A stretch of DNA of 52,755 nucleotides from Actinomycetes bacterium. GTDB taxonomy: Bacteria > Actinomycetota > Actinomycetes > Nanopelagicales > Nanopelagicaceae. Positions 1 through 52,755 of this stretch are shown one piece after another. How positions within the stretch are numbered: position 1 is the first letter of the stretch; every line of letters starts with the position of its first letter. The translations under genes were made by a program, and so were the position numbers. The notes beneath the pieces are model-generated. The model was not told the origin of the DNA. It did no database searches and worked only from the letters and a program-made list of their open reading frames with translations. The DNA lies in assembly GCA_025355765.1 (NCBI GenBank), contig JANXZB010000071.1, positions 1 through 52,755 of the forward strand, written 5' to 3'.

Positions 1-11
1 GGGAGTCATCC

Positions 12-983
12 ATGAACCCGATTGAAACGAACGTCCGCAAAATTGATGTCTGGCAACAGCGACATCGGCTTCCCGCTTTCGGATATGCCGTGATTAAGAA
101 ATTTGGCGACGACCAAGCGGGCAATCTTGTCGCTCTGATGACTTACTACGCTTTCTTAGCGACATTCCCATTACTGCTTGCACTGTCAGGCATTCTTGGC
201 TTAGTGCTTAAGGGTGATCCTTCCCTTCAAGCCAGCATCCAAACCTCCGCGCTGGCCGAGTTCCCTATCATCGGCACGCAACTAAGTTCCCAGGTCGGGC
301 TCTCTTCGCTGGGACACTCAACGCCGGCTTTGATTATAGGCATCATTGGCGCAATCCTCGGCGGACGAGGCCTAGCCAATGCTTTGCAGAATACGCAGAA
401 CACTCTCTGGGGTGTTCCAAAAGTCGACCGGCCCGGTTTCCCTTCCAACTATCTGCGCTCCTTCGGATTGATCGGATTGCTGGGGGTGGGAACCGTAGTG
501 ACCACGGGTGCCGCATGGCTCGTGGGGGCAGGCCAGATGCTCGGTCTTACTGGAATGACTATAGAGATCCTGGCCACTGCTCTCTCAATTGCGATAGGCA
601 TTGGTCTCTTCTTCGCTGCCTTCCGGATTGCCGCGGCCAAAGTTGTCGCCACCCGAGACCTCATAATTGGTGCCGTAGTTTCAAGCGTCGCCTGGCAAAT
701 CCTGCTTAGCCTCGCCGGAATTTTCATTAACCACGTTCTCAAACACTCTCAAGCCATCGCCGGTTTCTTCGGCGTTATCCTTGGACTGCTGGCTTGGTTT
801 GGCCTGCAGGCCACGGCCGTCGTTTACGCCATTGAGGCTGATGTCGTACGAGCCCATCACCTCTGGCCGCGAAGCATCGTTCAACCTCCCCTTACTCAAG
901 CTGACAAGGATTACTTAGTCGAAGCGGTAGCCGTTGAAAAACGACGGCCAGAACAGAAGATCACGGTTGAGTTCACTTCATAA
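12..983 (+). CDS. YihY/BrkB-family integral membrane protein
   Basis: The 323-residue product has about six hydrophobic segments and the pattern of the YihY/virulence-factor BrkB family: an N-terminal DDQAGNLVALMTYYAFLATFPLLLAL segment in two parts (charged residues, then the first membrane helix), a Gly-rich second region (GIIGAILGGRGLANALQ) and a late GFFGVILGLLAWFGLQATAVVYAIEAD block. Family members sit in the inner membrane; despite older 'ribonuclease BN' naming, their molecular role is not settled. A GGGAG ribosome site lies 6 bases before the ATG, at the very edge of the window, so it could be the last gene of an upstream operon. Length is normal for the family. Function beyond membrane location cannot be assigned. 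Confidence 0.9.
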   Translation: MNPIETNVRKIDVWQQRHRLPAFGYAVIKKFGDDQAGNLVALMTYYAFLATFPLLLALSGILGLVLKGDPSLQASIQTSALAEFPIIGTQLSSQVGLSSLGHSTPALIIGIIGAILGGRGLANALQNTQNTLWGVPKVDRPGFPSNYLRSFGLIGLLGVGTVVTTGAAWLVGAGQMLGLTGMTIEILATALSIAIGIGLFFAAFRIAAAKVVATRDLIIGAVVSSVAWQILLSLAGIFINHVLKHSQAIAGFFGVILGLLAWFGLQATAVVYAIEADVVRAHHLWPRSIVQPPLTQADKDYLVEAVAVEKRRPEQKITVEFTS

Positions 984-1406
984 TTCAGCGGTAGTAGATT
1001 TTTCCAGTCGAATTGCTCGGGTTGGTAAGTAACCGATGCACTTGCATTCTTGTAATAGCTGACCGAATTCAACGTCATATCGACAGGGGCGTATATCGTC
1101 AGTTCCTTTCCAAGGAATTCACTCATAGTGTGAATATAGGAACGAACCGCAATAACTCCACAAGATCCTGTCTGTTCGCCGATCGGCGTGACATCTCGCA
1201 CGTAACTTGGATCGTTGATATCGATAGTGAAATCTGGAAGTTTCGTACAGTCTTGAGTTGGCGTCGCCGTTGGCTGTTACTGCGTCCGACTTCTTGCATG
1301 AGGTTCAAAGGAGAGTCTTTGCCTGCACGGTTGGAATTGCCCCCAAAATCAATCCCATAGTTGTCGCAATGGTTAGTAGTAGGAGTGTGAAGCGCTGGAT
1401 CGACAA
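911..1406 (-). pseudogene. Decayed gene for a small secreted protein
   Basis: No intact gene is seen in the 478 bp between the BrkB gene and the P-type ATPase, but the minus strand looks formerly coding. From 1406 a TTG-led frame encodes a clear signal peptide (basic-poor start, hydrophobic LLLLTIATTMGLILGA, then PTVQA as cleavage site) and stops at 1305. A second frame, open from 1276 down to 911, encodes protein-like text containing QDCTKLPDF, VRDVTPIGEQ and LTIYAPVDMTLNSVSYY, with two cysteines as in an exported domain. The two parts are out of frame and the last 73 bases run antisense into the BrkB gene, suggesting that the original C-terminus is lost. I do not recognise the family. An alternative is sequencing error or an intact gene from a GTG at 1201 without signal peptide. 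Confidence 0.4.
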
Positions 1407-1449
1407 TTGATGTCCATCACATTCCCTCGGGACGCTCCGGGCTCGGTAA

Positions 1450-1455
1450 TACACT
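1450..1455 (+). promoter_or_regulatory. -10 hexamer for leaderless P-type ATPase mRNA
   Basis: TACACT is followed by exactly six bases and then the GTG start at 1462. No Shine-Dalgarno sequence is present, so transcription probably begins at or next to the start codon. Confidence 0.5.
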
Positions 1456-1461
1456 GATTAG

Positions 1462-3918
1462 GTGAATTCAATTGGACTCACTAAAGGTGAGGCTGAGAGT
1501 CGTTTGCTCGCTGACGGTCCTAATGTTCTTCCAAGCGCCAAACCAAGAAATCTACCGCAACGCTTTATTACCGTTGTGCGTGAGCCAATGCTTACTCTTC
1601 TGGTCGCCGCGGGCCTTATCAACTTCATAGTGTCCGAGCCTTTGGATGCTGCAGTCCTAATGCTTACCGTCTTCATTGTCGTGGGCATTTCTCTGTACCA
1701 ATCAAGTAGAACAGAAAAAGCGTTGGAAGCTTTGCGCGATCTTTCCTCTCCCAGGGCACTCGTGGTTCGAGATGGAATTGAAAGAAGGATTCCGGGGCGA
1801 GATGTTGTCCGAGGGGATCTAGTGATTCTTAGCGAAGGAGACCGAGTCCCTGCCGACGGGCGCTTCATTAGCGCGTCGAATCTCAGCGTTGATGAGTCAT
1901 TGCTGACAGGTGAGTCTCTTTCTCGCTATAAGAACGTCAATGACCCTGTTTTTTCGGGCACATTGATCGTGACGGGTTATGGCCGAGTTGTGATTGAAAA
2001 TACAGGGGCGAGGACCGAACTCGGGAAAATTGGCACCGCGCTTCAGAGTATTGAAATAGAAAGAACTCACTTACAGAGAGAAATCGACCGCCTTGTGCGC
2101 GTTATCTACATTGGCGCGTTGGTCGCTGCCGCCTCGGTTGTAGTGATCTACGGCGTGACGAGGAACGATTGGGTCGAAGGATCACTGGCCGGCATAGCTG
2201 CATCGATGGCTCTCATACCTGAGGAGTTTCCCGTCGTACTTACTCTCTTTCTGGCCATTGGCGCTTGGCGCATGTCTCAGAAGGGGGTGATCGCCCGCAG
2301 GGCAGCGGTAATTGAAACTCTCGGCTCGGCGACTGTCATCTGCGTAGATAAGACCGGCACTATCACTATGAATCAGATGGCAGTGCATGAATTGAAGATT
2401 GACGGCGATTTGCTGGTACTAAATAATGGGCCGATCCCCGATATCTATCGTGATATCACACAAACTGCATTGCTTGCCTCGCCGATCAATCCCTTTGATC
2501 CTATGGACAAGGCATTTCACGCTATTGCAACCTATGAGCAGAACTTGAATTTGGTGCGCGAGTACCCCATAACTGGAAAATTCATGGCCATGTCCAATGT
2601 GTGGCAGACCGGTGAAGGCTACGTCGCTGCTTCAAAGGGGGCACCAGAGGCCATTGCAACTCTTTGTCGCCTTAATGAGCGTGAAGTTGAGACCATCTTA
2701 AAGGATGTCGATGATGCGACAGAGCGCGGCTTTCGCGTATTAGGAGTAGCGAAGGCGAAGATTGCGATCACTTCTGTACTTCCTGATTCTCCCACGGAAC
2801 TTGAATTCACCTACCTTGGACTCGTTCATTTACATGATCCGGTTCGCCCTGGAGTGCCAGAGGCCGTTGCGGAGTGCGCCCGCGCTGGAGTGCGCACCGT
2901 CATGATTACCGGCGATTATCCGGGTACTGCAATGTCAGTTGCCAAAGAAGTTGGCCTCAACTGCGATGCAGGTGTGATAACCGGCCCCGAATTGGGCAAG
3001 ATGAGCGATCTTGAATTAGCAGAACGAATCAAAAGTGTATGCATTTTTGCCCGAATGGTTCCTGAGCAGAAATTGCGACTCGTTCGTGCACTCAAACTTG
3101 ATGGCGAAGTAGTAGGTATGACAGGTGATGGAGTCAATGACGCACCAGCGCTTCGTGCCGCTGATATCGGCATTGCTATGGGAGGTCGCGGTACGGACGT
3201 GGCTAGAGAGGCAGCATCTCTAGTTATCACGGACGACGATTTCACATCAATCGCAAGCGGAATTCGGCAAGGCCGGGGAATTTTTGCCAACCTTCAGAAA
3301 GCGATGTCGTACATAATTGCGGTTCACGTCCCGATATTCGGAATGGCACTGATTCCAGTTTTCGTGACTAAGTGGCCACTTGTACTTCTACCCGCACAGA
3401 TTGCCTTTCTTGAATTGATTATCGACCCCGCCTCCTCGATTGTTTTTGAATCCGAGCAGGCTGATCCAACCATCATGAATCGCAAACCTCGCGACGTTAA
3501 TGCCAAGATATTCGACAGGCGCAGCCTGGGATTCTCAATCGCACAAGGCATCGGCGTGCTCTTTTTCGTCCTTGCCGTGTATATATGGGCGCTGAAATCA
3601 GGCAAGAGCGATGATCTAGTGCGGACGTTGAGTTTTGGAACGCTCATGCTCGGAAATATCGCTCTAGTCCTTGTTAATCGATCGCAACATCTTTCAATTT
3701 TTCAGACATTCCGCGAGCGGAGGAACAAGACAATTAAATGGGTACTTGGAGGCGGCGTTGGTATGTTGTTTCTTCTGGTGAACGTCCCGATCATGCGGGA
3801 ATCCTTCAACCTCGCCTATCTCAATTTCTCTGAATGGATTCTGGTTCTTGCGGCCGGTTTCGGAAGTGTTCTATGGTTTGAAATCTATAAATTGGTCCGA
3901 CAAACTCGGAGAGTGTGA
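1462..3918 (+). CDS. Cation-translocating P-type ATPase
   Basis: An 818-residue P-type ATPase of the P2-like (calcium/other metal cation) architecture without N-terminal metal-binding domains. Visible in order: N-terminal actuator start (GLTKGEAESRLLADGPN), the TGES dephosphorylation loop at 149-152, the membrane-4 motif PEEFP at 253-257 where SERCA-type pumps have PEGLP, the phosphorylation motif with catalytic Asp296 (DKTGT), and the hinge motif TGDGVNDAP beginning at 554. Pairs of C-terminal membrane helices follow (about 615-815). The transported ion cannot be read from the sequence; PEEFP marks a less studied subfamily. The GTG start is supported by the family N-terminus and by a leaderless -10 hexamer. 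The stop nearly touches the damaged DHFR-like gene downstream. Confidence 0.93.
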   Translation: MNSIGLTKGEAESRLLADGPNVLPSAKPRNLPQRFITVVREPMLTLLVAAGLINFIVSEPLDAAVLMLTVFIVVGISLYQSSRTEKALEALRDLSSPRALVVRDGIERRIPGRDVVRGDLVILSEGDRVPADGRFISASNLSVDESLLTGESLSRYKNVNDPVFSGTLIVTGYGRVVIENTGARTELGKIGTALQSIEIERTHLQREIDRLVRVIYIGALVAAASVVVIYGVTRNDWVEGSLAGIAASMALIPEEFPVVLTLFLAIGAWRMSQKGVIARRAAVIETLGSATVICVDKTGTITMNQMAVHELKIDGDLLVLNNGPIPDIYRDITQTALLASPINPFDPMDKAFHAIATYEQNLNLVREYPITGKFMAMSNVWQTGEGYVAASKGAPEAIATLCRLNEREVETILKDVDDATERGFRVLGVAKAKIAITSVLPDSPTELEFTYLGLVHLHDPVRPGVPEAVAECARAGVRTVMITGDYPGTAMSVAKEVGLNCDAGVITGPELGKMSDLELAERIKSVCIFARMVPEQKLRLVRALKLDGEVVGMTGDGVNDAPALRAADIGIAMGGRGTDVAREAASLVITDDDFTSIASGIRQGRGIFANLQKAMSYIIAVHVPIFGMALIPVFVTKWPLVLLPAQIAFLELIIDPASSIVFESEQADPTIMNRKPRDVNAKIFDRRSLGFSIAQGIGVLFFVLAVYIWALKSGKSDDLVRTLSFGTLMLGNIALVLVNRSQHLSIFQTFRERRNKTIKWVLGGGVGMLFLLVNVPIMRESFNLAYLNFSEWILVLAAGFGSVLWFEIYKLVRQTRRV

Positions 3919-3919
3919 C

Positions 3920-4481
3920 ATGACGAAATTTTTGGCTTTGAACATTTCAGTATCAGAAGACGGTTACATGGCGGGCGAGCGTCAATCCAAAACCTCACCT
4001 ATTGGGAAGAAATATGTTTGGTCCGATTAGGGGCGAATGGCCCGATGAGAACTGGAAGGGTTGGTGGGGCCCAAGTCCTGGTTACCGACATCCGGTTTAT
4101 GTATTAACGCATTACCCGCGGCAAGTTTTGGATATGGGCAATAAAACGGTATTCAACTTTGTTACCGGTGGGATTAGAGAAGCATTTGAACTGGCGGGGA
4201 ATGCGGCCGGGGACCAAGATGTCCGAGTTGGCGGTGGTGCCTACACGATTCAGCAATTCATGAACGCAGGGCTATTGGATGAACTTCACGTTGCTCGAAT
4301 CCCGATCAAACTAAATGCTGGAGAAAAGCTATTTTTAAATCCGGTATCCCAATTGGCTGGATATGTCGAACTTCCCGAAGTCGTCTCAGATCCGGTGGTT
4401 CACATCAGCTATGTGAGACCACTCACCTCGATTAGATTCTCGGACATAGTTGTCGAGTCAAACCTCTTGTACTCTGATTCC
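3920..4481 (+). pseudogene. RibD C-terminal/DHFR-like gene with internal deletion and frameshift
   Basis: The ATG at 3920 opens a typical RibD-C/dihydrofolate-reductase-like N-terminus (MTKFLALNISVSEDGYMAG), then the frame stops at 4030. At about 4002 a different frame begins with GRNMFGPIRGEW and continues as a good family C-terminal half: NFVTGGIREAFELA, DVRVGGGAYTIQQF and LLDELHVARIPI, the conserved Gly-rich cofactor region. In normal members roughly 50 residues lie between these two pieces, so the gene has lost an internal segment and its frame. The usual stop is also absent: the second frame runs in-frame into the downstream membrane protein up to 4916. Such proteins are NADPH-dependent reductase-like, but this copy should be inactive unless the assembly is wrong here. 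Confidence 0.7.
4470..4475 (+). promoter_or_regulatory. -10 hexamer for the small membrane protein gene
   Basis: TACTCT is followed by six bases and the GTG at 4482. This placement matches the other leaderless starts in the window and supports an independent gene start inside the frame that reads through from the RibD-C remnant. Confidence 0.4.
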
Positions 4482-4916
4482 GTGGATAGACAACCTAAGA
4501 ATCCAGCAGCTCCGCGAACGCGCAAGACGATCATTGTGGAGCGGTTGTGGGCAAGTACTATTTTGCTTTACACGGTAGTCGCAACACTTGTTGTGTGGAA
4601 GGCCCTGAGCAAGTACGGCGTTAACCCCATAGTTTTCTTCGTCATCGATGCCATTACCTCCTGGACTTACGGAATTTCGACTGCGCGCCTGACAGTCTGC
4701 GTCGTAAGAAGGGAGTGGAAGGCGGTTCGGAAGTGGGCATGGGCGGCGGCGGTCAGTTTCATAACACCACAGATGTACATCTTGATAGCCGCGCATCATG
4801 CCCCACGTGATGTGTATTTGATTGTAATCGGCGTGATCTGCTTCATGATTCTGCTTGCATTGGTGAGCCTGATAGTTCAAATCAGGAAGACCAACAAACT
4901 TTCTCAGAGAGGCTAA
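4482..4916 (+). CDS. Small integral membrane protein of unknown function
   Basis: I do not recognise a named family. From the GTG at 4482 the product is 144 residues: a basic, Pro-rich cytoplasmic start (QPKNPAAPRTRK), then four likely membrane helices (near ILLYTVVATLVVW, NPIVFFVIDAITSWTYG, WAWAAAVSFITPQMYILIA and VYLIVIGVICFMILLALV) and a basic tail. The start was chosen because it has a leaderless -10 hexamer and excludes the DHFR-like remnant that is fused upstream in the same frame. The alternative is translation as a 304-residue fusion from 4002, which I consider a by-product of the deletion. The next gene starts 2 bases after its stop, so both are probably co-transcribed. Confidence 0.55.
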   Translation: MDRQPKNPAAPRTRKTIIVERLWASTILLYTVVATLVVWKALSKYGVNPIVFFVIDAITSWTYGISTARLTVCVVRREWKAVRKWAWAAAVSFITPQMYILIAAHHAPRDVYLIVIGVICFMILLALVSLIVQIRKTNKLSQRG

Positions 4917-4918
4917 CC

Positions 4919-6733
4919 GTGCAAGAGTTCTCTGACTTCTTGGCTAAGCAGTCGCCCTTCGACGCCCTCACCGCCGACGATATAGAACGGCTGGCTAGCA
5001 AAGTGGAGGTCGAATACTTCGGCAATGGGGCTGTGATTGTTAGCGCCGGCTCACCGCCCCTGGATCACATTTACATTGTTCGAACAGGCTCTGTTGAAGT
5101 CCTTGATCGAGGCAACGTCATTGATCAACTTGCACCCGGAGATGCCTTCGGGCACATTTCAGTTTTAACGGGACTACCGCCTCAGTATTCGGTACGTGCT
5201 GCGGAGGAAACACTTTGCTATCGACTACCGGATCCTCGAACGATTGTCCGCGACGCAAGCTCCCTTCAGTTCAATCACTTTGGCACGGTCGTGACACGTC
5301 ATCGACTTACATCCAATGCTCTGTTGTCTGATACCCAGTCCAACGTCACACGTTATATGCGACAAATTGTCTGGTGCGATGCGACAGATTCAGTCCGCAA
5401 GGTGGCTATGGCGATTACAGAAGCCGAACAATCTTGCGCGCTGATCAAATCCAGGACCGAGCTCGGGCTTGTCACCGACCGTGATTTCCGGAGCAAAGTT
5501 GGTGTTGGCGATGTAAGCATCGACGACCCAATTTATATGATTATGAGTTCGCCGGTTATTACAGTGCCAAATAATACGACTCTGGCGGCGGCCTTCCTTC
5601 TTATGGTCGAAGCCGGAGTACATCACCTTGTGGTGGCCGACGAACATGAACAACCTATCGGCATAGTTAGAGCCATGGATCTATCTTCGGTTGAACTGCG
5701 CAACCCCCTGCTGATTCGAGCAGCGATTGAATCTGCGCAAAGCATCGACGAGCTCTCTGTCGCATCCAAGTTGCTTCTGCCCTCACTGGTTGAATTGCAT
5801 GACACTGGGATCCCTGCGCTACATGTTGGAGCGCTGATGTCGGCAATTGTTGGCGCGGTTCTCACGCGGGTATTGGATCTAACCGATGCAGTTGAAAGTC
5901 CGATAACTCATTCATGGCTCATCCTGGGATCTATGGCTCGGCGAGAGCCTCTCCCCATATCCGATGTCGATACTGCGATCGTTTGGGCTGATTTGCCAAA
6001 TTCGGTGGATCTTTCAGATGAAATTCAAAATGGTGCAAAGCAGGTGCTCAACCTGATGGAGAGGTGTTCGCTACACCGATGTCCAAACGGTGCCAATGCA
6101 GATAACCCACTCTTTAGCCGCTCTCGATCGGCGTGGGTCGATATCTCACAAGGCTGGCTTTCTGATCCATCACGCGCAGGTGCGCTGCTTCTCTCCTCGA
6201 TCGCGGCCGATAGCCAGCCACTTACGCAACTGACCCTTGGTCGCACGATCACGGACACAATTCGCGCAACGACACGTAGTAGGGAATTTCTCTCAGAACT
6301 CCTTCGATTCACTCTTGCCAAAAAACCTCCCGTCGGTTTTGTCAGAGGTCTCGTGGTTGAGAATTCCGGAGAACATTCTGGAGAGCTGGATTTAAAGAAA
6401 GGGGGCTTGACGCCAATCTCCTCGCTCGCGCGCTGGTTGGCTATCGCCCAGGGAGATGTTCGTGGTGGAACCCTTGACCGCCTCAAACGAGCTGCGTTAG
6501 GCGGGTTGTTGAAAGAAGATGAGGCGGAGGTCCTTACCAATGCTTTCGAAGATATCTACCAACTCATTTTTGAGCAAGAGATCATCTCCATTCGAAGTGG
6601 GAAGACAGGTTCTAGTTGGATTTCTCCGCAGAATCTTGACTCGCTAACGAGAAGGCATCTGCGTGAGTCGTTCAGGGCAGTGGCTGCAATTCAAAATCGC
6701 ATTCAGAGTGAGTGGGAATCGAGAGTCACTTGA
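4919..6733 (+). CDS. cNMP-binding / CBS / DUF294 nucleotidyltransferase-like protein
   Basis: A 604-residue multidomain signalling protein. Residues about 10-115 form a cyclic-nucleotide-binding fold (VEYFGNGAVIVSAGSPP, IYIVRTGSVEVLD, LAPGDAFGHISVLTG). Residues about 150-265 form a CBS pair (LVTDRDFR; DPIYMIMSSPVITVPNNTTLAAAF; PIGIVRAMDLSS). A DUF294-type nucleotidyltransferase core follows, with GSMARRE from Gly337 and the acidic pair Asp349/Asp351 (SDVDTAIVW). The DUF294 C-terminal helical domain ends the protein (GTLDRLKRAALGGLL, AFEDIYQLIF). Together these suggest an adenine-nucleotide-responsive transferase, substrate unknown. A GAGAGG site precedes the GTG start. The exonuclease gene overlaps its stop, a pairing also known from other bacteria (recalled, not checked here). 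Confidence 0.88.
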   Translation: MQEFSDFLAKQSPFDALTADDIERLASKVEVEYFGNGAVIVSAGSPPLDHIYIVRTGSVEVLDRGNVIDQLAPGDAFGHISVLTGLPPQYSVRAAEETLCYRLPDPRTIVRDASSLQFNHFGTVVTRHRLTSNALLSDTQSNVTRYMRQIVWCDATDSVRKVAMAITEAEQSCALIKSRTELGLVTDRDFRSKVGVGDVSIDDPIYMIMSSPVITVPNNTTLAAAFLLMVEAGVHHLVVADEHEQPIGIVRAMDLSSVELRNPLLIRAAIESAQSIDELSVASKLLLPSLVELHDTGIPALHVGALMSAIVGAVLTRVLDLTDAVESPITHSWLILGSMARREPLPISDVDTAIVWADLPNSVDLSDEIQNGAKQVLNLMERCSLHRCPNGANADNPLFSRSRSAWVDISQGWLSDPSRAGALLLSSIAADSQPLTQLTLGRTITDTIRATTRSREFLSELLRFTLAKKPPVGFVRGLVVENSGEHSGELDLKKGGLTPISSLARWLAIAQGDVRGGTLDRLKRAALGGLLKEDEAEVLTNAFEDIYQLIFEQEIISIRSGKTGSSWISPQNLDSLTRRHLRESFRAVAAIQNRIQSEWESRVT

Positions 6734-7395
6734 GTTGGTTTGCAAAACTCAATCGTCGCGCCAACTCAGATCTAGATTCAAATTGGCGAGAAATCAATTA
6801 CTGCGCAATCGATCTAGAGACCACAGGTTTGGATTTCAAAACCGATGAAATCATCTCTATCGGCGCTGTGCAGATCCAGTCGGCACGGATCATTACCGAG
6901 GCAAACTATTACAGGGAAGTCCGTCCAAAACAGGATCCAACCTCGAACTCAATTCGGATTCACGGTATTCGCGCCGTCGATCTTGCTGATGCAGCCCCGA
7001 TTGAGTCGGTAATGCCCGAAATTGCCGATCTTCTAAGGGGTCGGGTTGTGATCGCGCACGCTGCCTGGATTGAGAACGCCTTTCTCAAGGAACGTCTTAG
7101 GAATCTAGATATAGATTATTCAAAGCGAATGATCGATACGGCTGGTCTTGCGAGAGCATGCGAGTTTGTCGAAGATGATATTGATCAAGAGCCCTCACTG
7201 GAACTTCTTGCTAGGGCTCTCAAATTGCCTGTCTACTCTCCTCACCACGCCCTTGGTGATGCATTGACAACAGCCATAATTTTTCTTGCTCTGGCAACCG
7301 AAATTGAACGTCGGAAACTGGAGAAAGGTGGGTCGATGTTGAATCTCCGCGAACTACTCGAAATGTCGGAAAAATCTGCTCGAACGCGATGGTGA
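6730..7395 (+). CDS. DEDDh-family 3'-5' exonuclease (DnaQ/epsilon-like)
   Basis: A stand-alone exonuclease of the DNA polymerase III epsilon type, 221 residues from the TTG at 6730 (TTGA overlap with the preceding stop); GTG 6712 is an alternative start. Motif Exo I is DLETTG with Asp28 and Glu30. Exo II is HAAWIENAFL starting at His110, with Glu115 at the place of the usual Asp. Exo III is HHALGDA with catalytic His172 and Asp177. These four metal-binding acidic positions and the histidine make a two-metal 3'-5' nuclease plausible, acting on DNA or small oligonucleotides. Coupling to the cNMP/CBS/DUF294 gene suggests a joint role, but no substrate can be read from the sequence. Confidence 0.85.
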   Translation: MSWFAKLNRRANSDLDSNWREINYCAIDLETTGLDFKTDEIISIGAVQIQSARIITEANYYREVRPKQDPTSNSIRIHGIRAVDLADAAPIESVMPEIADLLRGRVVIAHAAWIENAFLKERLRNLDIDYSKRMIDTAGLARACEFVEDDIDQEPSLELLARALKLPVYSPHHALGDALTTAIIFLALATEIERRKLEKGGSMLNLRELLEMSEKSARTRW

Positions 7396-7414
7396 CTACT
7401 CATTACTCATGCGC

Positions 7415-7420
7415 TAGCGT
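7415..7420 (+). promoter_or_regulatory. -10 hexamer for leaderless galU mRNA
   Basis: TAGCGT ends six bases before the galU ATG and no ribosome site is present. A weak -35-like GTGACT lies 17 bases further upstream. Confidence 0.5.
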
Positions 7421-7426
7421 GAGCGC

Positions 7427-8350
7427 ATGCCAAATATCGATTCATCGGCCGTGATTAGAAAAGCAGTGATTCCCGCAGCAGGTATGGGTACGCGCTTTCT
7501 TCCGGCCACGAAGGCGATGCCTAAAGAGATGTTGCCCGTCGTTGACGAGCCAGCCATTCAGTACGTGGTGGAAGAAGCCGCGGCTGCTGGTTTAACGGAA
7601 ATCGTCATGGTGACCGGGCGTAATAAACGGGCCCTCGAAGACCACTTCGACCGTGCAGTCGAACTCGAGGGCATGTTGGAGGAGAAGGGTCGATTTGATC
7701 TATTGGCAGCGGTCCGAGAATCTACTGAAATGGCGAATATGCACTACGTTCGCCAGGCACATCCGCGTGGCCTTGGAGACGCGGTACTTACCGCTGCCGC
7801 ATTTGTCGGCGATGAACCTTTTGCAGTTCTCCTCGGTGACGATCTAATCGATCCACGCGATCCCATATTGCCCGACATGATTGCCGCGCATAAGAAGTTT
7901 GGTGGCACCGTCTTAGCCCTCATGGAAGTGCCCGTCAGCGAGATATCACTCTATGGCGCCGCAGCTGTCGCGCCGATTGCACCCACTGCCGGATTTGAGA
8001 ACGTCGTTCGCATAACCGGGTTGGTTGAGAAGCCACCCGTTGAAAGTGCACCAAGTAATTTTGCTGTGATCGGCCGCTATCTTTTAACGCCGGAGATTTT
8101 TGAAGTATTGGAAAAGACTAAGCCGGGTCGCGGCGGAGAAATTCAATTAACTGATGCGATTCAGGAGCTCACGCAACGTCCTGATAGAGGTGGGCCCGTC
8201 CACGGGGTTATCTTCACTGGACGTCGCTACGACACAGGAGACAAATTGGGATATCTCCAAGCAGTCGTGAAACTTGCTGTTGAGCGCGAAGACTTGGGAC
8301 CGAGCTTTAGCGCCTGGCTTAGGAAATTCGTCCAAGAACTCGCTGAATAG
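7427..8350 (+). CDS. galU: UTP-glucose-1-phosphate uridylyltransferase
   Basis: A 307-residue nucleotidyltransferase making UDP-glucose from UTP and glucose-1-phosphate in the cytoplasm, a precursor for cell-envelope glycans and trehalose. The N-terminal signature VIPAAGMGTRFLPATKAMPKEMLP is seen in two runs (about 12-35), followed by VDEPAIQYVVEEA, the sugar-nucleotide-binding VLLGDD, GLVEKP and the C-terminal GGEIQLTDAIQ and YDTGDKLGYLQA motifs. Length and motif order are normal for bacterial GalU. It stands alone, reads convergently toward the molybdoenzyme gene, and has a leaderless-type promoter. It may also feed the sugar-nucleotide cluster at 21.8-29.4 kb, though it makes a different sugar nucleotide. 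Confidence 0.96.
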   Translation: MPNIDSSAVIRKAVIPAAGMGTRFLPATKAMPKEMLPVVDEPAIQYVVEEAAAAGLTEIVMVTGRNKRALEDHFDRAVELEGMLEEKGRFDLLAAVRESTEMANMHYVRQAHPRGLGDAVLTAAAFVGDEPFAVLLGDDLIDPRDPILPDMIAAHKKFGGTVLALMEVPVSEISLYGAAAVAPIAPTAGFENVVRITGLVEKPPVESAPSNFAVIGRYLLTPEIFEVLEKTKPGRGGEIQLTDAIQELTQRPDRGGPVHGVIFTGRRYDTGDKLGYLQAVVKLAVEREDLGPSFSAWLRKFVQELAE

Positions 8351-8445
8351 GCGGCGCACTCGTGATAACTCGCCTGGCCGCACTGATTTCCCAGAGCAGA
8401 CCTCCCGAAGGACCGATGGTCATTAAGTGGCGTGAGGCCACATAG

Positions 8446-9966
8446 TTATCGAACGGTGACGTCCACGGTATGCCAACCTTCGGCGCCATCGGGGACCACA
8501 GGGACGCTTCTACTTGATTGAAGTTCTCCCTTTCCATCTGTTGCCCGCACTGTAATAGTCCTCGTTCCGGGTTTTGCATCCCAATCAATCCACCATTGTC
8601 GCCATGTGGTCTTTGCCAGTGCAGGTCCAAGAGTTGCAGTGCGCCAGGGGTCGTTGTCGACGCGAACTTCAACTTTGGAAATCCCCCGCGTTGGTGCCCA
8701 CGCAACTCCCGCAATGGCTCTATTGCCGGACTTCACAGAACTTCCAATCGCAGGTGTATCGATTCTTGAAGATGTCTTGATTGGCGCTTGCGCAGACCAA
8801 CCTCTGGGTATCCAATAGCCCTGCGCCCGATCGAAGCGCGTTAGTTCAATTCTGGTGAGCCACTTTGTAGCAGATACGTAGCCGTACAAGCCAGGAACGA
8901 TAATTCGCGCGGGGAAACCATGATCAATCGGCAACGGTTCGCCGTTCATTCCTATCGCAATCATCGCGTCTCGTCCATCGAGGGCAGCAAGTGGAAAGCC
9001 AGCGGTAAAGCCGTCTACTGAGTGCCCCATCACTTGATCAGCCGAACCCGAAGGTGAGGCCTCTTTTATCAAGTCATCAAGGCGAATTCCAAGCCACCGG
9101 GCGTTTCCTACAAGGTTTCCGCCAACTTCATTTGAAACACAAGCGATGGTGTCATCGAGTTGGAAAACAGGTCTATCCGTAAGTTCTTTATACGTAAATT
9201 CGGTGGGGTTATCTACCATGCCGTCAATACGCAGGCGCCAGGTGTCAATATTGATATTTGGGACGATGATGGCCGTATCAATCCTGTAGAACTCATTATT
9301 CGGCGTGAAAAGTTTTGAAAGACCGGGGGTAGTCAGCGCTGGATCTTTTGGCGGAGGCGGCAGGAACTTCAGTGCTTTAGGCAGGACGATATTTAATCTC
9401 TTCAATTGCGCGCTGGCATGAGTGTGAAAGAAATTGCCGACGAATACTGCGCCCGCCGATCCCGCTGCGATGAACCCCACCGTTTTGAGAAGTTCTCGCC
9501 GATTTAGCCTTCCTTCTTCTACGTCAGTGGCAGTTGCGCGACTCTTAAGCAAACGCAGAATCCAAAGAGTGGTACCACCGCTAACCAACGATGGAAGCAG
9601 AGAGAGCACGTCGGAGCTGGCATCAAAGAAGGCCGAAGTCGCGCCGATGAGGGTCATGAGCGCGACCGTTGATGTTGCCCGGCTCTTCTTCCCAGAAAAA
9701 TATAGATGCCCGATGACCACGGCCAAGATCAGGACGACCAAATAGATCGTGATCACTAATGCTTGCTTATCATTGACGCCGAAGGATCTAATCGCGAATT
9801 CCTTGACGCGCTCTGGTACGTGATCGATAACACGGTTCCCAATTGAAACGACAGGAGCGTTTAGATTACTTTTTAACGAGGCAAAGAATTGCGAGAGCGC
9901 CAAACCGCCACCGACGGCAACTAATCCGAGCAGGCCGTCGATTCGTGTTCTGCCTTTAGAAAGCAT
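8446..9966 (-). CDS. Membrane-anchored molybdopterin-dependent oxidoreductase (sulfite oxidase-like)
   Basis: The 506-residue product begins with four hydrophobic segments (about 10-150), then a twin-arginine-like NRRELLKTVGF followed by another hydrophobic stretch, so the catalytic part is probably exported and tethered. The Mo-cofactor domain contains DTIACVSNEVGGN with the molybdenum-ligand Cys276, DDTIACVS context, GHSVDGFTAGFPL and PGLYGYVSATKWL. A C-terminal Mo-co dimerisation-type beta domain ends it (KVEVRVDNDPW, WRQWWIDWDA). Sulfite or a related S/N-oxide is the likely class of substrate but not proven. No separate cytochrome or YedZ-like partner is adjacent; the N-terminal membrane block may replace one. 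The ATG at 9966 is preceded by a leaderless -10 hexamer. Confidence 0.92.
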   Translation of the reverse strand: MLSKGRTRIDGLLGLVAVGGGLALSQFFASLKSNLNAPVVSIGNRVIDHVPERVKEFAIRSFGVNDKQALVITIYLVVLILAVVIGHLYFSGKKSRATSTVALMTLIGATSAFFDASSDVLSLLPSLVSGGTTLWILRLLKSRATATDVEEGRLNRRELLKTVGFIAAGSAGAVFVGNFFHTHASAQLKRLNIVLPKALKFLPPPPKDPALTTPGLSKLFTPNNEFYRIDTAIIVPNINIDTWRLRIDGMVDNPTEFTYKELTDRPVFQLDDTIACVSNEVGGNLVGNARWLGIRLDDLIKEASPSGSADQVMGHSVDGFTAGFPLAALDGRDAMIAIGMNGEPLPIDHGFPARIIVPGLYGYVSATKWLTRIELTRFDRAQGYWIPRGWSAQAPIKTSSRIDTPAIGSSVKSGNRAIAGVAWAPTRGISKVEVRVDNDPWRTATLGPALAKTTWRQWWIDWDAKPGTRTITVRATDGKGELQSSRSVPVVPDGAEGWHTVDVTVR

Positions 9967-9972
9967 GCAGGT

Positions 9973-9978
9973 ATGCTA
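9973..9978 (-). promoter_or_regulatory. -10 hexamer for leaderless molybdoenzyme mRNA
   Basis: On the minus strand TAGCAT is followed by six bases and the ATG at 9966; no ribosome site is seen. Confidence 0.5.
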
Positions 9979-10183
9979 ACGGAATGTATTGGATGTGCGC
10001 GGTTTTATTGCCGGTTCCTTGCGCGAGAAAATAGAGTCGCGCCTGCAAGAATGAGTATTCCTGGTAGCCACTGCCGCCAGGCGCTCCCATGGTCGGGTTT
10101 TTCAATTTACTGTCCAGTAACGTGGAGCCGCGTCAGAATCTGTTGCAAGGGTGTCGAAATGAGTTGGTCGCGCATACGAACCT

Positions 10184-10189
10184 TAGAAT
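10184..10189 (+). promoter_or_regulatory. -10 hexamer upstream of acetamidase gene
   Basis: TAGAAT lies five bases before the ATG at 10195, which fits a leaderless transcript and helps to choose that start. The rest of the 228 bp divergent region shows nothing else I can name. Confidence 0.4.
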
Positions 10190-10194
10190 TAACC

Positions 10195-11199
10195 ATGGAG
10201 ATTTTTGAATTTAAGCCCACTTTTGACCAATTTGCCTACACATTTGGCGGAGTGAAACCGGTGTTGCGAATTAAGCCCGGATCCGCCATGAAGCTGTGGA
10301 CTGAGGATGCATTCAATAACACGATTAAGAGTGTCAAGGACCTTTCATCAGAAAAGGTTGACCTCCATCACGTGAATCCGCAAACTGGCCCTTTCTACGT
10401 TGAAGGCGCAGAGCCCGGTGATACCTTGGCGATTCACATTGTAGATTTGAAGCCGGCCAGGGGCTATGGAGTTTCAAGCACTATTCCTTTCTTTGGAGGA
10501 TTGACGTCAACTGATCGCACAGCAACCTTGCAGGATCCCCTTCCTGATACCACGTGGATATACGAAGTTGATTCATCAAAGAACACAGTTGGATTCGAGT
10601 CGCGGTTTGGAGAATTCTCAGTAGAACTACCGATCGAGTGCATGTTGGGCACAATCGGCGTGGCCCCAAGCGGCGGCGAAGTCCGATCGAGCCTGGTGCC
10701 CGAGCGTTTCGGAGGCAACATGGATTCGCCCGAGGTGTGTGCCGGTTCGACGATCTATTTGGGCGTAAACGTGGAAGGAGCACTCTTTTCGGTAGGTGAT
10801 GGTCATTATCGTCAGGGCGAAGGTGAGGCATGCGGTACGGCTGTAGAAGGTGCGATGAATTCCATGATCATCGTTGATCTTATCAAGGGTGCTGGGACTG
10901 CTTGGCCACGCATTGAAAACGACGATTACTACATGGCGGTTGGGTCCTCGCGCCCGATGGAGGATTCGTGGCGGATAGGACAACTTGAAATGGTCAGGTG
11001 GTTCGAGGACCTTTACGCATTGCACCCAATGGATTCGTATCAATTGCTCTCGCAGATCACCAAAGCACCGATCGCCAACGTCGTTGATGCAAACTTTAGC
11101 GTCGTAATTATGGCGGCAAAAAATCTACTTCCGGAGACTCATGCCTATTCAGGAATGCATTCAAGTCTAAGAGAAAGAGCAAAGGGACTAAAACTCTAG
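10195..11199 (+). CDS. Acetamidase/formamidase family amidohydrolase
   Basis: A 334-residue enzyme of the acetamidase/formamidase (FmdA/AmdA) family, which hydrolyses short amides to ammonia and a carboxylate in the cytoplasm. Family landmarks are VKPVLRIKPGSAMKLWTEDAF in two runs near the start, GPFYVEGAEPGDTLAIHI, GVAPSGGEVRS, CAGSTIYLGVNVEGALF and the metal-site-like GDGHYRQGEGE. The reading frame is open back to 9973, but that extension is unlike the family; ATG 10195 gives the family N-terminus (MEIFEFKPTFDQFAYTFGG) and has a -10 hexamer placed for a leaderless mRNA. An APC permease follows 41 bases later with a good ribosome site, suggesting an uptake-and-hydrolysis unit for an amide or amine nitrogen source. 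Confidence 0.9.
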   Translation: MEIFEFKPTFDQFAYTFGGVKPVLRIKPGSAMKLWTEDAFNNTIKSVKDLSSEKVDLHHVNPQTGPFYVEGAEPGDTLAIHIVDLKPARGYGVSSTIPFFGGLTSTDRTATLQDPLPDTTWIYEVDSSKNTVGFESRFGEFSVELPIECMLGTIGVAPSGGEVRSSLVPERFGGNMDSPEVCAGSTIYLGVNVEGALFSVGDGHYRQGEGEACGTAVEGAMNSMIIVDLIKGAGTAWPRIENDDYYMAVGSSRPMEDSWRIGQLEMVRWFEDLYALHPMDSYQLLSQITKAPIANVVDANFSVVIMAAKNLLPETHAYSGMHSSLRERAKGLKL

Positions 11200-11240
11200 T
11201 TAGGGAAAATACCACCACCAACTACAAAGAGGAGAAAAAG

Positions 11241-12704
11241 TTGAGCAATTTCGACTCGGCACCACGCCTGGAGCGCAATGCAATCGGACTACGCGAAGTT
11301 GTATTCCAGTCCATCTGTTCGATGGCACCCGGAGCTGCAATCGCGGCTTCAATCCCATTTGGTTCACCGCTTGCAGGTGGGGCACTTCCACTTGCAGTGA
11401 TCGTGGCGTTTATCGGGATACTTTTTACGGCTTCAAGTATCGGACAACTCGCCAAGCACATTCCTGCGGCTGGTTCAGTAGCAACCTACAGTGCGGTCGG
11501 ACTCCGGCCATGGGTAGGCTTCCTAGTGGGGTGGGGATATTCGGCAGTTGAAATCCTCATTGTTCCTCTCGTTATGCTTCAACTGGGCTACACAGTTGCT
11601 GGCGAATGGAATTCACAGCAGAAATCCTTTCCCATCGGAGCATGGTGGGTCTTCACCGCTGTAGGAACGCTGCTGATATGCGGACTGGTGTGGCGCGGGG
11701 TAAAGACTTCGGCGAAGGTCGGAACTTGGCTCGGCTTCATCGAGATTACGGTTTTCAGTGTGCTGGCAGTCGTATTGGTTATAAAGGCGGGCAGCGCGAA
11801 TACTCTCTCTGTCTTCACAACTGCGCACGCGAATGCGCCAGGATTCTCAGGATGGTCAGGCGTTATCGCAGGCTCTGTTTTCACCCTCCTGGCCTTCTCA
11901 GGTTTTGAAGCTGCCGCACCGCTAGCAGAGGAGGCGGAAAATCCACGAAGAAATGTTCCTCGCGCGATCATGATCGCCACTGTTTCCATTGGAGTGCTCT
12001 ATACCTTTACCACTTACGCCGCAACAGTGGCATACGGCCCAGATAAATTTAAGGGTTTCTCAAGTTACAACAATGGTGTCCCATGGGATGGTCTTGCAAA
12101 AAGCGTCTCAACATTATTCTGGGTTCTGGTTCTATTCGCCATTATCAATTCGACATTGGCAAATGCCAACGCTGGTGCGAATGTCTTTACTCGTACGGCG
12201 TATGCCTTTGGTCGTATCGGAGCTTTCCCACGATCGCTTTCTAAACTGGATCCTAAGTTCAAATCTCCACGGAACGCAATTGTCCTTCAGTTGATACTTG
12301 GATTGATTATTGGGTTGGGTCTCGGCGCAAAATACACACCTCAGGTCGCATTTGGTGTAGTTGCTACAGGATTGGTGATTATTGTCGTCCTCGTATACAT
12401 CGTGGCAAACCTCGCGTGTATCGGATACTTTGCAAAACACCGCAAAGATGAGCGCCACCCGGTGATCCACATCTTTGTGCCCATTGTTGGAATTGTGTTC
12501 TTGATCCCAGGGTTTTTCAGCGCAGCAGGATTTACTGGAATACCGGGACTTAGCTTCATCGTTCCATTGGCAGCACCTCTAACCTATTCGGCATATGCAA
12601 TGGCCGTCTGGATGATTTTGGGGCTAGTCGCACTCCGGTACTTGCACTCAAAAGATCCCAAGGCAATAGAAGCGGTTGCCTACGTGCATCTTGACCACGA
12701 ATAG
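11241..12704 (+). CDS. APC-family amino acid/amine permease
   Basis: A 487-residue transporter with about twelve hydrophobic segments and the APC signature near the N-terminus (GLREVVFQSICSMAPGAAIA) followed by PAAGSVATYSAVGLRP and the conserved central GFEAAAPLAEEAENPRRNVPRA, the helix 6-loop 7 region of the family. The TTG start at 11241 is supported by a GAGGAG ribosome site. The preceding acetamidase gene is 41 bases upstream in the same direction. Substrate is unknown; the context favours an amide, amine or amino acid that the amidohydrolase then processes. Its stop directly abuts the stop of the convergent GNAT gene. Confidence 0.9.
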   Translation: MSNFDSAPRLERNAIGLREVVFQSICSMAPGAAIAASIPFGSPLAGGALPLAVIVAFIGILFTASSIGQLAKHIPAAGSVATYSAVGLRPWVGFLVGWGYSAVEILIVPLVMLQLGYTVAGEWNSQQKSFPIGAWWVFTAVGTLLICGLVWRGVKTSAKVGTWLGFIEITVFSVLAVVLVIKAGSANTLSVFTTAHANAPGFSGWSGVIAGSVFTLLAFSGFEAAAPLAEEAENPRRNVPRAIMIATVSIGVLYTFTTYAATVAYGPDKFKGFSSYNNGVPWDGLAKSVSTLFWVLVLFAIINSTLANANAGANVFTRTAYAFGRIGAFPRSLSKLDPKFKSPRNAIVLQLILGLIIGLGLGAKYTPQVAFGVVATGLVIIVVLVYIVANLACIGYFAKHRKDERHPVIHIFVPIVGIVFLIPGFFSAAGFTGIPGLSFIVPLAAPLTYSAYAMAVWMILGLVALRYLHSKDPKAIEAVAYVHLDHE

Positions 12705-13199
12705 CTAGTGGGATAGATCCTTCTGCATAACGTCAATGTCGAGATTCCCCAATTTTGACGAAACTAGAGGTTGGTATCCACGTTTGTTGTAGAAGGCGCT
12801 TTGATCCTCGGTCCAGAGATGAAGAACTCTGATTCCGAGTGAAAGCGCCTTCTCTTCAAGCAAAGTGAGTATCTGCGTTCCGATACCTTCGCCACGCAAT
12901 TCTGGATTGACGATAAAGGCTGCGATCCAGGGTTTCAAATGGCGGAACTCTTCTAGCTCGTCAAAATCAACAAGGCTGATTGTGCCAACTGTCTCTGTGC
13001 CATGTTTGGCGATGAAAACGAGTTCCTGGCCTTCGCCTTCCCACGATTGATAGTTTGCTCGAACTGAATTCGTGTAGAAATCAGTCCAATCCTGAGGTGA
13101 ATAGTTGGGAAAGTGGTCGCCCCACAAGGCCAGTGCCCAAGAGAGCACAAGGGCTGCATCCTTCGGTGATTCGCGTATTGGAACCAACGAAATCTCCAT
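12705..13199 (-). CDS. GNAT-family N-acetyltransferase
   Basis: A 164-residue single-domain GNAT protein. The acetyl-CoA-binding motif A is ELRGEGIGTQIL (Q/R-x-x-G-x-G/A type), preceded by the beta-4 strand AAFIVNPE and followed by LGIRVLHLWTEDQSAFYNKRGYQ, the typical beta-5/motif B end. It transfers an acetyl group from acetyl-CoA to an unknown amine in the cytoplasm. The gene is divergent from the methyltransferase-like gene at 13218 with only 18 bp between start codons, and both genes have leaderless -10 hexamers that overlap. Confidence 0.9.
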   Translation of the reverse strand: MEISLVPIRESPKDAALVLSWALALWGDHFPNYSPQDWTDFYTNSVRANYQSWEGEGQELVFIAKHGTETVGTISLVDFDELEEFRHLKPWIAAFIVNPELRGEGIGTQILTLLEEKALSLGIRVLHLWTEDQSAFYNKRGYQPLVSSKLGNLDIDVMQKDLSH

Positions 13200-13204
13200 G
13201 AGGG

Positions 13205-13211
13205 TAATCTA
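13205..13211. promoter_or_regulatory. Overlapping divergent -10 hexamers shared by two leaderless genes
   Basis: Plus strand: TAATCT at 13205-13210 lies 7 bases before ATG 13218. Minus strand: TAGATT at 13206-13211 lies 6 bases before ATG 13199. Five base pairs belong to both hexamers, and each promoter's -35 region must lie within the other gene's coding sequence. Confidence 0.5.
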
Positions 13212-13217
13212 TCTTCA

Positions 13218-13691
13218 ATGAGCACGACATCGGAGAGTCCAAACCGATTCCAAGCATGGGTGTTTGTATTTATCCAGGCATTATTGCTTGTTCTATTAGT
13301 TTTTCTTGACCGAAAGATGGGTCCACAAATTCACCGTTTTACCTTTTTGGGTTCACCCTTTGAGTGGTTCGGAGTTATCGGAGTCCTAGTGTGTGCTGCA
13401 AGTCTGCGCAGATCACTTACGGCCGTACCAATCCCCAAGGAGGAGGGGGAACTCAGCATGAGCGGGCCCTATCGGTATGTTCGCCACCCGATGTATTCAA
13501 GCGTCTTGCTCTTAGCCCTCGGAATTTCCCTTAATAGCGGCAGCGCCATCAAATATTTTTTAGTGCTCTGCTTGTCTGTACTGTTCTATTTCAAGTCTAT
13601 ATACGAGGAGAAGTATCTGAGATTGAAGTATCCAGAATACGCAGAGTACTCGGCGCGAATTCCTCGCTTTATTCCTTTTACGAAAAAGTGA
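13218..13691 (+). CDS. Isoprenylcysteine carboxyl methyltransferase-like membrane protein
   Basis: A 157-residue integral membrane protein with about four hydrophobic segments and the ICMT/PEMT-type signature GPYRYVRHPMYSS, which in the family contacts S-adenosylmethionine, and a C-terminal EEKYLRLKYPEYAEYSARIPRFIP, also characteristic. Bacterial members are small-molecule or lipid methyltransferase candidates; the substrate here is unknown. The product is complete and of normal length. It is divergent from the GNAT gene through a shared -10 region, and its TGA touches the stop of the convergent DUF3224 gene. Confidence 0.88.
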   Translation: MSTTSESPNRFQAWVFVFIQALLLVLLVFLDRKMGPQIHRFTFLGSPFEWFGVIGVLVCAASLRRSLTAVPIPKEEGELSMSGPYRYVRHPMYSSVLLLALGISLNSGSAIKYFLVLCLSVLFYFKSIYEEKYLRLKYPEYAEYSARIPRFIPFTKK

Positions 13692-14099
13692 TTAGAGGGA
13701 GACTTCCATCTCCCACGTGCAACCCTTCTGATCGGCGGCGTATTCGCCCACTCCACTGATGCCTTCCAGTTCGCCCGTACCTGATCCAGGGATAATCGAT
13801 AACTCGGAGGTGGCGCCACCGCCGACGAAAGTTCCCATGTCATTGACGGTAAAGCTTCCTGATTTCCCCTGGAGGATTCCTATGATCCGTATCTGTCCGA
13901 CGTAGAAGGCATGAGCTTTGTGCATGTCCTCAGAATCAAATGAAGAGTAGAACATGAGATATTCCACTTTTGCGATTCCTTCAATGTCACCTTCAAAGTT
14001 GAATTCCGCAGTGATCTTAGTCAGCTTCTTGTGATCTTCAATTATTTCTATTGTCTGTTCGTCCCACTTGGCAGGTACGTAGGTTCCGTAAAGTCTCAT
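13692..14099 (-). CDS. DUF3224 domain-containing protein
   Basis: A 135-residue soluble protein matching the DUF3224 pattern: W/DEQ start, KLTKITAEFNFEGDIEG, EYLMFYSS, and the Gly-rich SGSFTVNDMGTFVGG and PGSGTGELEGISGVGEY blocks that predict a small beta-barrel. Function of the family is unknown. It is the last gene of the polyamine-type transporter operon: 12 bases after the permease stop, with its own ribosome site (AGGGAG, 7 bases before ATG). The operon position alone does not prove a transport role. Confidence 0.88.
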   Translation of the reverse strand: MRLYGTYVPAKWDEQTIEIIEDHKKLTKITAEFNFEGDIEGIAKVEYLMFYSSFDSEDMHKAHAFYVGQIRIIGILQGKSGSFTVNDMGTFVGGGATSELSIIPGSGTGELEGISGVGEYAADQKGCTWEMEVSL

Positions 14100-14111
14100 G
14101 CTTGATCTCCC

Positions 14112-14918
14112 TTAGAAGCGTCCACCACTCGTTGAATCTTGACTCAAACGTTGCGATAAGTAAATCGGAATTACTGAAACTACAACGAGGGTTGCCGCGA
14201 CGACATTGACGATAGGCGCCTGACTTGGCCGGAAAAGGTTGTTATAAATCCATATAGGCAGGGTCTGGATGCCAGGACCAGCCGTAAAAGTTGTGACGAC
14301 AATTTCATCGAAGGAAAGGCCGAAAGCAAGGAGTCCACCTGCGAAAAGTGCTGATGCCAGGTTCGGCAAGGTGATTAACCTGAATGTGGTGATGCCATTG
14401 GCGCCTAGGTCCATGGATGCCTCTTGCAGTGATGTTCCCATTCTGCGAAGTCGGGCGAGGGCGTTGTTGTATACAACCACAATGCAGAATGTGGCGTGCC
14501 CAATCACGATGGTGAGCAGCCCCGTTGAAAGGCCGATCTGTTGGTTGAAAGCATTGCTTAGCGCAATACCGGTTACGACGCCCGGCAGAGAGATCGGCAG
14601 AACCACCAGGAGAGAAATGATGTCTTTCCCAAAAAAGTTGTATCGGCTTACTGCAAATGCCAATGATGTGCCCAGCAATAAGGCGATGAAGGTCGCAGAC
14701 AAGCCTGCTGCAAGACTCCACGACAGTGCTTTTCGAACCCCCGTATTTGAGATTGCCTTACCCCACCATTCAGTGGTGAAACGCGAAGGCGGCCAACTGA
14801 AGGTACGGCTGCTATTGAATGAGTTGATCACCACAACGGAGAGTGGAACATAAATAAAAGCCAGGCCGATTCCCATGAGAGACATCAGCGCGTACCTGGC
14901 ACGATTTGAAATAGTCAT
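14112..14918 (-). CDS. Polyamine-type ABC transporter permease (PotC-like)
   Basis: A 268-residue inner-membrane permease with about six hydrophobic segments. The EAA loop that docks the ATPase reads LQEASMDLGANGITTFRLITLPNL, in two parts, with the conserved EAxxxxG spacing. The N-terminal PLSVVVINSFNSS and the SFDEIVVTTFTAGPG segment are typical of PotC/PotI-type subunits that move spermidine or putrescine. The ATG directly follows the TAA of the PotB-like gene with no gap, indicating translational coupling. Substrate identity (polyamine versus another cation) is by family analogy. Confidence 0.92.
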   Translation of the reverse strand: MTISNRARYALMSLMGIGLAFIYVPLSVVVINSFNSSRTFSWPPSRFTTEWWGKAISNTGVRKALSWSLAAGLSATFIALLLGTSLAFAVSRYNFFGKDIISLLVVLPISLPGVVTGIALSNAFNQQIGLSTGLLTIVIGHATFCIVVVYNNALARLRRMGTSLQEASMDLGANGITTFRLITLPNLASALFAGGLLAFGLSFDEIVVTTFTAGPGIQTLPIWIYNNLFRPSQAPIVNVVAATLVVVSVIPIYLSQRLSQDSTSGGRF

Positions 14919-15779
14919 TTACAGACTTGCCAATGCACCGGTACGCCGCACAAGCCAGAGATAAATGGCCATAATCGCCACCGGAATAGTTGCGATGGTG
15001 GCTGCGAAAGGAAGATTAATGCTGAAATTTTGGTAGACGACATTTCCCAACATCTGGAGTTTGCCGCCAATGATTTGCGCGGTGATGTAGTCACCCAGTG
15101 TGAGTGAGAATGTAAACATGGATCCGGCCACCAAGCTGGGAAATATGAGTGGCAAGATAACTCTTCTGAATGTATAGAAGTTTCGCGCGCCGAGATCTCC
15201 TGATGCGTCAAGCAAAGAATTCGGAAGTCGCTCCAGGCCCGCGTATATGGGCAGAATCATGTAAGGAAGCCACAGGTAGGACAGGCCGATGATGATTGCG
15301 GGCCCGCCAAATCCTGGGGAGTGAATTCCGATAGGCCCCAGGATCCAATCCATCACGCCGGTACGCGGTTCCAACATTGTGCGCCATGCGTAAATTTTGA
15401 CAAGATACGAAGCCCACAAAGGGGTGAGTACGAGGGCCACGAGAATCTTCTGGTTCTTCGGTTTTGCGATTTTTGCCATGAAGAAGGCCATCGGAATAGC
15501 AAAAATTGCGCAGATCAACGTTACCGATATCGCGATTCCCAATGTGCGAAGAACGACGTTTCGGTACGCAGGGTCGGTAAGCATGTCATGAAAATTGCCC
15601 AAGTTGAATTTCGCAATGACATTGCCGGTGAAGCTATCGATAGTAAAGAAGGCTGTTACTAGTAGAGCGCCTAGAGCACCTAGATACGCAACGACCAACC
15701 AGAGAGTCGGGGCGGCAAGAAGGGCGGCAAGGCGAACCTGTGGACGTTTGTGCATCCACGTTGCAATAGAACGCTTCAC
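14919..15779 (-). CDS. Polyamine-type ABC transporter permease (PotB-like)
   Basis: A 286-residue permease with about six hydrophobic segments; residues near 190-215 carry the EAA-type loop LLDASGDLGARNFYTFRRVILPL (read in two parts) and the family motif SLTLGDYITAQIIGG. It pairs with the PotC-like protein to form the membrane channel. The GTG start has a strong GGGAGG site 4-5 bases upstream. A strong hairpin separates it from the substrate-binding-protein gene upstream, which suggests lower expression of the permeases than of the binding protein. Confidence 0.92.
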   Translation of the reverse strand: MKRSIATWMHKRPQVRLAALLAAPTLWLVVAYLGALGALLVTAFFTIDSFTGNVIAKFNLGNFHDMLTDPAYRNVVLRTLGIAISVTLICAIFAIPMAFFMAKIAKPKNQKILVALVLTPLWASYLVKIYAWRTMLEPRTGVMDWILGPIGIHSPGFGGPAIIIGLSYLWLPYMILPIYAGLERLPNSLLDASGDLGARNFYTFRRVILPLIFPSLVAGSMFTFSLTLGDYITAQIIGGKLQMLGNVVYQNFSINLPFAATIATIPVAIMAIYLWLVRRTGALASL

Positions 15780-15818
15780 CCTGCCTCCCTGCTTACTGAT
15801 TGGAAACCCAGATTAAGA

Positions 15819-15851
15819 AACCGGGTGCGGAGGAAGTCCCCACACCCGGTT
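15819..15851 (-). terminator. Hairpin between potD-like and potB-like genes (partial terminator)
   Basis: On the minus strand AACCGGGTGTGGGG pairs with CTCCGCACCCGGTT (14 bp, two G-U pairs) around an ACTTC loop, six bases after the binding-protein stop. A weak TTTCTT run follows. This is suited to partial termination or 3'-end protection of the binding-protein message. Confidence 0.6.
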
Positions 15852-15856
15852 CACTC

Positions 15857-17050
15857 TTACGCGTTACGCAGGCTGGACCAGGCTTTGACCCATTCTGAGT
15901 AAGGCACACATTTCACATCAGTACGTCCGTCCAGGCACGCCTGAGTTGCCGTGTTCCAGTAGTAAACGTCCTTCCAGTAAGCCTCATCGGCTGCGTGGTA
16001 GGTCGTGCAGAAGTTCTTATCCGAAGTTAGATCGCACGCCTTGGCATTGGATGGTGCCTCGCCAAACCATTCAGCAACTGCCGCGTTGGCTTTGGGCGAG
16101 ACGATGTGATCCATCCACAGGTATGCGCAGTTGGGATGTTTTGCTTTGCTGCTAACCATCCAAGTGTCCGACCAGCCCGTGGAACCTTCTACTGGTTTGA
16201 ATCCCTCAACAGGCACATGATCCGCCTTTGAGGCATTGATGTTGTACTGCCATGTCGTTCCGAGAACCGTTCCGCCAGATTTCAACGATGCAATGTGCTT
16301 TAGGGCATCACTCCAATACTCCCCGATCAGCGGCTTCTGAACCTTCAGCAACGCAACTGCGGCGTCGAATTGTTTCTGGTCGAGTGCATACGGGTATTTG
16401 ATTCCAAGATCTGGCTGCGTTTTCATCAAGTAGAGCGCTGCATCTGCAATGTAGATAGGGGAGTCATATGCAGTGATTTTGCCCTTGTATGGTGAGTTTG
16501 GATCAAAGACTGCTCCCCAAGATGTTGGGGCAGGTTTCACGATGTCGGTTCGGTAGGCCAGCAAATTTGCACCGCGGCCATGGGGAATTCCGTAGGCAAC
16601 ACCGTCGACCGAGTTCCACGGTTGATTCTTTAATCCTGCAAATATGTTCGCATAGTTAGGAACCAGAGCCGTGTTGACTGGAGCAACATCTCCACCATAA
16701 ATGAGGCGAAGAGATGCGTCCCCCGACGCTGAAACGACATCGTATTCTCCGGTCTTCATCAGCGCGACCATGTCATCCGATGTTGAGCCGGTTTTTACGT
16801 TCACTTTGCAGCCGGTGGCCTTCTCAAAATCTCTGACCCAGTTGACTTTTGGATCATTTGATCCGTTTTCAACGTAGCCAGCCCAAGCCACGATATTTAC
16901 TTGACCTTCTCCAGTGCCAAGGCTTTTCATCATATCGACTTTAGGGAGAGTCGTCTTTGATGCGTTATGGCTGCTTGAACTACAGCCGGCAAGGATGAGT
17001 GCTACAGCAGATGCAGCAGCAATCTGCGAAAACAGACGCTTGTTACGCAT
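15857..17050 (-). CDS. Polyamine-type ABC transporter substrate-binding lipoprotein (PotD-like)
   Basis: A 397-residue extracytoplasmic binding protein. The signal peptide ends in the lipobox LAGC with lipidated Cys23. The mature part shows the PotD/PotF-type features: VNIVAWAGYVENG near the start, FEKATGCKVNVKTGST, YDVVSASGDASLRL, VAYGIPHGRGANLLAYRTD, and C-terminal NCAYLWMDHIVSPKANA. It binds the substrate outside the membrane and delivers it to the PotB/PotC pair. Several cysteines near the C-terminus (ACDL, FCTTY, ACLD, KCVP) could form disulfides. A GGGAGG ribosome site precedes the ATG. Polyamine is the expected ligand class but not certain. Confidence 0.92.
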   Translation of the reverse strand: MRNKRLFSQIAAASAVALILAGCSSSSHNASKTTLPKVDMMKSLGTGEGQVNIVAWAGYVENGSNDPKVNWVRDFEKATGCKVNVKTGSTSDDMVALMKTGEYDVVSASGDASLRLIYGGDVAPVNTALVPNYANIFAGLKNQPWNSVDGVAYGIPHGRGANLLAYRTDIVKPAPTSWGAVFDPNSPYKGKITAYDSPIYIADAALYLMKTQPDLGIKYPYALDQKQFDAAVALLKVQKPLIGEYWSDALKHIASLKSGGTVLGTTWQYNINASKADHVPVEGFKPVEGSTGWSDTWMVSSKAKHPNCAYLWMDHIVSPKANAAVAEWFGEAPSNAKACDLTSDKNFCTTYHAADEAYWKDVYYWNTATQACLDGRTDVKCVPYSEWVKAWSSLRNA

Positions 17051-17108
17051 CTGTACCTCCCTCTATACAGCCCGCGCTCAGCGATTGAACGCGGTTCCCC
17101 TGATGAAT

Positions 17109-18089
17109 TCAATTCACCAGGAATTCTTTTTCGGACTCCCAAGAAAGCACAACGGAATCTCCGACGCCTACGGCCCCATCCGGCTGAGTCGAAACTATCG
17201 TCTGCCCGAGGTCGGTGTGGACGAGATATCTTGTGATTGCACCCACGAAAATGGCGTCGTGAAGCTTGCCCGTCACCGTACGGTCTCCGTATTTCTTTGA
17301 CTTTGAGATCGTGATGAATTCGGGCCGAATATTGACATGTTTGTCATCAAGAATGATCTTGTTAGTTTGTCCCACGAACTCCGATACAAAGGGGCTTTGC
17401 GGGTTTTCGTAGACTTCACGTGGAGTCCCCAATTGCTCAATCTTTCCTTGATTGAAAACGGCAATCCGATCACTCATAGTCAATGCTTCTTCTTGATCGT
17501 GTGTGACAAATACAAAAGTAATGCCGACTTCGCGCTGCAATTCCTTTAATTCAATCTGCATCTGTTCGCGCAGTTTAAGATCAAGGGCACCGAGCGGCTC
17601 ATCAAGAAGCAGTACGGAAGGGCGATTTACAAGCGCCCGCGCAAGGGCCACGCGCTGCCGCTGTCCACCTGAGAGCTGAGCCGGCTTGCGACTTCCGTAG
17701 CCTTCGAGTCTTACCTGCTCCAAAGCTTTTTCAGCCCGCGACCTACGCTCGTTTTTTTCGATACCTTGAATGCGAAGACCGTATTCAATATTGGAAATAA
17801 CATCCATGTGCGGAAAGAGTGCATAATCTTGAAAAACGGTGTTTACATCTCGCTCATACGGTGGCAGTTGAGAAACATCCTTGCCACCGAGTTCAATAGT
17901 TCCGGTATCTGGCTTCTCAAAGCCAGCAATCATGCGAAGAACTGTTGTTTTCCCGGATCCAGAGGGGCCAAGGAGAGTGAGAAACTCACCGGCGTAGATA
18001 TCTAGATCCACGCCGTTCACAGCTCGGACACTTCCGAAAGAGCGGGATAGGTTGCGGATCGAGACAATAACGGATGCGGGTTCAACCAC
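17109..18089 (-). CDS. Polyamine-type ABC transporter ATP-binding protein (PotA-like)
   Basis: A 326-residue ATPase, first gene of the transporter operon. Walker A is GPSGSGKTT, the Q-loop lies in NTVFQDYALFPHM, the signature is LSGGQRQRVALARAL, Walker B is VLLLDEPLGALD and the switch His is in FVFVTHDQEEAL. A C-terminal TOBE-like region (about 245-326) matches PotA/MalK-type importers and is normally regulatory. The GTG start is supported by an AGGAG site eight bases upstream. That site abuts the 3' arm of a 9-bp inverted repeat (18102-18139), a likely control element for the operon. Confidence 0.95.
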   Translation of the reverse strand: MVEPASVIVSIRNLSRSFGSVRAVNGVDLDIYAGEFLTLLGPSGSGKTTVLRMIAGFEKPDTGTIELGGKDVSQLPPYERDVNTVFQDYALFPHMDVISNIEYGLRIQGIEKNERRSRAEKALEQVRLEGYGSRKPAQLSGGQRQRVALARALVNRPSVLLLDEPLGALDLKLREQMQIELKELQREVGITFVFVTHDQEEALTMSDRIAVFNQGKIEQLGTPREVYENPQSPFVSEFVGQTNKIILDDKHVNIRPEFITISKSKKYGDRTVTGKLHDAIFVGAITRYLVHTDLGQTIVSTQPDGAVGVGDSVVLSWESEKEFLVN

Positions 18090-18101
18090 TCTTTTAATCT
18101 C

Positions 18102-18139
18102 CTAGGTAAATTTGTCGGATTAACGCCTACTTTACCTAG
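18102..18139 (-). promoter_or_regulatory. Inverted repeat at the potA-like leader/promoter
   Basis: CTAGGTAAA and TTTACCTAG are perfect 9-bp complements separated by 20 bases. On the minus strand the 3' arm runs directly into the AGGAG ribosome site of the potA-like gene, and the 5' arm overlaps a TAAAGT -10-like hexamer. It could be a repressor operator or a leader hairpin that masks the ribosome site; a terminator for the upstream gene is less likely because no T-run follows. Confidence 0.45.
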
Positions 18140-18170
18140 TATTTGGCGAAAAGAGGGAGATTGCTAGCCT

Positions 18171-19166
18171 CTATTTGTGAGAGCCAGATGAATGGTCAGA
18201 CTCATTTGTCTTGAGGGATAACACGCATGTATTTGTATTGGCCGCAACATTTTGTTGAACCAAGTATTGACGCTGACCAAGAGTCATGTTCGCAAAAGAA
18301 CCATTTGTCGTTTTTGATGCCTTTCCGTAAGTCCAGGCACACTTGTCAGCATTTTCGAAGCCGGCCTGGTCGTACCAAGAAGTTCCGGTCGGATCTGAGA
18401 CTGCTTCAACAAATTCGTGGGCTATTACCGAGACCATGGCATCGGCCGCAGGATTTCCGTTCGGCGAAATTGAAACTTGAGGCGCGCATTGGCTTATGTT
18501 TGTGGACGCATCACCGATAAATGCATACTTAATTGTGGTTTGCGCATTGTCGTACGCCCAGTGGTATGCACAGAGGAGAGTCATGAAGTCGGCGACATTC
18601 ACATTGCTCGCGGTAAGTACCAGATAGACACCATTGGGATCAGTCTTAAGAGCTTTAGTCGAAAGAGCATGCTCTACAACATTGGAAACTTGCGAGCCAG
18701 TTTCCCCATCAAGTGATAGACCCTGCGATGCGGCATCAACGGTGCAACCTTCAACTTCTGCCGTTGGTTGGACGTATGTCTTTTTGCCGTTTAGTTGCTG
18801 GTAATAAGTGGTATTGATCTTGTTCCAGTCGGATTCTCCTAGTGAACCAAGGAAGTCATTGATGATTGACGGGGTGGAAGCAGTTCCCCTAGGAGCCGAA
18901 CAACTATTCGCATCCCAGTTGCCGTACCAAATCACATAGACGTTGGGCTCGGAGATGATGGTCCCGCCTTGCTGGTAGGTCACCGCCCCCTGTCCCGCCG
19001 CAACCGAGGCTGCTGTCGAGGTTGATTTGCCTGCAGTCGGATAGAAGCTCGACAACTTTGAGTGACCTGGGTGTTGAGATCCAGCTGCTTGAGATTGGGC
19101 CATTGGTTGGATAAATACTGTGGCAAGAGTTGCCACGGCCAACAAGGTCATCTTTTTGCGGTTCAT
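18171..19166 (-). CDS. Secreted EXORDIUM/phosphate-induced-protein-1-like protein
   Basis: A 331-residue exported protein. The start at ATG 19166 (MNRKKMTLLAVATL) has a GGGAG site 5 bases upstream; a TTG four codons earlier is the alternative. A signal peptide ends near QSQAA. The mature protein has the EXORDIUM-like opening QQGGTIISEPNVYVIWYGNW, GVYLVLTASNVNV with a cysteine-flanked CAYHWAYDN, and a striking IAHEFVEAVSDPTG segment (His250-Glu251, Glu254) followed by WYD, GFENADKCAW. HExxE plus a downstream Glu/Asp resembles a zinc-binding metalloprotease site, but catalytic activity is unproven. EXORDIUM proteins are best known from plant cell walls; bacterial members are little studied. It lies just upstream of the polyamine transporter operon. 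Confidence 0.78.
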   Translation of the reverse strand: MNRKKMTLLAVATLATVFIQPMAQSQAAGSQHPGHSKLSSFYPTAGKSTSTAASVAAGQGAVTYQQGGTIISEPNVYVIWYGNWDANSCSAPRGTASTPSIINDFLGSLGESDWNKINTTYYQQLNGKKTYVQPTAEVEGCTVDAASQGLSLDGETGSQVSNVVEHALSTKALKTDPNGVYLVLTASNVNVADFMTLLCAYHWAYDNAQTTIKYAFIGDASTNISQCAPQVSISPNGNPAADAMVSVIAHEFVEAVSDPTGTSWYDQAGFENADKCAWTYGKASKTTNGSFANMTLGQRQYLVQQNVAANTNTCVLSLKTNESDHSSGSHK

Positions 19167-19233
19167 CAAGTCTCCCAATCATTCCGATGTCATTGTCTCC
19201 CCCGAGATTAGTTACGGAAGGTTAACAGAGGAA

Positions 19234-19239
19234 TACCCT
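19234..19239 (+). promoter_or_regulatory. -10 hexamer for leaderless MBL-fold gene
   Basis: TACCCT is followed by six bases and ATG 19246, without a ribosome site. A TTACGG -35-like element lies 16 bases upstream. Confidence 0.5.
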
Positions 19240-19245
19240 TAGATC

Positions 19246-20637
19246 ATGGGAAAAGTAACCATTGATTTCTTGGGTGCGACTACAACGGTGACTGGCAGCA
19301 AATTTCTCGTTGCCAGCGAAAAGTCCAAGGTTTTGGTGGATGCGGGCCTCTTTCAAGGGCTTCGAGAAGATCGCAGGAAGAACTGGGATCCGTTCCCTAT
19401 AGATCCGGCAAGTATTGATGCCATAGTTCTAACACATGCCCACCTCGATCACTGCGGCTACCTTCCGCTTCTCGTACGCCAAGGTTTTCGGAAGAAGATT
19501 TTTGCCACGGAATACACGATCAAATTGGCGACGGTAATTCTCCGGGATTCAGCAAAATTGCAGATGGAAGATGCCAAATATGCAGCAGAAAAGGGATTTT
19601 CTAAGCATCCCATTCCCCTTCCCCTGTACAACTTGGATGATGTAGAAAAGACCTTGGATCACTTTTCAAGTGTGAGTTTCAGATCAAGGGAGAATCTGAC
19701 CGACGACGTCTCCGCTACATTCTTCCCCTCGGGTCACATCTTGGGATCGGCCTATGTTCTGGTGGAAATAGATGACAAGGAGATCCTTTTCACCGGTGAT
19801 ATGGGTAGGGGTAATCACCCATTGCTTTCCCCTCCGGATAGAGCCCCTTCTGTGGTGCTGGATGCTTTGGTCACCGAATCCACCTATGGCGATCGAGTTC
19901 ACGAATCTAATCCCAGCGCTTTCGCTGATGAAATAAATGCCGCCGTAAAGCGAGGCGGGTCCATTCTTATTCCGGCATTCGCGGTAGATCGAACCGAGGT
20001 CATCTTGATGGCCTTGCGAGAATTGGTCGGCAGCGGGGGGATTCCGAATATACCCATCTACGTTGATTCGCCTATGGCCCTAACTGCCTTGGATTTCTAT
20101 AGGGACGCGGTTGAGAAAGACGCACCCGAACTCCGTGATGGGGTAGCAAAGAAGTGGAGAGCAATCGATCCATTCGATCCCGGAAACCTTTCCGAGATGC
20201 GCACGGTCGAAGATTCCAAATCCCTCAATGACATTACAGAGACGAGCATCATCATCTCGGCGAGCGGAATGGGTACCGGGGGTCGAGTAGTCCACCACAT
20301 GGCACATATGTTGCCCAATCCAAAAAATACGGTGATCCTCGTTGGATATCAAGCCGCTGGAAGTCGAGGGCGATCTTTGGAGGAAGGAGAGCCACAGGTG
20401 AAGATTCACGGCAAGTGGATCCCCGTGCACGCGGCAATAGTAAAGGTTGAGAGTTTTTCTGTTCACGCGGATTCCGATGAATTGATCGCCTGGTTAGGAG
20501 ACCTCAAGAATCCGAAAAAAGTATTTGTTGTTCATGGAGAACCTGACTCTGAGAAAGCTCTCGCAGATCGACTACGAAACCAGTTGCATTGGAGTGTTTA
20601 TATTCCTAAAAGTGAAGAGTCTTTTGAATTGAACTAA
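19246..20637 (+). CDS. Beta-CASP metallo-beta-lactamase-fold hydrolase (RNA-processing type)
   Basis: A 463-residue two-metal hydrolase. The metallo-beta-lactamase motif HAHLDH spans residues 64-69; later ligands include the His in SGHILGSA and Asp in FTGDMGRG. A beta-CASP insert follows (TESTYGDR, ILIPAFAVDRTEVIL, PIYVDSPMA, ASGMGTGGRVVHHM) and the C-terminal RMMBL region contains the SVHADSDELIAW and VHGEPDSEKAL motifs. This is the CPSF73/Ysh1-like prokaryotic group, usually 450-470 residues, predicted to be an RNA endo- or exonuclease. It stands alone between divergent and convergent genes and has a leaderless-type promoter. Confidence 0.92.
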   Translation: MGKVTIDFLGATTTVTGSKFLVASEKSKVLVDAGLFQGLREDRRKNWDPFPIDPASIDAIVLTHAHLDHCGYLPLLVRQGFRKKIFATEYTIKLATVILRDSAKLQMEDAKYAAEKGFSKHPIPLPLYNLDDVEKTLDHFSSVSFRSRENLTDDVSATFFPSGHILGSAYVLVEIDDKEILFTGDMGRGNHPLLSPPDRAPSVVLDALVTESTYGDRVHESNPSAFADEINAAVKRGGSILIPAFAVDRTEVILMALRELVGSGGIPNIPIYVDSPMALTALDFYRDAVEKDAPELRDGVAKKWRAIDPFDPGNLSEMRTVEDSKSLNDITETSIIISASGMGTGGRVVHHMAHMLPNPKNTVILVGYQAAGSRGRSLEEGEPQVKIHGKWIPVHAAIVKVESFSVHADSDELIAWLGDLKNPKKVFVVHGEPDSEKALADRLRNQLHWSVYIPKSEESFELN

Positions 20638-20642
20638 AGAAC

Positions 20643-21089
20643 TTACTTTATGTACATGTTGCCGGCCTTCTCCGTGACCGTGTACTTGTTGAGAGGGCCG
20701 ATCGAGTTTTTAGACGTTCCGTTTGGCCCGAGGATTACCGCACCCGTTGAAGGATCAAAGACTGAATGATGGCAGGGACAGACTATTTTTTTGTGAGCCT
20801 TGTCGAGACCGACAGTACAACCTTGATGTGTGCACGTTCCATCTAGTGCTACAAGTCCTTTATTTGTTCTAGTGAGAATCACTTCGATCATCTGCCCGCC
20901 GCTCTGACCAGAGTAAATCTGAGTTTGGCCATTCTTGATCCTTTTTGACTCTCCCAGTAGCGCACCCAATTTGGGATCTCCATTCTTGGAGAATGAAAAA
21001 GTCGGCACGGCCTCTGCCTTGGTCATGAAGAATGAAGGAATCAAGGCCCCTAGAACCGAGAGGAAACCACGGCGGCTGACTTTGGACAC
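20643..21089 (-). CDS. Tat-exported Rieske [2Fe-2S] protein
   Basis: A 148-residue Rieske protein. The N-terminus has a twin-arginine signal (SRRGFLSVLG) ending near KAEA. The cluster ligands are in CTHQGC and CPCHHSVFD, the two canonical boxes, followed by GP and Pro-loop residues. It should carry a [2Fe-2S] cluster outside the membrane as an electron carrier. It starts at GTG 21089, nine bases after the DedA-like gene, so the two are co-transcribed; no cytochrome b or oxygenase gene is near, so its electron partner is not evident. The size resembles small stand-alone actinobacterial Rieske proteins rather than QcrA. Confidence 0.9.
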   Translation of the reverse strand: MSKVSRRGFLSVLGALIPSFFMTKAEAVPTFSFSKNGDPKLGALLGESKRIKNGQTQIYSGQSGGQMIEVILTRTNKGLVALDGTCTHQGCTVGLDKAHKKIVCPCHHSVFDPSTGAVILGPNGTSKNSIGPLNKYTVTEKAGNMYIK

Positions 21090-21098
21090 TCGTGCAGG

Positions 21099-21737
21099 TT
21101 ACTCCGATTCGACTTCTGCTTCAATCATTGTCTCAACTTTGCGCTTTATATAGATGAAAACAATGACCACTACGGTCAAAAAGCCGATTGCCCAGTATTT
21201 CAATGCGTGTTCCACTTTGGCCAATTTATCTGAGAATTCATAACCCAAAAGAACAATAATCGTTGAAAAAACGATCCCGCCGGCGGCATTCCATTTTAAG
21301 AAGGTTCGATATGGAACCTTGTTCATGCCGGCTAGAGCTGGTACTAGTGCTCGAAGGAGAGCTTGGGCTCGACCAAAGAAGATCGCTCCGCCGTGATACT
21401 TATCGAATATCCGTTGGGCCAGTTGCCATCTTTTGGGACCAACGAGTCGGCCCATTCGTGAGACTTCAATACGTGGCCCAAAATGTTTTCCGACTTCATA
21501 TCCGACAGAGTCACCCGCGATCGCTCCGACAATGGCGCAGAGGAGAAAGAGCCATAAGGGCCAGACCTTGTGATGGGCGAGAACTCCACCGATCAGCAGC
21601 GAAGTCTCACCGGGCAAGACAAAACCGACAAAGGCGGCGGCCTCAGCAAATGCAAGGAGGATGAGCAATAGGAAGAGCGGAACCTGCAGATGATTGGTCA
21701 CAAGCCAGTCCGAAGTTGTTTGGATCCATTGAGACAT
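21099..21737 (-). CDS. DedA-family membrane protein (undecaprenyl-phosphate/lipid flippase type)
   Basis: A 212-residue DedA (SNARE-associated/VTT) protein with about five hydrophobic segments. Family features are the FVGFVLPGETSLLIGG segment with its membrane-embedded acidic residue, GDSVGYEVGKHFG, and the Arg-containing block FFGRAQALLRALVPALAGM. DedA proteins are linked to recycling of the C55 lipid carrier and to membrane homeostasis, which fits a location beside the glycan-assembly operon that starts at 21775 on the other strand. The ATG has a leaderless -10 hexamer. Confidence 0.9.
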   Translation of the reverse strand: MSQWIQTTSDWLVTNHLQVPLFLLLILLAFAEAAAFVGFVLPGETSLLIGGVLAHHKVWPLWLFLLCAIVGAIAGDSVGYEVGKHFGPRIEVSRMGRLVGPKRWQLAQRIFDKYHGGAIFFGRAQALLRALVPALAGMNKVPYRTFLKWNAAGGIVFSTIIVLLGYEFSDKLAKVEHALKYWAIGFLTVVVIVFIYIKRKVETMIEAEVESE

Positions 21738-21743
21738 GGGGTA

Positions 21744-21749
21744 AGCCTA
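21744..21749 (-). promoter_or_regulatory. -10 hexamer for leaderless dedA-like mRNA
   Basis: On the minus strand TAGGCT lies six bases before ATG 21737; no ribosome site. The 37 bp region also serves the divergent glycosyltransferase gene (TATCTT at 21761-21766 lies 8 bases before its GTG). Confidence 0.45.
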
Positions 21750-21774
21750 TTGGTAGGCACTATCTTTATCTCTT

Positions 21775-22968
21775 GTGACAACCCAACAGAGGCCAAGAAC
21801 CGTTCTAATGCTAGTGGCGACCTCAGTGGCGGGCGATACACGCGTATTGCGTGAGGCTCAGAGCTTGGTGAAGGACGGCTTTGATATAACAATTCTCGGT
21901 CGAAATGTTCCTGCGGATTACCAGGCGCCAAAAGGAATCTCGATTCTCACAGCTTCAAGTGGATCCGGGCTGCGGCCTTCGGGGATGGATTCCTTAACGA
22001 CGAAGAAACTGCCCCCGTACCTGCGATTGGCCAGATGGTTTCTTCTACCATTGCACAGGAAAAGGTCTTTCCAAACGTGGGCCGAGAGCGCCCACAAGAT
22101 TGCATCCCCTCTCTCCTTTGAAGTTATCCACGCGCACGATTTCACGGCCCTCGAGTTAGGGGCTCGACTAGCGGAGGAACACAACGTTCCATTTATATAT
22201 GACAGCCATGAATGGTGGCTGGGTCGTCAGCGCCAATATCGTCCCACCCCAATTATCGATCGAGGCGAAGCCAGGCTAGAGGCAAGATTAGGAGCCAGGG
22301 CGGTGGCAGTGATCACAGTGGGCGAATCGATTGCGCAGTTGATGCGAACTCGACGTGGCCTCAAGAAAGTTTTTGTTGTGCGCAATAGTTTTCCTCGTAG
22401 TGAAGAAGATTCAGATAAAGTCGCGACCCCGCCGCGAGGAATCATTTATGCGGGGAGAATTGACGCCTACCGAGAGCTTGAAGTGAGCATGGATGTTGCA
22501 GAGAAGATTTCGGTTCCAATTTGCTGGATGGGCGAGCACGCGAATCAATGGTCGGCAAGCCACGTGCCACGGGCGAGAAAGTTAGGCATTGAGGTCTTGG
22601 CGTCACAACCAATTGAGGCGGTCACAACTGCGATGCAGAACGCCGGCCTTGTGTTCGTGACGCATTCAGATCAGTTTGAATCCCATCGTCTTGCCCTACC
22701 AAACAAACTCTTCCATGCGGTTCATGCGGGAGTTCCCGTGATTGCAACTGACGTCACCGAATTGGCTAGGGTAGTTCGCCAATATGACATAGGTGAACTT
22801 TACGAGCCGGGGAATTCGAAGTCGATGGAGGATGCTATTTCGAGGGCGATATCGCGACATTCTGAATTGATACGGAACGTTAGGGCGGCCAAAACAGAAC
22901 TTTCGTGGGATCGTGACGCGCAAGTTCTGCGCGGCATCTACTCCGACGTTATGTTGAAGGTTCGATAA
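21775..22968 (+). CDS. GT4-like glycosyltransferase (first gene of glycan operon)
   Basis: A 397-residue GT-B fold glycosyltransferase. The N-terminal domain starts with RTVLMLVATSVAGDTRVLREAQSL, a pattern of group-1 (GT4) enzymes that also appears in the gene at 26771, and contains FEVIHAHDF. The C-terminal nucleotide-sugar domain includes RGIIYAGRIDAYRELE and the RLALPNKLFHAVHAGVPVIATDV donor-binding segment with the acidic residue replaced by His/Ala context. It should transfer a sugar from a nucleotide donor to a lipid-linked or other acceptor on the cytoplasmic side. GTG start; its TAA overlaps the next ATG by one base. Confidence 0.88.
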   Translation: MTTQQRPRTVLMLVATSVAGDTRVLREAQSLVKDGFDITILGRNVPADYQAPKGISILTASSGSGLRPSGMDSLTTKKLPPYLRLARWFLLPLHRKRSFQTWAESAHKIASPLSFEVIHAHDFTALELGARLAEEHNVPFIYDSHEWWLGRQRQYRPTPIIDRGEARLEARLGARAVAVITVGESIAQLMRTRRGLKKVFVVRNSFPRSEEDSDKVATPPRGIIYAGRIDAYRELEVSMDVAEKISVPICWMGEHANQWSASHVPRARKLGIEVLASQPIEAVTTAMQNAGLVFVTHSDQFESHRLALPNKLFHAVHAGVPVIATDVTELARVVRQYDIGELYEPGNSKSMEDAISRAISRHSELIRNVRAAKTELSWDRDAQVLRGIYSDVMLKVR

Positions 22969-24071
22969 TGGCCAGATATGACGTAAGTATTCTCGCCGCA
23001 GGTCGCGATGTGTCTAATGCACGTTTACAGCGCGTCATGGCTTCGTGTGTATCAGAAGGTCTCCGCGTCGAACTGTTTAGTTCTGGAAACAGATGTGACG
23101 TACCGGAAGGAGTGAAATTCCATATAGTTTCAAAAGGTTCGCGATTCACACGAGTTACGAACGCGTTTTTGCTGCCATGGCGGGCACGAGGCAAAGTGCT
23201 TTTTACGCCGGATCCGGAGGGCGCAATCGCGATATGGGCGAGTTCATTAATTCGTAAGCGTCCCTGGGTTGCCGATGTCCGCGAGGACTACAGATTGCTC
23301 ATTGAAGATCGGGCCTGGGCCAAGGGCTTCGCGAAAATTATTGCGATTGCCTTAGCCAAACTCGCCCTATTTGCCACGTCGCGAGCAGATGTGACAATTG
23401 TTGTTGATGAATGGGTTCGGCCCTTGGTCGCCAAGAAGCGACTCGTAATAACAAACGCACCCGATGTTCGATTCCTTCCCGACGTGCATGAGCCGGATCC
23501 AACTCCCCGCGCACTCTACGTTGGCGATGTTCGAGGCTCTCGCGGATTGTGGTCAATGTTGCGAACCCTCGAATTGGCGCCAGATTGGCAGCTCGATGTA
23601 GTGGGAACAATTGCCAGCCAAGACATGGCTAAAGTACTCGCCTGGAAAGAACAATCCTCGGCAGCATCTCGCGTGCATTTTTATGGGACGCTCAAGCCGG
23701 AAGATTCATGGAAATTTGCGGCGGGAGCTTGGGTAGGACTTTCGCTTTTGGAAAATACTCCAGCATTTCAGCGAGCTTGGCCGACAAAGATCGGTGAATA
23801 TTTGGCCTGCGGAATTCCGGTCATCACAACTGATTTGCCTCGACCACGAGAAGTCATAATTTCAACGCGGGCTGGAGCTACCGTGGATTTCGACACCACA
23901 GAATTAACGGCGGGCCAGACTGCCGGAATCCTCAATTCTTGGGCTGAGAATCCCGATAAATATAGAGAGGTGCGGGCACGGGCCGAAGCGCAGGTGGATT
24001 CCTGGCGCAGTGGTGCAAGTTACGACCTCGTCGCCAAGGCAATTGAGCGATTAAGCAAGGCCCAAAGGTAG
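22968..24071 (+). CDS. Glycosyltransferase (GT-B fold)
   Basis: A 367-residue protein with the layout of GT-B transferases: an N-terminal Rossmann half (DVSILAAGRDVSNARLQRVM, FTPDPEGAIAIW, WVADVREDY) and a C-terminal half with ALYVGDVRGSRGL, VHFYGTLKPEDSWKF and WPTKIGEYLACGIPVITTDLPRPRE, the last being the usual donor-site segment. Donor and acceptor are unknown; the neighbouring pathway suggests a diacetamido-glucuronate or related residue. It is translationally coupled to the first glycosyltransferase (one-base overlap). Its stop codon also forms the first bases of a -10-like hexamer for the acetyltransferase gene. Confidence 0.85.
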   Translation: MARYDVSILAAGRDVSNARLQRVMASCVSEGLRVELFSSGNRCDVPEGVKFHIVSKGSRFTRVTNAFLLPWRARGKVLFTPDPEGAIAIWASSLIRKRPWVADVREDYRLLIEDRAWAKGFAKIIAIALAKLALFATSRADVTIVVDEWVRPLVAKKRLVITNAPDVRFLPDVHEPDPTPRALYVGDVRGSRGLWSMLRTLELAPDWQLDVVGTIASQDMAKVLAWKEQSSAASRVHFYGTLKPEDSWKFAAGAWVGLSLLENTPAFQRAWPTKIGEYLACGIPVITTDLPRPREVIISTRAGATVDFDTTELTAGQTAGILNSWAENPDKYREVRARAEAQVDSWRSGASYDLVAKAIERLSKAQR

Positions 24072-24074
24072 GGT
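24069..24074 (+). promoter_or_regulatory. -10-like hexamer inside the glycan operon
   Basis: TAGGGT begins with the TAG stop of the preceding glycosyltransferase and ends six bases before ATG 24081, which has no ribosome site at normal distance. It may give an internal leaderless start for the amino-sugar genes. Confidence 0.4.
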
Positions 24075-24080
24075 TGCCCC

Positions 24081-24683
24081 ATGCCTTCAGCGAGAATCCA
24101 TGAGACTGCCGACGTGGCATCGAATGCCCGCATAGGCGAAGGTTCTTCAATCTGGCACTATTCACAAGTCAGAGAAGATAGCGTCCTCGGAGAAAATGTG
24201 ATTGTTGGGCGTGGCGCATATATCGGAACGGGCGTCATTGTTGGAGATAACTGCAAAATCCAAAATTATGCCCTGGTCTATGAACCTGCAATCCTCGAAG
24301 CCGGGGTCTTCATTGGTCCGGGAGTGATTTTGACCAATGATGAATATCCACGCGCGGTCAACCCAGATGGTTCTCAGAAAAGTGGCAGTGATTGGGAAGC
24401 AACTGGCGTGACAATTCGCGAGGGTGCATCTATCGGGGCAGGCAGTGTCTGCATAGCACCCGTTGAAATTGGCGCGTGGGCTCTTGTGGCAGCTGGATCG
24501 ACGGTGACGAAAAATGTCCCCGCCTTCGCACTTGTTGCAGGCGTGCCTGCCAAGCGAATTCGTTGGGTCGGAAGGGCTGGCGTACCATTGACCGATGATG
24601 GCGCTGGGAAATTTACTTGTCCAAAAACCGGCGCACGTTATATCCAACGTGACGCAAACACACTCGCGGAAGTAGATCAATGA
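24081..24683 (+). CDS. UDP-2-acetamido-3-amino-2,3-dideoxy-glucuronate N-acetyltransferase (WbpD/WlbB type)
   Basis: A 200-residue left-handed beta-helix acetyltransferase. Hexapeptide repeats run from about residue 10 to 150 (for example SSIWHYSQV, GRGAYIGTGVIVGDNCKIQNYALVYE in parts, GPGVILTND, GASIGAGSV). The ending is diagnostic for the WbpD/WlbB group: PAKRIRWVGRAG, then a short CPKTGARYIQ tail. In that pathway the enzyme acetylates the 3-amino group of the UDP-linked uronate using acetyl-CoA to make UDP-2,3-diacetamido-2,3-dideoxy-glucuronate. The aminotransferase and oxidase of the same pathway follow directly, with a four-base ATGA overlap to the next gene. Confidence 0.88.
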   Translation: MPSARIHETADVASNARIGEGSSIWHYSQVREDSVLGENVIVGRGAYIGTGVIVGDNCKIQNYALVYEPAILEAGVFIGPGVILTNDEYPRAVNPDGSQKSGSDWEATGVTIREGASIGAGSVCIAPVEIGAWALVAAGSTVTKNVPAFALVAGVPAKRIRWVGRAGVPLTDDGAGKFTCPKTGARYIQRDANTLAEVDQ

Positions 24684-25765
24684 GCACAATGATCCCAGCA
24701 GCTAAACCATTAATTGGCGTCGAAGAGCGCGAAGCAGTAGACCGGGTTCTCCAGTCAGGAATGTTGGCGCAAGGTCCAGAGGTCGCTGCCTTCGAGGCCG
24801 AATTCTCAGCCATCGTTGCCAACCGACACTGCATCGCCGTGAATTCTGGAACATCCGGACTGCACATGGCTCTTGAAGCAATAGGTATGGATACCGGGGA
24901 CGAAGTTATCGTGCCATCTTTTACTTTCGCGGCGACGGCAAATTCAGTTGCGCTAACCGGAGCCACACCTGTATTCGTTGATATCGACCCTCGGACTTTC
25001 AATATCGATCCAAAGGCGATTGAAGCTGCAATTACGCCACGAACAAAGGCGATTCAGCCCGTCCATCTTTATGGTCAACCAGCATCAATGACTGAGATTA
25101 TGGAAATTGCCAAACGTCACAATCTCCTTGTCGTAGAAGATGCCGCCCAGGCGCATAGGGCTTCCTTTGACGGAATCCCCGCTGGTGCCATTGGTGATGC
25201 GGGCGTCTTCTCCTTCTATCCAACGAAGAATATGACGTCGGGCGAGGGCGGGATGATTACCACTGCCTCTGATGAGATTGCCCGGCAGTCGCGTCTGCTT
25301 CGTAACCAAGGAATGGAGAAGCGATACGAGAACGAGATCGTCGGCTTCAACACCCGCATGACAGATATCCATGCGGCCATCGGTCGAGTTCAGCTTCGAA
25401 AATTGGCAAAATGGACGGAACAACGACAGGCAAATGCGAAATACTTCGATGAGAACCTCAAGGGAGTAGTCGTCCCGTTTGTCGCGCCCGGGGCAGTTCA
25501 CGTCTACCACCAGTACACAATCCGAGTTGTCGGGCATGACCGTGATGCTTTTGGCGCGGAGATGACCAAGCGTGGTGTTGGAAATGGCGTGTACTACCCA
25601 ATTCCCGTTCACCGCCTTCCCTCCTTTGGGCTTACTTTTGATCTGCCAAATACAACCAGTGCGGCAAATGAAGTCCTATCTATTCCAGTGCATCCAGCCC
25701 TCTCTCAAGTCGATCTGGAAACCATCGTCTCGGTTATCAACTCCATAGCCGGCGCAGGCGCCTAA
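24680..25765 (+). CDS. DegT/DnrJ/EryC1/StrS aminotransferase (WbpE/WlbC type)
   Basis: A 361-residue PLP-dependent sugar aminotransferase. Features: IPAAKPLIGVEEREAVDRVL start, GTSGLHMALEAIG, IVPSFTFAATANSV, VVEDAAQAHRA and the PLP lysine Lys183 in FYPTKNMTSGEGG, then NTRMTDIHAAIGRVQL and VYYPIPVHRLPSF. In the predicted pathway it converts the 3-keto uronate made by the oxidase into the 3-amino compound using glutamate. The ATG overlaps the acetyltransferase stop (ATGA) and the oxidase starts three bases after its stop, so the three enzymes are made together. Confidence 0.9.
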   Translation: MSTMIPAAKPLIGVEEREAVDRVLQSGMLAQGPEVAAFEAEFSAIVANRHCIAVNSGTSGLHMALEAIGMDTGDEVIVPSFTFAATANSVALTGATPVFVDIDPRTFNIDPKAIEAAITPRTKAIQPVHLYGQPASMTEIMEIAKRHNLLVVEDAAQAHRASFDGIPAGAIGDAGVFSFYPTKNMTSGEGGMITTASDEIARQSRLLRNQGMEKRYENEIVGFNTRMTDIHAAIGRVQLRKLAKWTEQRQANAKYFDENLKGVVVPFVAPGAVHVYHQYTIRVVGHDRDAFGAEMTKRGVGNGVYYPIPVHRLPSFGLTFDLPNTTSAANEVLSIPVHPALSQVDLETIVSVINSIAGAGA

Positions 25766-25768
25766 CAC

Positions 25769-26761
25769 GTGAGTAATTTGCGAGCTGGCCTGGTCGGGCT
25801 AGGAATGATGGGTCGCCATCATGCCCGCGTTCTCGCCTCGCTTCCCGGCGTGGATTTTGTCGGAGTCTCTGATCCAGCAGGAGACGCCCAAGGCGTTGCG
25901 CAAGGTCGAACGGTCGTTGCATCCGTTGAAGAACTCATCGCCCTCGGTATTGATTATGCGATGGTGGCAGTACCAACTATTTATCACCTTGAAATTGGCC
26001 GACAACTTGCAGCCGCAGGTATTCATGCGATGGTGGAGAAGCCGCTTTCCCATGACACGCTGACTTCAAAGGAACTCACTAAAGCCTTTAGTGATGCTGG
26101 TTTGGTGGGGGCTGTCGGGCACATCGAGCGATACAACCCTTCCCTCCAAGAAGCCAGACGCAGACTTGAGCAAATCGGTTCTCTCTACCAAGTCGTAACA
26201 CGCCGTCAGGGTCCATTTCCTGCACGTATCGCTGACGTCGGCGTGGTGAAAGATCTCGCAACGCACGACATCGACCTAACATCCTGGATTACCGGGCAGC
26301 CCTACGCGTCAGTCTCTGCGCGCACCGCCTTGCGGACTGGTCGAGTGCATGAAGACCTGGTTGCAGTCGTCGGAACCCTTGCTGATGGAACAGTGACGAA
26401 TCACCTCGTGAACTGGCTTAGTCCGCTAAAAGAGCGCGTAACGATTCTTACTGGCGAAAAAGGTGCGTTTGTCGCTGACACTCTCACTGCCGATCTCACT
26501 TTCTATGCAAACGGAACCGTGACCTCTGGGTGGGACGAAATTGCCCAGTTCCGTGGCGTGAGTGAAGGCGACGTCATCCGCTACGCCATCGCAAAACACG
26601 AGCCTCTCCGAATGGAACACGAGCATTTCCGTGACGCTGTACTTGGCAAACACTCTGACATTGTGACGATGGAACAAGGCCTTGCCACCGTGGTTGTTGC
26701 AGAGGCAATCATCGAGAGCGCGAATACTCATTCCACAGTAATGATTCCGAGATCTAGTTAA
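25769..26761 (+). CDS. Gfo/Idh/MocA-family NAD-dependent oxidoreductase (WbpB/WlbA type)
   Basis: A 330-residue oxidoreductase. The N-terminal NAD-binding fold has GLVGLGMMGRHHARVL, and the catalytic motif is MVEKPLS with EKP at residues 90-92. GHIERYNPSLQEA and a His in ATHDIDLTSWI complete the active-site pattern. In the WbpA-B-E-D route this enzyme oxidises C3 of UDP-N-acetyl-glucosaminuronate. It is flanked by the aminotransferase (three bases away) and, downstream, a glycosyltransferase and the 6-dehydrogenase. GTG start. Confidence 0.88.
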   Translation: MSNLRAGLVGLGMMGRHHARVLASLPGVDFVGVSDPAGDAQGVAQGRTVVASVEELIALGIDYAMVAVPTIYHLEIGRQLAAAGIHAMVEKPLSHDTLTSKELTKAFSDAGLVGAVGHIERYNPSLQEARRRLEQIGSLYQVVTRRQGPFPARIADVGVVKDLATHDIDLTSWITGQPYASVSARTALRTGRVHEDLVAVVGTLADGTVTNHLVNWLSPLKERVTILTGEKGAFVADTLTADLTFYANGTVTSGWDEIAQFRGVSEGDVIRYAIAKHEPLRMEHEHFRDAVLGKHSDIVTMEQGLATVVVAEAIIESANTHSTVMIPRSS

Positions 26762-26770
26762 TTGAAGGTT

Positions 26771-28129
26771 ATGAATTCCCAAGATCGCGCATCACTTCAC
26801 ATCGTTTCACTTGTCACCAACAATGCTGTGGGAGATTCCCGTGTACTTAAATCTGCCGAAACCCTGACCGCGGCTGGTTATCAAGTAACCCTCCTTGCCG
26901 GACTGATCGGCTCAGTTCCTAAGTCCGAGGAAATGAATGGTTTTCACATTCTTCGAGCGCCAATAGTCAGCACCTTTGCAAAGCGACGAGTGACACCCAT
27001 TTTCCCATTCAATCAGATACTTGATTTGAGCAACCGCTATCTTCCTCGTGGTAAGCGATTTGTTCGCTACGGCTGCAAACTATTCACTACTGACAGGCTT
27101 TTCTGGCGTTGGGCCAGTCACCGACTGCTGAAGATATCGCCGAGATTTCTTTATTTCAGTTGGCCCATTCTCAAGGATGCTGAACTCGCCTTTGGGAAAA
27201 TTCTCGACCAACTCAATCCAGACATCATTCACGCGAATGATTGCGACACGGTCGGTCTGGCTTTACGCGCGAGAAACAGAGCTGCAGCAAAGGGCAAGAG
27301 GATTGCAGTTCTCTACGATGCACACGAATATATTCAAGGAGTTCATCGAAAGCATCCGGTGTGGCAGAGTGCAATGACTTTGCTTGAGCGCACCTCAATC
27401 AAGCGGGTGGACATAGTTATGACGGTGTCGGAAACCATCGCCGGAATGTTGGAAGACGACTACAAATTGCGGATTCGCCCCACGGTCGTTCTCAATGCAC
27501 CGCGTCGAACTCAACCTGCTGTTGATTCAGAAATGAAGACGATTCGAACCAAAATTGGATTAGCTCCGGAAGTTCCTCTTCACATTTACGTAGGTGCGGC
27601 TGCACCGCAGCGCGGCTTAAACGCGATGATTGACGCGCTCGTTAAAGCCAAAGGCCACCATGTCGGTTTGGTTGTAAATCCCGAATCCCCATTCGTGAAG
27701 AAACTCCAGGCACACGCGATTTCAATTGGCGTCGCCGATCGGGTCCATGTTCATCCTTATGTTCCAGAATGGTATGTCTCCACCTTCTCCTCCGATGCCA
27801 CAAGCGGAGTCATCCCGATTTTGCACTATCCGAACCATGAGATCTCGCTTGTGACGAAGTACTTCGAGTATTTGCACGCTCGAATTCCGATCATCGTGAG
27901 CGACGTGAAGACGATGGCCGAGGAGGTTCTGCTTCAGGGCAATGGCCTTGTCTTTACCGCCGGTCTTGGCGATGAGCTCGCCGATCGGTTTATTGAAATC
28001 GTGGCCGAACGAGCCCGGTTTACGAGCGCGATAACTGAATCGATGCTCGATGAATATTCCTGGGAGCGCCAAGGCGATAAACTGGTCTCTGCCCATGATG
28101 GCCTGGCACTTCTCGTAAAACAGCGATAG
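26771..28129 (+). CDS. GT4-like glycosyltransferase
   Basis: A GT-B glycosyltransferase of about 452 residues. The N-terminal domain resembles the first gene of the operon (HIVSLVTNNAVGDSRVLKSAETL, read in two runs) and has DIIHANDCDTVGLAL. The linker carries LYDAHEY and MTVSETIAGML. The C-terminal half has HIYVGAAAPQRGLNAMIDAL, and STFSSDATSGVIPILHYPNHEISLVTKYFEYLHARIPII in parts, the donor-binding segment. A TTG at 26762, one base after the previous stop, is the alternative start; ATG 26771 was chosen from similarity to the paralogue. It probably adds one residue of the glycan built from the pathway's sugar nucleotides. Confidence 0.88.
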   Translation: MNSQDRASLHIVSLVTNNAVGDSRVLKSAETLTAAGYQVTLLAGLIGSVPKSEEMNGFHILRAPIVSTFAKRRVTPIFPFNQILDLSNRYLPRGKRFVRYGCKLFTTDRLFWRWASHRLLKISPRFLYFSWPILKDAELAFGKILDQLNPDIIHANDCDTVGLALRARNRAAAKGKRIAVLYDAHEYIQGVHRKHPVWQSAMTLLERTSIKRVDIVMTVSETIAGMLEDDYKLRIRPTVVLNAPRRTQPAVDSEMKTIRTKIGLAPEVPLHIYVGAAAPQRGLNAMIDALVKAKGHHVGLVVNPESPFVKKLQAHAISIGVADRVHVHPYVPEWYVSTFSSDATSGVIPILHYPNHEISLVTKYFEYLHARIPIIVSDVKTMAEEVLLQGNGLVFTAGLGDELADRFIEIVAERARFTSAITESMLDEYSWERQGDKLVSAHDGLALLVKQR

Positions 28130-28143
28130 ATAAGGACTTATTG

Positions 28144-29436
28144 ATGAAGATTACCGTCGTCGCCCTAGGAAAAATCGGTCTCCCCTTAGCAGTTCAATTT
28201 GCTCGAAAGGGACATTCCGTCATCGGTGCAGATGTTATTGAGAAGACGGTTGAACTTGTAAATGCCGGAGTAGAACCCTTTCCCGGCGAGGCTCACCTGG
28301 GTGAATACCTTGCGGGGGTCGTCAAGAGCGGAGCGCTTCGTGCTACAACCGATACGACTTCTGCTGTTGCTCAAAGCGATGCCGTAGTCGTGGTTGTCCC
28401 GCTATTTGTTGACGATGAAGGAATTCCTGATTTTGGATGGATGGATGCTGCGACCGAATCGATCGGAAAAGGGCTAAAGCCCGGCACGCTCGTTTCCTAC
28501 GAAACTACCTTGCCTGTTGGAACAACACGGAACCGATTTGCTCCGGCGTTGGAGAAGTTGTCCGGTCTTAAGGCAGGAGTCGATTTTCATCTGGTCTTCT
28601 CGCCAGAGCGCGTCTTCACGGGACGAGTTTTTGCAGACCTAAGAAAGTATCCGAAATTGGTCGGTGGGATTAACGATGCAAGTGGCGCCCATGGCGTGAA
28701 GTTCTATCAAGAAGTTCTTGATTTTGATGATCGTCCCGATTTGGCTCAAGGCAACGGTGTCTGGGATCTCGGAAGTTCGGAGGCTTCTGAATTAGCAAAG
28801 TTGGCAGAAACGACCTACCGTGATGTGAATATTGCACTCGCAAACCAATTCGCGCTTTTTTCCGAAGTCAATGGAATAGATGTTCAGAAAGTAATCGATG
28901 CATCCAATTCGCAACCTTTCTCCCACATCCACCGCCCCGGTATTGCAGTAGGTGGACACTGCATTCCTATCTATCCTCGCTTTTACTTGTGGAATGATCC
29001 TGCAGCGACGGTAGTAAGCGCGGCGCGAAGTGCGAATGCGGCAATGCCTGCACATGTTGTTAACACATTGGCCAAGATTCATGGCGATCTCAAAGGTCAA
29101 CGCATTGCTGTTCTTGGTGCTGCATATCGTGGGGGCGTAAAGGAGACGGCATTTTCTGGCGTGTTTCCAACGGTCGCGGCATTGAAGGAGCTTGGTGCGC
29201 TCGTGATGGTTCACGATCCTATGTATACCGATGACGAACTCACGCACTACGGATTCGTTCCGTATCACTACGGGGAAGCCGTGGACGCGGCAATAGTTCA
29301 GGCAGATCATGCTCAATATCGCGATCTTGCACCGCATGACCTTCCAGGGGCTAAGACAATTCTCGATGGTCGGGGTGTAACCGATGAAGCAAAATGGACC
29401 GGAGTTCGCTACCACGTAGTCGGCAGAGCACTTTAA
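28144..29436 (+). CDS. Nucleotide-sugar 6-dehydrogenase (WbpA/WecC type)
   Basis: A 430-residue UDP-sugar dehydrogenase with the three-domain layout of the UDP-GlcNAc/ManNAc group. The NAD-binding start is VVALGKIGLPLAVQFARKGH, SYETTLPVGTTRNR and SPERVFTGR follow, then EASELAKLAETTYRDVNIAL in the central domain and the catalytic Cys273 in GGHCIPIYPR. AVLGAAYRGGVKETAFSG and a C-terminal VVQADHAQYRD-like segment complete it. It oxidises C6 of UDP-GlcNAc (or UDP-ManNAc) to the uronate with two NAD, the first step for the diacetamido-uronate pathway. ATG 28144 has an AAGGA site 7 bases upstream and was preferred over TTG 28141. Confidence 0.9.
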   Translation: MKITVVALGKIGLPLAVQFARKGHSVIGADVIEKTVELVNAGVEPFPGEAHLGEYLAGVVKSGALRATTDTTSAVAQSDAVVVVVPLFVDDEGIPDFGWMDAATESIGKGLKPGTLVSYETTLPVGTTRNRFAPALEKLSGLKAGVDFHLVFSPERVFTGRVFADLRKYPKLVGGINDASGAHGVKFYQEVLDFDDRPDLAQGNGVWDLGSSEASELAKLAETTYRDVNIALANQFALFSEVNGIDVQKVIDASNSQPFSHIHRPGIAVGGHCIPIYPRFYLWNDPAATVVSAARSANAAMPAHVVNTLAKIHGDLKGQRIAVLGAAYRGGVKETAFSGVFPTVAALKELGALVMVHDPMYTDDELTHYGFVPYHYGEAVDAAIVQADHAQYRDLAPHDLPGAKTILDGRGVTDEAKWTGVRYHVVGRAL

Positions 29437-29478
29437 GGAAGAATTCCCTCCGGGTTTACAGAGTTAGACTCTGCTCTT

Positions 29479-31251
29479 ATGGCGCGCAACTTGGTGAATC
29501 TCGAAGGGGTTTTCAAGGCATTCGATATTCGCCCCTTACTCGATGACGTGTCACTGGGAATCTCTGAGGGCGATCGAATCGGCATTGTCGGCCGTAACGG
29601 ATCAGGTAAGAGCACCCTGCTTCGAGTGATAGCAGGCATCGAACCGCCAGATGCCGGTCGGGTGACACGCACTAATGACATCCGAGTTGGATTGCTCTCG
29701 CAAGTTGACGTAGCTGACCCTTCCGCGACCGTCGGCGAAGTCGTGTTGGGTGACAAAGAGAAACACGAATGGGCTCGCGAGCCAGGAATCAGAGAAGTCT
29801 TTGACGGATTATTCGGCGGGCATTCGGACGAATTCTTCGATAGAAAGTTCAGCGCCTTATCTGGTGGAGAACGACGCCGCGTGGGCCTAGCCAAACTTCT
29901 TATAAGCAACGTGGATCTTCTGCTCTTGGACGAGCCAACGAACCATCTAGATGTTGAAGGTGTCGCCTGGCTTTCTCGATACTTGAACCAACGAAAGGAA
30001 CTCGCCGTCGCAGTCATCACTCACGATCGATGGTTTCTCGATGCCGTAACCGATCGCACTTGGGAGGTCGTTGATGGCAAAGTCGAAGAGTACGACGGTG
30101 GTTATTCTGCTTACGTACTTTCCAAGGCCGAACGCTCTAGGCAGGCTTCAGTTCTAGAAGGTCGCAGAAACATGCTTATTCGTAAGGAATTAGCATGGCT
30201 GCGGCGCGGACCCCCGGCTCGCACTTCTAAGCCAAAGTTTCGCGTGGATGCCGCCAACGAACTTATCGCATTCGAGCCGCCACCCAGAGACGGAACTGAG
30301 CTTCTACGATTCGCGAGGAATCGGCTTGGAAATACGGTTTACGAATTGCACCACGCGCGCATCGGCGCTGGAGAGAAGGAACTCCTCGATGACGTTTATT
30401 GGAATGTTGGGCCTGGTGACCGAATTGGAATCGTAGGTATTAATGGTGCCGGCAAGACGACTCTGCTTCGTACCTTGGTGGGTGAAAACAAGTTAACGGC
30501 GGGCAAATTGGTCAAAGGCGTCACCGTGAAGCCGGCCTTCTTGACGCAGCATTTAGCCGAGCTCAATCCCAAATGGAGAGTCCTTGAGGCCGTGGAGGAT
30601 GTGGCAAATCGCGTTGAATTGGGAAACGGTAAAGAGCTCTCTGCCTCTCAACTATGCGAGCGTCTCGGTTTCGATCGTGAATCGCAATGGACGCCAGTTG
30701 GAGACCTCTCTGGTGGAGAAAAGCGTCGTCTGCAGCTGACGCGTTTGTTAATGGATAGTCCGAACGTTCTGTTACTTGATGAACCCACGAACGATTTCGA
30801 TATCGAGACTTTGACCGAACTTGAAGATTTGCTTGACAGTTACAGCGGAACAATTTTGGTGATCTCGCATGATCGATATTTTCTTGAACGTGTGTGCGAT
30901 CGTTTCGTGGGGTTGCTCGGTGATGGGCAACTTCGCGATCTGCCACGGGGCGTGGATCAATACTTGGAACAGCGCGAGGAAATGATCGCGCAGATGAATG
31001 AGAATGAGTCTCCCAAGAAGGAGATCTCTAATGCCGCCTCGCAAAGGCAGTTGAAGAAGGACCTCGTCCGGCTCGAAAGGCAGTTGGAGAAGATTTCAGA
31101 GAAGATTTCCTCGCTACTTCTCGCTCAGGAAGCAGCTGCCTTTGACCCTGTCCGACTAGCCCAAATTGACGGGGAGTTAGAAGTGGTTCGAGCGGGCCAG
31201 GCTCAACTTGAAGAAGAGTGGCTCACAACGACCTTAGCGTTAGGGAATTAG
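29479..31251 (+). CDS. ABC-F family ATPase (Uup-like)
   Basis: A 590-residue protein with two ABC ATPase domains and no membrane segment. First domain: Walker A GRNGSGKSTLL, signature LSGGERRRVGLAK and Walker B LLLLDEPTNHLD. Second domain: Walker A GINGAGKTTLL, signature LSGGEKRRLQLTR and VLLLDEPTNDFD. A C-terminal coiled coil (about 500-590) is rich in Lys, Glu and Gln, as in Uup. ABC-F proteins act on the ribosome or on nucleic acids; Uup types have been linked to ribosome rescue and to DNA transposition/repair. A TAGACT hexamer lies eight bases before the ATG, and no ribosome site is seen. Confidence 0.93.
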   Translation: MARNLVNLEGVFKAFDIRPLLDDVSLGISEGDRIGIVGRNGSGKSTLLRVIAGIEPPDAGRVTRTNDIRVGLLSQVDVADPSATVGEVVLGDKEKHEWAREPGIREVFDGLFGGHSDEFFDRKFSALSGGERRRVGLAKLLISNVDLLLLDEPTNHLDVEGVAWLSRYLNQRKELAVAVITHDRWFLDAVTDRTWEVVDGKVEEYDGGYSAYVLSKAERSRQASVLEGRRNMLIRKELAWLRRGPPARTSKPKFRVDAANELIAFEPPPRDGTELLRFARNRLGNTVYELHHARIGAGEKELLDDVYWNVGPGDRIGIVGINGAGKTTLLRTLVGENKLTAGKLVKGVTVKPAFLTQHLAELNPKWRVLEAVEDVANRVELGNGKELSASQLCERLGFDRESQWTPVGDLSGGEKRRLQLTRLLMDSPNVLLLDEPTNDFDIETLTELEDLLDSYSGTILVISHDRYFLERVCDRFVGLLGDGQLRDLPRGVDQYLEQREEMIAQMNENESPKKEISNAASQRQLKKDLVRLERQLEKISEKISSLLLAQEAAAFDPVRLAQIDGELEVVRAGQAQLEEEWLTTTLALGN

Positions 31252-31276
31252 CTTTCACGCGACTGGAGGATTGAGA

Positions 31277-31282
31277 TAAAGT
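31277..31282 (+). promoter_or_regulatory. -10 hexamer for leaderless yqhA-like mRNA
   Basis: TAAAGT is followed by six bases and ATG 31289. TTTCAC, a -35-like element, lies 18 bases upstream. Confidence 0.5.
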
Positions 31283-31288
31283 CCTTGT

Positions 31289-31822
31289 ATGACAAATAAA
31301 GTTGCACACCTTTTAGAGGTGACAATTTTTCGAGCACGATGGTTGCTTGCCCCCTTATATCTGGGCTTGGCTGGTGTTTTAGTACTTCTTGGTTACAGGT
31401 TCATTGTTGAATTCATAACTTTGGCGCGGCACACAGCGAATTTGGACTCCCATGCTTTCACCTTAAGTCTGCTGTCTTTGGTGGATCTCACTTTGTTGGC
31501 AAATCTAATTTTGATGGTGGTGTTTGCTGGATATGAGAATTTTGTCTCCAGAATTGATGTAGCGCAAGGTTCGAAAGATCGACCTCACTGGATGGGGACG
31601 ATAGATTTCTCTGGTTTGAAAATCAAGCTAATAGGTTCTTTGGTAGCCATTTCGGTAATTGAACTGCTCAAAGATTTCATTGAACTTTCTGGCAAGGATG
31701 TTATAGGCCAAGGCACCATCGGAAGAATCGCCATCCATTTAACATTTGTTATATCAGGAGTTCTTTTTGCTGTTATGGATTGGGTCGCCGATAAGAGGGA
31801 ATTCGGAGGAACTCATCCCTAA
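31289..31822 (+). CDS. YqhA/UPF0114-family membrane protein
   Basis: A 177-residue membrane protein with about four hydrophobic segments. The start FRARWLLAPLYLGLAGVLVLL and SLVDLTLLANLILMVVFAGYENFVSRID are characteristic of the YqhA/UPF0114 family, also annotated as TIGR00645. Function is unknown. The last A of its TAA is the first A of the next gene's ATG, so it is probably co-expressed with the YdcZ-like transporter. Confidence 0.9.
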   Translation: MTNKVAHLLEVTIFRARWLLAPLYLGLAGVLVLLGYRFIVEFITLARHTANLDSHAFTLSLLSLVDLTLLANLILMVVFAGYENFVSRIDVAQGSKDRPHWMGTIDFSGLKIKLIGSLVAISVIELLKDFIELSGKDVIGQGTIGRIAIHLTFVISGVLFAVMDWVADKREFGGTHP

Positions 31823-32757
31823 TGCGGTTGGATTTATTGGCAGCGCTCTCTGGAGTCTTTGTGGCGGTGCAGTCCCGTGCGAACGGAGAACTCGCATTTC
31901 GTCTGCAAAACAGTTTAGAAGCGGCGTGCATCTCCTTTGGCTCAGGTCTTATCGTCGTACTGGCGATCACCTATTTTCACGAGGGGATAAAGAACGGTCT
32001 GCGCAGAACTCGCAACGCAGTCAAGGCAGGTGCGATTCCTCGCTGGCGTCTATTCGGTGGCGCACTTGGCGGAACAGTGATTGCAATTCAAACTCATATC
32101 GTCCCGTTGATTGGTGTCGCGATCTATTCGGTCTCCGTGATTTCTGGACAGACAGCCATTTCCTTGCTGGTAGATCGCCTCGGTCTCACCGGTGGAGGTA
32201 AAAGACATATTTCCTCTCGCAGAGTCACGGCTGCAGTTCTTACAGTTCTTGCCGTTGTGATTTCGGTCTGGGATCGTTTGGATGCAAAGAGTCTTTCGAT
32301 AACCGCAGTTGTCTTGGGGATAATTTCCGGCGGGATTATCGGGCTCCAACGTGCTCTGAACGGACAGGTGAACGAACATTCTGGGCAGAGTTTCGCAACA
32401 ACGTTATTGAACTTCGTTACAGGAACGATTTTGTTGCTTCTGCTCTTTGTCGGCGGGCTTGTCTCTCATCACTCACACCTATCCGCTCCGATGTTGAATC
32501 CTTGGTGGATGTACTTAGGTGGCGTGACAGGGGTTATTTACATCGCTTTTGCATCGACGGTCGTCCAGCACCTGGGTGTGCTCACTTTTACGCTCTTTAG
32601 TGTTGGCGGTCAGCTTTTTGGAGCGCTGCTATTCGATATCTTCTTGCCTTCGAAAGGCGTTCATGTGGGCGCCTATCTGGTAACTGGAATTTTCATGACT
32701 TACATCGGAGTGCTGACCAACAGCGAACGTTTAGTTAGTAGGCGCAGGTCCAGTTGA
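31822..32757 (+). CDS. DMT-superfamily transporter with duplicated YdcZ/DUF606 domain
   Basis: A 311-residue membrane protein with about ten hydrophobic segments in two similar halves. The first begins LAALSGVFVAVQSRANGELA and the second LGIISGGIIGLQRALNGQVN, each showing the G-x2-Q-x-A/R-x-N pattern of DUF606 domains. Such transporters move unidentified small molecules. GGAGGA precedes the ATG. Its last 27 bases overlap the 3' end of the convergent LacI-family gene. Confidence 0.88.
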   Translation: MRLDLLAALSGVFVAVQSRANGELAFRLQNSLEAACISFGSGLIVVLAITYFHEGIKNGLRRTRNAVKAGAIPRWRLFGGALGGTVIAIQTHIVPLIGVAIYSVSVISGQTAISLLVDRLGLTGGGKRHISSRRVTAAVLTVLAVVISVWDRLDAKSLSITAVVLGIISGGIIGLQRALNGQVNEHSGQSFATTLLNFVTGTILLLLLFVGGLVSHHSHLSAPMLNPWWMYLGGVTGVIYIAFASTVVQHLGVLTFTLFSVGGQLFGALLFDIFLPSKGVHVGAYLVTGIFMTYIGVLTNSERLVSRRRSS

Positions 32758-33756
32758 CTCTCGGATTACGAGCGGGCATCGCAAATACACAATTTTCGGT
32801 TCTGGAGCGGCATCGCCTTCAATCCAGGCGCGCAATATCTCTGCTGCCTCTACGCCCATCTGATGTTTAGGAAGAGCAAAGGTTGTCAGGGTTGGATGAA
32901 CGCGATCCATCATCGGAATGTCATTGAACCCAATTACCGATATATCCCGCGGACAATCCAACCCAGCTGCCTTGAGGCCATCGATCACGCCAATTGCCAA
33001 TTGATCATTGGCGGCCAATATCGCGGTGGGCCTTGGGCCTGGCCGGGCAAGCAGCTTTGCAATCGCATCCATACCGGCACTTTCGTTGTAACCGGTTGAG
33101 ACAACGGTTGGACAATCTGCCTCGGCTAGCCCAACTGCATTAATTACTTCCTTGAAAGCACGTAAACGAATGTAGCCAGTCGACAAATTTTGCGGACCTG
33201 CAACGTGGGCAATGCGTCGATGTCCAAGTTTGACCAGATGGTCGATTGCTTCTCTGACTTCGATTGCTTCATCACCTACTACGGCAGGCAAGAGTTGTGT
33301 TTCTGTAAGCCGGTTTACGAGAACGGCAGGAATTTTACGTTTCACAATTTCTTTGACTACAGGGTCATTTCTAAACGCGGTTGCAAGAATGAAGCCATCA
33401 CATCGACGATTCACCAAGGTATCAAAGAGTTGCATCTCCCTCTTGGGATCGTTATCGGTATTCACGATAAGAGCGCTCAGCCCAGCAGGTCCCAGTACTG
33501 CCTCAACCCCTCGCACAATTGGCGGAAAGAGAGGGTTGATGAGATCTGGAACCATGAACCCGACGGTGTAGGAGCGTTTTGTCCGCAGGCCCCGTGCCAA
33601 GGAGTTCGGTTGGTAATTCATCTTGGTGGCAATTTCAAGGACGCGCTTTACGGTCTCTGCGGCTACCAAGTGTCGCGATTCTGGGTTTAGTGCCTTGGAG
33701 GCAGTGCCGGGGTGTACGCCTGCAGCTTCGGCGACATCGGCAAGAGTGCTGACCAT
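32731..33756 (-). CDS. LacI-family transcriptional regulator
   Basis: A 341-residue repressor-type regulator. The N-terminal helix-turn-helix reads TLADVAEAAGVHPGTASKAL, the hinge region is NYQPNSLARGLRT, and the periplasmic-binding-protein-like ligand domain starts at SYTVGFMVPDLINPLF and contains ILAANDQLAIGVIDGLK and DISVIGFNDIPM. The ligand is probably a small metabolite, not necessarily a sugar. It is divergent from the branched-chain-amino-acid-type transporter operon across 259 bp and is the natural candidate to control it. The start has a leaderless -10 hexamer; the 3' end overlaps the convergent transporter gene by 27 bp. Confidence 0.93.
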   Translation of the reverse strand: MVSTLADVAEAAGVHPGTASKALNPESRHLVAAETVKRVLEIATKMNYQPNSLARGLRTKRSYTVGFMVPDLINPLFPPIVRGVEAVLGPAGLSALIVNTDNDPKREMQLFDTLVNRRCDGFILATAFRNDPVVKEIVKRKIPAVLVNRLTETQLLPAVVGDEAIEVREAIDHLVKLGHRRIAHVAGPQNLSTGYIRLRAFKEVINAVGLAEADCPTVVSTGYNESAGMDAIAKLLARPGPRPTAILAANDQLAIGVIDGLKAAGLDCPRDISVIGFNDIPMMDRVHPTLTTFALPKHQMGVEAAEILRAWIEGDAAPEPKIVYLRCPLVIRESTGPAPTN

Positions 33757-33763
33757 TTTGGCA

Positions 33764-33769
33764 ACAATA
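33764..33769 (-). promoter_or_regulatory. -10 hexamer for leaderless LacI-family gene
   Basis: On the minus strand TATTGT lies seven bases before ATG 33756, with no ribosome site. Confidence 0.4.
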
Positions 33770-33814
33770 GGTGATTACCCTGATGAAACCAACGTCCTAC
33801 CCGTCGCGAAGATG

Positions 33815-33825
33815 CGTAATCGTTA
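33815..33825. promoter_or_regulatory. Candidate LacI-family operator
   Basis: GTAATCGTTAC is an inverted repeat (GTAA, three-base centre, TTAC) and contains AATCGTTA, a 7-of-8 match to the AANCGNTT core common to LacI-family sites. It is in the divergent region between the regulator and the liv-type operon. The remaining intergenic bases show no other clear element except the GGAAGG ribosome site before 34016. Confidence 0.3.
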
Positions 33826-34015
33826 CAAAGACTTGGGATTAGACCCCTTGACGGCGACATATTCCTGACCTACGGTTCCAGCAGACCAAAGTTGTTGCCT
33901 TCTCCCTGCAGGTGAAGGGTCAGTAACTGCGGCGAAGTCGAACGCGAGTATGTACCCCAGCGTCCACGATTCGACACATTCATTGTTCGTATCTACGTAC
34001 TAGGAAGGTAACGGA

Positions 34016-35269
34016 ATGAATAACAATCGATTGTCTAAGCGGTGGTTCAAGAGAGCTCCTCTTGTCGCCGTCGTGGGCGCCGCTCTGGTTGTTCTGAGCG
34101 CATGCTCGGCCTCCACACCAAAAGCAACTCCAACGGCAAGCACCAAGGCGTTGGTAATCGGAATTTCTCTCTCACTCACTGGTGACTTCGCAGATCCAGG
34201 CACGGCCGTAAAGAAGGGCTATGAACTCTGGGCCGACACCGTAAATGCAAAAGGTGGCGTTCTTGGACGACAGGTTGTACTCAAGATTGTTGATGACCTT
34301 TCAAGCCCCACGCAAGTAGTCACCAACTACCAGAACCTCATCACTCGTGACAAAGTGGATCTTGTCTTCGGACCGTTCTCAAGTTTGTTAACGGTTCCAG
34401 CCTCGCAAGTTGCTGACCGTTACAAGTACGCATTTATCGAGTCTGCCGGCGGCGGACCTAAGGTGTTCGCTCAGAAGTTGGGCAACCTCTTCTTCATTCA
34501 GCCAGGACCAATCGTCAAGCAAGGCGATGTATTTGCCGATTACATCTTGGCTCTTCCAGCAGCACAACGACCAAAGACTGCCGCGTATCCATCATTGGAT
34601 GATCCGTTTGCGCAGCCAATTGCCGCCAACATTCAGGCACGCTTCGAAGCAGCGGGAATCAAGACTGTTTATTCAGGTACATACCCTGCAGAAACTCCTG
34701 ACTTGACTCCAATCATGACAAAGGCGATTGCTAGCAAACCAGATGTAATCGTTTCTGGTACGCAGTCACTTGATGCTTACCAGCAAGTGAAGGCGCTCAT
34801 CCAGCTTCATTACAACCCAAAGTGGCTGTACATGAGCAATGGTGCTAACTCACCAGTTGAGTTCCCAAGCAAAGTGGGCGCAGCCAATACAGAAGGCGTC
34901 TTTTCTTCAGGTGACTGGTTCCCAAGCAGTACAGCAACAGGCAGTGCCGATTTCATCAAGGCATACATCGCTAAGTACGGCGGAGATGCAACTGGAATCG
35001 ACAACTCATCTGTTGAGGCTTATGCAGCAGGACAGGTTCTTGAACTCGTTGCTGCAAAGACAGGCAAAGTTGATAACGCAACAATCATCTCCACGCTGCA
35101 CTCCGGAACGTGGGCAACACTGCTCGGCAACCTGTCATGGGATGCAATCGGAGAGCCTCAAGGAAGTTACTTGTTGGTTCAATGGCAGAAGGGCAAGCTC
35201 GTGCCCGTCTATCCAGCAGCAATTGCACAGTCCGCTCCAGAGGCACCAAAGCCAAACTGGGCTGGTTGA
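34016..35269 (+). CDS. Branched-chain-amino-acid-type ABC transporter substrate-binding lipoprotein (LivJ-like)
   Basis: A 417-residue binding protein. The N-terminus is basic (RLSKRWFKR), followed by a hydrophobic run and lipobox LSAC with lipidated Cys30, then a Ser/Thr/Ala/Pro linker. The type-I periplasmic-binding fold begins LVIGISLSLTGDFADPGTAVKKGYELW and continues VLKIVDDLSSPTQVVTNYQNLI and VDLVFGPFSS. The ligand could be a branched-chain amino acid, amide, urea-like or other small molecule; the family name does not fix it. It heads a six-gene operon with two permeases, two ATPases, a beta-hydroxyacid dehydrogenase and an M24 enzyme. GGAAGG ribosome site. Confidence 0.93.
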   Translation: MNNNRLSKRWFKRAPLVAVVGAALVVLSACSASTPKATPTASTKALVIGISLSLTGDFADPGTAVKKGYELWADTVNAKGGVLGRQVVLKIVDDLSSPTQVVTNYQNLITRDKVDLVFGPFSSLLTVPASQVADRYKYAFIESAGGGPKVFAQKLGNLFFIQPGPIVKQGDVFADYILALPAAQRPKTAAYPSLDDPFAQPIAANIQARFEAAGIKTVYSGTYPAETPDLTPIMTKAIASKPDVIVSGTQSLDAYQQVKALIQLHYNPKWLYMSNGANSPVEFPSKVGAANTEGVFSSGDWFPSSTATGSADFIKAYIAKYGGDATGIDNSSVEAYAAGQVLELVAAKTGKVDNATIISTLHSGTWATLLGNLSWDAIGEPQGSYLLVQWQKGKLVPVYPAAIAQSAPEAPKPNWAG

Positions 35270-35279
35270 TAGCAAAGTA

Positions 35280-35335
35280 GGACCCGTTTGATCGGCGGGT
35301 CCAGTGCAATAGCGACGTATTGCGCTGGACCCGCC
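35280..35335 (+). promoter_or_regulatory. Mutually exclusive hairpins between livJ-like and livH-like genes
   Basis: Main hairpin: GGCGGGTCCAGTGCAATA (35294-35311) pairs with 35318-35335 over 18 bp with one G-U pair and a GCGACG loop. Alternative: GGACCCG at 35280-35286 pairs with CGGGTCC at 35296-35302, which is part of the first arm of the main hairpin. Only one can form. No T-run follows, so this is not a classical terminator. Confidence 0.6.
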
Positions 35336-35374
35336 ACAAAACCACTCACTTAGATTTCTTTAGGAGGCAAAAGA

Positions 35375-36253
35375 ATGCATACGCTGATCCAAGGTGTGAT
35401 CTTGGGTGTTCTCACCGGCGGGGTTTATGCGTTGATGGCCTCGGGCCAGACGCTGATCTTTGGTGTGATGAAGGTGGTGAACCTTGCGCAGGGAGCATTT
35501 GTAATAGCTTCTGCTTACCTGGCTTTCACGCTTTTCACTCAATTTGGAATTGACCCACTCGTTGCGGTTCTCATTACGACACCACTTATGTTTGGCATTG
35601 GCGTAGTTGGCCACTGGCTATTTCTTCGACCTCTTCGACGCGAAGACGCGACCGAGCTTTCGATTCTCATTACATTTGCGTTGGCACTGTTAGTTGAAGG
35701 AATTTTGTCCATCACCTATCACACGACCTATCGCAGCATTAATACCTCGTACGCCAACAAGGCTTTTGATATTGGCGGATTCTCTGTATCCGCTGTGCGC
35801 CTCTATGGCTTCATCGTCTCTTGCGCGTTGTTAGTACTTCTTTACGTGATTCTGCAGAAGACACGTTTTGGTCGAGCTATTCGCGCGACGGTTCAGAATC
35901 CGCAATCTGCAACACTGCTCGGCGTTGATTCAAATCGGGTGAAGGCATACGGGTTTGGACTTGGAATCGCGACAGCAGCGGCCTCCGGTTCCATCTATGG
36001 CCTCCTCTTCCCCTTTAACTCGGGAAGTCATTACGACTTAATCTCTAGATTGTTATCCGTTGTTGTACTTGGCGGTCTCGGGTCAATTGGTGGTGCGGTG
36101 CTCGCCGGCGTGATTATCGGCGTCGTATCCTCCGTTGCCGCAGTTACTTGGTCTCCAACGTGGTCGGAAATGACGTTCTTTGTTGTCCTGCTTCTTGTAT
36201 TGCTCATACGCCCACAAGGAATGTTCGGTCGAGTTGAGCGAGGTGCGCTGTGA
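35375..36253 (+). CDS. Branched-chain-amino-acid-type ABC permease (LivH-like)
   Basis: A 292-residue permease with about eight hydrophobic segments. The LivH pattern is clear: GVILGVLTGGVYALMASGQTLIFGVMKVVNLAQGAFVI at the start (read in parts), ATVQNPQSATLLGVD in the ATPase-contact loop, and SVVVLGGLGSIGGAVLAGVIIG near the end. A strong AGGAGG site precedes the ATG. The next permease starts inside its stop codon (GTGA), ensuring equal synthesis. Expression relative to the binding protein is probably lowered by the hairpins upstream. Confidence 0.93.
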   Translation: MHTLIQGVILGVLTGGVYALMASGQTLIFGVMKVVNLAQGAFVIASAYLAFTLFTQFGIDPLVAVLITTPLMFGIGVVGHWLFLRPLRREDATELSILITFALALLVEGILSITYHTTYRSINTSYANKAFDIGGFSVSAVRLYGFIVSCALLVLLYVILQKTRFGRAIRATVQNPQSATLLGVDSNRVKAYGFGLGIATAAASGSIYGLLFPFNSGSHYDLISRLLSVVVLGGLGSIGGAVLAGVIIGVVSSVAAVTWSPTWSEMTFFVVLLLVLLIRPQGMFGRVERGAL

Positions 36254-37302
36254 AATTATCTAAAGAAGGTGCAAGTCCATTCTTTACCCGAATTGGGCTG
36301 GCACGTGGTGGCGTTTTCATAGTCGCCCTGATTGTGATGCCGCAGCTATTTCCACAGCACTGGATATGGAACATGATGTTCTTTACCGTGCTCTACGCCG
36401 CAATGTCGGTCTCATGGAATCTCATAGGCGGTTTTGCTGGGTATCCATCTCTGGGCCATGCGGCATTCTTTGGAATCGGTGCCTACGCGATGGCGGCAAT
36501 TTTCAAGAGTACGCATTTGCTAACTAACGGGTGGCAGCCATTCTTCATCATGCCTTTGATCGGATTGGGATGCGCCATTCTTGCACTACCGATTGGGTTG
36601 ATTGCGATGAGGACTAGGGCGGACGTCTTCGCCATCGTTACTATCACCCTCCTTTTCGTTGCGCAGACTCTTGGATATAACCTCAAGAGTCTCACTGGCG
36701 GAGCTCAAGGTGCCGGCTTGTCGAGGGCTCCCTTCCGCCTGGATATCTTTGAACAACCGTTCTATTTTGCAGCGGTTTCTCTCTTGCTCTTGGCGATGGG
36801 AATCGCTTACTTCATCACGAGAACCAAACTTGGTATGGCATTGACCTCCATTCGTGCTGATGAAGACAAGGCTCGCGGTGTTGGTGTTCGCACCACTGCC
36901 GTGAAGGTGATGGCTTTCGCAGTGAGCGTGGGAATCACTGGAATGGCTGGGGGAATCTGGGCCTATTACTTGGGCTTCATTTACCCACAATTTGCTTTCG
37001 ACCCACTGATCACAATTGCCATTGTCTTGATGACATTTCTTGGGGGTCGCGCGACTGTATGGGGACCGGTTTTGGGCGCGGCAATCTTGATGCCTGCCCA
37101 GCAACTGCTTGCCTACTACGTTGGCGGCAGCCAGATCTATTTGATCGCTTACGCATCGATATTCCTTCTCATCATGCTTCTTCTGCCGCGCGGAATACTC
37201 CCCACGGTACTCAGCAAGCGTCGCCTTGCCTCACTTGCGAAACAGGGAAATATGAGCGGAATTAGCAGCACACCAGCGATTACAGGAGGGAGCAATTCAT
37301 GA
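36250..37302 (+). CDS. Branched-chain-amino-acid-type ABC permease (LivM-like)
   Basis: A 350-residue permease with about eight to ten hydrophobic segments. Landmarks: SWNLIGGFAGYPSLGHAAFFGIGAYA in two runs, TLGYNLKSLTGGAQG, the ATPase-contact IRADEDKARGVGV and ITIAIVLMTFLGGRATVWGPVLGA. It pairs with the LivH-like subunit. GTG start overlapping the previous stop by four bases; the following ATPase gene overlaps its stop by four bases (ATGA). Confidence 0.93.
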   Translation: MKLSKEGASPFFTRIGLARGGVFIVALIVMPQLFPQHWIWNMMFFTVLYAAMSVSWNLIGGFAGYPSLGHAAFFGIGAYAMAAIFKSTHLLTNGWQPFFIMPLIGLGCAILALPIGLIAMRTRADVFAIVTITLLFVAQTLGYNLKSLTGGAQGAGLSRAPFRLDIFEQPFYFAAVSLLLLAMGIAYFITRTKLGMALTSIRADEDKARGVGVRTTAVKVMAFAVSVGITGMAGGIWAYYLGFIYPQFAFDPLITIAIVLMTFLGGRATVWGPVLGAAILMPAQQLLAYYVGGSQIYLIAYASIFLLIMLLLPRGILPTVLSKRRLASLAKQGNMSGISSTPAITGGSNS

Positions 37303-38030
37303 GCGTATTACTGAGCGTCGATAATCTCACTAAGAAATTCGGCGAACTCACCGCTGTGGATGCCTGTTCTTTCACGGTCGAAAAAGGCAGTATCACCGCT
37401 TTGATTGGACCCAACGGTTCGGGCAAGACAACGGTCTTCAACCTGATCACAGGCTACTTACCCTCTGATAGCGGCAAAGTGGAATTCGCCGGCACATCGA
37501 TCCAGGGTCAGAGCCCTGGCACTTTGTACCGCAAGGGCCTTACCCGAACTTTCCAACAGGCGCGCGTCTTTGCCGATCTCACGGTTCAAGAGAACCTTGT
37601 GGTTGCAGGCGGTGGCAGTTGGAAGAATCTTTTCGGTCGCCGAATTACGGCCGATGATCGCGCCAGAGCATCCGAACTTCTTGATGAGTTCAAACTCAGT
37701 CACGTTGCCGATCTGTATGCGAGCGAGCTTTCATGGGGTCAGCGCAAACTGCTCGAGTTTGCCTCGGTTCTCATGAGCAAGCCGCGCCTTGTTTTGTTGG
37801 ATGAACCCACAGCGGGCGTAAATCCGATCTTGATCGAGACAATGGCTACTCACATCCGTTCATACAACGCCGCAGGTGTGACGTTCTTGATCGTCGAACA
37901 CGATATGAGTTTCGTGATGCGCGTTTGTGATCCAGTAATTGTTCTTGACCGCGGCAAAACTATTGCTGCCGGTGATCCTTTGACAGTCCAATCCGACCCC
38001 CGGGTACTCGATGCCTACCTAGGCGATTGA
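37299..38030 (+). CDS. Branched-chain-amino-acid-type ABC ATPase (LivG-like)
   Basis: A 243-residue ATP-binding subunit. Walker A is GPNGSGKTTVFNLITG, the Q-loop lies in RTFQQARVF, the signature is ELSWGQRKLLEFASVL (the W in place of the usual second Gly context is common in LivG), Walker B is LVLLDEPTAGVNP and the switch His is in IVEHDM. It energises transport together with the LivF-like ATPase 13 bases downstream. Insertion after the Walker A region is short, as in actinobacterial LivG proteins. Confidence 0.93.
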   Translation: MSVLLSVDNLTKKFGELTAVDACSFTVEKGSITALIGPNGSGKTTVFNLITGYLPSDSGKVEFAGTSIQGQSPGTLYRKGLTRTFQQARVFADLTVQENLVVAGGGSWKNLFGRRITADDRARASELLDEFKLSHVADLYASELSWGQRKLLEFASVLMSKPRLVLLDEPTAGVNPILIETMATHIRSYNAAGVTFLIVEHDMSFVMRVCDPVIVLDRGKTIAAGDPLTVQSDPRVLDAYLGD

Positions 38031-38042
38031 GGAGACAATCAA

Positions 38043-38822
38043 ATGAAAAACATCAATCTTTCAAATACTGACCTATTGCTAAAGATCACCGACGTAATAG
38101 CGGGTTATGGCTCTGGCATGGTGCTCAAGGGCGTAAACCTTGAACTAAAAAAGGGCGACGTCATGTGCCTTATTGGCCCAAACGGCGCCGGAAAATCTAC
38201 GGTTCTCAAGACTGTCTCTGGTCTTTTAGCTCCCAAAGAGGGAACCGTTGTCTTTGAAGGTCAGGACATCACCGGGCACACACCTAAGGAAAATCTGCGT
38301 AGAGGCATAGTGCATGTACCGCAAGAGCGCTCGCTTTTTCCTGGCATGACAGTCTGGGACAACTTGTTGATGGGTGGATATCTCATCCGAAGCCGGAAAG
38401 TTATTCAGGATCGCATCGATGAAGCGGCGCACATTTTTCCCATCGTCACTCAACGTCGCAATACTCACGCTGGTTCGCTCTCCGGTGGTGAACAGAAGCA
38501 GGTGGAGCTTGCTCGCACTCTGATTTTTGATCCCAAACTCATCTTGCTTGACGAACCTTCAATTGGACTGGACCCAAAGTCTCGTCGTTTGGTCTTTGAA
38601 GCAATTAGAGGATTGGCAACGGCTGGTCGCACGATTTTGCTAGTAGAACAGAACGCCAGATCTGGATTGGCCGCAGCTGATCAAGGGGCAATTCTCGAAA
38701 CTGGTCTTGTGCGGATTACCGGGGTTGCAGCAACGCTTCTTGAGGATCCCGAAGTTGCCCGGCTTTATCTGGGCGCATCCACAATGACTCGCCCACCAGC
38801 CAAGACTCAACAGGAGAACTGA
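38043..38822 (+). CDS. Branched-chain-amino-acid-type ABC ATPase (LivF-like)
   Basis: A 259-residue ATPase. Walker A is GPNGAGKSTVLKTVSG, the LivF-type segment RRGIVHVPQERSLFPGMTVWDNL contains the Q-loop, the signature is LSGGEQKQVELARTL, Walker B is LILLDEPSIGLDP, followed by LLVEQNARSGLAAA. A GAGG-type site lies before the ATG. The dehydrogenase gene begins one base after its stop. Confidence 0.93.
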   Translation: MKNINLSNTDLLLKITDVIAGYGSGMVLKGVNLELKKGDVMCLIGPNGAGKSTVLKTVSGLLAPKEGTVVFEGQDITGHTPKENLRRGIVHVPQERSLFPGMTVWDNLLMGGYLIRSRKVIQDRIDEAAHIFPIVTQRRNTHAGSLSGGEQKQVELARTLIFDPKLILLDEPSIGLDPKSRRLVFEAIRGLATAGRTILLVEQNARSGLAAADQGAILETGLVRITGVAATLLEDPEVARLYLGASTMTRPPAKTQQEN

Positions 38823-38823
38823 C

Positions 38824-39768
38824 ATGACAAATAATTCGAACCCAACTATCGGCTGGATCGGTACGGGGCGCATGGGTTATGCCATGGTTTCTCGTCTCCT
38901 TAATGCAGGGCTGAAGGTGAGTGTTTACAACCGTACCCGTTCAAAGGCAGAACCGTTGGCGGCCTACGGGGCAGAGATAGTCGATACGATCTCCGAATTA
39001 GCAAAGTGCGACATTGTATTCTCGATGGTCTCCGAATCATCAGACTTGCTGCAGGTCACGACTGGCACTGGCGGCGTGCTGACCCAGAAGGTTGCGCCAA
39101 AGATCATTGTCGACTGCTCAACTGTCAGTGTTGAGGCATCTGAGGCAGTTCGCCTTGCGGCGGCAGAACGAGGAACCAAGTACCTTGTGGCTCCGGTTTC
39201 TGGAAATGGGAAAGTCGTAAAAGCTGGAAAGCTGACAATGATTGCTTCGGGCCCGAAGGATGTATTCGAGGAAGTCGAGCCGATCCTCCTTCACATTGTT
39301 AAGGCGGCTACGTATGCAGGTGAAGGCGATTTGGCTCGCCTGGTCAAACTTGCTCACAACATTTTCCTCGGAGTTGTAACTCAGTCCATGGCTGAGATCA
39401 CGATCTTTGCGGAGAAGGCAGGCGTTCCCCGTGCGGCCTTCCTGGAATTTCTCAATGATTCGGTCATGGGATCTATCTTTACTCGTTACAAGAGCCCGGC
39501 CTTTGTTAACCTGGACATGACTCCTACGTTCACGCCAATTCTTTTGCGTAAGGATTTTGATCTTGGCCTTGCTGCCGCGCGAAATCTTGAGGTGCCGATG
39601 CCTATCGCTTCGGCGACACATCAGATTGTTCAACAGGCAGTGGGCCACGGTAACGTTGACATGGACTTCTCGGTGCTGTTGCTTGAGCAAGCTGCTGCCT
39701 CTGGGATGACCCTCACATCAGAGGACGTGAAGATCTCAGACGGACTTGAAAGCGAATCTTCAAACTAG
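38824..39768 (+). CDS. NAD(P)-dependent beta-hydroxyacid dehydrogenase (3-hydroxyisobutyrate dehydrogenase family)
   Basis: A 314-residue dehydrogenase. The dinucleotide fold begins TIGWIGTGRMGYAMVSRLL with NRTRSKAEPL, whose Arg suggests NADP preference. The substrate-site motif is DCSTVSVEASEAVR, then APVSGNGKVVKAGKLTMIASG, and the catalytic Lys lies in RLVKLAHNIFLG. This family oxidises hydroxyacids such as 3-hydroxyisobutyrate, tartronate semialdehyde or related compounds. Being inside the liv-type operon, it most likely acts on the imported compound or its product. GAGAAC-type weak ribosome site; translation is coupled to livF. Confidence 0.88.
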   Translation: MTNNSNPTIGWIGTGRMGYAMVSRLLNAGLKVSVYNRTRSKAEPLAAYGAEIVDTISELAKCDIVFSMVSESSDLLQVTTGTGGVLTQKVAPKIIVDCSTVSVEASEAVRLAAAERGTKYLVAPVSGNGKVVKAGKLTMIASGPKDVFEEVEPILLHIVKAATYAGEGDLARLVKLAHNIFLGVVTQSMAEITIFAEKAGVPRAAFLEFLNDSVMGSIFTRYKSPAFVNLDMTPTFTPILLRKDFDLGLAAARNLEVPMPIASATHQIVQQAVGHGNVDMDFSVLLLEQAAASGMTLTSEDVKISDGLESESSN

Positions 39769-39796
39769 GAACTAGGTCGGTAGGAGGAAGACAGCC

Positions 39797-41044
39797 ATGA
39801 AAAAGGAAGCACCATTATCGGCTCCGGGACACATGGGGGTCGACTACGAGTCTCGTGTTGATTTCGACCGACTTCGCAAGTACCGGATTGGTCGCGCGAA
39901 GGATGCGCTGAACAGTAGTGAGTGCGGTGCGTTCCTTCTTTTCGATTTCTACAACATCCGTTACACCACCCAGACGTGGATCGGCGGTGCCTTAGGTGAC
40001 AAGATGACGCGCTACGCGTTGCTGACTCGTGACGGTGGTGAGCCGATGCTTTGGGACTTCGGGTCCGCCGTGCGCCACCACAAACTGTATTCACCTTGGC
40101 TCAAAGAGGAGAACAACCGTCCTGGAATGTTGGGGATGAGAGGCGCTGTCGCCCCGTCTGCAGGGCTTATGGAATCAGCTATCAAAGAGATCAAGTCACT
40201 GTTGGTGGAGGCTGGCGTGGCGGATCTGCCCGTCGGTGTCGATATCGTGGAGCCGGCTTTTCTCTTTGAAATGCAACGTCAAGGCCTCAAGGTTGTCGAT
40301 GCCCAGCAGTACATGTTGGATGCCCGCGTCATCAAATCCCTTGACGAGATCATGCTTCTTAATCAAGCAGCGGCCATGGTCGATGGCGTTTACCAGAATA
40401 TTGTCGATGTTCTCAAACCTGGTATCCGGGAGAATGAAATTGTTGCCCTTGCAAACAAGCGTCTGTACGAAATGGGCTCCGATCAAGTTGAGGCGATTAA
40501 CGCAATTTCCGGCGACCGTTGCAATCCCCATCCCCACAACTTCACCGATCGAATAATTCGACCAGGAGATCAAGCCTTCTTCGACATCATCCATTCCTTT
40601 AACGGATACCGCACCTGCTACTACCGCACCTTTGCAGTCGGCAGTGCGACCGCAAGCCAACATGACGCGTACACAAAAGCGCGAGAGTGGATGGACGCGG
40701 CCATCGACACCGTTCGAGTTGGTGTGGGCACCGATGAGATTGCACGTGTCTGGCCAAAGGCTGAAGATTTCGGTTTCACCGACGAGCTGGCCGCTTTTGG
40801 ACTTCAGTTTGGTCACGGCCTAGGCCTTGGACTTCACGAACGGCCCATCATCTCGCGCCTAAATAGCCTAGAAAACCCCATAGAAATCAAAGCGGGTATG
40901 GTTTTTGCCCTTGAGACCTACTGCCCAGCCTCTGATGGAATTTCCGCAGCACGCATCGAAGAAGAAGTTGTCGTAACTGAAGGTGGAGTGCATATCTTGA
41001 CGAAGTTCCCCGCACAAGAACTATTCATCGCCAACGAATACTGA
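39797..41044 (+). CDS. M24 (pita-bread fold) metallopeptidase-like enzyme
   Basis: A 415-residue protein with the creatinase/aminopeptidase-P layout: an N-terminal domain (GAFLLFDFYNIRYTTQTW) and the M24 catalytic domain from about 170. Canonical ligands would be Asp, Asp, His, Glu, Glu. Here Asp263 is in FFDII and the His and Glu residues are in FGHGLGLGLHERP, FALETYCP and RIEEEVVV. However, the segment that normally supplies the second Asp reads GYRTCYYRTF, with no acidic residue. The function may therefore be non-peptidase, as in creatinase-, ectoine-hydrolase- or DMSP-lyase-type relatives. GGAGG ribosome site; last gene of the liv-type operon. Confidence 0.85.
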   Translation: MKKEAPLSAPGHMGVDYESRVDFDRLRKYRIGRAKDALNSSECGAFLLFDFYNIRYTTQTWIGGALGDKMTRYALLTRDGGEPMLWDFGSAVRHHKLYSPWLKEENNRPGMLGMRGAVAPSAGLMESAIKEIKSLLVEAGVADLPVGVDIVEPAFLFEMQRQGLKVVDAQQYMLDARVIKSLDEIMLLNQAAAMVDGVYQNIVDVLKPGIRENEIVALANKRLYEMGSDQVEAINAISGDRCNPHPHNFTDRIIRPGDQAFFDIIHSFNGYRTCYYRTFAVGSATASQHDAYTKAREWMDAAIDTVRVGVGTDEIARVWPKAEDFGFTDELAAFGLQFGHGLGLGLHERPIISRLNSLENPIEIKAGMVFALETYCPASDGISAARIEEEVVVTEGGVHILTKFPAQELFIANEY

Positions 41045-41052
41045 TTAACGAG

Positions 41053-41071
41053 TCGTTTCTTTAAGAAACGA
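41053..41071. terminator. Bidirectional hairpin between convergent genes
   Basis: TCGTTTC and GAAACGA form a 7-bp stem with a TTTAA loop, between the M24 stop (41044) and overlapping the malic-enzyme stop (41061). A/T residues flank it on both sides, but no long T-run is present. Confidence 0.35.
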
Positions 41072-42440
41072 TCTGCTTTACCGCCGCGGCAACTGCCTTG
41101 ACCACATTTGGATCAAAGACGCTCGGCACAATGAATGATGTATTGAGTTGTTCTGTCGAAACGCATCCTGCGATTGCTTCTGCGCATGCAACGAGAAGTT
41201 CATCCGTGATCATGTGAGCGTTTGCATCGAGAAGTCCGCGGAAGATTCCGGGGAAAGCCAATACATTGTTGATCTGATTTGGCTGGTCACTTCGTCCCGT
41301 CGCAACGATAGCTGCGTATTTGCGGGCGATGTATGGGTCGATCTCTGGGTCTGGATTGGCAAGGGCAAATACGATCGAATCTTTTGCCATTGAGGCAACG
41401 TCGCTCTCCTTCAAGATATTGCCGGCACTGACTCCGATGAACACATCTGCTCCAACAATTCCCTCGGTCATCTTGCCAACGAAATCATCGGGATTGCAGT
41501 TGTCGATGAACCATTGGCGCATTGGATCTTTCGTCACTGTGCCACTATTGATCGAACCTTTGGAATCAAAAGCAATAATGTTCTTCGCTCCACTGATGGA
41601 GAGTAGGCGCGCGATTGCAGTACCTGCTGCCCCGGCTCCGCTGATGACAATCTTGCAATCACCAATGTTCTTCTTCACTAACTTCAGGGAATTGGTCAAC
41701 GCCGCTAGAACGCAGATAGCGGTTCCGTGTTGGTCATCGTGGAACACAGGGATATCGAGAATCTCGCGGAGACGTCTTTCAACTTCAAAGCAACGAGGTG
41801 CGGAAATATCTTCCAGGTTGATGCCTCCGTAGACGGGGGCAATTAACTGAACTGTCCGTACGATTTCATCGACATCTTGGGTATCCAGGCAAACTGGCCA
41901 AGCATCGACGTCAGCAAAACGCTTGAAAAGTACTGCTTTTCCTTCCATAACGGGAAGTGCCGCGGTAGGTCCGATATTTCCAAGCCCGAGCACGGCTGAG
42001 CCATCTGTAACGATGGCCACGGTGTTTCGCTTGATTGTTAGGCGGCGGGCATCTGTTGGATCATCCACGATGGCTTGGCAGATGCGGGCAACTCCTGGTG
42101 TGTAGGCCCGAGAAAGGTCGTCACGGGTCTTAAGAGGCACCCTTGACTGGACTTCTAGTTTGCCGCCGAGGTGGAGAAGAAAGGTGCGGTCGCTGACTTT
42201 TCGAACGGTTAGTCCTGCATGAGCGCTGATTGCCTTGGTGATTTCCTCAGCGTGGTCGGCATTGATCGTGTCGCAAGTGACATCGACGACGACCTTGTCT
42301 AGTAGAGACTCAACGACATCAAGGGCGGTAATTGTGGCTCCAGCCTTTGTAATTGCCGCCGTCGCTTCTGCTACAGGCTGTGCTGATGGTGCGCCTTCAA
42401 CACGAATTGTGATGCCGTATCCGGGACTAGTCGATGCCAT
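41061..42440 (-). CDS. NAD(P)-dependent malic enzyme with N-terminal ACT domain
   Basis: A 459-residue malic enzyme that decarboxylates malate to pyruvate. Residues about 1-90 form an ACT-like regulatory domain (GITIRVEGAPSAQPVAEATAAI in parts), typical of actinobacterial enzymes. The catalytic part has YTPGVARICQAIV, VAIVTDGSAVLGLGNIG, KAVLFKRFADVDAW, FHDDQHGTAICVLAAL and the nucleotide site VISGAGAAGTAIARLL. The frame is open to 42500, but ATG 42440 gives the family N-terminus and lies one base after the upp stop, so it is translationally coupled to upp. Confidence 0.93.
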   Translation of the reverse strand: MASTSPGYGITIRVEGAPSAQPVAEATAAITKAGATITALDVVESLLDKVVVDVTCDTINADHAEEITKAISAHAGLTVRKVSDRTFLLHLGGKLEVQSRVPLKTRDDLSRAYTPGVARICQAIVDDPTDARRLTIKRNTVAIVTDGSAVLGLGNIGPTAALPVMEGKAVLFKRFADVDAWPVCLDTQDVDEIVRTVQLIAPVYGGINLEDISAPRCFEVERRLREILDIPVFHDDQHGTAICVLAALTNSLKLVKKNIGDCKIVISGAGAAGTAIARLLSISGAKNIIAFDSKGSINSGTVTKDPMRQWFIDNCNPDDFVGKMTEGIVGADVFIGVSAGNILKESDVASMAKDSIVFALANPDPEIDPYIARKYAAIVATGRSDQPNQINNVLAFPGIFRGLLDANAHMITDELLVACAEAIAGCVSTEQLNTSFIVPSVFDPNVVKAVAAAVKQIVS

Positions 42441-42441
42441 A

Positions 42442-43080
42442 TCAAACAACTCCATAAAGTCGGTCGCCCGCGTCACCCAGACCCGGCACGATGTAACCAT
42501 TTTCGTTTAGCTTTGTATCAAGTGCTCCCGTAACAACCGTAATTGGGACGAGACAGTTTTCGAAGGCTTTCTCCATGTAGGCGATGCCTTCGGGTGCAGC
42601 GATGATGCAAATGACAATAATGTCGGTGGCACCCAGATCAATTAAGTAATTGAGTGCGGCCACTAGTGTTCCGCCCGTTGCCAACATTGGGTCTAGTACA
42701 AAGCACTGTCGACCTGAAAGGTCATCGGGTAGTCGGTTGGCATAAGTGCTAGCCAATAACGTTTTCTCGTCTCGCACCATTCCCAAGAAACCAACCTCGG
42801 CTGTGGGAACCAAGCGGACCATTCCTTCGAGCATTCCAAGGCCAGCTCGCAAAATAGGTACAACAACTGGTCGTGGGTCTGCCATTTTCTCGCCTTGGGT
42901 AACAACTACAGGCGTCTTAATTGTCACAGTTTTCGTGCGCACTTCGCGTGTGGCCTCGTACGCGAGCAGTGTCACCAGTTCTTCTACTAGGCGACGAAAG
43001 GTCGGCGAGTCGGTGGTTTCATCGCGTAATACCGTCAATTTATGTGAGATCAATGGGTGATTAGCGACGTGGACTTTCAC
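42442..43080 (-). CDS. upp: Uracil phosphoribosyltransferase
   Basis: A 212-residue pyrimidine-salvage enzyme converting uracil and PRPP to UMP. Landmarks are [39 protein letters not shown], the PRPP loop [17 protein letters not shown] and the C-terminal [10 protein letters not shown]. Length is as usual. GTG start with a leaderless -10 hexamer. It is co-transcribed with the malic enzyme gene and divergent from the tRNA-deaminase-associated gene. Confidence 0.96.
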
Positions 43081-43087
43081 GCTCCAT

Positions 43088-43093
43088 ACCTTA
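43088..43093 (-). promoter_or_regulatory. -10 hexamer for leaderless upp mRNA
   Basis: On the minus strand TAAGGT is followed by seven bases and GTG 43080; no ribosome site is seen. Confidence 0.45.
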
Positions 43094-43160
43094 CAGGTCT
43101 TTTCTTCTTAAGAAATGAGTGTCAAGATGCAACCTAAGGGTATGTGAAACGGAGGCGACG

Positions 43161-43628
43161 ATGAGTGAGAACGTTGATGTCGCAGTAGCCGCTTGGCATG
43201 AAGAGGGACGCTGGAATCTCGCCAAACTGCCCAATCCGCATGATTTGGCTCACATTATTGATCGCTTGAAGAGCCAGCGAACCAATGGTGGGGCAATTGC
43301 GTTGATTGCAATCGATGAAGAATTCTTCATCGTCATCCGAGTTCTCGGCGCCCACATCAGCATGTTCCTCAGCGATGTTACTTGCGCGTTCGATTACGAA
43401 GTTGCATCGGACTTTATCGAGTTAGCCGATCTTCCTTTCCCTACCGAAGAGGACGAACCTATCCCCGTAGGTCACTTGGATATTTTGGTAGATCTAGGCA
43501 TGAACCACATGGAAATCTCGGCGCTCTGCGATGATGCCGAGTTATTTCCTGACGAACAACTAGATGCGATTGCCACACGCCTTGGTTTCGGTGAAGAGTT
43601 CCGAGAGTTACTTGAACTAGAAGTATGA
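43161..43628 (+). CDS. tRNA adenosine deaminase-associated protein
   Basis: A 155-residue acidic protein found next to tadA in many Actinobacteria and named for that association; no enzymatic motif is visible. Features are the N-terminal WHEEGRWNLAKL, a central FIVIRVLGAHISMFLSDVTCAFDY and the acidic EEDEPIPVGHLDILVDLGM. ATG 43161 has a GGAGG site and matches the family start; the frame is open to 43119. The tadA ATG overlaps its stop by four bases. It may assist or regulate the deaminase, which is an inference from context. Confidence 0.88.
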   Translation: MSENVDVAVAAWHEEGRWNLAKLPNPHDLAHIIDRLKSQRTNGGAIALIAIDEEFFIVIRVLGAHISMFLSDVTCAFDYEVASDFIELADLPFPTEEDEPIPVGHLDILVDLGMNHMEISALCDDAELFPDEQLDAIATRLGFGEEFRELLELEV

Positions 43629-44086
43629 GTTTTGAGGAAGCGATGGCATTAGCCATCAAAGTTGCCAAAGAGGCGACGATTGCAAGTGGAGATGTTCCAG
43701 TTGGCGCAGTCATCTTAAATAGCCGATTTGAAGTGGTCGCAACAGGAAGCAATGAACGCGAACTTGAGCATGATCCGACAGCTCATGCCGAAATTGTCGC
43801 GATGCGAAAAGCAGCAACCAAATTGGGAAGTTGGCGATTAGAGGATCACACTTTGGTCGTAACCCTTGAACCTTGTGCGATGTGCGCCGGTGCCATCGTT
43901 CAATCACGAATTCCCAGGGTGGTCTTCGGTGCTTGGGATGAGAAGGCCGGGGCCGTTGGATCGGTTTGGGACATATTGCGAGATCCTCGCACCTTGAACA
44001 GGCCTGAAGTGATCTCTGGGGTTCTGGCCACTGAATGCGCGCAACTGCTTCAAACCTTTTTCCAAGGGCAACGAAAAGGAAATTAG
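43625..44086 (+). CDS. tadA: tRNA adenosine(34) deaminase
   Basis: A 153-residue zinc deaminase that converts A34 to inosine in tRNA-Arg(ACG). The zinc-site motif HAE gives His54 and catalytic Glu56, and PCAMC gives Cys84 and Cys87. The following segment SRIPRVVFGAWDEKAGAVGS matches TadA rather than cytosine deaminases. The start overlaps the preceding stop (ATGA). A tRNA-Ser gene follows 20 bases downstream. Confidence 0.95.
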   Translation: MSFEEAMALAIKVAKEATIASGDVPVGAVILNSRFEVVATGSNERELEHDPTAHAEIVAMRKAATKLGSWRLEDHTLVVTLEPCAMCAGAIVQSRIPRVVFGAWDEKAGAVGSVWDILRDPRTLNRPEVISGVLATECAQLLQTFFQGQRKGN

Positions 44087-44105
44087 TTACTGTATCCTCG
44101 CTCCT

Positions 44106-44195
44106 GGTGGCGTGTCCGAGCGGCCAAAGGAGCACGCCTCGAAAGCGTGTGTTGGGGAAACTCAACCGTGGGTTCAAATCCCACCGCCACCGCCA
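44106..44195 (+). tRNA. tRNA-Ser (anticodon CGA)
   Basis: Acceptor GGTGGCG pairs with CGCCACC at 44185-44191, discriminator G and encoded CCA follow. The anticodon stem CACGC/GCGTG encloses CTCGAAA, anticodon CGA. A long variable arm (TGTTGGGGAAACTCAACC) is typical of serine tRNA, and the T arm is GTGGG TTCAAAT CCCAC. Confidence 0.95.
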
Positions 44196-44199
44196 GTTA

Positions 44200-46566
44200 T
44201 TAAATGACGATCTCGTAGGACGGGTTGAGAATCGTTAGGGAACCATTGGTTTCTCCGACCATGCCCTCTGCAAGTAATTGGGAACCAACATCGAGACCGG
44301 AAATTTCACGTCTTCCCAAGAATTGAAGTGTTACGCCTCCAGTTTCGTCCCAGACTTCCACTTCAACTATTGGTGCAGAACCCCGCGGGGCCGTCTTGAT
44401 GGATGTAACTCGACCCTTAACATGCGCGCGACTACGCCAAGTGATCTTGCCGATAGGCATCACGTTCTCTGCGTAGTGACTAACAGGTTCATGGCTCATG
44501 AAGGAGACTGCGCTCGCTGGTTCGATCTTTTGTGCCTGTATTTTCTCCTGCACTTCTTGCACGACCTTGGTTGCTCCTGAAACATGGCTGTCATGGATGA
44601 CGACGCTCTGGCCTGAAATAATCTTTGCAACATCAAAGGGAATGATGGTCGCTACGACGCGCGAGAGTTGTGAGATTGGACGGGCAATTTCTTCCGCCGT
44701 TTGATCATGGAGTAATTTGCCAAGGATCGGAGTGTAGGAACGTCGAGGCAGGAGCAGGGTTAATTCCACATCAGGAGAAGTTGTCGCTCTAATGGCGTAG
44801 TCCATTGCCGCATTTGGGAGTCGACGATCTGGACAATCAATGAGTTCGAGGGTTACATCATCTAGAGCTGGCGCTTCCGCCCATGCCTTGCGGATATCCT
44901 CAGCACGTTGGTCATCAATGACGAAGTGAACGGCCGCGAGATTATGCGGATTGAGACTTCGTGCATATCGAACTGCCCCCACCGTTGCCACATCAACGCT
45001 GTCAACGAGGATAGTCACATCGTGGCGGCTGATGGAAGTGGCACGAGATTCTTCACTGCGGAAGTTCAGGGCCGCTTGTTCGCGTCTGTACTGGCGGTTG
45101 AGGCGAAGCAGAAGCACCACGGCAATTGGCGCGATGGTGATGACCAACCATGCGCCCTCGGTGAATTTAACTACCGCGAAGACGAGAACAACAATCACTG
45201 AAACGCTGCCAGAGAGTCCATTGATGAACATCTTGAGTTTCCAGTTACCGATTTTGTGTGTGTGTGCATGTTTGGCCATGCCAAAACCGGCGAGAGTGAA
45301 GCCGGTAAATACGCCCAGCGCGTAGAAGGCAACGAGGCGATCAACAGCGGCTCCTGTAATGATGACCAAGGCCGTTGCTGAACTTGCTAGGAAGATGATT
45401 CCATTTGAAAAAGATAAGCGGTGACCACGCTTGGTCAATTGGTGGGGCAAATATCCATCTGTCGCAACGAAATTGCAGAGAATCGGAAAGGCGTTGTACG
45501 TGGTGTTAGCACCGGCAAAGAGAATTAGCATCGTTGCAGCCTGAACGAAAACGAACAGCACTCTGCCGGTTGCACTTGATCCAAGGGATTCTTTGGCAAT
45601 TTGTGAGATGACCGTCGGCGTTCCCTTGTCGTATGGCATCGCGTGGATTCGTTGGGCAAACCAGGAGACTCCTACAACCAGCGTTCCCAAGATGACGCTC
45701 ATAGTGACCAGAGTCTTTCTGGCATTTTGAGCCTCTGGAACTTTGAATAATGCGACACCATCTGAAATGGCTTCCAGACCAGTGAGCGAGGATCCGCCAT
45801 TGGCAAAGGCTCGAAGAAGGATGAAGATCGCGCTGAAGGTAAGCAATCCTTGGGCGTGGCCCAGTTCTTTCGCACCTGGCAGATTAGTCGCCAGTACCGG
45901 CAGAGTCCCGGTGAATGCTTTGACGAGGCCCGTGATGAACACGATGGCCATGCCACCAATAAAGAGGTAGGTAGGCATCGCAAAGGATTTCCCGGCTTCC
46001 TTCACGCCGCGGAGATTTCCGTAAGTGATGAGAAGGATGATGCCGATTGTCATGTAGACCTTGCCCGCATGGAACGACGGGAAAGTTGAGATGATGGCCG
46101 CTACGCCCGCGGCAGATTGGATTGCGACGGTCACGATGTAGTCGAGCATTAACGCAACTGCGGCGATGATCGACATGACTGGCCCGAAGTTGTCTTTAGT
46201 GACGATGTAGGCCCCACCAGTTTTTGTGTAGACCTCAATGACGTTTCTATAGCTCAAAGTGATGATCGTGAGAATCGCAATGATGACCACCGTCATCGGC
46301 ATCATCAGCGCGAAGGAGGCCAAACCGAATGCAGGAAGCAGAGCGATCAAAATCTGCTCGCTGCCATAGGCCGATGAGGAGATGCAGTCGGAGGAAAGAA
46401 TTCCGAGTGCGAACCTCTTGGCAAGTCTCTGGTGCCCGAGGGTGTGACGGTTTAAAGGATTGCCTAAAAGGGCCTTCTTGATCTTGTAGACGATCGGATC
46501 CTTGAGGTGGGCATGCTCTTGCAGCGCTACCGGAGCTGGCGCATCGTCAGTCCAAGATTTAGGCAC
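44200..46566 (-). CDS. KimA-like potassium permease with C-terminal OB-fold domain
   Basis: A 788-residue APC-superfamily transporter. The N-terminus (YKIKKALLGNPLNRHTLGHQRLAKRFALGILSSDCISSSAYGSEQIL, in parts) and YRNVIEVYTKTGGAYIVTKDNFG match KimA/YdaO potassium-proton symporters, with about twelve membrane helices up to residue 500. A USP-like cytosolic domain follows (HDVTILVDSVDVATVGAVRYA to about 690). Residues 703-788 form an extra OB-fold-like domain (RAHVKGRVTSI, IVEVEVWDETGGVTLQF, DVGSQLLAEGMVG), not present in KimA. GTG 46566 was chosen because of a GGGGAG site five bases upstream; the upstream open frame to 46776 is not protein-like. Potassium as substrate is by homology. Confidence 0.85.
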   Translation of the reverse strand: MPKSWTDDAPAPVALQEHAHLKDPIVYKIKKALLGNPLNRHTLGHQRLAKRFALGILSSDCISSSAYGSEQILIALLPAFGLASFALMMPMTVVIIAILTIITLSYRNVIEVYTKTGGAYIVTKDNFGPVMSIIAAVALMLDYIVTVAIQSAAGVAAIISTFPSFHAGKVYMTIGIILLITYGNLRGVKEAGKSFAMPTYLFIGGMAIVFITGLVKAFTGTLPVLATNLPGAKELGHAQGLLTFSAIFILLRAFANGGSSLTGLEAISDGVALFKVPEAQNARKTLVTMSVILGTLVVGVSWFAQRIHAMPYDKGTPTVISQIAKESLGSSATGRVLFVFVQAATMLILFAGANTTYNAFPILCNFVATDGYLPHQLTKRGHRLSFSNGIIFLASSATALVIITGAAVDRLVAFYALGVFTGFTLAGFGMAKHAHTHKIGNWKLKMFINGLSGSVSVIVVLVFAVVKFTEGAWLVITIAPIAVVLLLRLNRQYRREQAALNFRSEESRATSISRHDVTILVDSVDVATVGAVRYARSLNPHNLAAVHFVIDDQRAEDIRKAWAEAPALDDVTLELIDCPDRRLPNAAMDYAIRATTSPDVELTLLLPRRSYTPILGKLLHDQTAEEIARPISQLSRVVATIIPFDVAKIISGQSVVIHDSHVSGATKVVQEVQEKIQAQKIEPASAVSFMSHEPVSHYAENVMPIGKITWRSRAHVKGRVTSIKTAPRGSAPIVEVEVWDETGGVTLQFLGRREISGLDVGSQLLAEGMVGETNGSLTILNPSYEIVI

Positions 46567-46712
46567 TGTTACTCCCCAGACAAAAGTGAAAGATGCGAGC
46601 GATGAGTGGTGCTTATCACTCCGCCATCTTAGATTGTCCGCCCTGGCTTTGTTGACGCCCTTGCCGATGCTGGCGAGACCGCTACTGGGAGGTAGAGGGA
46701 AATCGGTGCGGG

Positions 46713-46718
46713 TATGCT
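46713..46718 (+). promoter_or_regulatory. -10 hexamer for leaderless gabD-like mRNA
   Basis: TATGCT ends six bases before ATG 46725 with no ribosome site at the proper distance. Confidence 0.5.
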
Positions 46719-46724
46719 CAGGGC

Positions 46725-48143
46725 ATGCGTACACAGTTATATATCGACGGAAAATGGGTTGACGGCAACGCAACAATGCCGGTTTATGACCCCAGTGATG
46801 GTTCCGTTATCGCCGAAGTTGCGACAGCGGGAGAGGTCGAAGTTGAGGCCGCCCTTGAGGCCGCTCATCGTGCTTTCCCCGCGTGGGCCAAGACCGCTCC
46901 ACGCGTTCGAAGTGAGATGTTGCGCAAGGCATTTGAGATTATGACCGCAGAAAGTGATCAGATCGCGACATTGATCTCGCGAGAGAACGGAAAAGTCTTC
47001 GCGGATGCAAAAGGCGAAGTTGCTTATGCCGCCGAGTTCTTCCGTTGGTTTGCCGAAGAGGCAGTGCGCACTCCCGGAGACTTCCGTAAGTCCCCCAGTG
47101 GAGATAAGAGAATTCTTGTCACGCACCAACCCATTGGCGTCTCTCTCCTCATAACTCCATGGAACTACCCAGCAGGTATGGCAACTCGAAAGATCGGACC
47201 GGCACTCGCTGCTGGCTGCACTGTCATTCTTAAACCAGCGGGTGAGACTCCCCTGACTGCGCTCGCGATCGTCGACATTCTCGAAAGAGCTGGCGTGCCT
47301 AAGGGTGTAGTAAACGTAATTTTGCCAAAGCCTGTCGGGACAATCATTAGCAAGATGTTGCACGATCCACGAGTTAAGAACCTTTCTTTCACTGGATCTA
47401 CGGAAGTTGGTCGCGTCCTACTTCACGAGGCAGCGGATCAAGTAATTCGTTGCTCGATGGAACTGGGCGGTAACGCACCTGTTCTCGTATTTGACGATGC
47501 CGATGTCACAAAGGCAGTCGAAGGAATTATGGTTGCCAAGATGCGAAACGGCGGTGCTGCTTGCACTGCTGCGAACCGCATCTATGTGCAGCGACCAATC
47601 GCCGAGAAGTTAACGGCCGAATTGACCAAGGCTATGGAAGCCCTTCACATGGGAGCGCCACTTGAAGCAGGAATGAATCTTGGTGCGAGCGTTTCCATCA
47701 AGGAGCGCGACAAGATTGCCGGACTAGTCGATATGGCGGTTAGCCAAGGTGGGCTAGTCCGCACGGGTGGCAAAGTCCCCGCTGGTGCAGGAGCTTTCTA
47801 TCCGGCAACAGTGCTAACAGTTGCAAGCGATAACGAGATCCTCAAGAACGAGGTATTCGGACCCGTTGCACCCATTGTCATTTTCGATACCGATGAAGAG
47901 GGAATCGCACTGGCCAATAACACTGATTTTGGCCTCATTAGCTACGTCTTCTCAGGCGAACTTGGTCGTTCCATCCGCATTGCTGAGGCGATGGAATCCG
48001 GAATGGTCGCTATCAACCGCGGCGTCATTTCAGATCCTGCTGCACCCTTCGGAGGAATGAAGCAGAGTGGCCTTGGTCGCGAAGGCGGCTTCGACGGCAT
48101 TCACGAATTCCTTGAGACCAAGTACATCGGCGTCGAGATCTAA
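46725..48143 (+). CDS. gabD: NAD(P)-dependent succinate-semialdehyde dehydrogenase
   Basis: A 472-residue aldehyde dehydrogenase. Opening QLYIDGKWVDG, cofactor-site ITPWNYPAGMATRKIGPALAAG and LKPAGETPLTAL, NAD-loop FTGSTEVGR, general-base Glu246 in MELGGNAP, and nucleophile Cys280 in GGAACTAANR are seen in order. The C-terminal PFGGMKQSGLGREGG is typical of GabD-like enzymes. Oxidation of succinate semialdehyde to succinate is the best call; other short semialdehydes are possible. The gene is single, with a leaderless promoter, and its stop overlaps that of the convergent TMEM175-like pseudogene by three bases. Confidence 0.9.
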   Translation: MRTQLYIDGKWVDGNATMPVYDPSDGSVIAEVATAGEVEVEAALEAAHRAFPAWAKTAPRVRSEMLRKAFEIMTAESDQIATLISRENGKVFADAKGEVAYAAEFFRWFAEEAVRTPGDFRKSPSGDKRILVTHQPIGVSLLITPWNYPAGMATRKIGPALAAGCTVILKPAGETPLTALAIVDILERAGVPKGVVNVILPKPVGTIISKMLHDPRVKNLSFTGSTEVGRVLLHEAADQVIRCSMELGGNAPVLVFDDADVTKAVEGIMVAKMRNGGAACTAANRIYVQRPIAEKLTAELTKAMEALHMGAPLEAGMNLGASVSIKERDKIAGLVDMAVSQGGLVRTGGKVPAGAGAFYPATVLTVASDNEILKNEVFGPVAPIVIFDTDEEGIALANNTDFGLISYVFSGELGRSIRIAEAMESGMVAINRGVISDPAAPFGGMKQSGLGREGGFDGIHEFLETKYIGVEI

Positions 48144-48638
48144 ATTTCTTTCGCGATCCTTCGGTCTGGAACGATCCACATTAGTGCCACGGCAATATAG
48201 AGAAGGTAAGAAATCAGTGTCGTGACCGTGCGCTCTGATAAGCGCGGTTTGAAGCATTGAATAAGCGATGGCCGCCATGAGTAATGAGAGGCCGTAGAGC
48301 GCCGCGGGTGCCTTCGCGCCACCGCTTTCGCCGAGCCAGGCGGTTGTAAACGGGATAAGTGAGAGCCAGAACAAAAGATGCGAATTGGCCCACATCGTCC
48401 ATCCATTGGGAGCGTGCATGGTTTTGAGCAAATGGTGATGGTTGTTCCAATAGATCATCAGGTAGATGAAACTCAAAAGGTAGCTAAGAAACACCGGGCG
48501 AAGTTCGACAAGGTCGGCAAATTTATGTCCGAGCGGCGGATGAAGCCCCAGGACCATGATCGTGATGATGATGGCGAAGACAGCGTCGCTGAACGCTTCC
48601 AGTGGATTGGCCGAATTGGAACCCACTTGGCGTGTCAT
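48140..48638 (-). pseudogene. TMEM175-like potassium channel gene with internal deletion/frameshift
   Basis: From ATG 48638 the product begins as a normal TMEM175/DUF1211 channel: FSDAVFAIIITIMVLGLHPP (the pore-helix motif), FIYLMIYWNNHHHLL and WANSHLLFWLSLIPFTTAWLG. After MLQTALI near 48240 the frame changes. The expected family end ISYLLYIAVALMWIVPDRRI is encoded in another frame that stops at 48140, three bases into the end of the gabD-like gene, which is the natural gene end. About 30 residues, including one membrane helix, appear missing between the parts. Without correction the first frame runs antisense into gabD to 48030 with non-membrane text. Real decay or an assembly error are both possible. 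Confidence 0.7.
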
Positions 48639-48644
48639 CCCGAA

Positions 48645-48650
48645 ACGCTA
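48645..48650 (-). promoter_or_regulatory. -10 hexamer for the TMEM175-like gene
   Basis: On the minus strand TAGCGT lies six bases before ATG 48638, without a ribosome site. The promoter appears intact although the gene is not. Confidence 0.45.
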
Positions 48651-48670
48651 GCATTCGGGCCAAGTAGAAA

Positions 48671-48758
48671 TGGCGGAGGATAGGGGATTTGAACCCCTGA
48701 AAGGTTGCCCTTTACACGCTTTCCAAGCGTGCGCACTCGGCCGCTATGCGAATCCTCC
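48671..48758 (-). tRNA. tRNA-Ser (anticodon GGA)
   Basis: Minus strand: acceptor GGAGGAT pairs with ATCCTCC, followed by discriminator G and encoded CCA. Anticodon stem CACGC/GCGTG encloses TTGGAAA, anticodon GGA. A long variable arm (AAAGGGCAACCTTT) and T arm GGGG TTCAAAT CCCC support serine identity. Confidence 0.95.
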
Positions 48759-48796
48759 GTGGAGAACTCTAGCGGTGCTCTAACTATGATTAGCGC

Positions 48797-48888
48797 CAGA
48801 TCCCTCGTGCGGCATTATCGGGCTGAACTCCCCCAGGGCTGGAAGGCAGCAAGGGTAGGCCCGCTCTAGTGGGTGCACGAGGGGTCCT
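48797..48888 (+). ncRNA. ffs: Signal recognition particle RNA, small bacterial 4.5S type
   Basis: The conserved SRP core reads GGCTGAACTCCCCCAGG, then GGCTGGAAGGCAGCAAGGG (GGAA tetraloop at the helix-8 tip and the asymmetric internal loop that binds Ffh). The ends ATCCCTCGTGC (48800-48810) and GCACGAGGGGT (48875-48885) pair to close the hairpin. Position just upstream of dnaX and next to tRNA-Ser is the usual actinobacterial place. Exact ends are approximate. Confidence 0.93.
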
Positions 48889-48917
48889 CTTATTAGATAA
48901 GTGGAAAGGGGATAGCG

Positions 48918-50654
48918 GTGTCGTTAGCGCTCTATCGCAAGTACCGTCCGTCCCTCTTCGCCGACGTCATCGGCCAGGAGCACGTGACCATTCCTCTTTC
49001 TAATGCCCTCTCATCTGGGCGCACCCATCACGCCTATCTCTTCTCTGGCCCACGTGGATGCGGCAAGACATCGAGTGCTCGCATCATGGCTCGCAGCCTT
49101 AACTGCGAAAAGGGGCCAACGCCGAATCCATGCGGCGAATGCCAATCATGCAAGGACCTGGTTGCAAATGGACCCGGTTCTTTGGATGTCATCGAACTGG
49201 ACGCTGCCACACACGGTCTTGTTGATGACGCACGCGATCTGCGCGACAAAGCATTCTTCGCCCCCGTACAGAGTCGATACAAGATTTACATTATCGACGA
49301 AGCCCACCAACTCGGACCGGGCGCAGCCAACGCGCTCTTGAAGGTTGTCGAAGAGCCGCCACCTCACGTGATTTTTATTTTTGCAACCACCGAGCCAGAG
49401 AAATTGATTTCAACTATTCGCTCTCGTACTCATCATTACCCATTCCGATTAGTTCCTCCTGGAATATTGGCTGCCAACTTGGAAAAAATTTGTAATTCCG
49501 AAGGTGTGAAAGTTGCGAAGGGAGTGATTCCCTTGGTTGTCCGCGCCAGTGGCGGTTCAGTACGTGATGCCCAATCAGTCCTTGGCCAACTACTCGCTGG
49601 GGCCGGAAAAGATGGCGTCAGCTATGACATCGCGATTCAACTTCTTGGCTTCACAGACAGCGCCTTGCTGGATGATGCCATTGATGCGCTCGCGGCAAGA
49701 GATAGCGCCACTTTGTTCAAGAGTGTCGATCGAATAATTGAATCCGGGCATGATCCCCGCCGATTTGCGGCCGATTTACTTGAGCGTTTGCGCGATTTGA
49801 TGATCGTCGATGCTTTGCCTGCAGGCGGAGCAAGTGCGATCCTGCGCGAAATATCAGATGACCAACTCGAGCGAATGAATAACCAAGCACAACGAATCGG
49901 CTCCGCTGGATTGTCGCGTGCCGCAGATATTGCCGCAGAGGGATTGACCCAGATGCGTGGAGCGACTGCTCCGCGTCTCATGTTGGAGCTCATTTGTGCG
50001 CGAATGTTGCTGCCAGTTGGAGATAATTCAGACCGCGGCCTACTCGCCCGCATCGAACGACTCGAACGTGCTGAAAACTTAGCGCCCATGAGCAACCCAA
50101 CCCCAACGGTTGTTGCACCAAAGGTTGTGGATCAGAAGACTGAAAACGTCGTGGTTTCTTCGAATTCGGTGGATCAAGGCGACACTAAGAAAGTTTTGTC
50201 CGTGTCGCCAGATCCAGCCGAAGAGGAGAAACGTGTAGAGACTATTTCGCCAAAACCAACAAGTGTTGCAGACGTCGCCGCGCTTCGTCGTTTGTGGCCA
50301 GACGTTATCGAGGATGTCAAGAAGCGTCGCCGTCTTACATGGTCGCTACTGAGTACGAGCGCGCAAGTGTTGGCGTTGGATGACACAGCAATCACGATTG
50401 CAATCGTCAACGCGGGTGCGCGCGATTCATTCCTTCGTTCGGCTAGCGACGAAATTTTGCGCCAATCGTTTATTGATGTCGTAGGAGTGGACCGCAAGAT
50501 CGAAGTTGTGGTTGATCCTTCGATCAATCCGAATACTCCGGCCGCCCGTGCGGTGCGAGTAGATGAATCTCCAACGGATGCCGATCAGCTTTCCGGACAA
50601 GCACTCCTTGCCAAGGAACTTGGTGCTCAGTTCATCAGTGAGAGGCCGCGCTGA
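48918..50654 (+). CDS. dnaX: DNA polymerase III subunit gamma/tau
   Basis: A 578-residue clamp-loader ATPase. Walker A is [11 protein letters not shown] (Lys50), a zinc module uses Cys63, Cys72, Cys75 and Cys78, Walker B is [19 protein letters not shown] and sensor 1 is [10 protein letters not shown]. The C-terminal part after about 390 is a Pro/Lys/Val-rich linker and then a tau-like domain ([23 protein letters not shown]). No A AAA AAG slippery site is seen, so probably only the full-length form is made. GTG start with purine-rich GGAAAGGGG upstream. recR overlaps its stop by one base; the ybaB gene that often lies between them is absent. Confidence 0.96.
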
Positions 50655-51262
50655 TGAGTGGAATGTATGAAGGTGCCATTCAAGATCTCATTGACGCCCT
50701 CGGGCGTTTGCCCGGTATCGGCCCAAAGAGCGCCCAGCGCATCGCCTTCCATATTCTGCAGTCAGAGAGCGAAACGGCGGCGGCCCTGGTAGATGCAATC
50801 CGCACCGTCAAAGAGCGGGTGAAGTTCTGCACCGAATGCGGGAACGTCTCTGAGGAGACCCAGTGCCGCATCTGCCGCGACCCACGCCGTGAGAACACAT
50901 CCATCTGCGTGGTTGAAGAGAGCAAGGATGTCATCGCCATCGAGCGCACTCGTGAGTTCCGCGGCAAGTATCACGTCCTAGGCGGGGCGATCAGTCCCAT
51001 CGACGGGGTCGGCCCGGATCAACTCCGCATCCGCGAACTCATGGTCCGTCTGGCGGATTCGCAGGTCACCGAAATCATTCTGGCCACCGATCCCAACCTT
51101 GAGGGAGAAGCGACGGCTACTTACCTGGCTCGCCTACTCAAGCCCCTCGGCCTTAAGGTCTCTCGATTGGCCAGCGGCCTACCCGTGGGTGGAGATCTCG
51201 AATATGCAGATGAAGTGACCTTGGGTAGAGCATTTGAGGGAAGACGGACCGTTGAGAATTAA
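50654..51262 (+). CDS. recR: Recombination mediator protein RecR
   Basis: A 202-residue DNA-repair protein that works with RecO/RecF in loading RecA at gaps. The N-terminal helix-hairpin-helix is [20 protein letters not shown], the zinc finger uses Cys59, Cys62, Cys71 and Cys74, and the Toprim domain has [15 protein letters not shown] and [16 protein letters not shown] with the acidic DPN motif. Length and motif order are standard. It is translationally coupled to dnaX. Confidence 0.97.
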
Positions 51263-51344
51263 AAGTCTCATTATTTGAACGCTTTGCCGTCTTACTATTT
51301 GATATTAACTACCGCCACCTTGATCAATGGTTCAGAATAAGGTC

Positions 51345-52616
51345 ATGGGTCTGATCGTTCAGAAATATGGTGGCTCCTCTGTAGCCGATGCCGATGGCAT
51401 GAAGCGCGTTGCTGCTCGGATCGTTGCCACAAAACGTGCCGGAAATCAGGTCGTTGTGGTGGTCAGCGCCATGGGCGATACCACCGATGAATTGATCGAT
51501 CTGGCCAACCAGATCACCCCCATCCCAATCGGGCGAGAGCTCGACATGCTCCTAACCGCTGGAGAGCGTATTTCTATGGCGCTGTTGGCGATGGCCATCT
51601 CCAATTTGGGCCATGAGGCCAGGTCTTTCACCGGTAGCCAAGCAGGGGTCATTACTGACTCTGCCCATGGCCGAGCTCGAATCATTGATGTGAGTCCTGG
51701 GCGAATTCAGGAGGCGATTAAAGAGGGCGCCATCGCAATCGTCGCCGGTTTCCAAGGCGTCAGCCAAGACACCAAAGACATTACAACCCTTGGCCGCGGT
51801 GGTTCGGATACGACGGCCGTCGCCTTAGCTGCTGCCCTCGATGCCGACGTCTGTGAAATCTATACAGATGTTGACGGAGTATTCACCGCTGACCCCCGAG
51901 TTGTACCCACCGCACGAAAATTGAAATCCGTCACGTATGAGGAAATGTTGGAACTTGCCGCAAGCGGTGCGAAAGTTCTTCATCTTCGCTGCGTCGAATA
52001 CGCACGCCGTTACGAAATGCCAATTCACGTCCGCTCATCATTTTCAACCAACGAAGGAACGTGGGTGGTCAAGAACCAACCTGAAGGAGACATCATGGAG
52101 CAAGCAATCATCTCTGGCATTGCACACGATAAGAGTGAAGCCAAGATCACCATCGTCGGTGTCCCAGATAGAACTGGCGTTGCCGCTCGCATCTTCCAAG
52201 CGATTGCAGATGCGGACATTAATATCGACATGATCGTGCAGAACGTGTCTGCAGCTTCCACTGGATTGACCGATATTTCCTTTACTTTGCCAAAGAGTGA
52301 AGGCCCGAATGCAACCTCGACGTTGCAGCGTATTCAAGGAGAAGTTGGTTTCGCATCAATTCAATACGATGACCAGATCGGAAAACTTTCGTTGATTGGT
52401 GCCGGAATGCGCTCGCACCCAGGCGTTACAGCTAACTTCTTTGCAGCGATGTCTGAAGCAGGCGTGAACATCGAAATGATTTCAACATCGGAAATTCGTA
52501 TTTCTATTGTGTGCAGAGCGGCTGATCTTGAACGTGGGGTAAGAGCGGCGCATACCGCCTTCGAGCTCGATGGCGAACCGGGCGAGGCAGTTGTATACGG
52601 AGGAAGCGGTCGATGA
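51345..52616 (+). CDS. lysC: Aspartate kinase
   Basis: A 423-residue aspartokinase catalysing the first step to lysine, threonine, methionine and diaminopimelate. The kinase domain begins [16 protein letters not shown], with [35 protein letters not shown] and [17 protein letters not shown]. Two ACT domains form the C-terminal regulatory part ([37 protein letters not shown]). ATG 51345 matches the family start; ATG 51327 is an in-frame alternative, six codons longer. An internal ribosome site and ATG at 52095 would give the separate beta subunit known from Corynebacterium-type enzymes. asd overlaps its stop (ATGA), as usual. Confidence 0.95.
52084..52097 (+). promoter_or_regulatory. Internal translation start for the LysC beta subunit
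   Basis: AAGGAG at 52084-52089 lies five bases before an in-frame ATG (52095) that begins [17 protein letters not shown]. Translation from here yields a 173-residue ACT-domain protein, the size and start expected of the beta subunit in alpha2-beta2 aspartokinases. Confidence 0.6.
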
Positions 52617-52755
52617 CTCGCAAACCATCCCTTGCTGTCGTCGGTGCCACTGGTGCTGTCGGCACCGTCATGCTAAGCATTCTTTCTGAGCGCCCTGATG
52701 TGTGGGGCGAGATTCGCCTGATCGCCTCTGCTCGAAGTGCTGGCAAGAGACTTGT
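52613..52755 (+). CDS. asd: Aspartate-semialdehyde dehydrogenase, N-terminal fragment (runs off the window)
   Basis: Only the first 47 codons are present. They encode [18 protein letters not shown], the NADP-binding GATGAVG motif, and [12 protein letters not shown], the Ser-Ala-Arg-Ser-Ala-Gly loop that binds the NADP phosphate. The enzyme reduces aspartyl phosphate to the semialdehyde, the step after LysC. The ATG overlaps the lysC TGA by four bases, with GGAGG upstream. Confidence 0.93.

What the first reader, a model, noticed from the sequence alone, without database searches (positions are those of the whole stretch)
13197..13220. Two divergent leaderless genes share overlapping -10 boxes in an 18-bp intergenic region
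The starts of the GNAT gene (13199, minus) and the ICMT-like gene (13218, plus) are 18 bp apart. TAATCT (plus, 7 bases before its ATG) and TAGATT (minus, 6 bases before its ATG) overlap by five base pairs. The polymerase cannot open both promoters at once, and each -35 must be inside the other gene's coding sequence, so the two genes should be expressed in a mutually exclusive way. This is an extreme compaction of a control region.
Basis: partly seen in the sequence, partly recalled or inferred. Interest (0 to 1): 0.6.

Follow-up and report, generated by a model that had tools for sequence, protein, structure and literature searches.

The report
Two genes sharing one two-way promoter
Two back-to-back genes of a small-genome actinobacterium appear to be switched on from one 7-base, two-way promoter squeezed between their start codons; this is a compact form of a known kind of bacterial promoter, and related bacteria use the same layout for other gene pairs.

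Summary
It is not a chance arrangement: in three orthologous junctions from two related genomes the 18-bp spacing is kept and 14 of 18 bases are invariant, against 20 of 77 four-fold degenerate sites in the flanking genes. The genome has a strong leaderless signal (TANNNT 6-7 nt before the start). The layout recurs: a carboxyltransferase/biotin-ligase pair has exactly 18 bp and TAnnnTA in 10 of 10 family genomes taken without selection on the junction. Best reading: a symmetric-(-10) bidirectional promoter of the kind mapped in E. coli and Salmonella, whose two start sites fall on, or one base before, the two start codons. 'Mutually exclusive expression' is not supported: E. coli bidirectional promoters show little competition at basal activity, and several such pairs in relatives are functionally coupled. 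No -35 was found in either coding sequence. No transcription start has been measured. New variant of a known kind.

The parts
12705..13199 (-). GNAT-family acetyltransferase gene, start codon 13199-13197
   Evidence: ORF, Pfam PF00583
13218..13691 (+). PEMT/ICMT-like methyltransferase gene, start codon 13218-13220
   Evidence: ORF, Pfam PF04191/PF04140; N-terminus aligned from residue 1 in three orthologues
13200..13217 (.). whole intergenic region, 18 bp
13205..13211 (.). symmetric -10 core TAATCTA
   Evidence: kept in orthologues
13205..13210 (+). -10 box TAATCT of the methyltransferase gene
   Evidence: gap 7 to the start lies in the leaderless peak
13206..13211 (-). -10 box TAGATT of the GNAT gene
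   Evidence: gap 6 to the start lies in the leaderless peak
13217..13218 (+). predicted transcription start of the methyltransferase mRNA (13217 if the last T of the box is -7; 13218 if strictly leaderless)
   Evidence: inference from box-to-start spacing; not measured
13199..13199 (-). predicted transcription start of the GNAT mRNA, A of its ATG
   Evidence: inference; not measured
13204..13221 (.). 18 consecutive columns invariant in four orthologous junctions (14 intergenic + ATGA)

Best explanation
The 18 bp are one minimal bidirectional promoter. RNA polymerase with the housekeeping sigma factor recognises the symmetric core TAATCTA in either orientation: read as TAATCT it starts the methyltransferase mRNA at 13217/13218, read as TAGATT it starts the GNAT mRNA at 13199. 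Both mRNAs are leaderless (or carry one extra base) and are translated from the AUG at their 5' end. Each single initiation event excludes the other, but at ordinary low activity the two genes should be expressed side by side, not as a switch. Shown: sequence, spacing, conservation, genome-wide leaderless signal, recurrence of the layout. Inferred: transcription starts, sigma factor, mode of translation, lack of competition.
For: Exact geometry. Predicted starts 13217/13199 are 18 bp apart, the commonest spacing of bidirectional start sites (PMC12825309 introduction; PMC10268837 passages). Leaderless peak at 6-7 nt; SD-like motifs in 3% of the 30 first-of-unit genes with TANNNT at gap 5-8 versus 31% of all 105. 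14 of 18 intergenic bases invariant in 4 orthologues versus 20 of 77 four-fold sites; four-fold identity of the window to the others 0.38-0.41. TAnnnTA kept in three more distant junctions in which the methyltransferase gene has a longer leader with an SD-like motif (start codons chosen by eye). Two methyltransferase orthologues without the divergent partner are leaderless-like but lack the symmetric A (L006, L010). The 17-mer GTAATCTATCTTCAATG occurs only at these 4 junctions in 21 genus genomes at up to 1 mismatch, so it is not a regulon operator. Class evidence.
Against: No transcription start is mapped. A coding-score start caller put the methyltransferase start 42 bp further in. A at -6, the base that makes a box symmetric, is not enriched in leaderless-like promoters of divergent genes (6 of 42 at gaps up to 60 bp, 14 of 77 above) over same-strand ones (20 of 128). 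The -18T feature of E. coli bidirectional promoters is present at both predicted positions in 4 of 4 junctions, but T is not enriched at -18 in 255 leaderless-like genes. The 4 variable bases all lie on the GNAT side, so equal selection on both directions is not shown; why the bases between the + box and its ATG are invariant is not explained.
Confidence: 0.78

Rival explanations
1. Only one of the two boxes works (most likely TAGATT for GNAT or TAATCT for the methyltransferase); the other gene is read from elsewhere, for instance by read-through from the abutting same-strand neighbour (permease gene, stop 12704, into the methyltransferase; DUF3224 gene, stop side 13692, into GNAT), and the symmetry is accidental.
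For: The reverse box costs one base (A at -6), found in 14-18% of leaderless-like promoters. Same-strand neighbours abut on both sides and only one weak terminator-like site was found in 12600-14200 against a shuffled mean of 1.5.
Against: Both boxes sit at the leaderless distance; the junction is invariant through both boxes in 4 orthologues; TAnnnTA is kept where leaders differ; unpaired orthologues lack the symmetry (2 examples); other gene pairs have the same layout.
Confidence: 0.13
2. One reading: a switch in which expression of one gene shuts off the other.
For: Overlapping boxes cannot be occupied twice at once (sterics); strong activation in one direction can repress the other in E. 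coli.
Against: Little competition at basal activity in five of five tested E. coli promoters; no operator-like motif shared with other genes; functionally coupled pairs use the layout in relatives.
Confidence: 0.06
3. The conserved block is mainly a binding site of a transcription factor that controls both genes; the -10 resemblance is secondary.
For: 14 contiguous invariant bases are more than two -10 boxes need.
Against: The 17-mer is found at no other place in 21 genus genomes at up to 1 mismatch; the more distant junctions keep TAnnnTA rather than the whole block.
Confidence: 0.03

Closest known systems
Bidirectional promoters with a symmetric -10 element (Warman et al., Nat Microbiol 2021, not held here; seen through sections of PMC12825309 and passages of PMC10268837)
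   Same: Opposite start sites predicted 18 bp apart, one shared -10, -7T and -11A reciprocally paired
   Different: In those papers the starts are defined by RNA mapping and no leaderless use is mentioned in what I read. Here both predicted starts coincide with, or lie one base before, the start codons, so promoter and intergenic region are the same 18 bp
Leaderless genes with TANNNT next to the ORF (PMC3898074 for M. tuberculosis, PMC3160421 for bacteria in general; passages)
   Same: TANNNT 6-7 nt before the start codon, no SD, no conserved -35
   Different: Those passages treat genes one at a time; here two such genes share one box
M. tuberculosis prpD / Rv1129c, divergent and both leaderless (figure legend in PMC3898074)
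   Same: Two divergent leaderless genes; the legend calls closely juxtaposed divergent promoters common in M. tuberculosis
   Different: Spacing and -10 overlap are not given in the passages I saw

Membership tests
symmetric -10 bidirectional promoter | -10 boxes on both strands sharing TAnnnTA, with -7T and -11A reciprocally paired | tested here: met
   TAATCTA 13205-13211; kept in orthologues
symmetric -10 bidirectional promoter | divergent transcription starts 7-25 bp apart, measured | not testable with these tools
   predicted 18 bp (13217 and 13199); no RNA data
symmetric -10 bidirectional promoter | -18T on each strand (common, not essential) | tested here: inconclusive
   T on both strands in 4 of 4 junctions, but T not enriched at -18 in 255 leaderless-like genes
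leaderless gene | TANNNT about 6-7 nt before the start codon in a genome with that peak | tested here: met
   gaps 7 and 6; peak at 6-7
leaderless gene | no usable Shine-Dalgarno motif | tested here: met
   None on the - side; on the + side GAGG at 13200-13203 lies upstream of the -10 box, 14 nt from the ATG, and is not conserved (AGAT in G013)
leaderless gene | mRNA 5' end at the start codon | not testable with these tools
   no RNA data
mutually exclusive promoter switch | expression of one gene falls when that of the other rises | not testable with these tools
   literature argues against it at basal activity

The most novel reading that the evidence does not exclude
Bacteria of this family carry a selected class of control region in which a symmetric 7-bp -10 core and two start codons about 18 bp apart are the whole device: promoter, both transcription starts and both translation starts within 24 bp. 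The rigid spacing persists through large protein divergence (biotin ligase/carboxyltransferase pair in at least four genera) because any insertion or deletion would break a promoter or a leaderless start. The single core would tune both genes together, so that core mutations shift functionally coupled pairs in step.
Probability: 0.4. Interest if true: 0.65.

Novelty: new variant of a known kind. Interest (0 to 1): 0.5.

Why it matters
It joins two known features, symmetric -10 promoters and leaderless mRNAs, into what may be about the smallest possible control region for two divergent genes. Because 5' ends, boxes and start codons all lie in 24 bp, single-base changes separate the two directions cleanly (13205 against 13211), which makes the open question of how bidirectional promoters share or contest polymerase directly testable. 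It also gives a way to predict such promoters in leaderless genomes from sequence alone.

Tried and rejected
Rejected as explanations: a shared operator (17-mer unique to the four orthologous junctions in 21 genus genomes); -35 elements inside the partner genes; start-codon A acting as a general -18T element of the partner promoter (no T enrichment at -18 in 255 genes); general selection for symmetric boxes at divergent genes (no A enrichment at -6).

Pattern hits that are not promoters: CAT?GATCTAATTTAATTGG?ATG recurs in four genera, but the ATG-side reading frame (81-82 aa, no partner ORF) looks like the inside of a conserved coding sequence (L228, L230, L250; naming it would be recall). The 17-bp hit CATTTGCCTACCCTACTGTGATG recurs in many genus g1 and g16 genomes next to one conserved ORF of 283-290 aa only; the opposite ORF (38-94 aa) varies, so I do not count it as a two-gene case. 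In L203 the + start is probably upstream of the true one (by eye), so 9 of 30 may be 8. L333 and L342 pass the length cut but one partner looks spurious.

Raw pattern counts are weak evidence: TAnnnTA with 18 bp occurs in 77 of 121 genomes, with 26 bp in 51 of 121, and the AT control in 117 of 121. Only the test for two long ORFs separates them (9, 0 and 0 of 30 loci each), and 6 of the 9 are one orthologous pair.

The gene caller was home-made (coding score on codon frequencies); it misplaced the methyltransferase start, so the spacing histogram is unreliable; one search replaced it by testing all start codons near the called ones.

No tool for RNA data exists here.

Full report
What is there. 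Window 13197-13220 reads CAT|GAGGGTAATCTATCTTCA|ATG. The - strand gene (12705-13199, GNAT acetyltransferase) and the + strand gene (13218-13691, PEMT/ICMT-like methyltransferase) begin at the first start codon of their open frames. TAATCT (13205-13210) ends 7 nt before the + ATG; TAGATT (13211-13206) ends 6 nt before the - ATG; both lie in TAATCTA, overlapping by 5 bp. If the last T of each box is -7, the starts are 13217 (+) and 13199 (-), 18 bp apart; the - start is the A of its ATG, the + start is one base before its ATG.

Leaderless? In 234 kb sampled from the same genome (window included; 1.70 Mb in 138 contigs, 92% complete), TANNNT lies 6 nt before 16 and 7 nt before 11 of 105 first-of-unit genes, at most 5 at any other of 40 offsets; SD-like motifs occur in 3% of the 30 genes with the box at gap 5-8 but in 31% of all 105. 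Eight sampled relatives show a peak at 6, seven of them clearly and G007 (18 genes) too few to tell. Leaderless genes are known to be common in actinobacteria (PMC3160421, passages; PMC3898074, passages; PMC6448022, passages).

Conservation. The same divergent pair was found in 6 other places in 5 of 20 other genomes of the genus. In G013 and twice in G015 the junction is also 18 bp; the last 14 intergenic bases and the following ATGA are identical in all four. By contrast only 20 of 77 shared four-fold sites (11 of 43 and 9 of 34) are invariant in all four, and the longest invariant run in the compared coding sequence is 10. So the block is under selection. In G018, G016 and G005 (50-57% protein identity) the junction is longer (about 46, 46 and 72 bp by my reading of the start codons) and the methyltransferase gene has an SD-like motif, but a TAnnnTA core is still there (TAATCTA, TAATGTA, TAAATTA, alignment). 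Two methyltransferase orthologues not next to the GNAT gene (L006, L010) have a leaderless-like box without the symmetric A.

Is it a class? In 193 divergent pairs from 1.60 Mb of nine genomes, 35 have TANNNT 6-7 nt before a start on both sides; control offsets gave 0, 1 and 1. The smallest spacings are 18 and 18 (the window, and a carboxyltransferase/biotin-ligase pair in G016), then 22, 23, 23, 24, 25, 27, 29. The commonest E. coli spacings between divergent starts are 18, with 10 and 23 also common. The pattern CAT-N5-TAnnnTA-N6-ATG in 121 family genomes gave loci of which 9 of 30 examined have ORFs of at least 75 aa on both sides, against 0 of 30 for an ATnnnAT centre and 0 of 30 for a 26-bp spacing; the 9 are 4 independent pairs, one with a doubtful start. 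The carboxyltransferase/biotin-ligase junction (PF01039; TIGR00121) is exactly 18 bp with TAnnnTA in all 10 family genomes with a match (2 of genus g1, the window's own genome among them, and 8 of g16; G021 had no match), and in 4 more that I had picked by the pattern, from g1, g16, g3 and g12. In the 20 loci from other families fetched by the same search (of 137 such genomes with a match) none shows this junction; 8 of them have the ligase divergent but with a different gap. Other pairs seen among chosen loci: glycerol kinase/glycerol-3-phosphate dehydrogenase-like (L212, L246), nucleoside hydrolase/PfkB kinase (L237, L240, L243), sugar nucleotidyltransferase/dehydratase at 17 bp (L332).

Mechanism. 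The data fit a symmetric -10 read in both directions by RNA polymerase (PMC12825309, introduction, first results section and discussion; PMC10268837, passages), with leaderless mRNAs on both sides. No -35 was found: best match 2 of 6 on each strand in the window, 2-4 in the orthologues, and no signal in 255 leaderless-like genes, as reported for M. tuberculosis. 'Mutually exclusive' holds for a single binding event only. In E. coli, five of five tested bidirectional promoters showed little competition at basal activity.

Results against. A is not enriched at -6 in divergent leaderless-like promoters, so symmetry is not selected in general; T is not enriched at -18; invariant bases beyond the boxes are unexplained; nothing here measures RNA.

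Novelty. Searches of the paper library for leaderless with bidirectional promoters (4 papers), leaderless with divergent and overlapping promoters (8 papers at 4 of 5 terms), and earlier ones listed none whose title or start of abstract describes leaderless pairs on one shared -10; I read only parts of seven papers. Both components are known; the combination as a recurring, spacing-constrained class appears undescribed within those searches.

Noticed in passing
window 9964-9986: A second symmetric box (CATGCAGGTATGCTAACGGAATG, 17 bp) lies at the start of the sulfite-oxidase-like gene 8446-9966 (-), leaderless gap 6. The + ATG at 9984 is not in frame with the formamidase-like gene downstream (called from 10195), so the + partner may be a transcript with a leader of about 200 nt or nothing.
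   Followed up: partly
window 11241-14099: Four genes alternate strand with almost no spacer: permease stop 12704 / GNAT stop 12705, methyltransferase stop 13691 / DUF3224 stop 13692. The 18-bp promoter is the only non-coding DNA in 2.86 kb.
   Followed up: no
L315-L344; G000:C105:10490-10512: A 17-bp TAnnnTA junction before a conserved ORF of 283-290 aa is nearly identical in many g1 and g16 genomes although the opposite ORF is short and variable; possibly a bidirectional promoter making a non-coding or small-protein RNA.
   Followed up: partly
L145, L148, L151, L156, L175: Doubly leaderless divergent pairs at 22-25 bp whose boxes share only TA, like the 23-bp class of E. coli.
   Followed up: no
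L004 and L020 (G015:C67 and G015:C64): G015 holds two copies of the GNAT/methyltransferase pair, about 70% identical at four-fold sites; a duplication or a mixed bin (5% contamination listed).
   Followed up: no
window 48796-48892 (+); 44106-44192 (+); 48674-48758 (-): Small SRP RNA and two tRNA genes.
   Followed up: no

What the first reader, a model, noticed from the sequence alone, without database searches (positions are those of the whole stretch)
44200..46566. KimA-like potassium permease fused to an OB-fold domain
The permease part and USP-like domain match KimA. A further 86 residues (703-788) look like an OB-fold with a beta-barrel pattern and no membrane segment. To my recollection, in mycobacteria and Streptomyces a KimA-like permease lies near TrkA-type genes and a separate small OB-fold protein; here the two would be one polypeptide. 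An OB domain could sense a nucleotide (such as c-di-AMP) or RNA and gate potassium uptake.
Basis: partly seen in the sequence, partly recalled or inferred. Interest (0 to 1): 0.6.

Follow-up and report, generated by a model that had tools for sequence, protein, structure and literature searches.

The report
Potassium importer with tethered OB-fold domain
In freshwater actinobacteria, the only potassium importer we could recognise is a KimA-type pump with an extra OB-fold domain (a small barrel that usually grips nucleic acids) tethered to its tail, apparently replacing a two-gene version found in other actinobacteria; the extra domain is probably a control module whose ligand is unknown.

Summary
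Window 44200-46566(-) is one uninterrupted 788-aa ORF: a KimA-type permease, KimA's cytosolic domain, a ~50-residue disordered linker and a real OB-fold (residues 703-788). B. subtilis KimA ends where the linker starts, so the tail is not a normal part of KimA. The fusion is not a local oddity. It is near-universal in the host's order (freshwater acI, Nanopelagicales) and occurs in at least 17 families of Actinomycetota, in a permease clade separate from the classic permease that sits beside TrkA genes and a separate OB gene. In the host's family the classic locus keeps DUF3159, both TrkA genes and TrmA but has lost exactly the permease and the OB gene. One genus keeps that pair and lacks the fusion. 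TrkH and KdpA were not found and Kup was found in one genome, so KimA-OB is usually the only recognised K+ importer. Best reading: a K+/H+ symporter with a covalently attached OB control subunit, probably acting with the TrkA pair. The transporter role is strongly inferred; OB ligand and TrkA contact are untested.

The parts
44200..46566 (-). Complete KimA-OB fusion gene, 788 aa plus stop, GTG start
   Evidence: full-length homologues at 57-88% identity across the order
45067..46488 (-). Residues 27-500: LeuT-fold transmembrane domain with KimA K+/H+ residues D60, Y67, D142, T262, E265, Y415
   Evidence: PF13520; phmmer to KimA 6s3k E 7.9e-95; residue table for D36, Y43, T230, Y377; D117 and E233 equivalents read from the alignment; residue roles from PMC10284832 and PMC6994465
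44611..45030 (-). Residues 513-652: KimA cytosolic domain; c-di-AMP pocket motif HNQS of KimA reads HDQT here, R337 of KimA is H375
   Evidence: Profile alignment to KimA; residue table
44461..44610 (-). Residues 653-702: flexible linker (pLDDT mostly below 50 over 653-696); 29-75 residues long in homologues
44203..44460 (-). Residues 703-788: OB-fold domain; conserved G718, D740, G743, G751-R752-R753, G757, G761, G768, N781-P782, Y784
   Evidence: PF01336 above cut-off; model pLDDT 90.5; Foldseek; alignment of 52 OBs
46725..48143 (+). Divergent aldehyde dehydrogenase; neighbour kept across the order
   Evidence: PF00171; synteny
44106..44195 (+). tRNA-Ser(cga), ending 5 bases before the fusion gene's stop codon
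43119..44086 (+). tRNA adenosine deaminase-associated protein (43119-43628) and TadA (43625-44086), convergent; conserved neighbours, no sign of a shared pathway

Best explanation
The gene encodes a KimA-type K+/H+ symporter whose regulatory OB-fold subunit has become part of the same chain. The TMD imports K+ with protons; the dimeric cytosolic domain hangs under it; the OB is tethered by a ~50-residue flexible linker and acts in cis as a control module, as the separate OB protein does in trans at the classic actinobacterial locus OB-DUF3159-TrkA-TrkA-permease-TrmA. In the host's family the fusion replaced the classic permease plus OB, while the TrkA (RCK) pair was kept; with no TrkH found, the TrkA pair most likely acts on KimA-OB. 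Shown: fusion, OB fold (predicted), KimA homology and ion-site conservation, clade structure, loss of exactly two genes, absence of detectable DAC, TrkH and KdpA. Inferred: K+/H+ transport, regulation by the OB, link to TrkA. Not known: the OB ligand (nucleotide, nucleic acid or protein).
For: KimA match over the TMD (E 7.9e-95) and through the cytosolic domain with a profile; D36, Y43, T230 and Y377 kept in nearly all of 44 sequences. OB fold. Permease tree: classic clade and fused-type clade each at SH-aLRT 99. Permease followed directly by a separate OB gene in L086 and L088: the fusion's parts as neighbours. The host TrkA locus is dut-DUF3159-YwiC-TrkA-TrkA-TrmA with permease and OB missing; in 12 of 12 TrkA loci of the family TrmA sits directly on one side of the pair and DUF3159 (or YwiC in the host) on the other, with no permease between. 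Genus g8 shows the reverse: classic permease, TrkA and OB present, no fusion. TrkA_N in 41/41, TrkH 0/41, KdpA 0/46, Kup 1/46. In 60 genomes of the class examined for both (counted by hand), OB and KimA-like permease co-occur in 51, permease alone in 5 (one family), OB alone in 1, neither in 3. M. smegmatis under rifampicin selection: MSMEI_2699 (OB-fold) 11 vs 1 mutations, and trkB, two locus numbers on, 4 vs 0 (PMC10433840). Streptomyces OB cluster syntenic with trkA and kdpDE (PMC13118837). The paralog lies next to a KdpDE-like two-component pair.
Against: No experiment on any fusion protein. Co-occurrence and shared loci show association, not regulation. In some families fusion and classic locus coexist, so the fusion is not always a replacement. 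Two tandem relatives lack an OB (L078), so the OB is dispensable for some members. The fused gene does not sit next to TrkA in the host. 14 of 151 genomes of the order had no match, perhaps draft gaps.
Confidence: 0.62

Rival explanations
1. The OB is a scaffold that stabilises the dimer or docks the TrkA ring and binds no small molecule or nucleic acid.
For: Fused OBs have lost the basic charge of the separate ones: mean net charge 0.05 vs 4.0, window OB -2, unlike a typical nucleic-acid binder. TrkA pair kept without TrkH.
Against: The GRR motif and the G/D/NPxY core are kept in both fused and separate OBs, though core residues may be structural. No interaction was tested or modelled.
Confidence: 0.3
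2. The OB senses c-di-AMP or another cyclic dinucleotide and gates K+ uptake.
For: B. subtilis KimA is inhibited by c-di-AMP through its cytosolic domain (PMC10284832). Most sampled genomes with the fusion outside the host's order do have a DAC domain.
Against: No DAC in 41/41 genomes of the order, with a positive control in C. glutamicum, nor in g8, nor in G277, G664, G573 and G518. The known site is in the cytosolic domain, and its motif has changed in the fused clade.
Confidence: 0.06
3. The OB binds mRNA or tRNA and couples K+ import to translation, or tethers RNA at the membrane.
For: The best families and folds are nucleic-acid OBs: PF01336, RecG wedge, RPA, aaRS anticodon domains. The classic separate OBs are basic (pI about 9.9) and the locus carries TrmA.
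Against: The window OB is acidic (pI 5.6) and the fused set is neutral on average. OB folds often bind other ligands.
Confidence: 0.12
4. The fusion is a passive accident: the OB is carried along without function.
For: Tandem relatives without an OB exist (L078); the OB is very divergent in three f4 members.
Against: Kept at 67-89% identity within the order and across many families, with invariant motif residues, and streamlined ~1.3 Mb genomes have not lost it.
Confidence: 0.06

Closest known systems
KimA of Bacillus subtilis (KUP family, APC superfamily; PDB 6s3k, 8b70, 8b71)
   Same: LeuT-fold TMD, conserved K+ and proton residues, cytosolic domain in the same place; top three Foldseek hits
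   Different: KimA ends at residue 607 without linker or OB; c-di-AMP pocket HNQS and R337 read HDQT and H375 in the window protein
Classic actinobacterial OB-DUF3159-TrkA-TrkA-permease-TrmA locus (Rv2694c to Rv2689c region of M. tuberculosis, recalled from memory; loci L052-L060, L090 here)
   Same: Same two components, KimA-like permease and related OB
   Different: Separate genes; the permease is a distinct clade, about 30-34% identical to the window protein; keeps the HNQS motif
Two-gene permease-then-OB arrangement (L086, L088)
   Same: Same permease clade as the window, OB gene directly downstream
   Different: Not fused
RecG wedge and PF01336 OB domains
   Same: Fold and weak sequence similarity (RecG best solved relative, E 7e-5 with the profile)
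   Different: Those are nucleic-acid enzymes; no link to membrane transport

Membership tests
KimA subfamily of KUP K+/H+ symporters | Sequence and fold homology over TMD and cytosolic domain | tested here: met
   phmmer E 7.9e-95, profile E 1.2e-190 to residue 606 of 607, Foldseek E 2.6e-34
KimA subfamily of KUP K+/H+ symporters | K+ and proton residues D36, Y43, D117, T230, E233, Y377 | tested here: met
   D60, Y67, T262, Y415; D142 and E265 read from the alignment and conserved columns
KimA subfamily of KUP K+/H+ symporters | K+/H+ symport activity and domain-swapped dimer | not testable with these tools
   Needs transport assay and structure of the dimer
c-di-AMP-controlled KimA | c-di-AMP pocket residues (R337, N580, Q581, S582) | tested here: not met
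   Window has H, D, Q, T. Q581 is kept, and Thr at 582 occurs in other KUPs (PMC10284832), so this alone does not exclude binding
c-di-AMP-controlled KimA | A diadenylate cyclase in the host | tested here: not met
   PF02457 0 of 41 in the order, control positive
OB-fold domain (PF01336 clan) | OB barrel by profile and predicted structure | tested here: met
   (43 of 52 members hit PF01336)
Nucleic-acid-binding OB protein | Binds DNA or RNA | not testable with these tools
   Charge of fused OBs argues neither way strongly
TrkA/TrkH K+ uptake system | TrkH/KtrB membrane subunit | tested here: not met
   PF02386 0 of 41 although TrkA_N 41 of 41

The most novel reading that the evidence does not exclude
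A KimA-type symporter clade in Actinomycetota, independent of c-di-AMP, whose gating is set by a built-in OB-fold sensor of a different nucleotide or of RNA, and which is the missing membrane partner of the TrkA pair in bacteria without TrkH. The same OB-KimA-TrkA set would run K+ uptake in trans in mycobacteria and Streptomyces.
Probability: 0.3. Interest if true: 0.78.

Novelty: new variant of a known kind. Interest (0 to 1): 0.55.

Why it matters
The fusion suggests that the little-studied OB protein of actinobacterial TrkA loci (11 vs 1 mutations under drug selection in M. smegmatis, PMC10433840) works on the KimA-like permease. It also offers an answer to an open point: the papers consulted describe the mycobacterial Trk system as CeoB and CeoC, both TrkA proteins, and a text search of them for TrkH, Rv2690c or KimA found nothing. 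For the acI freshwater actinobacteria it points to what is probably their main K+ importer, in cells where c-di-AMP control is apparently absent.

Tried and rejected
Checked and rejected: (1) fusion as frameshift, misassembly or binning artefact - no internal stops, found in many genomes including single-contig ones. (2) The tail as a normal part of KimA - absent in 6s3k and in the classic clade. (3) The upstream TTG start (858 aa) - overlaps the divergent aldehyde dehydrogenase and is not supported by homologues. (4) c-di-AMP as ligand in this order. (5) One fusion with no reversals: the tree needs at least 3 to 4 changes of state, so separate and lost states occur inside the clade; direction not resolved. 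(6) OB sequence tree: only 92 columns, many open forks; classic OBs group together (with one long-branch row) apart from fused ones, and the one-clade test failed to run. (7) Single-sequence search of solved structures with the OB found nothing; the profile did. (9) Literature searches for OB-fold with KimA or TrkA found no report of the fusion; the library lacks most subscription papers.

Full report
WHAT IS THERE. The minus-strand ORF 44200-46566 encodes 788 residues. Residues 63-466 match AA_permease_2, and the last 86 residues, searched alone, match the OB-fold family PF01336 above its curated cut-off. In the whole protein the OB is missed by that model and seen only as a weak RecG-wedge match, so ordinary annotation would call the gene a plain permease. 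The full-length model has mean pLDDT 80.4, with residues 653-696 mostly disordered and a confident barrel at 703-788; the OB alone folds at pLDDT 90.5, and the listed Foldseek hits are OB-fold proteins, many of them nucleic-acid binders. B. subtilis KimA is the only solved relative by sequence and ends where the linker begins. The residues that bind K+ in KimA (PMC10284832) are D60, Y67, T262 and Y415 here and are nearly invariant in 44 relatives.

HOW WIDESPREAD. The host genome has a second copy (64% identity, also with an OB) beside a response regulator and a sensor kinase with DUF4118 that look like KdpDE. In the host's order, 137 of 151 genomes have a match, nearly all full length. The order is therefore taken to be the freshwater acI group, Nanopelagicales (partly inference). 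The gene neighbourhood (aldehyde dehydrogenase, TadA, deaminase-associated protein, upp) is conserved there. Outside the order the fusion occurs in ten further families of the class and in six families of other classes.

TWO PERMEASE CLADES. On the permease tree, with the OB columns left out, the classic permeases form one clade and the fused or OB-adjacent ones another, each at SH-aLRT 99. Inside the second clade there are two-gene versions (L086, L088) and tandem copies without an OB (L078). Some genomes (for example G172, G193, G156, G181, G195) hold both a fusion and a classic locus; in G168 they are neighbours (L042).

A TWO-GENE REPLACEMENT. In other families the classic locus reads OB-DUF3159-TrkA-TrkA-permease-TrmA (some members of the set were not detected at every locus). 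In the host it reads dut-DUF3159-YwiC-TrkA-TrkA-TrmA: permease and OB are missing. In 12 of 12 TrkA loci of the host's family TrmA directly follows the TrkA pair, with no permease between. Genus g8 of the same family is the mirror image: it keeps the classic permease, TrkA and OB (L090) and has no fusion. The fusion therefore took the place of exactly the two parts it is made of. TrkA_N is in 41 of 41 genomes, TrkH in none, KdpA in none of 46, and Kup in one of 46, so KimA-OB is usually the only recognised K+ importer. Unrecognised transporters cannot be excluded.

C-DI-AMP. No DAC domain was found in 41 of 41 genomes of the order, while the same search rings in Corynebacterium glutamicum and other controls; g8 and several other fusion-bearing genomes also lack it, though most sampled fusion-bearing genomes outside the order have it. 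KimA's pocket motif HNQS is kept in the classic clade (one member has H in place of S) but is HD[R/Q/H/K][T/S] in the fused clade; R337 is H in the window's genus and A in the g8 permease. Other KUPs bind c-di-AMP with only part of this set (PMC10284832), so the motif argument is supportive, not decisive; the missing cyclase is the stronger point.

FUNCTION OF THE OB. Three lines tie this OB family to K+ control: position at the TrkA-permease locus, fusion or adjacency to the permease, and published selection data (M. smegmatis MSMEI_2699, OB-fold, 11 vs 1 mutations, with MSMEI_2701 trkB 4 vs 0 and the K+ channel gene mchK 8 vs 0; PMC10433840). That MSMEI_2699 is the separate OB of the classic locus is inferred from its locus number next to trkB. 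A Streptomyces synteny survey noted an OB protein next to trkA and kdpDE (PMC13118837). None of this shows what the OB binds. Fused OBs are neutral on average, separate ones basic, which leans slightly away from RNA or DNA for the fused form. I commit to a cis-acting control module acting with the TrkA pair as most likely, at about 0.6.

LIMITS. All conclusions are from sequence and predicted monomer structures. Pair counts between searches were made by hand at different E-value limits. Draft genomes limit absence claims, but the single-contig genomes in the sample agree. Literature novelty is judged only on the open-licence library.

Noticed in passing
L094:1936-4097 (own genome, contig C7): A sensor kinase (DUF4118, HisKA, HATPase; 478 aa) and an OmpR-type regulator lie directly upstream of the second KimA-OB copy. 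The kinase lacks the N-terminal KdpD and USP domains, and no KdpA was found in the genome, so a Kdp-type switch seems to control a KimA-OB gene.
   Followed up: partly
G023:C7:25367-26683 (L176): One genome of the window's genus has a full-length Kup (PF02705) not found in the other 45 genomes checked; likely a recent acquisition.
   Followed up: no
G041, G066, G071, G093, G096, G102, G112, G119, G122, G125, G128, G139, G146, G148: 14 draft genomes of the order show no KimA, KdpA or Kup. Several belong to genera g3 and g7; it is unclear whether these are gaps or an unrecognised K+ importer.
   Followed up: partly
L078:5550-9644: Two tandem KimA-like permeases of the fused clade without OB, in a genome that also has a fused copy with a very divergent OB (L079).
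   Followed up: partly
window 44106-44195: tRNA-Ser(cga) ends 5 bases before the stop codon of the fusion gene on the opposite strand; a very tight convergent arrangement.
   Followed up: no
window 41061-42500: Malic enzyme with a weak N-terminal ACT-like match (residues 44-92), below the curated cut-off.
   Followed up: no
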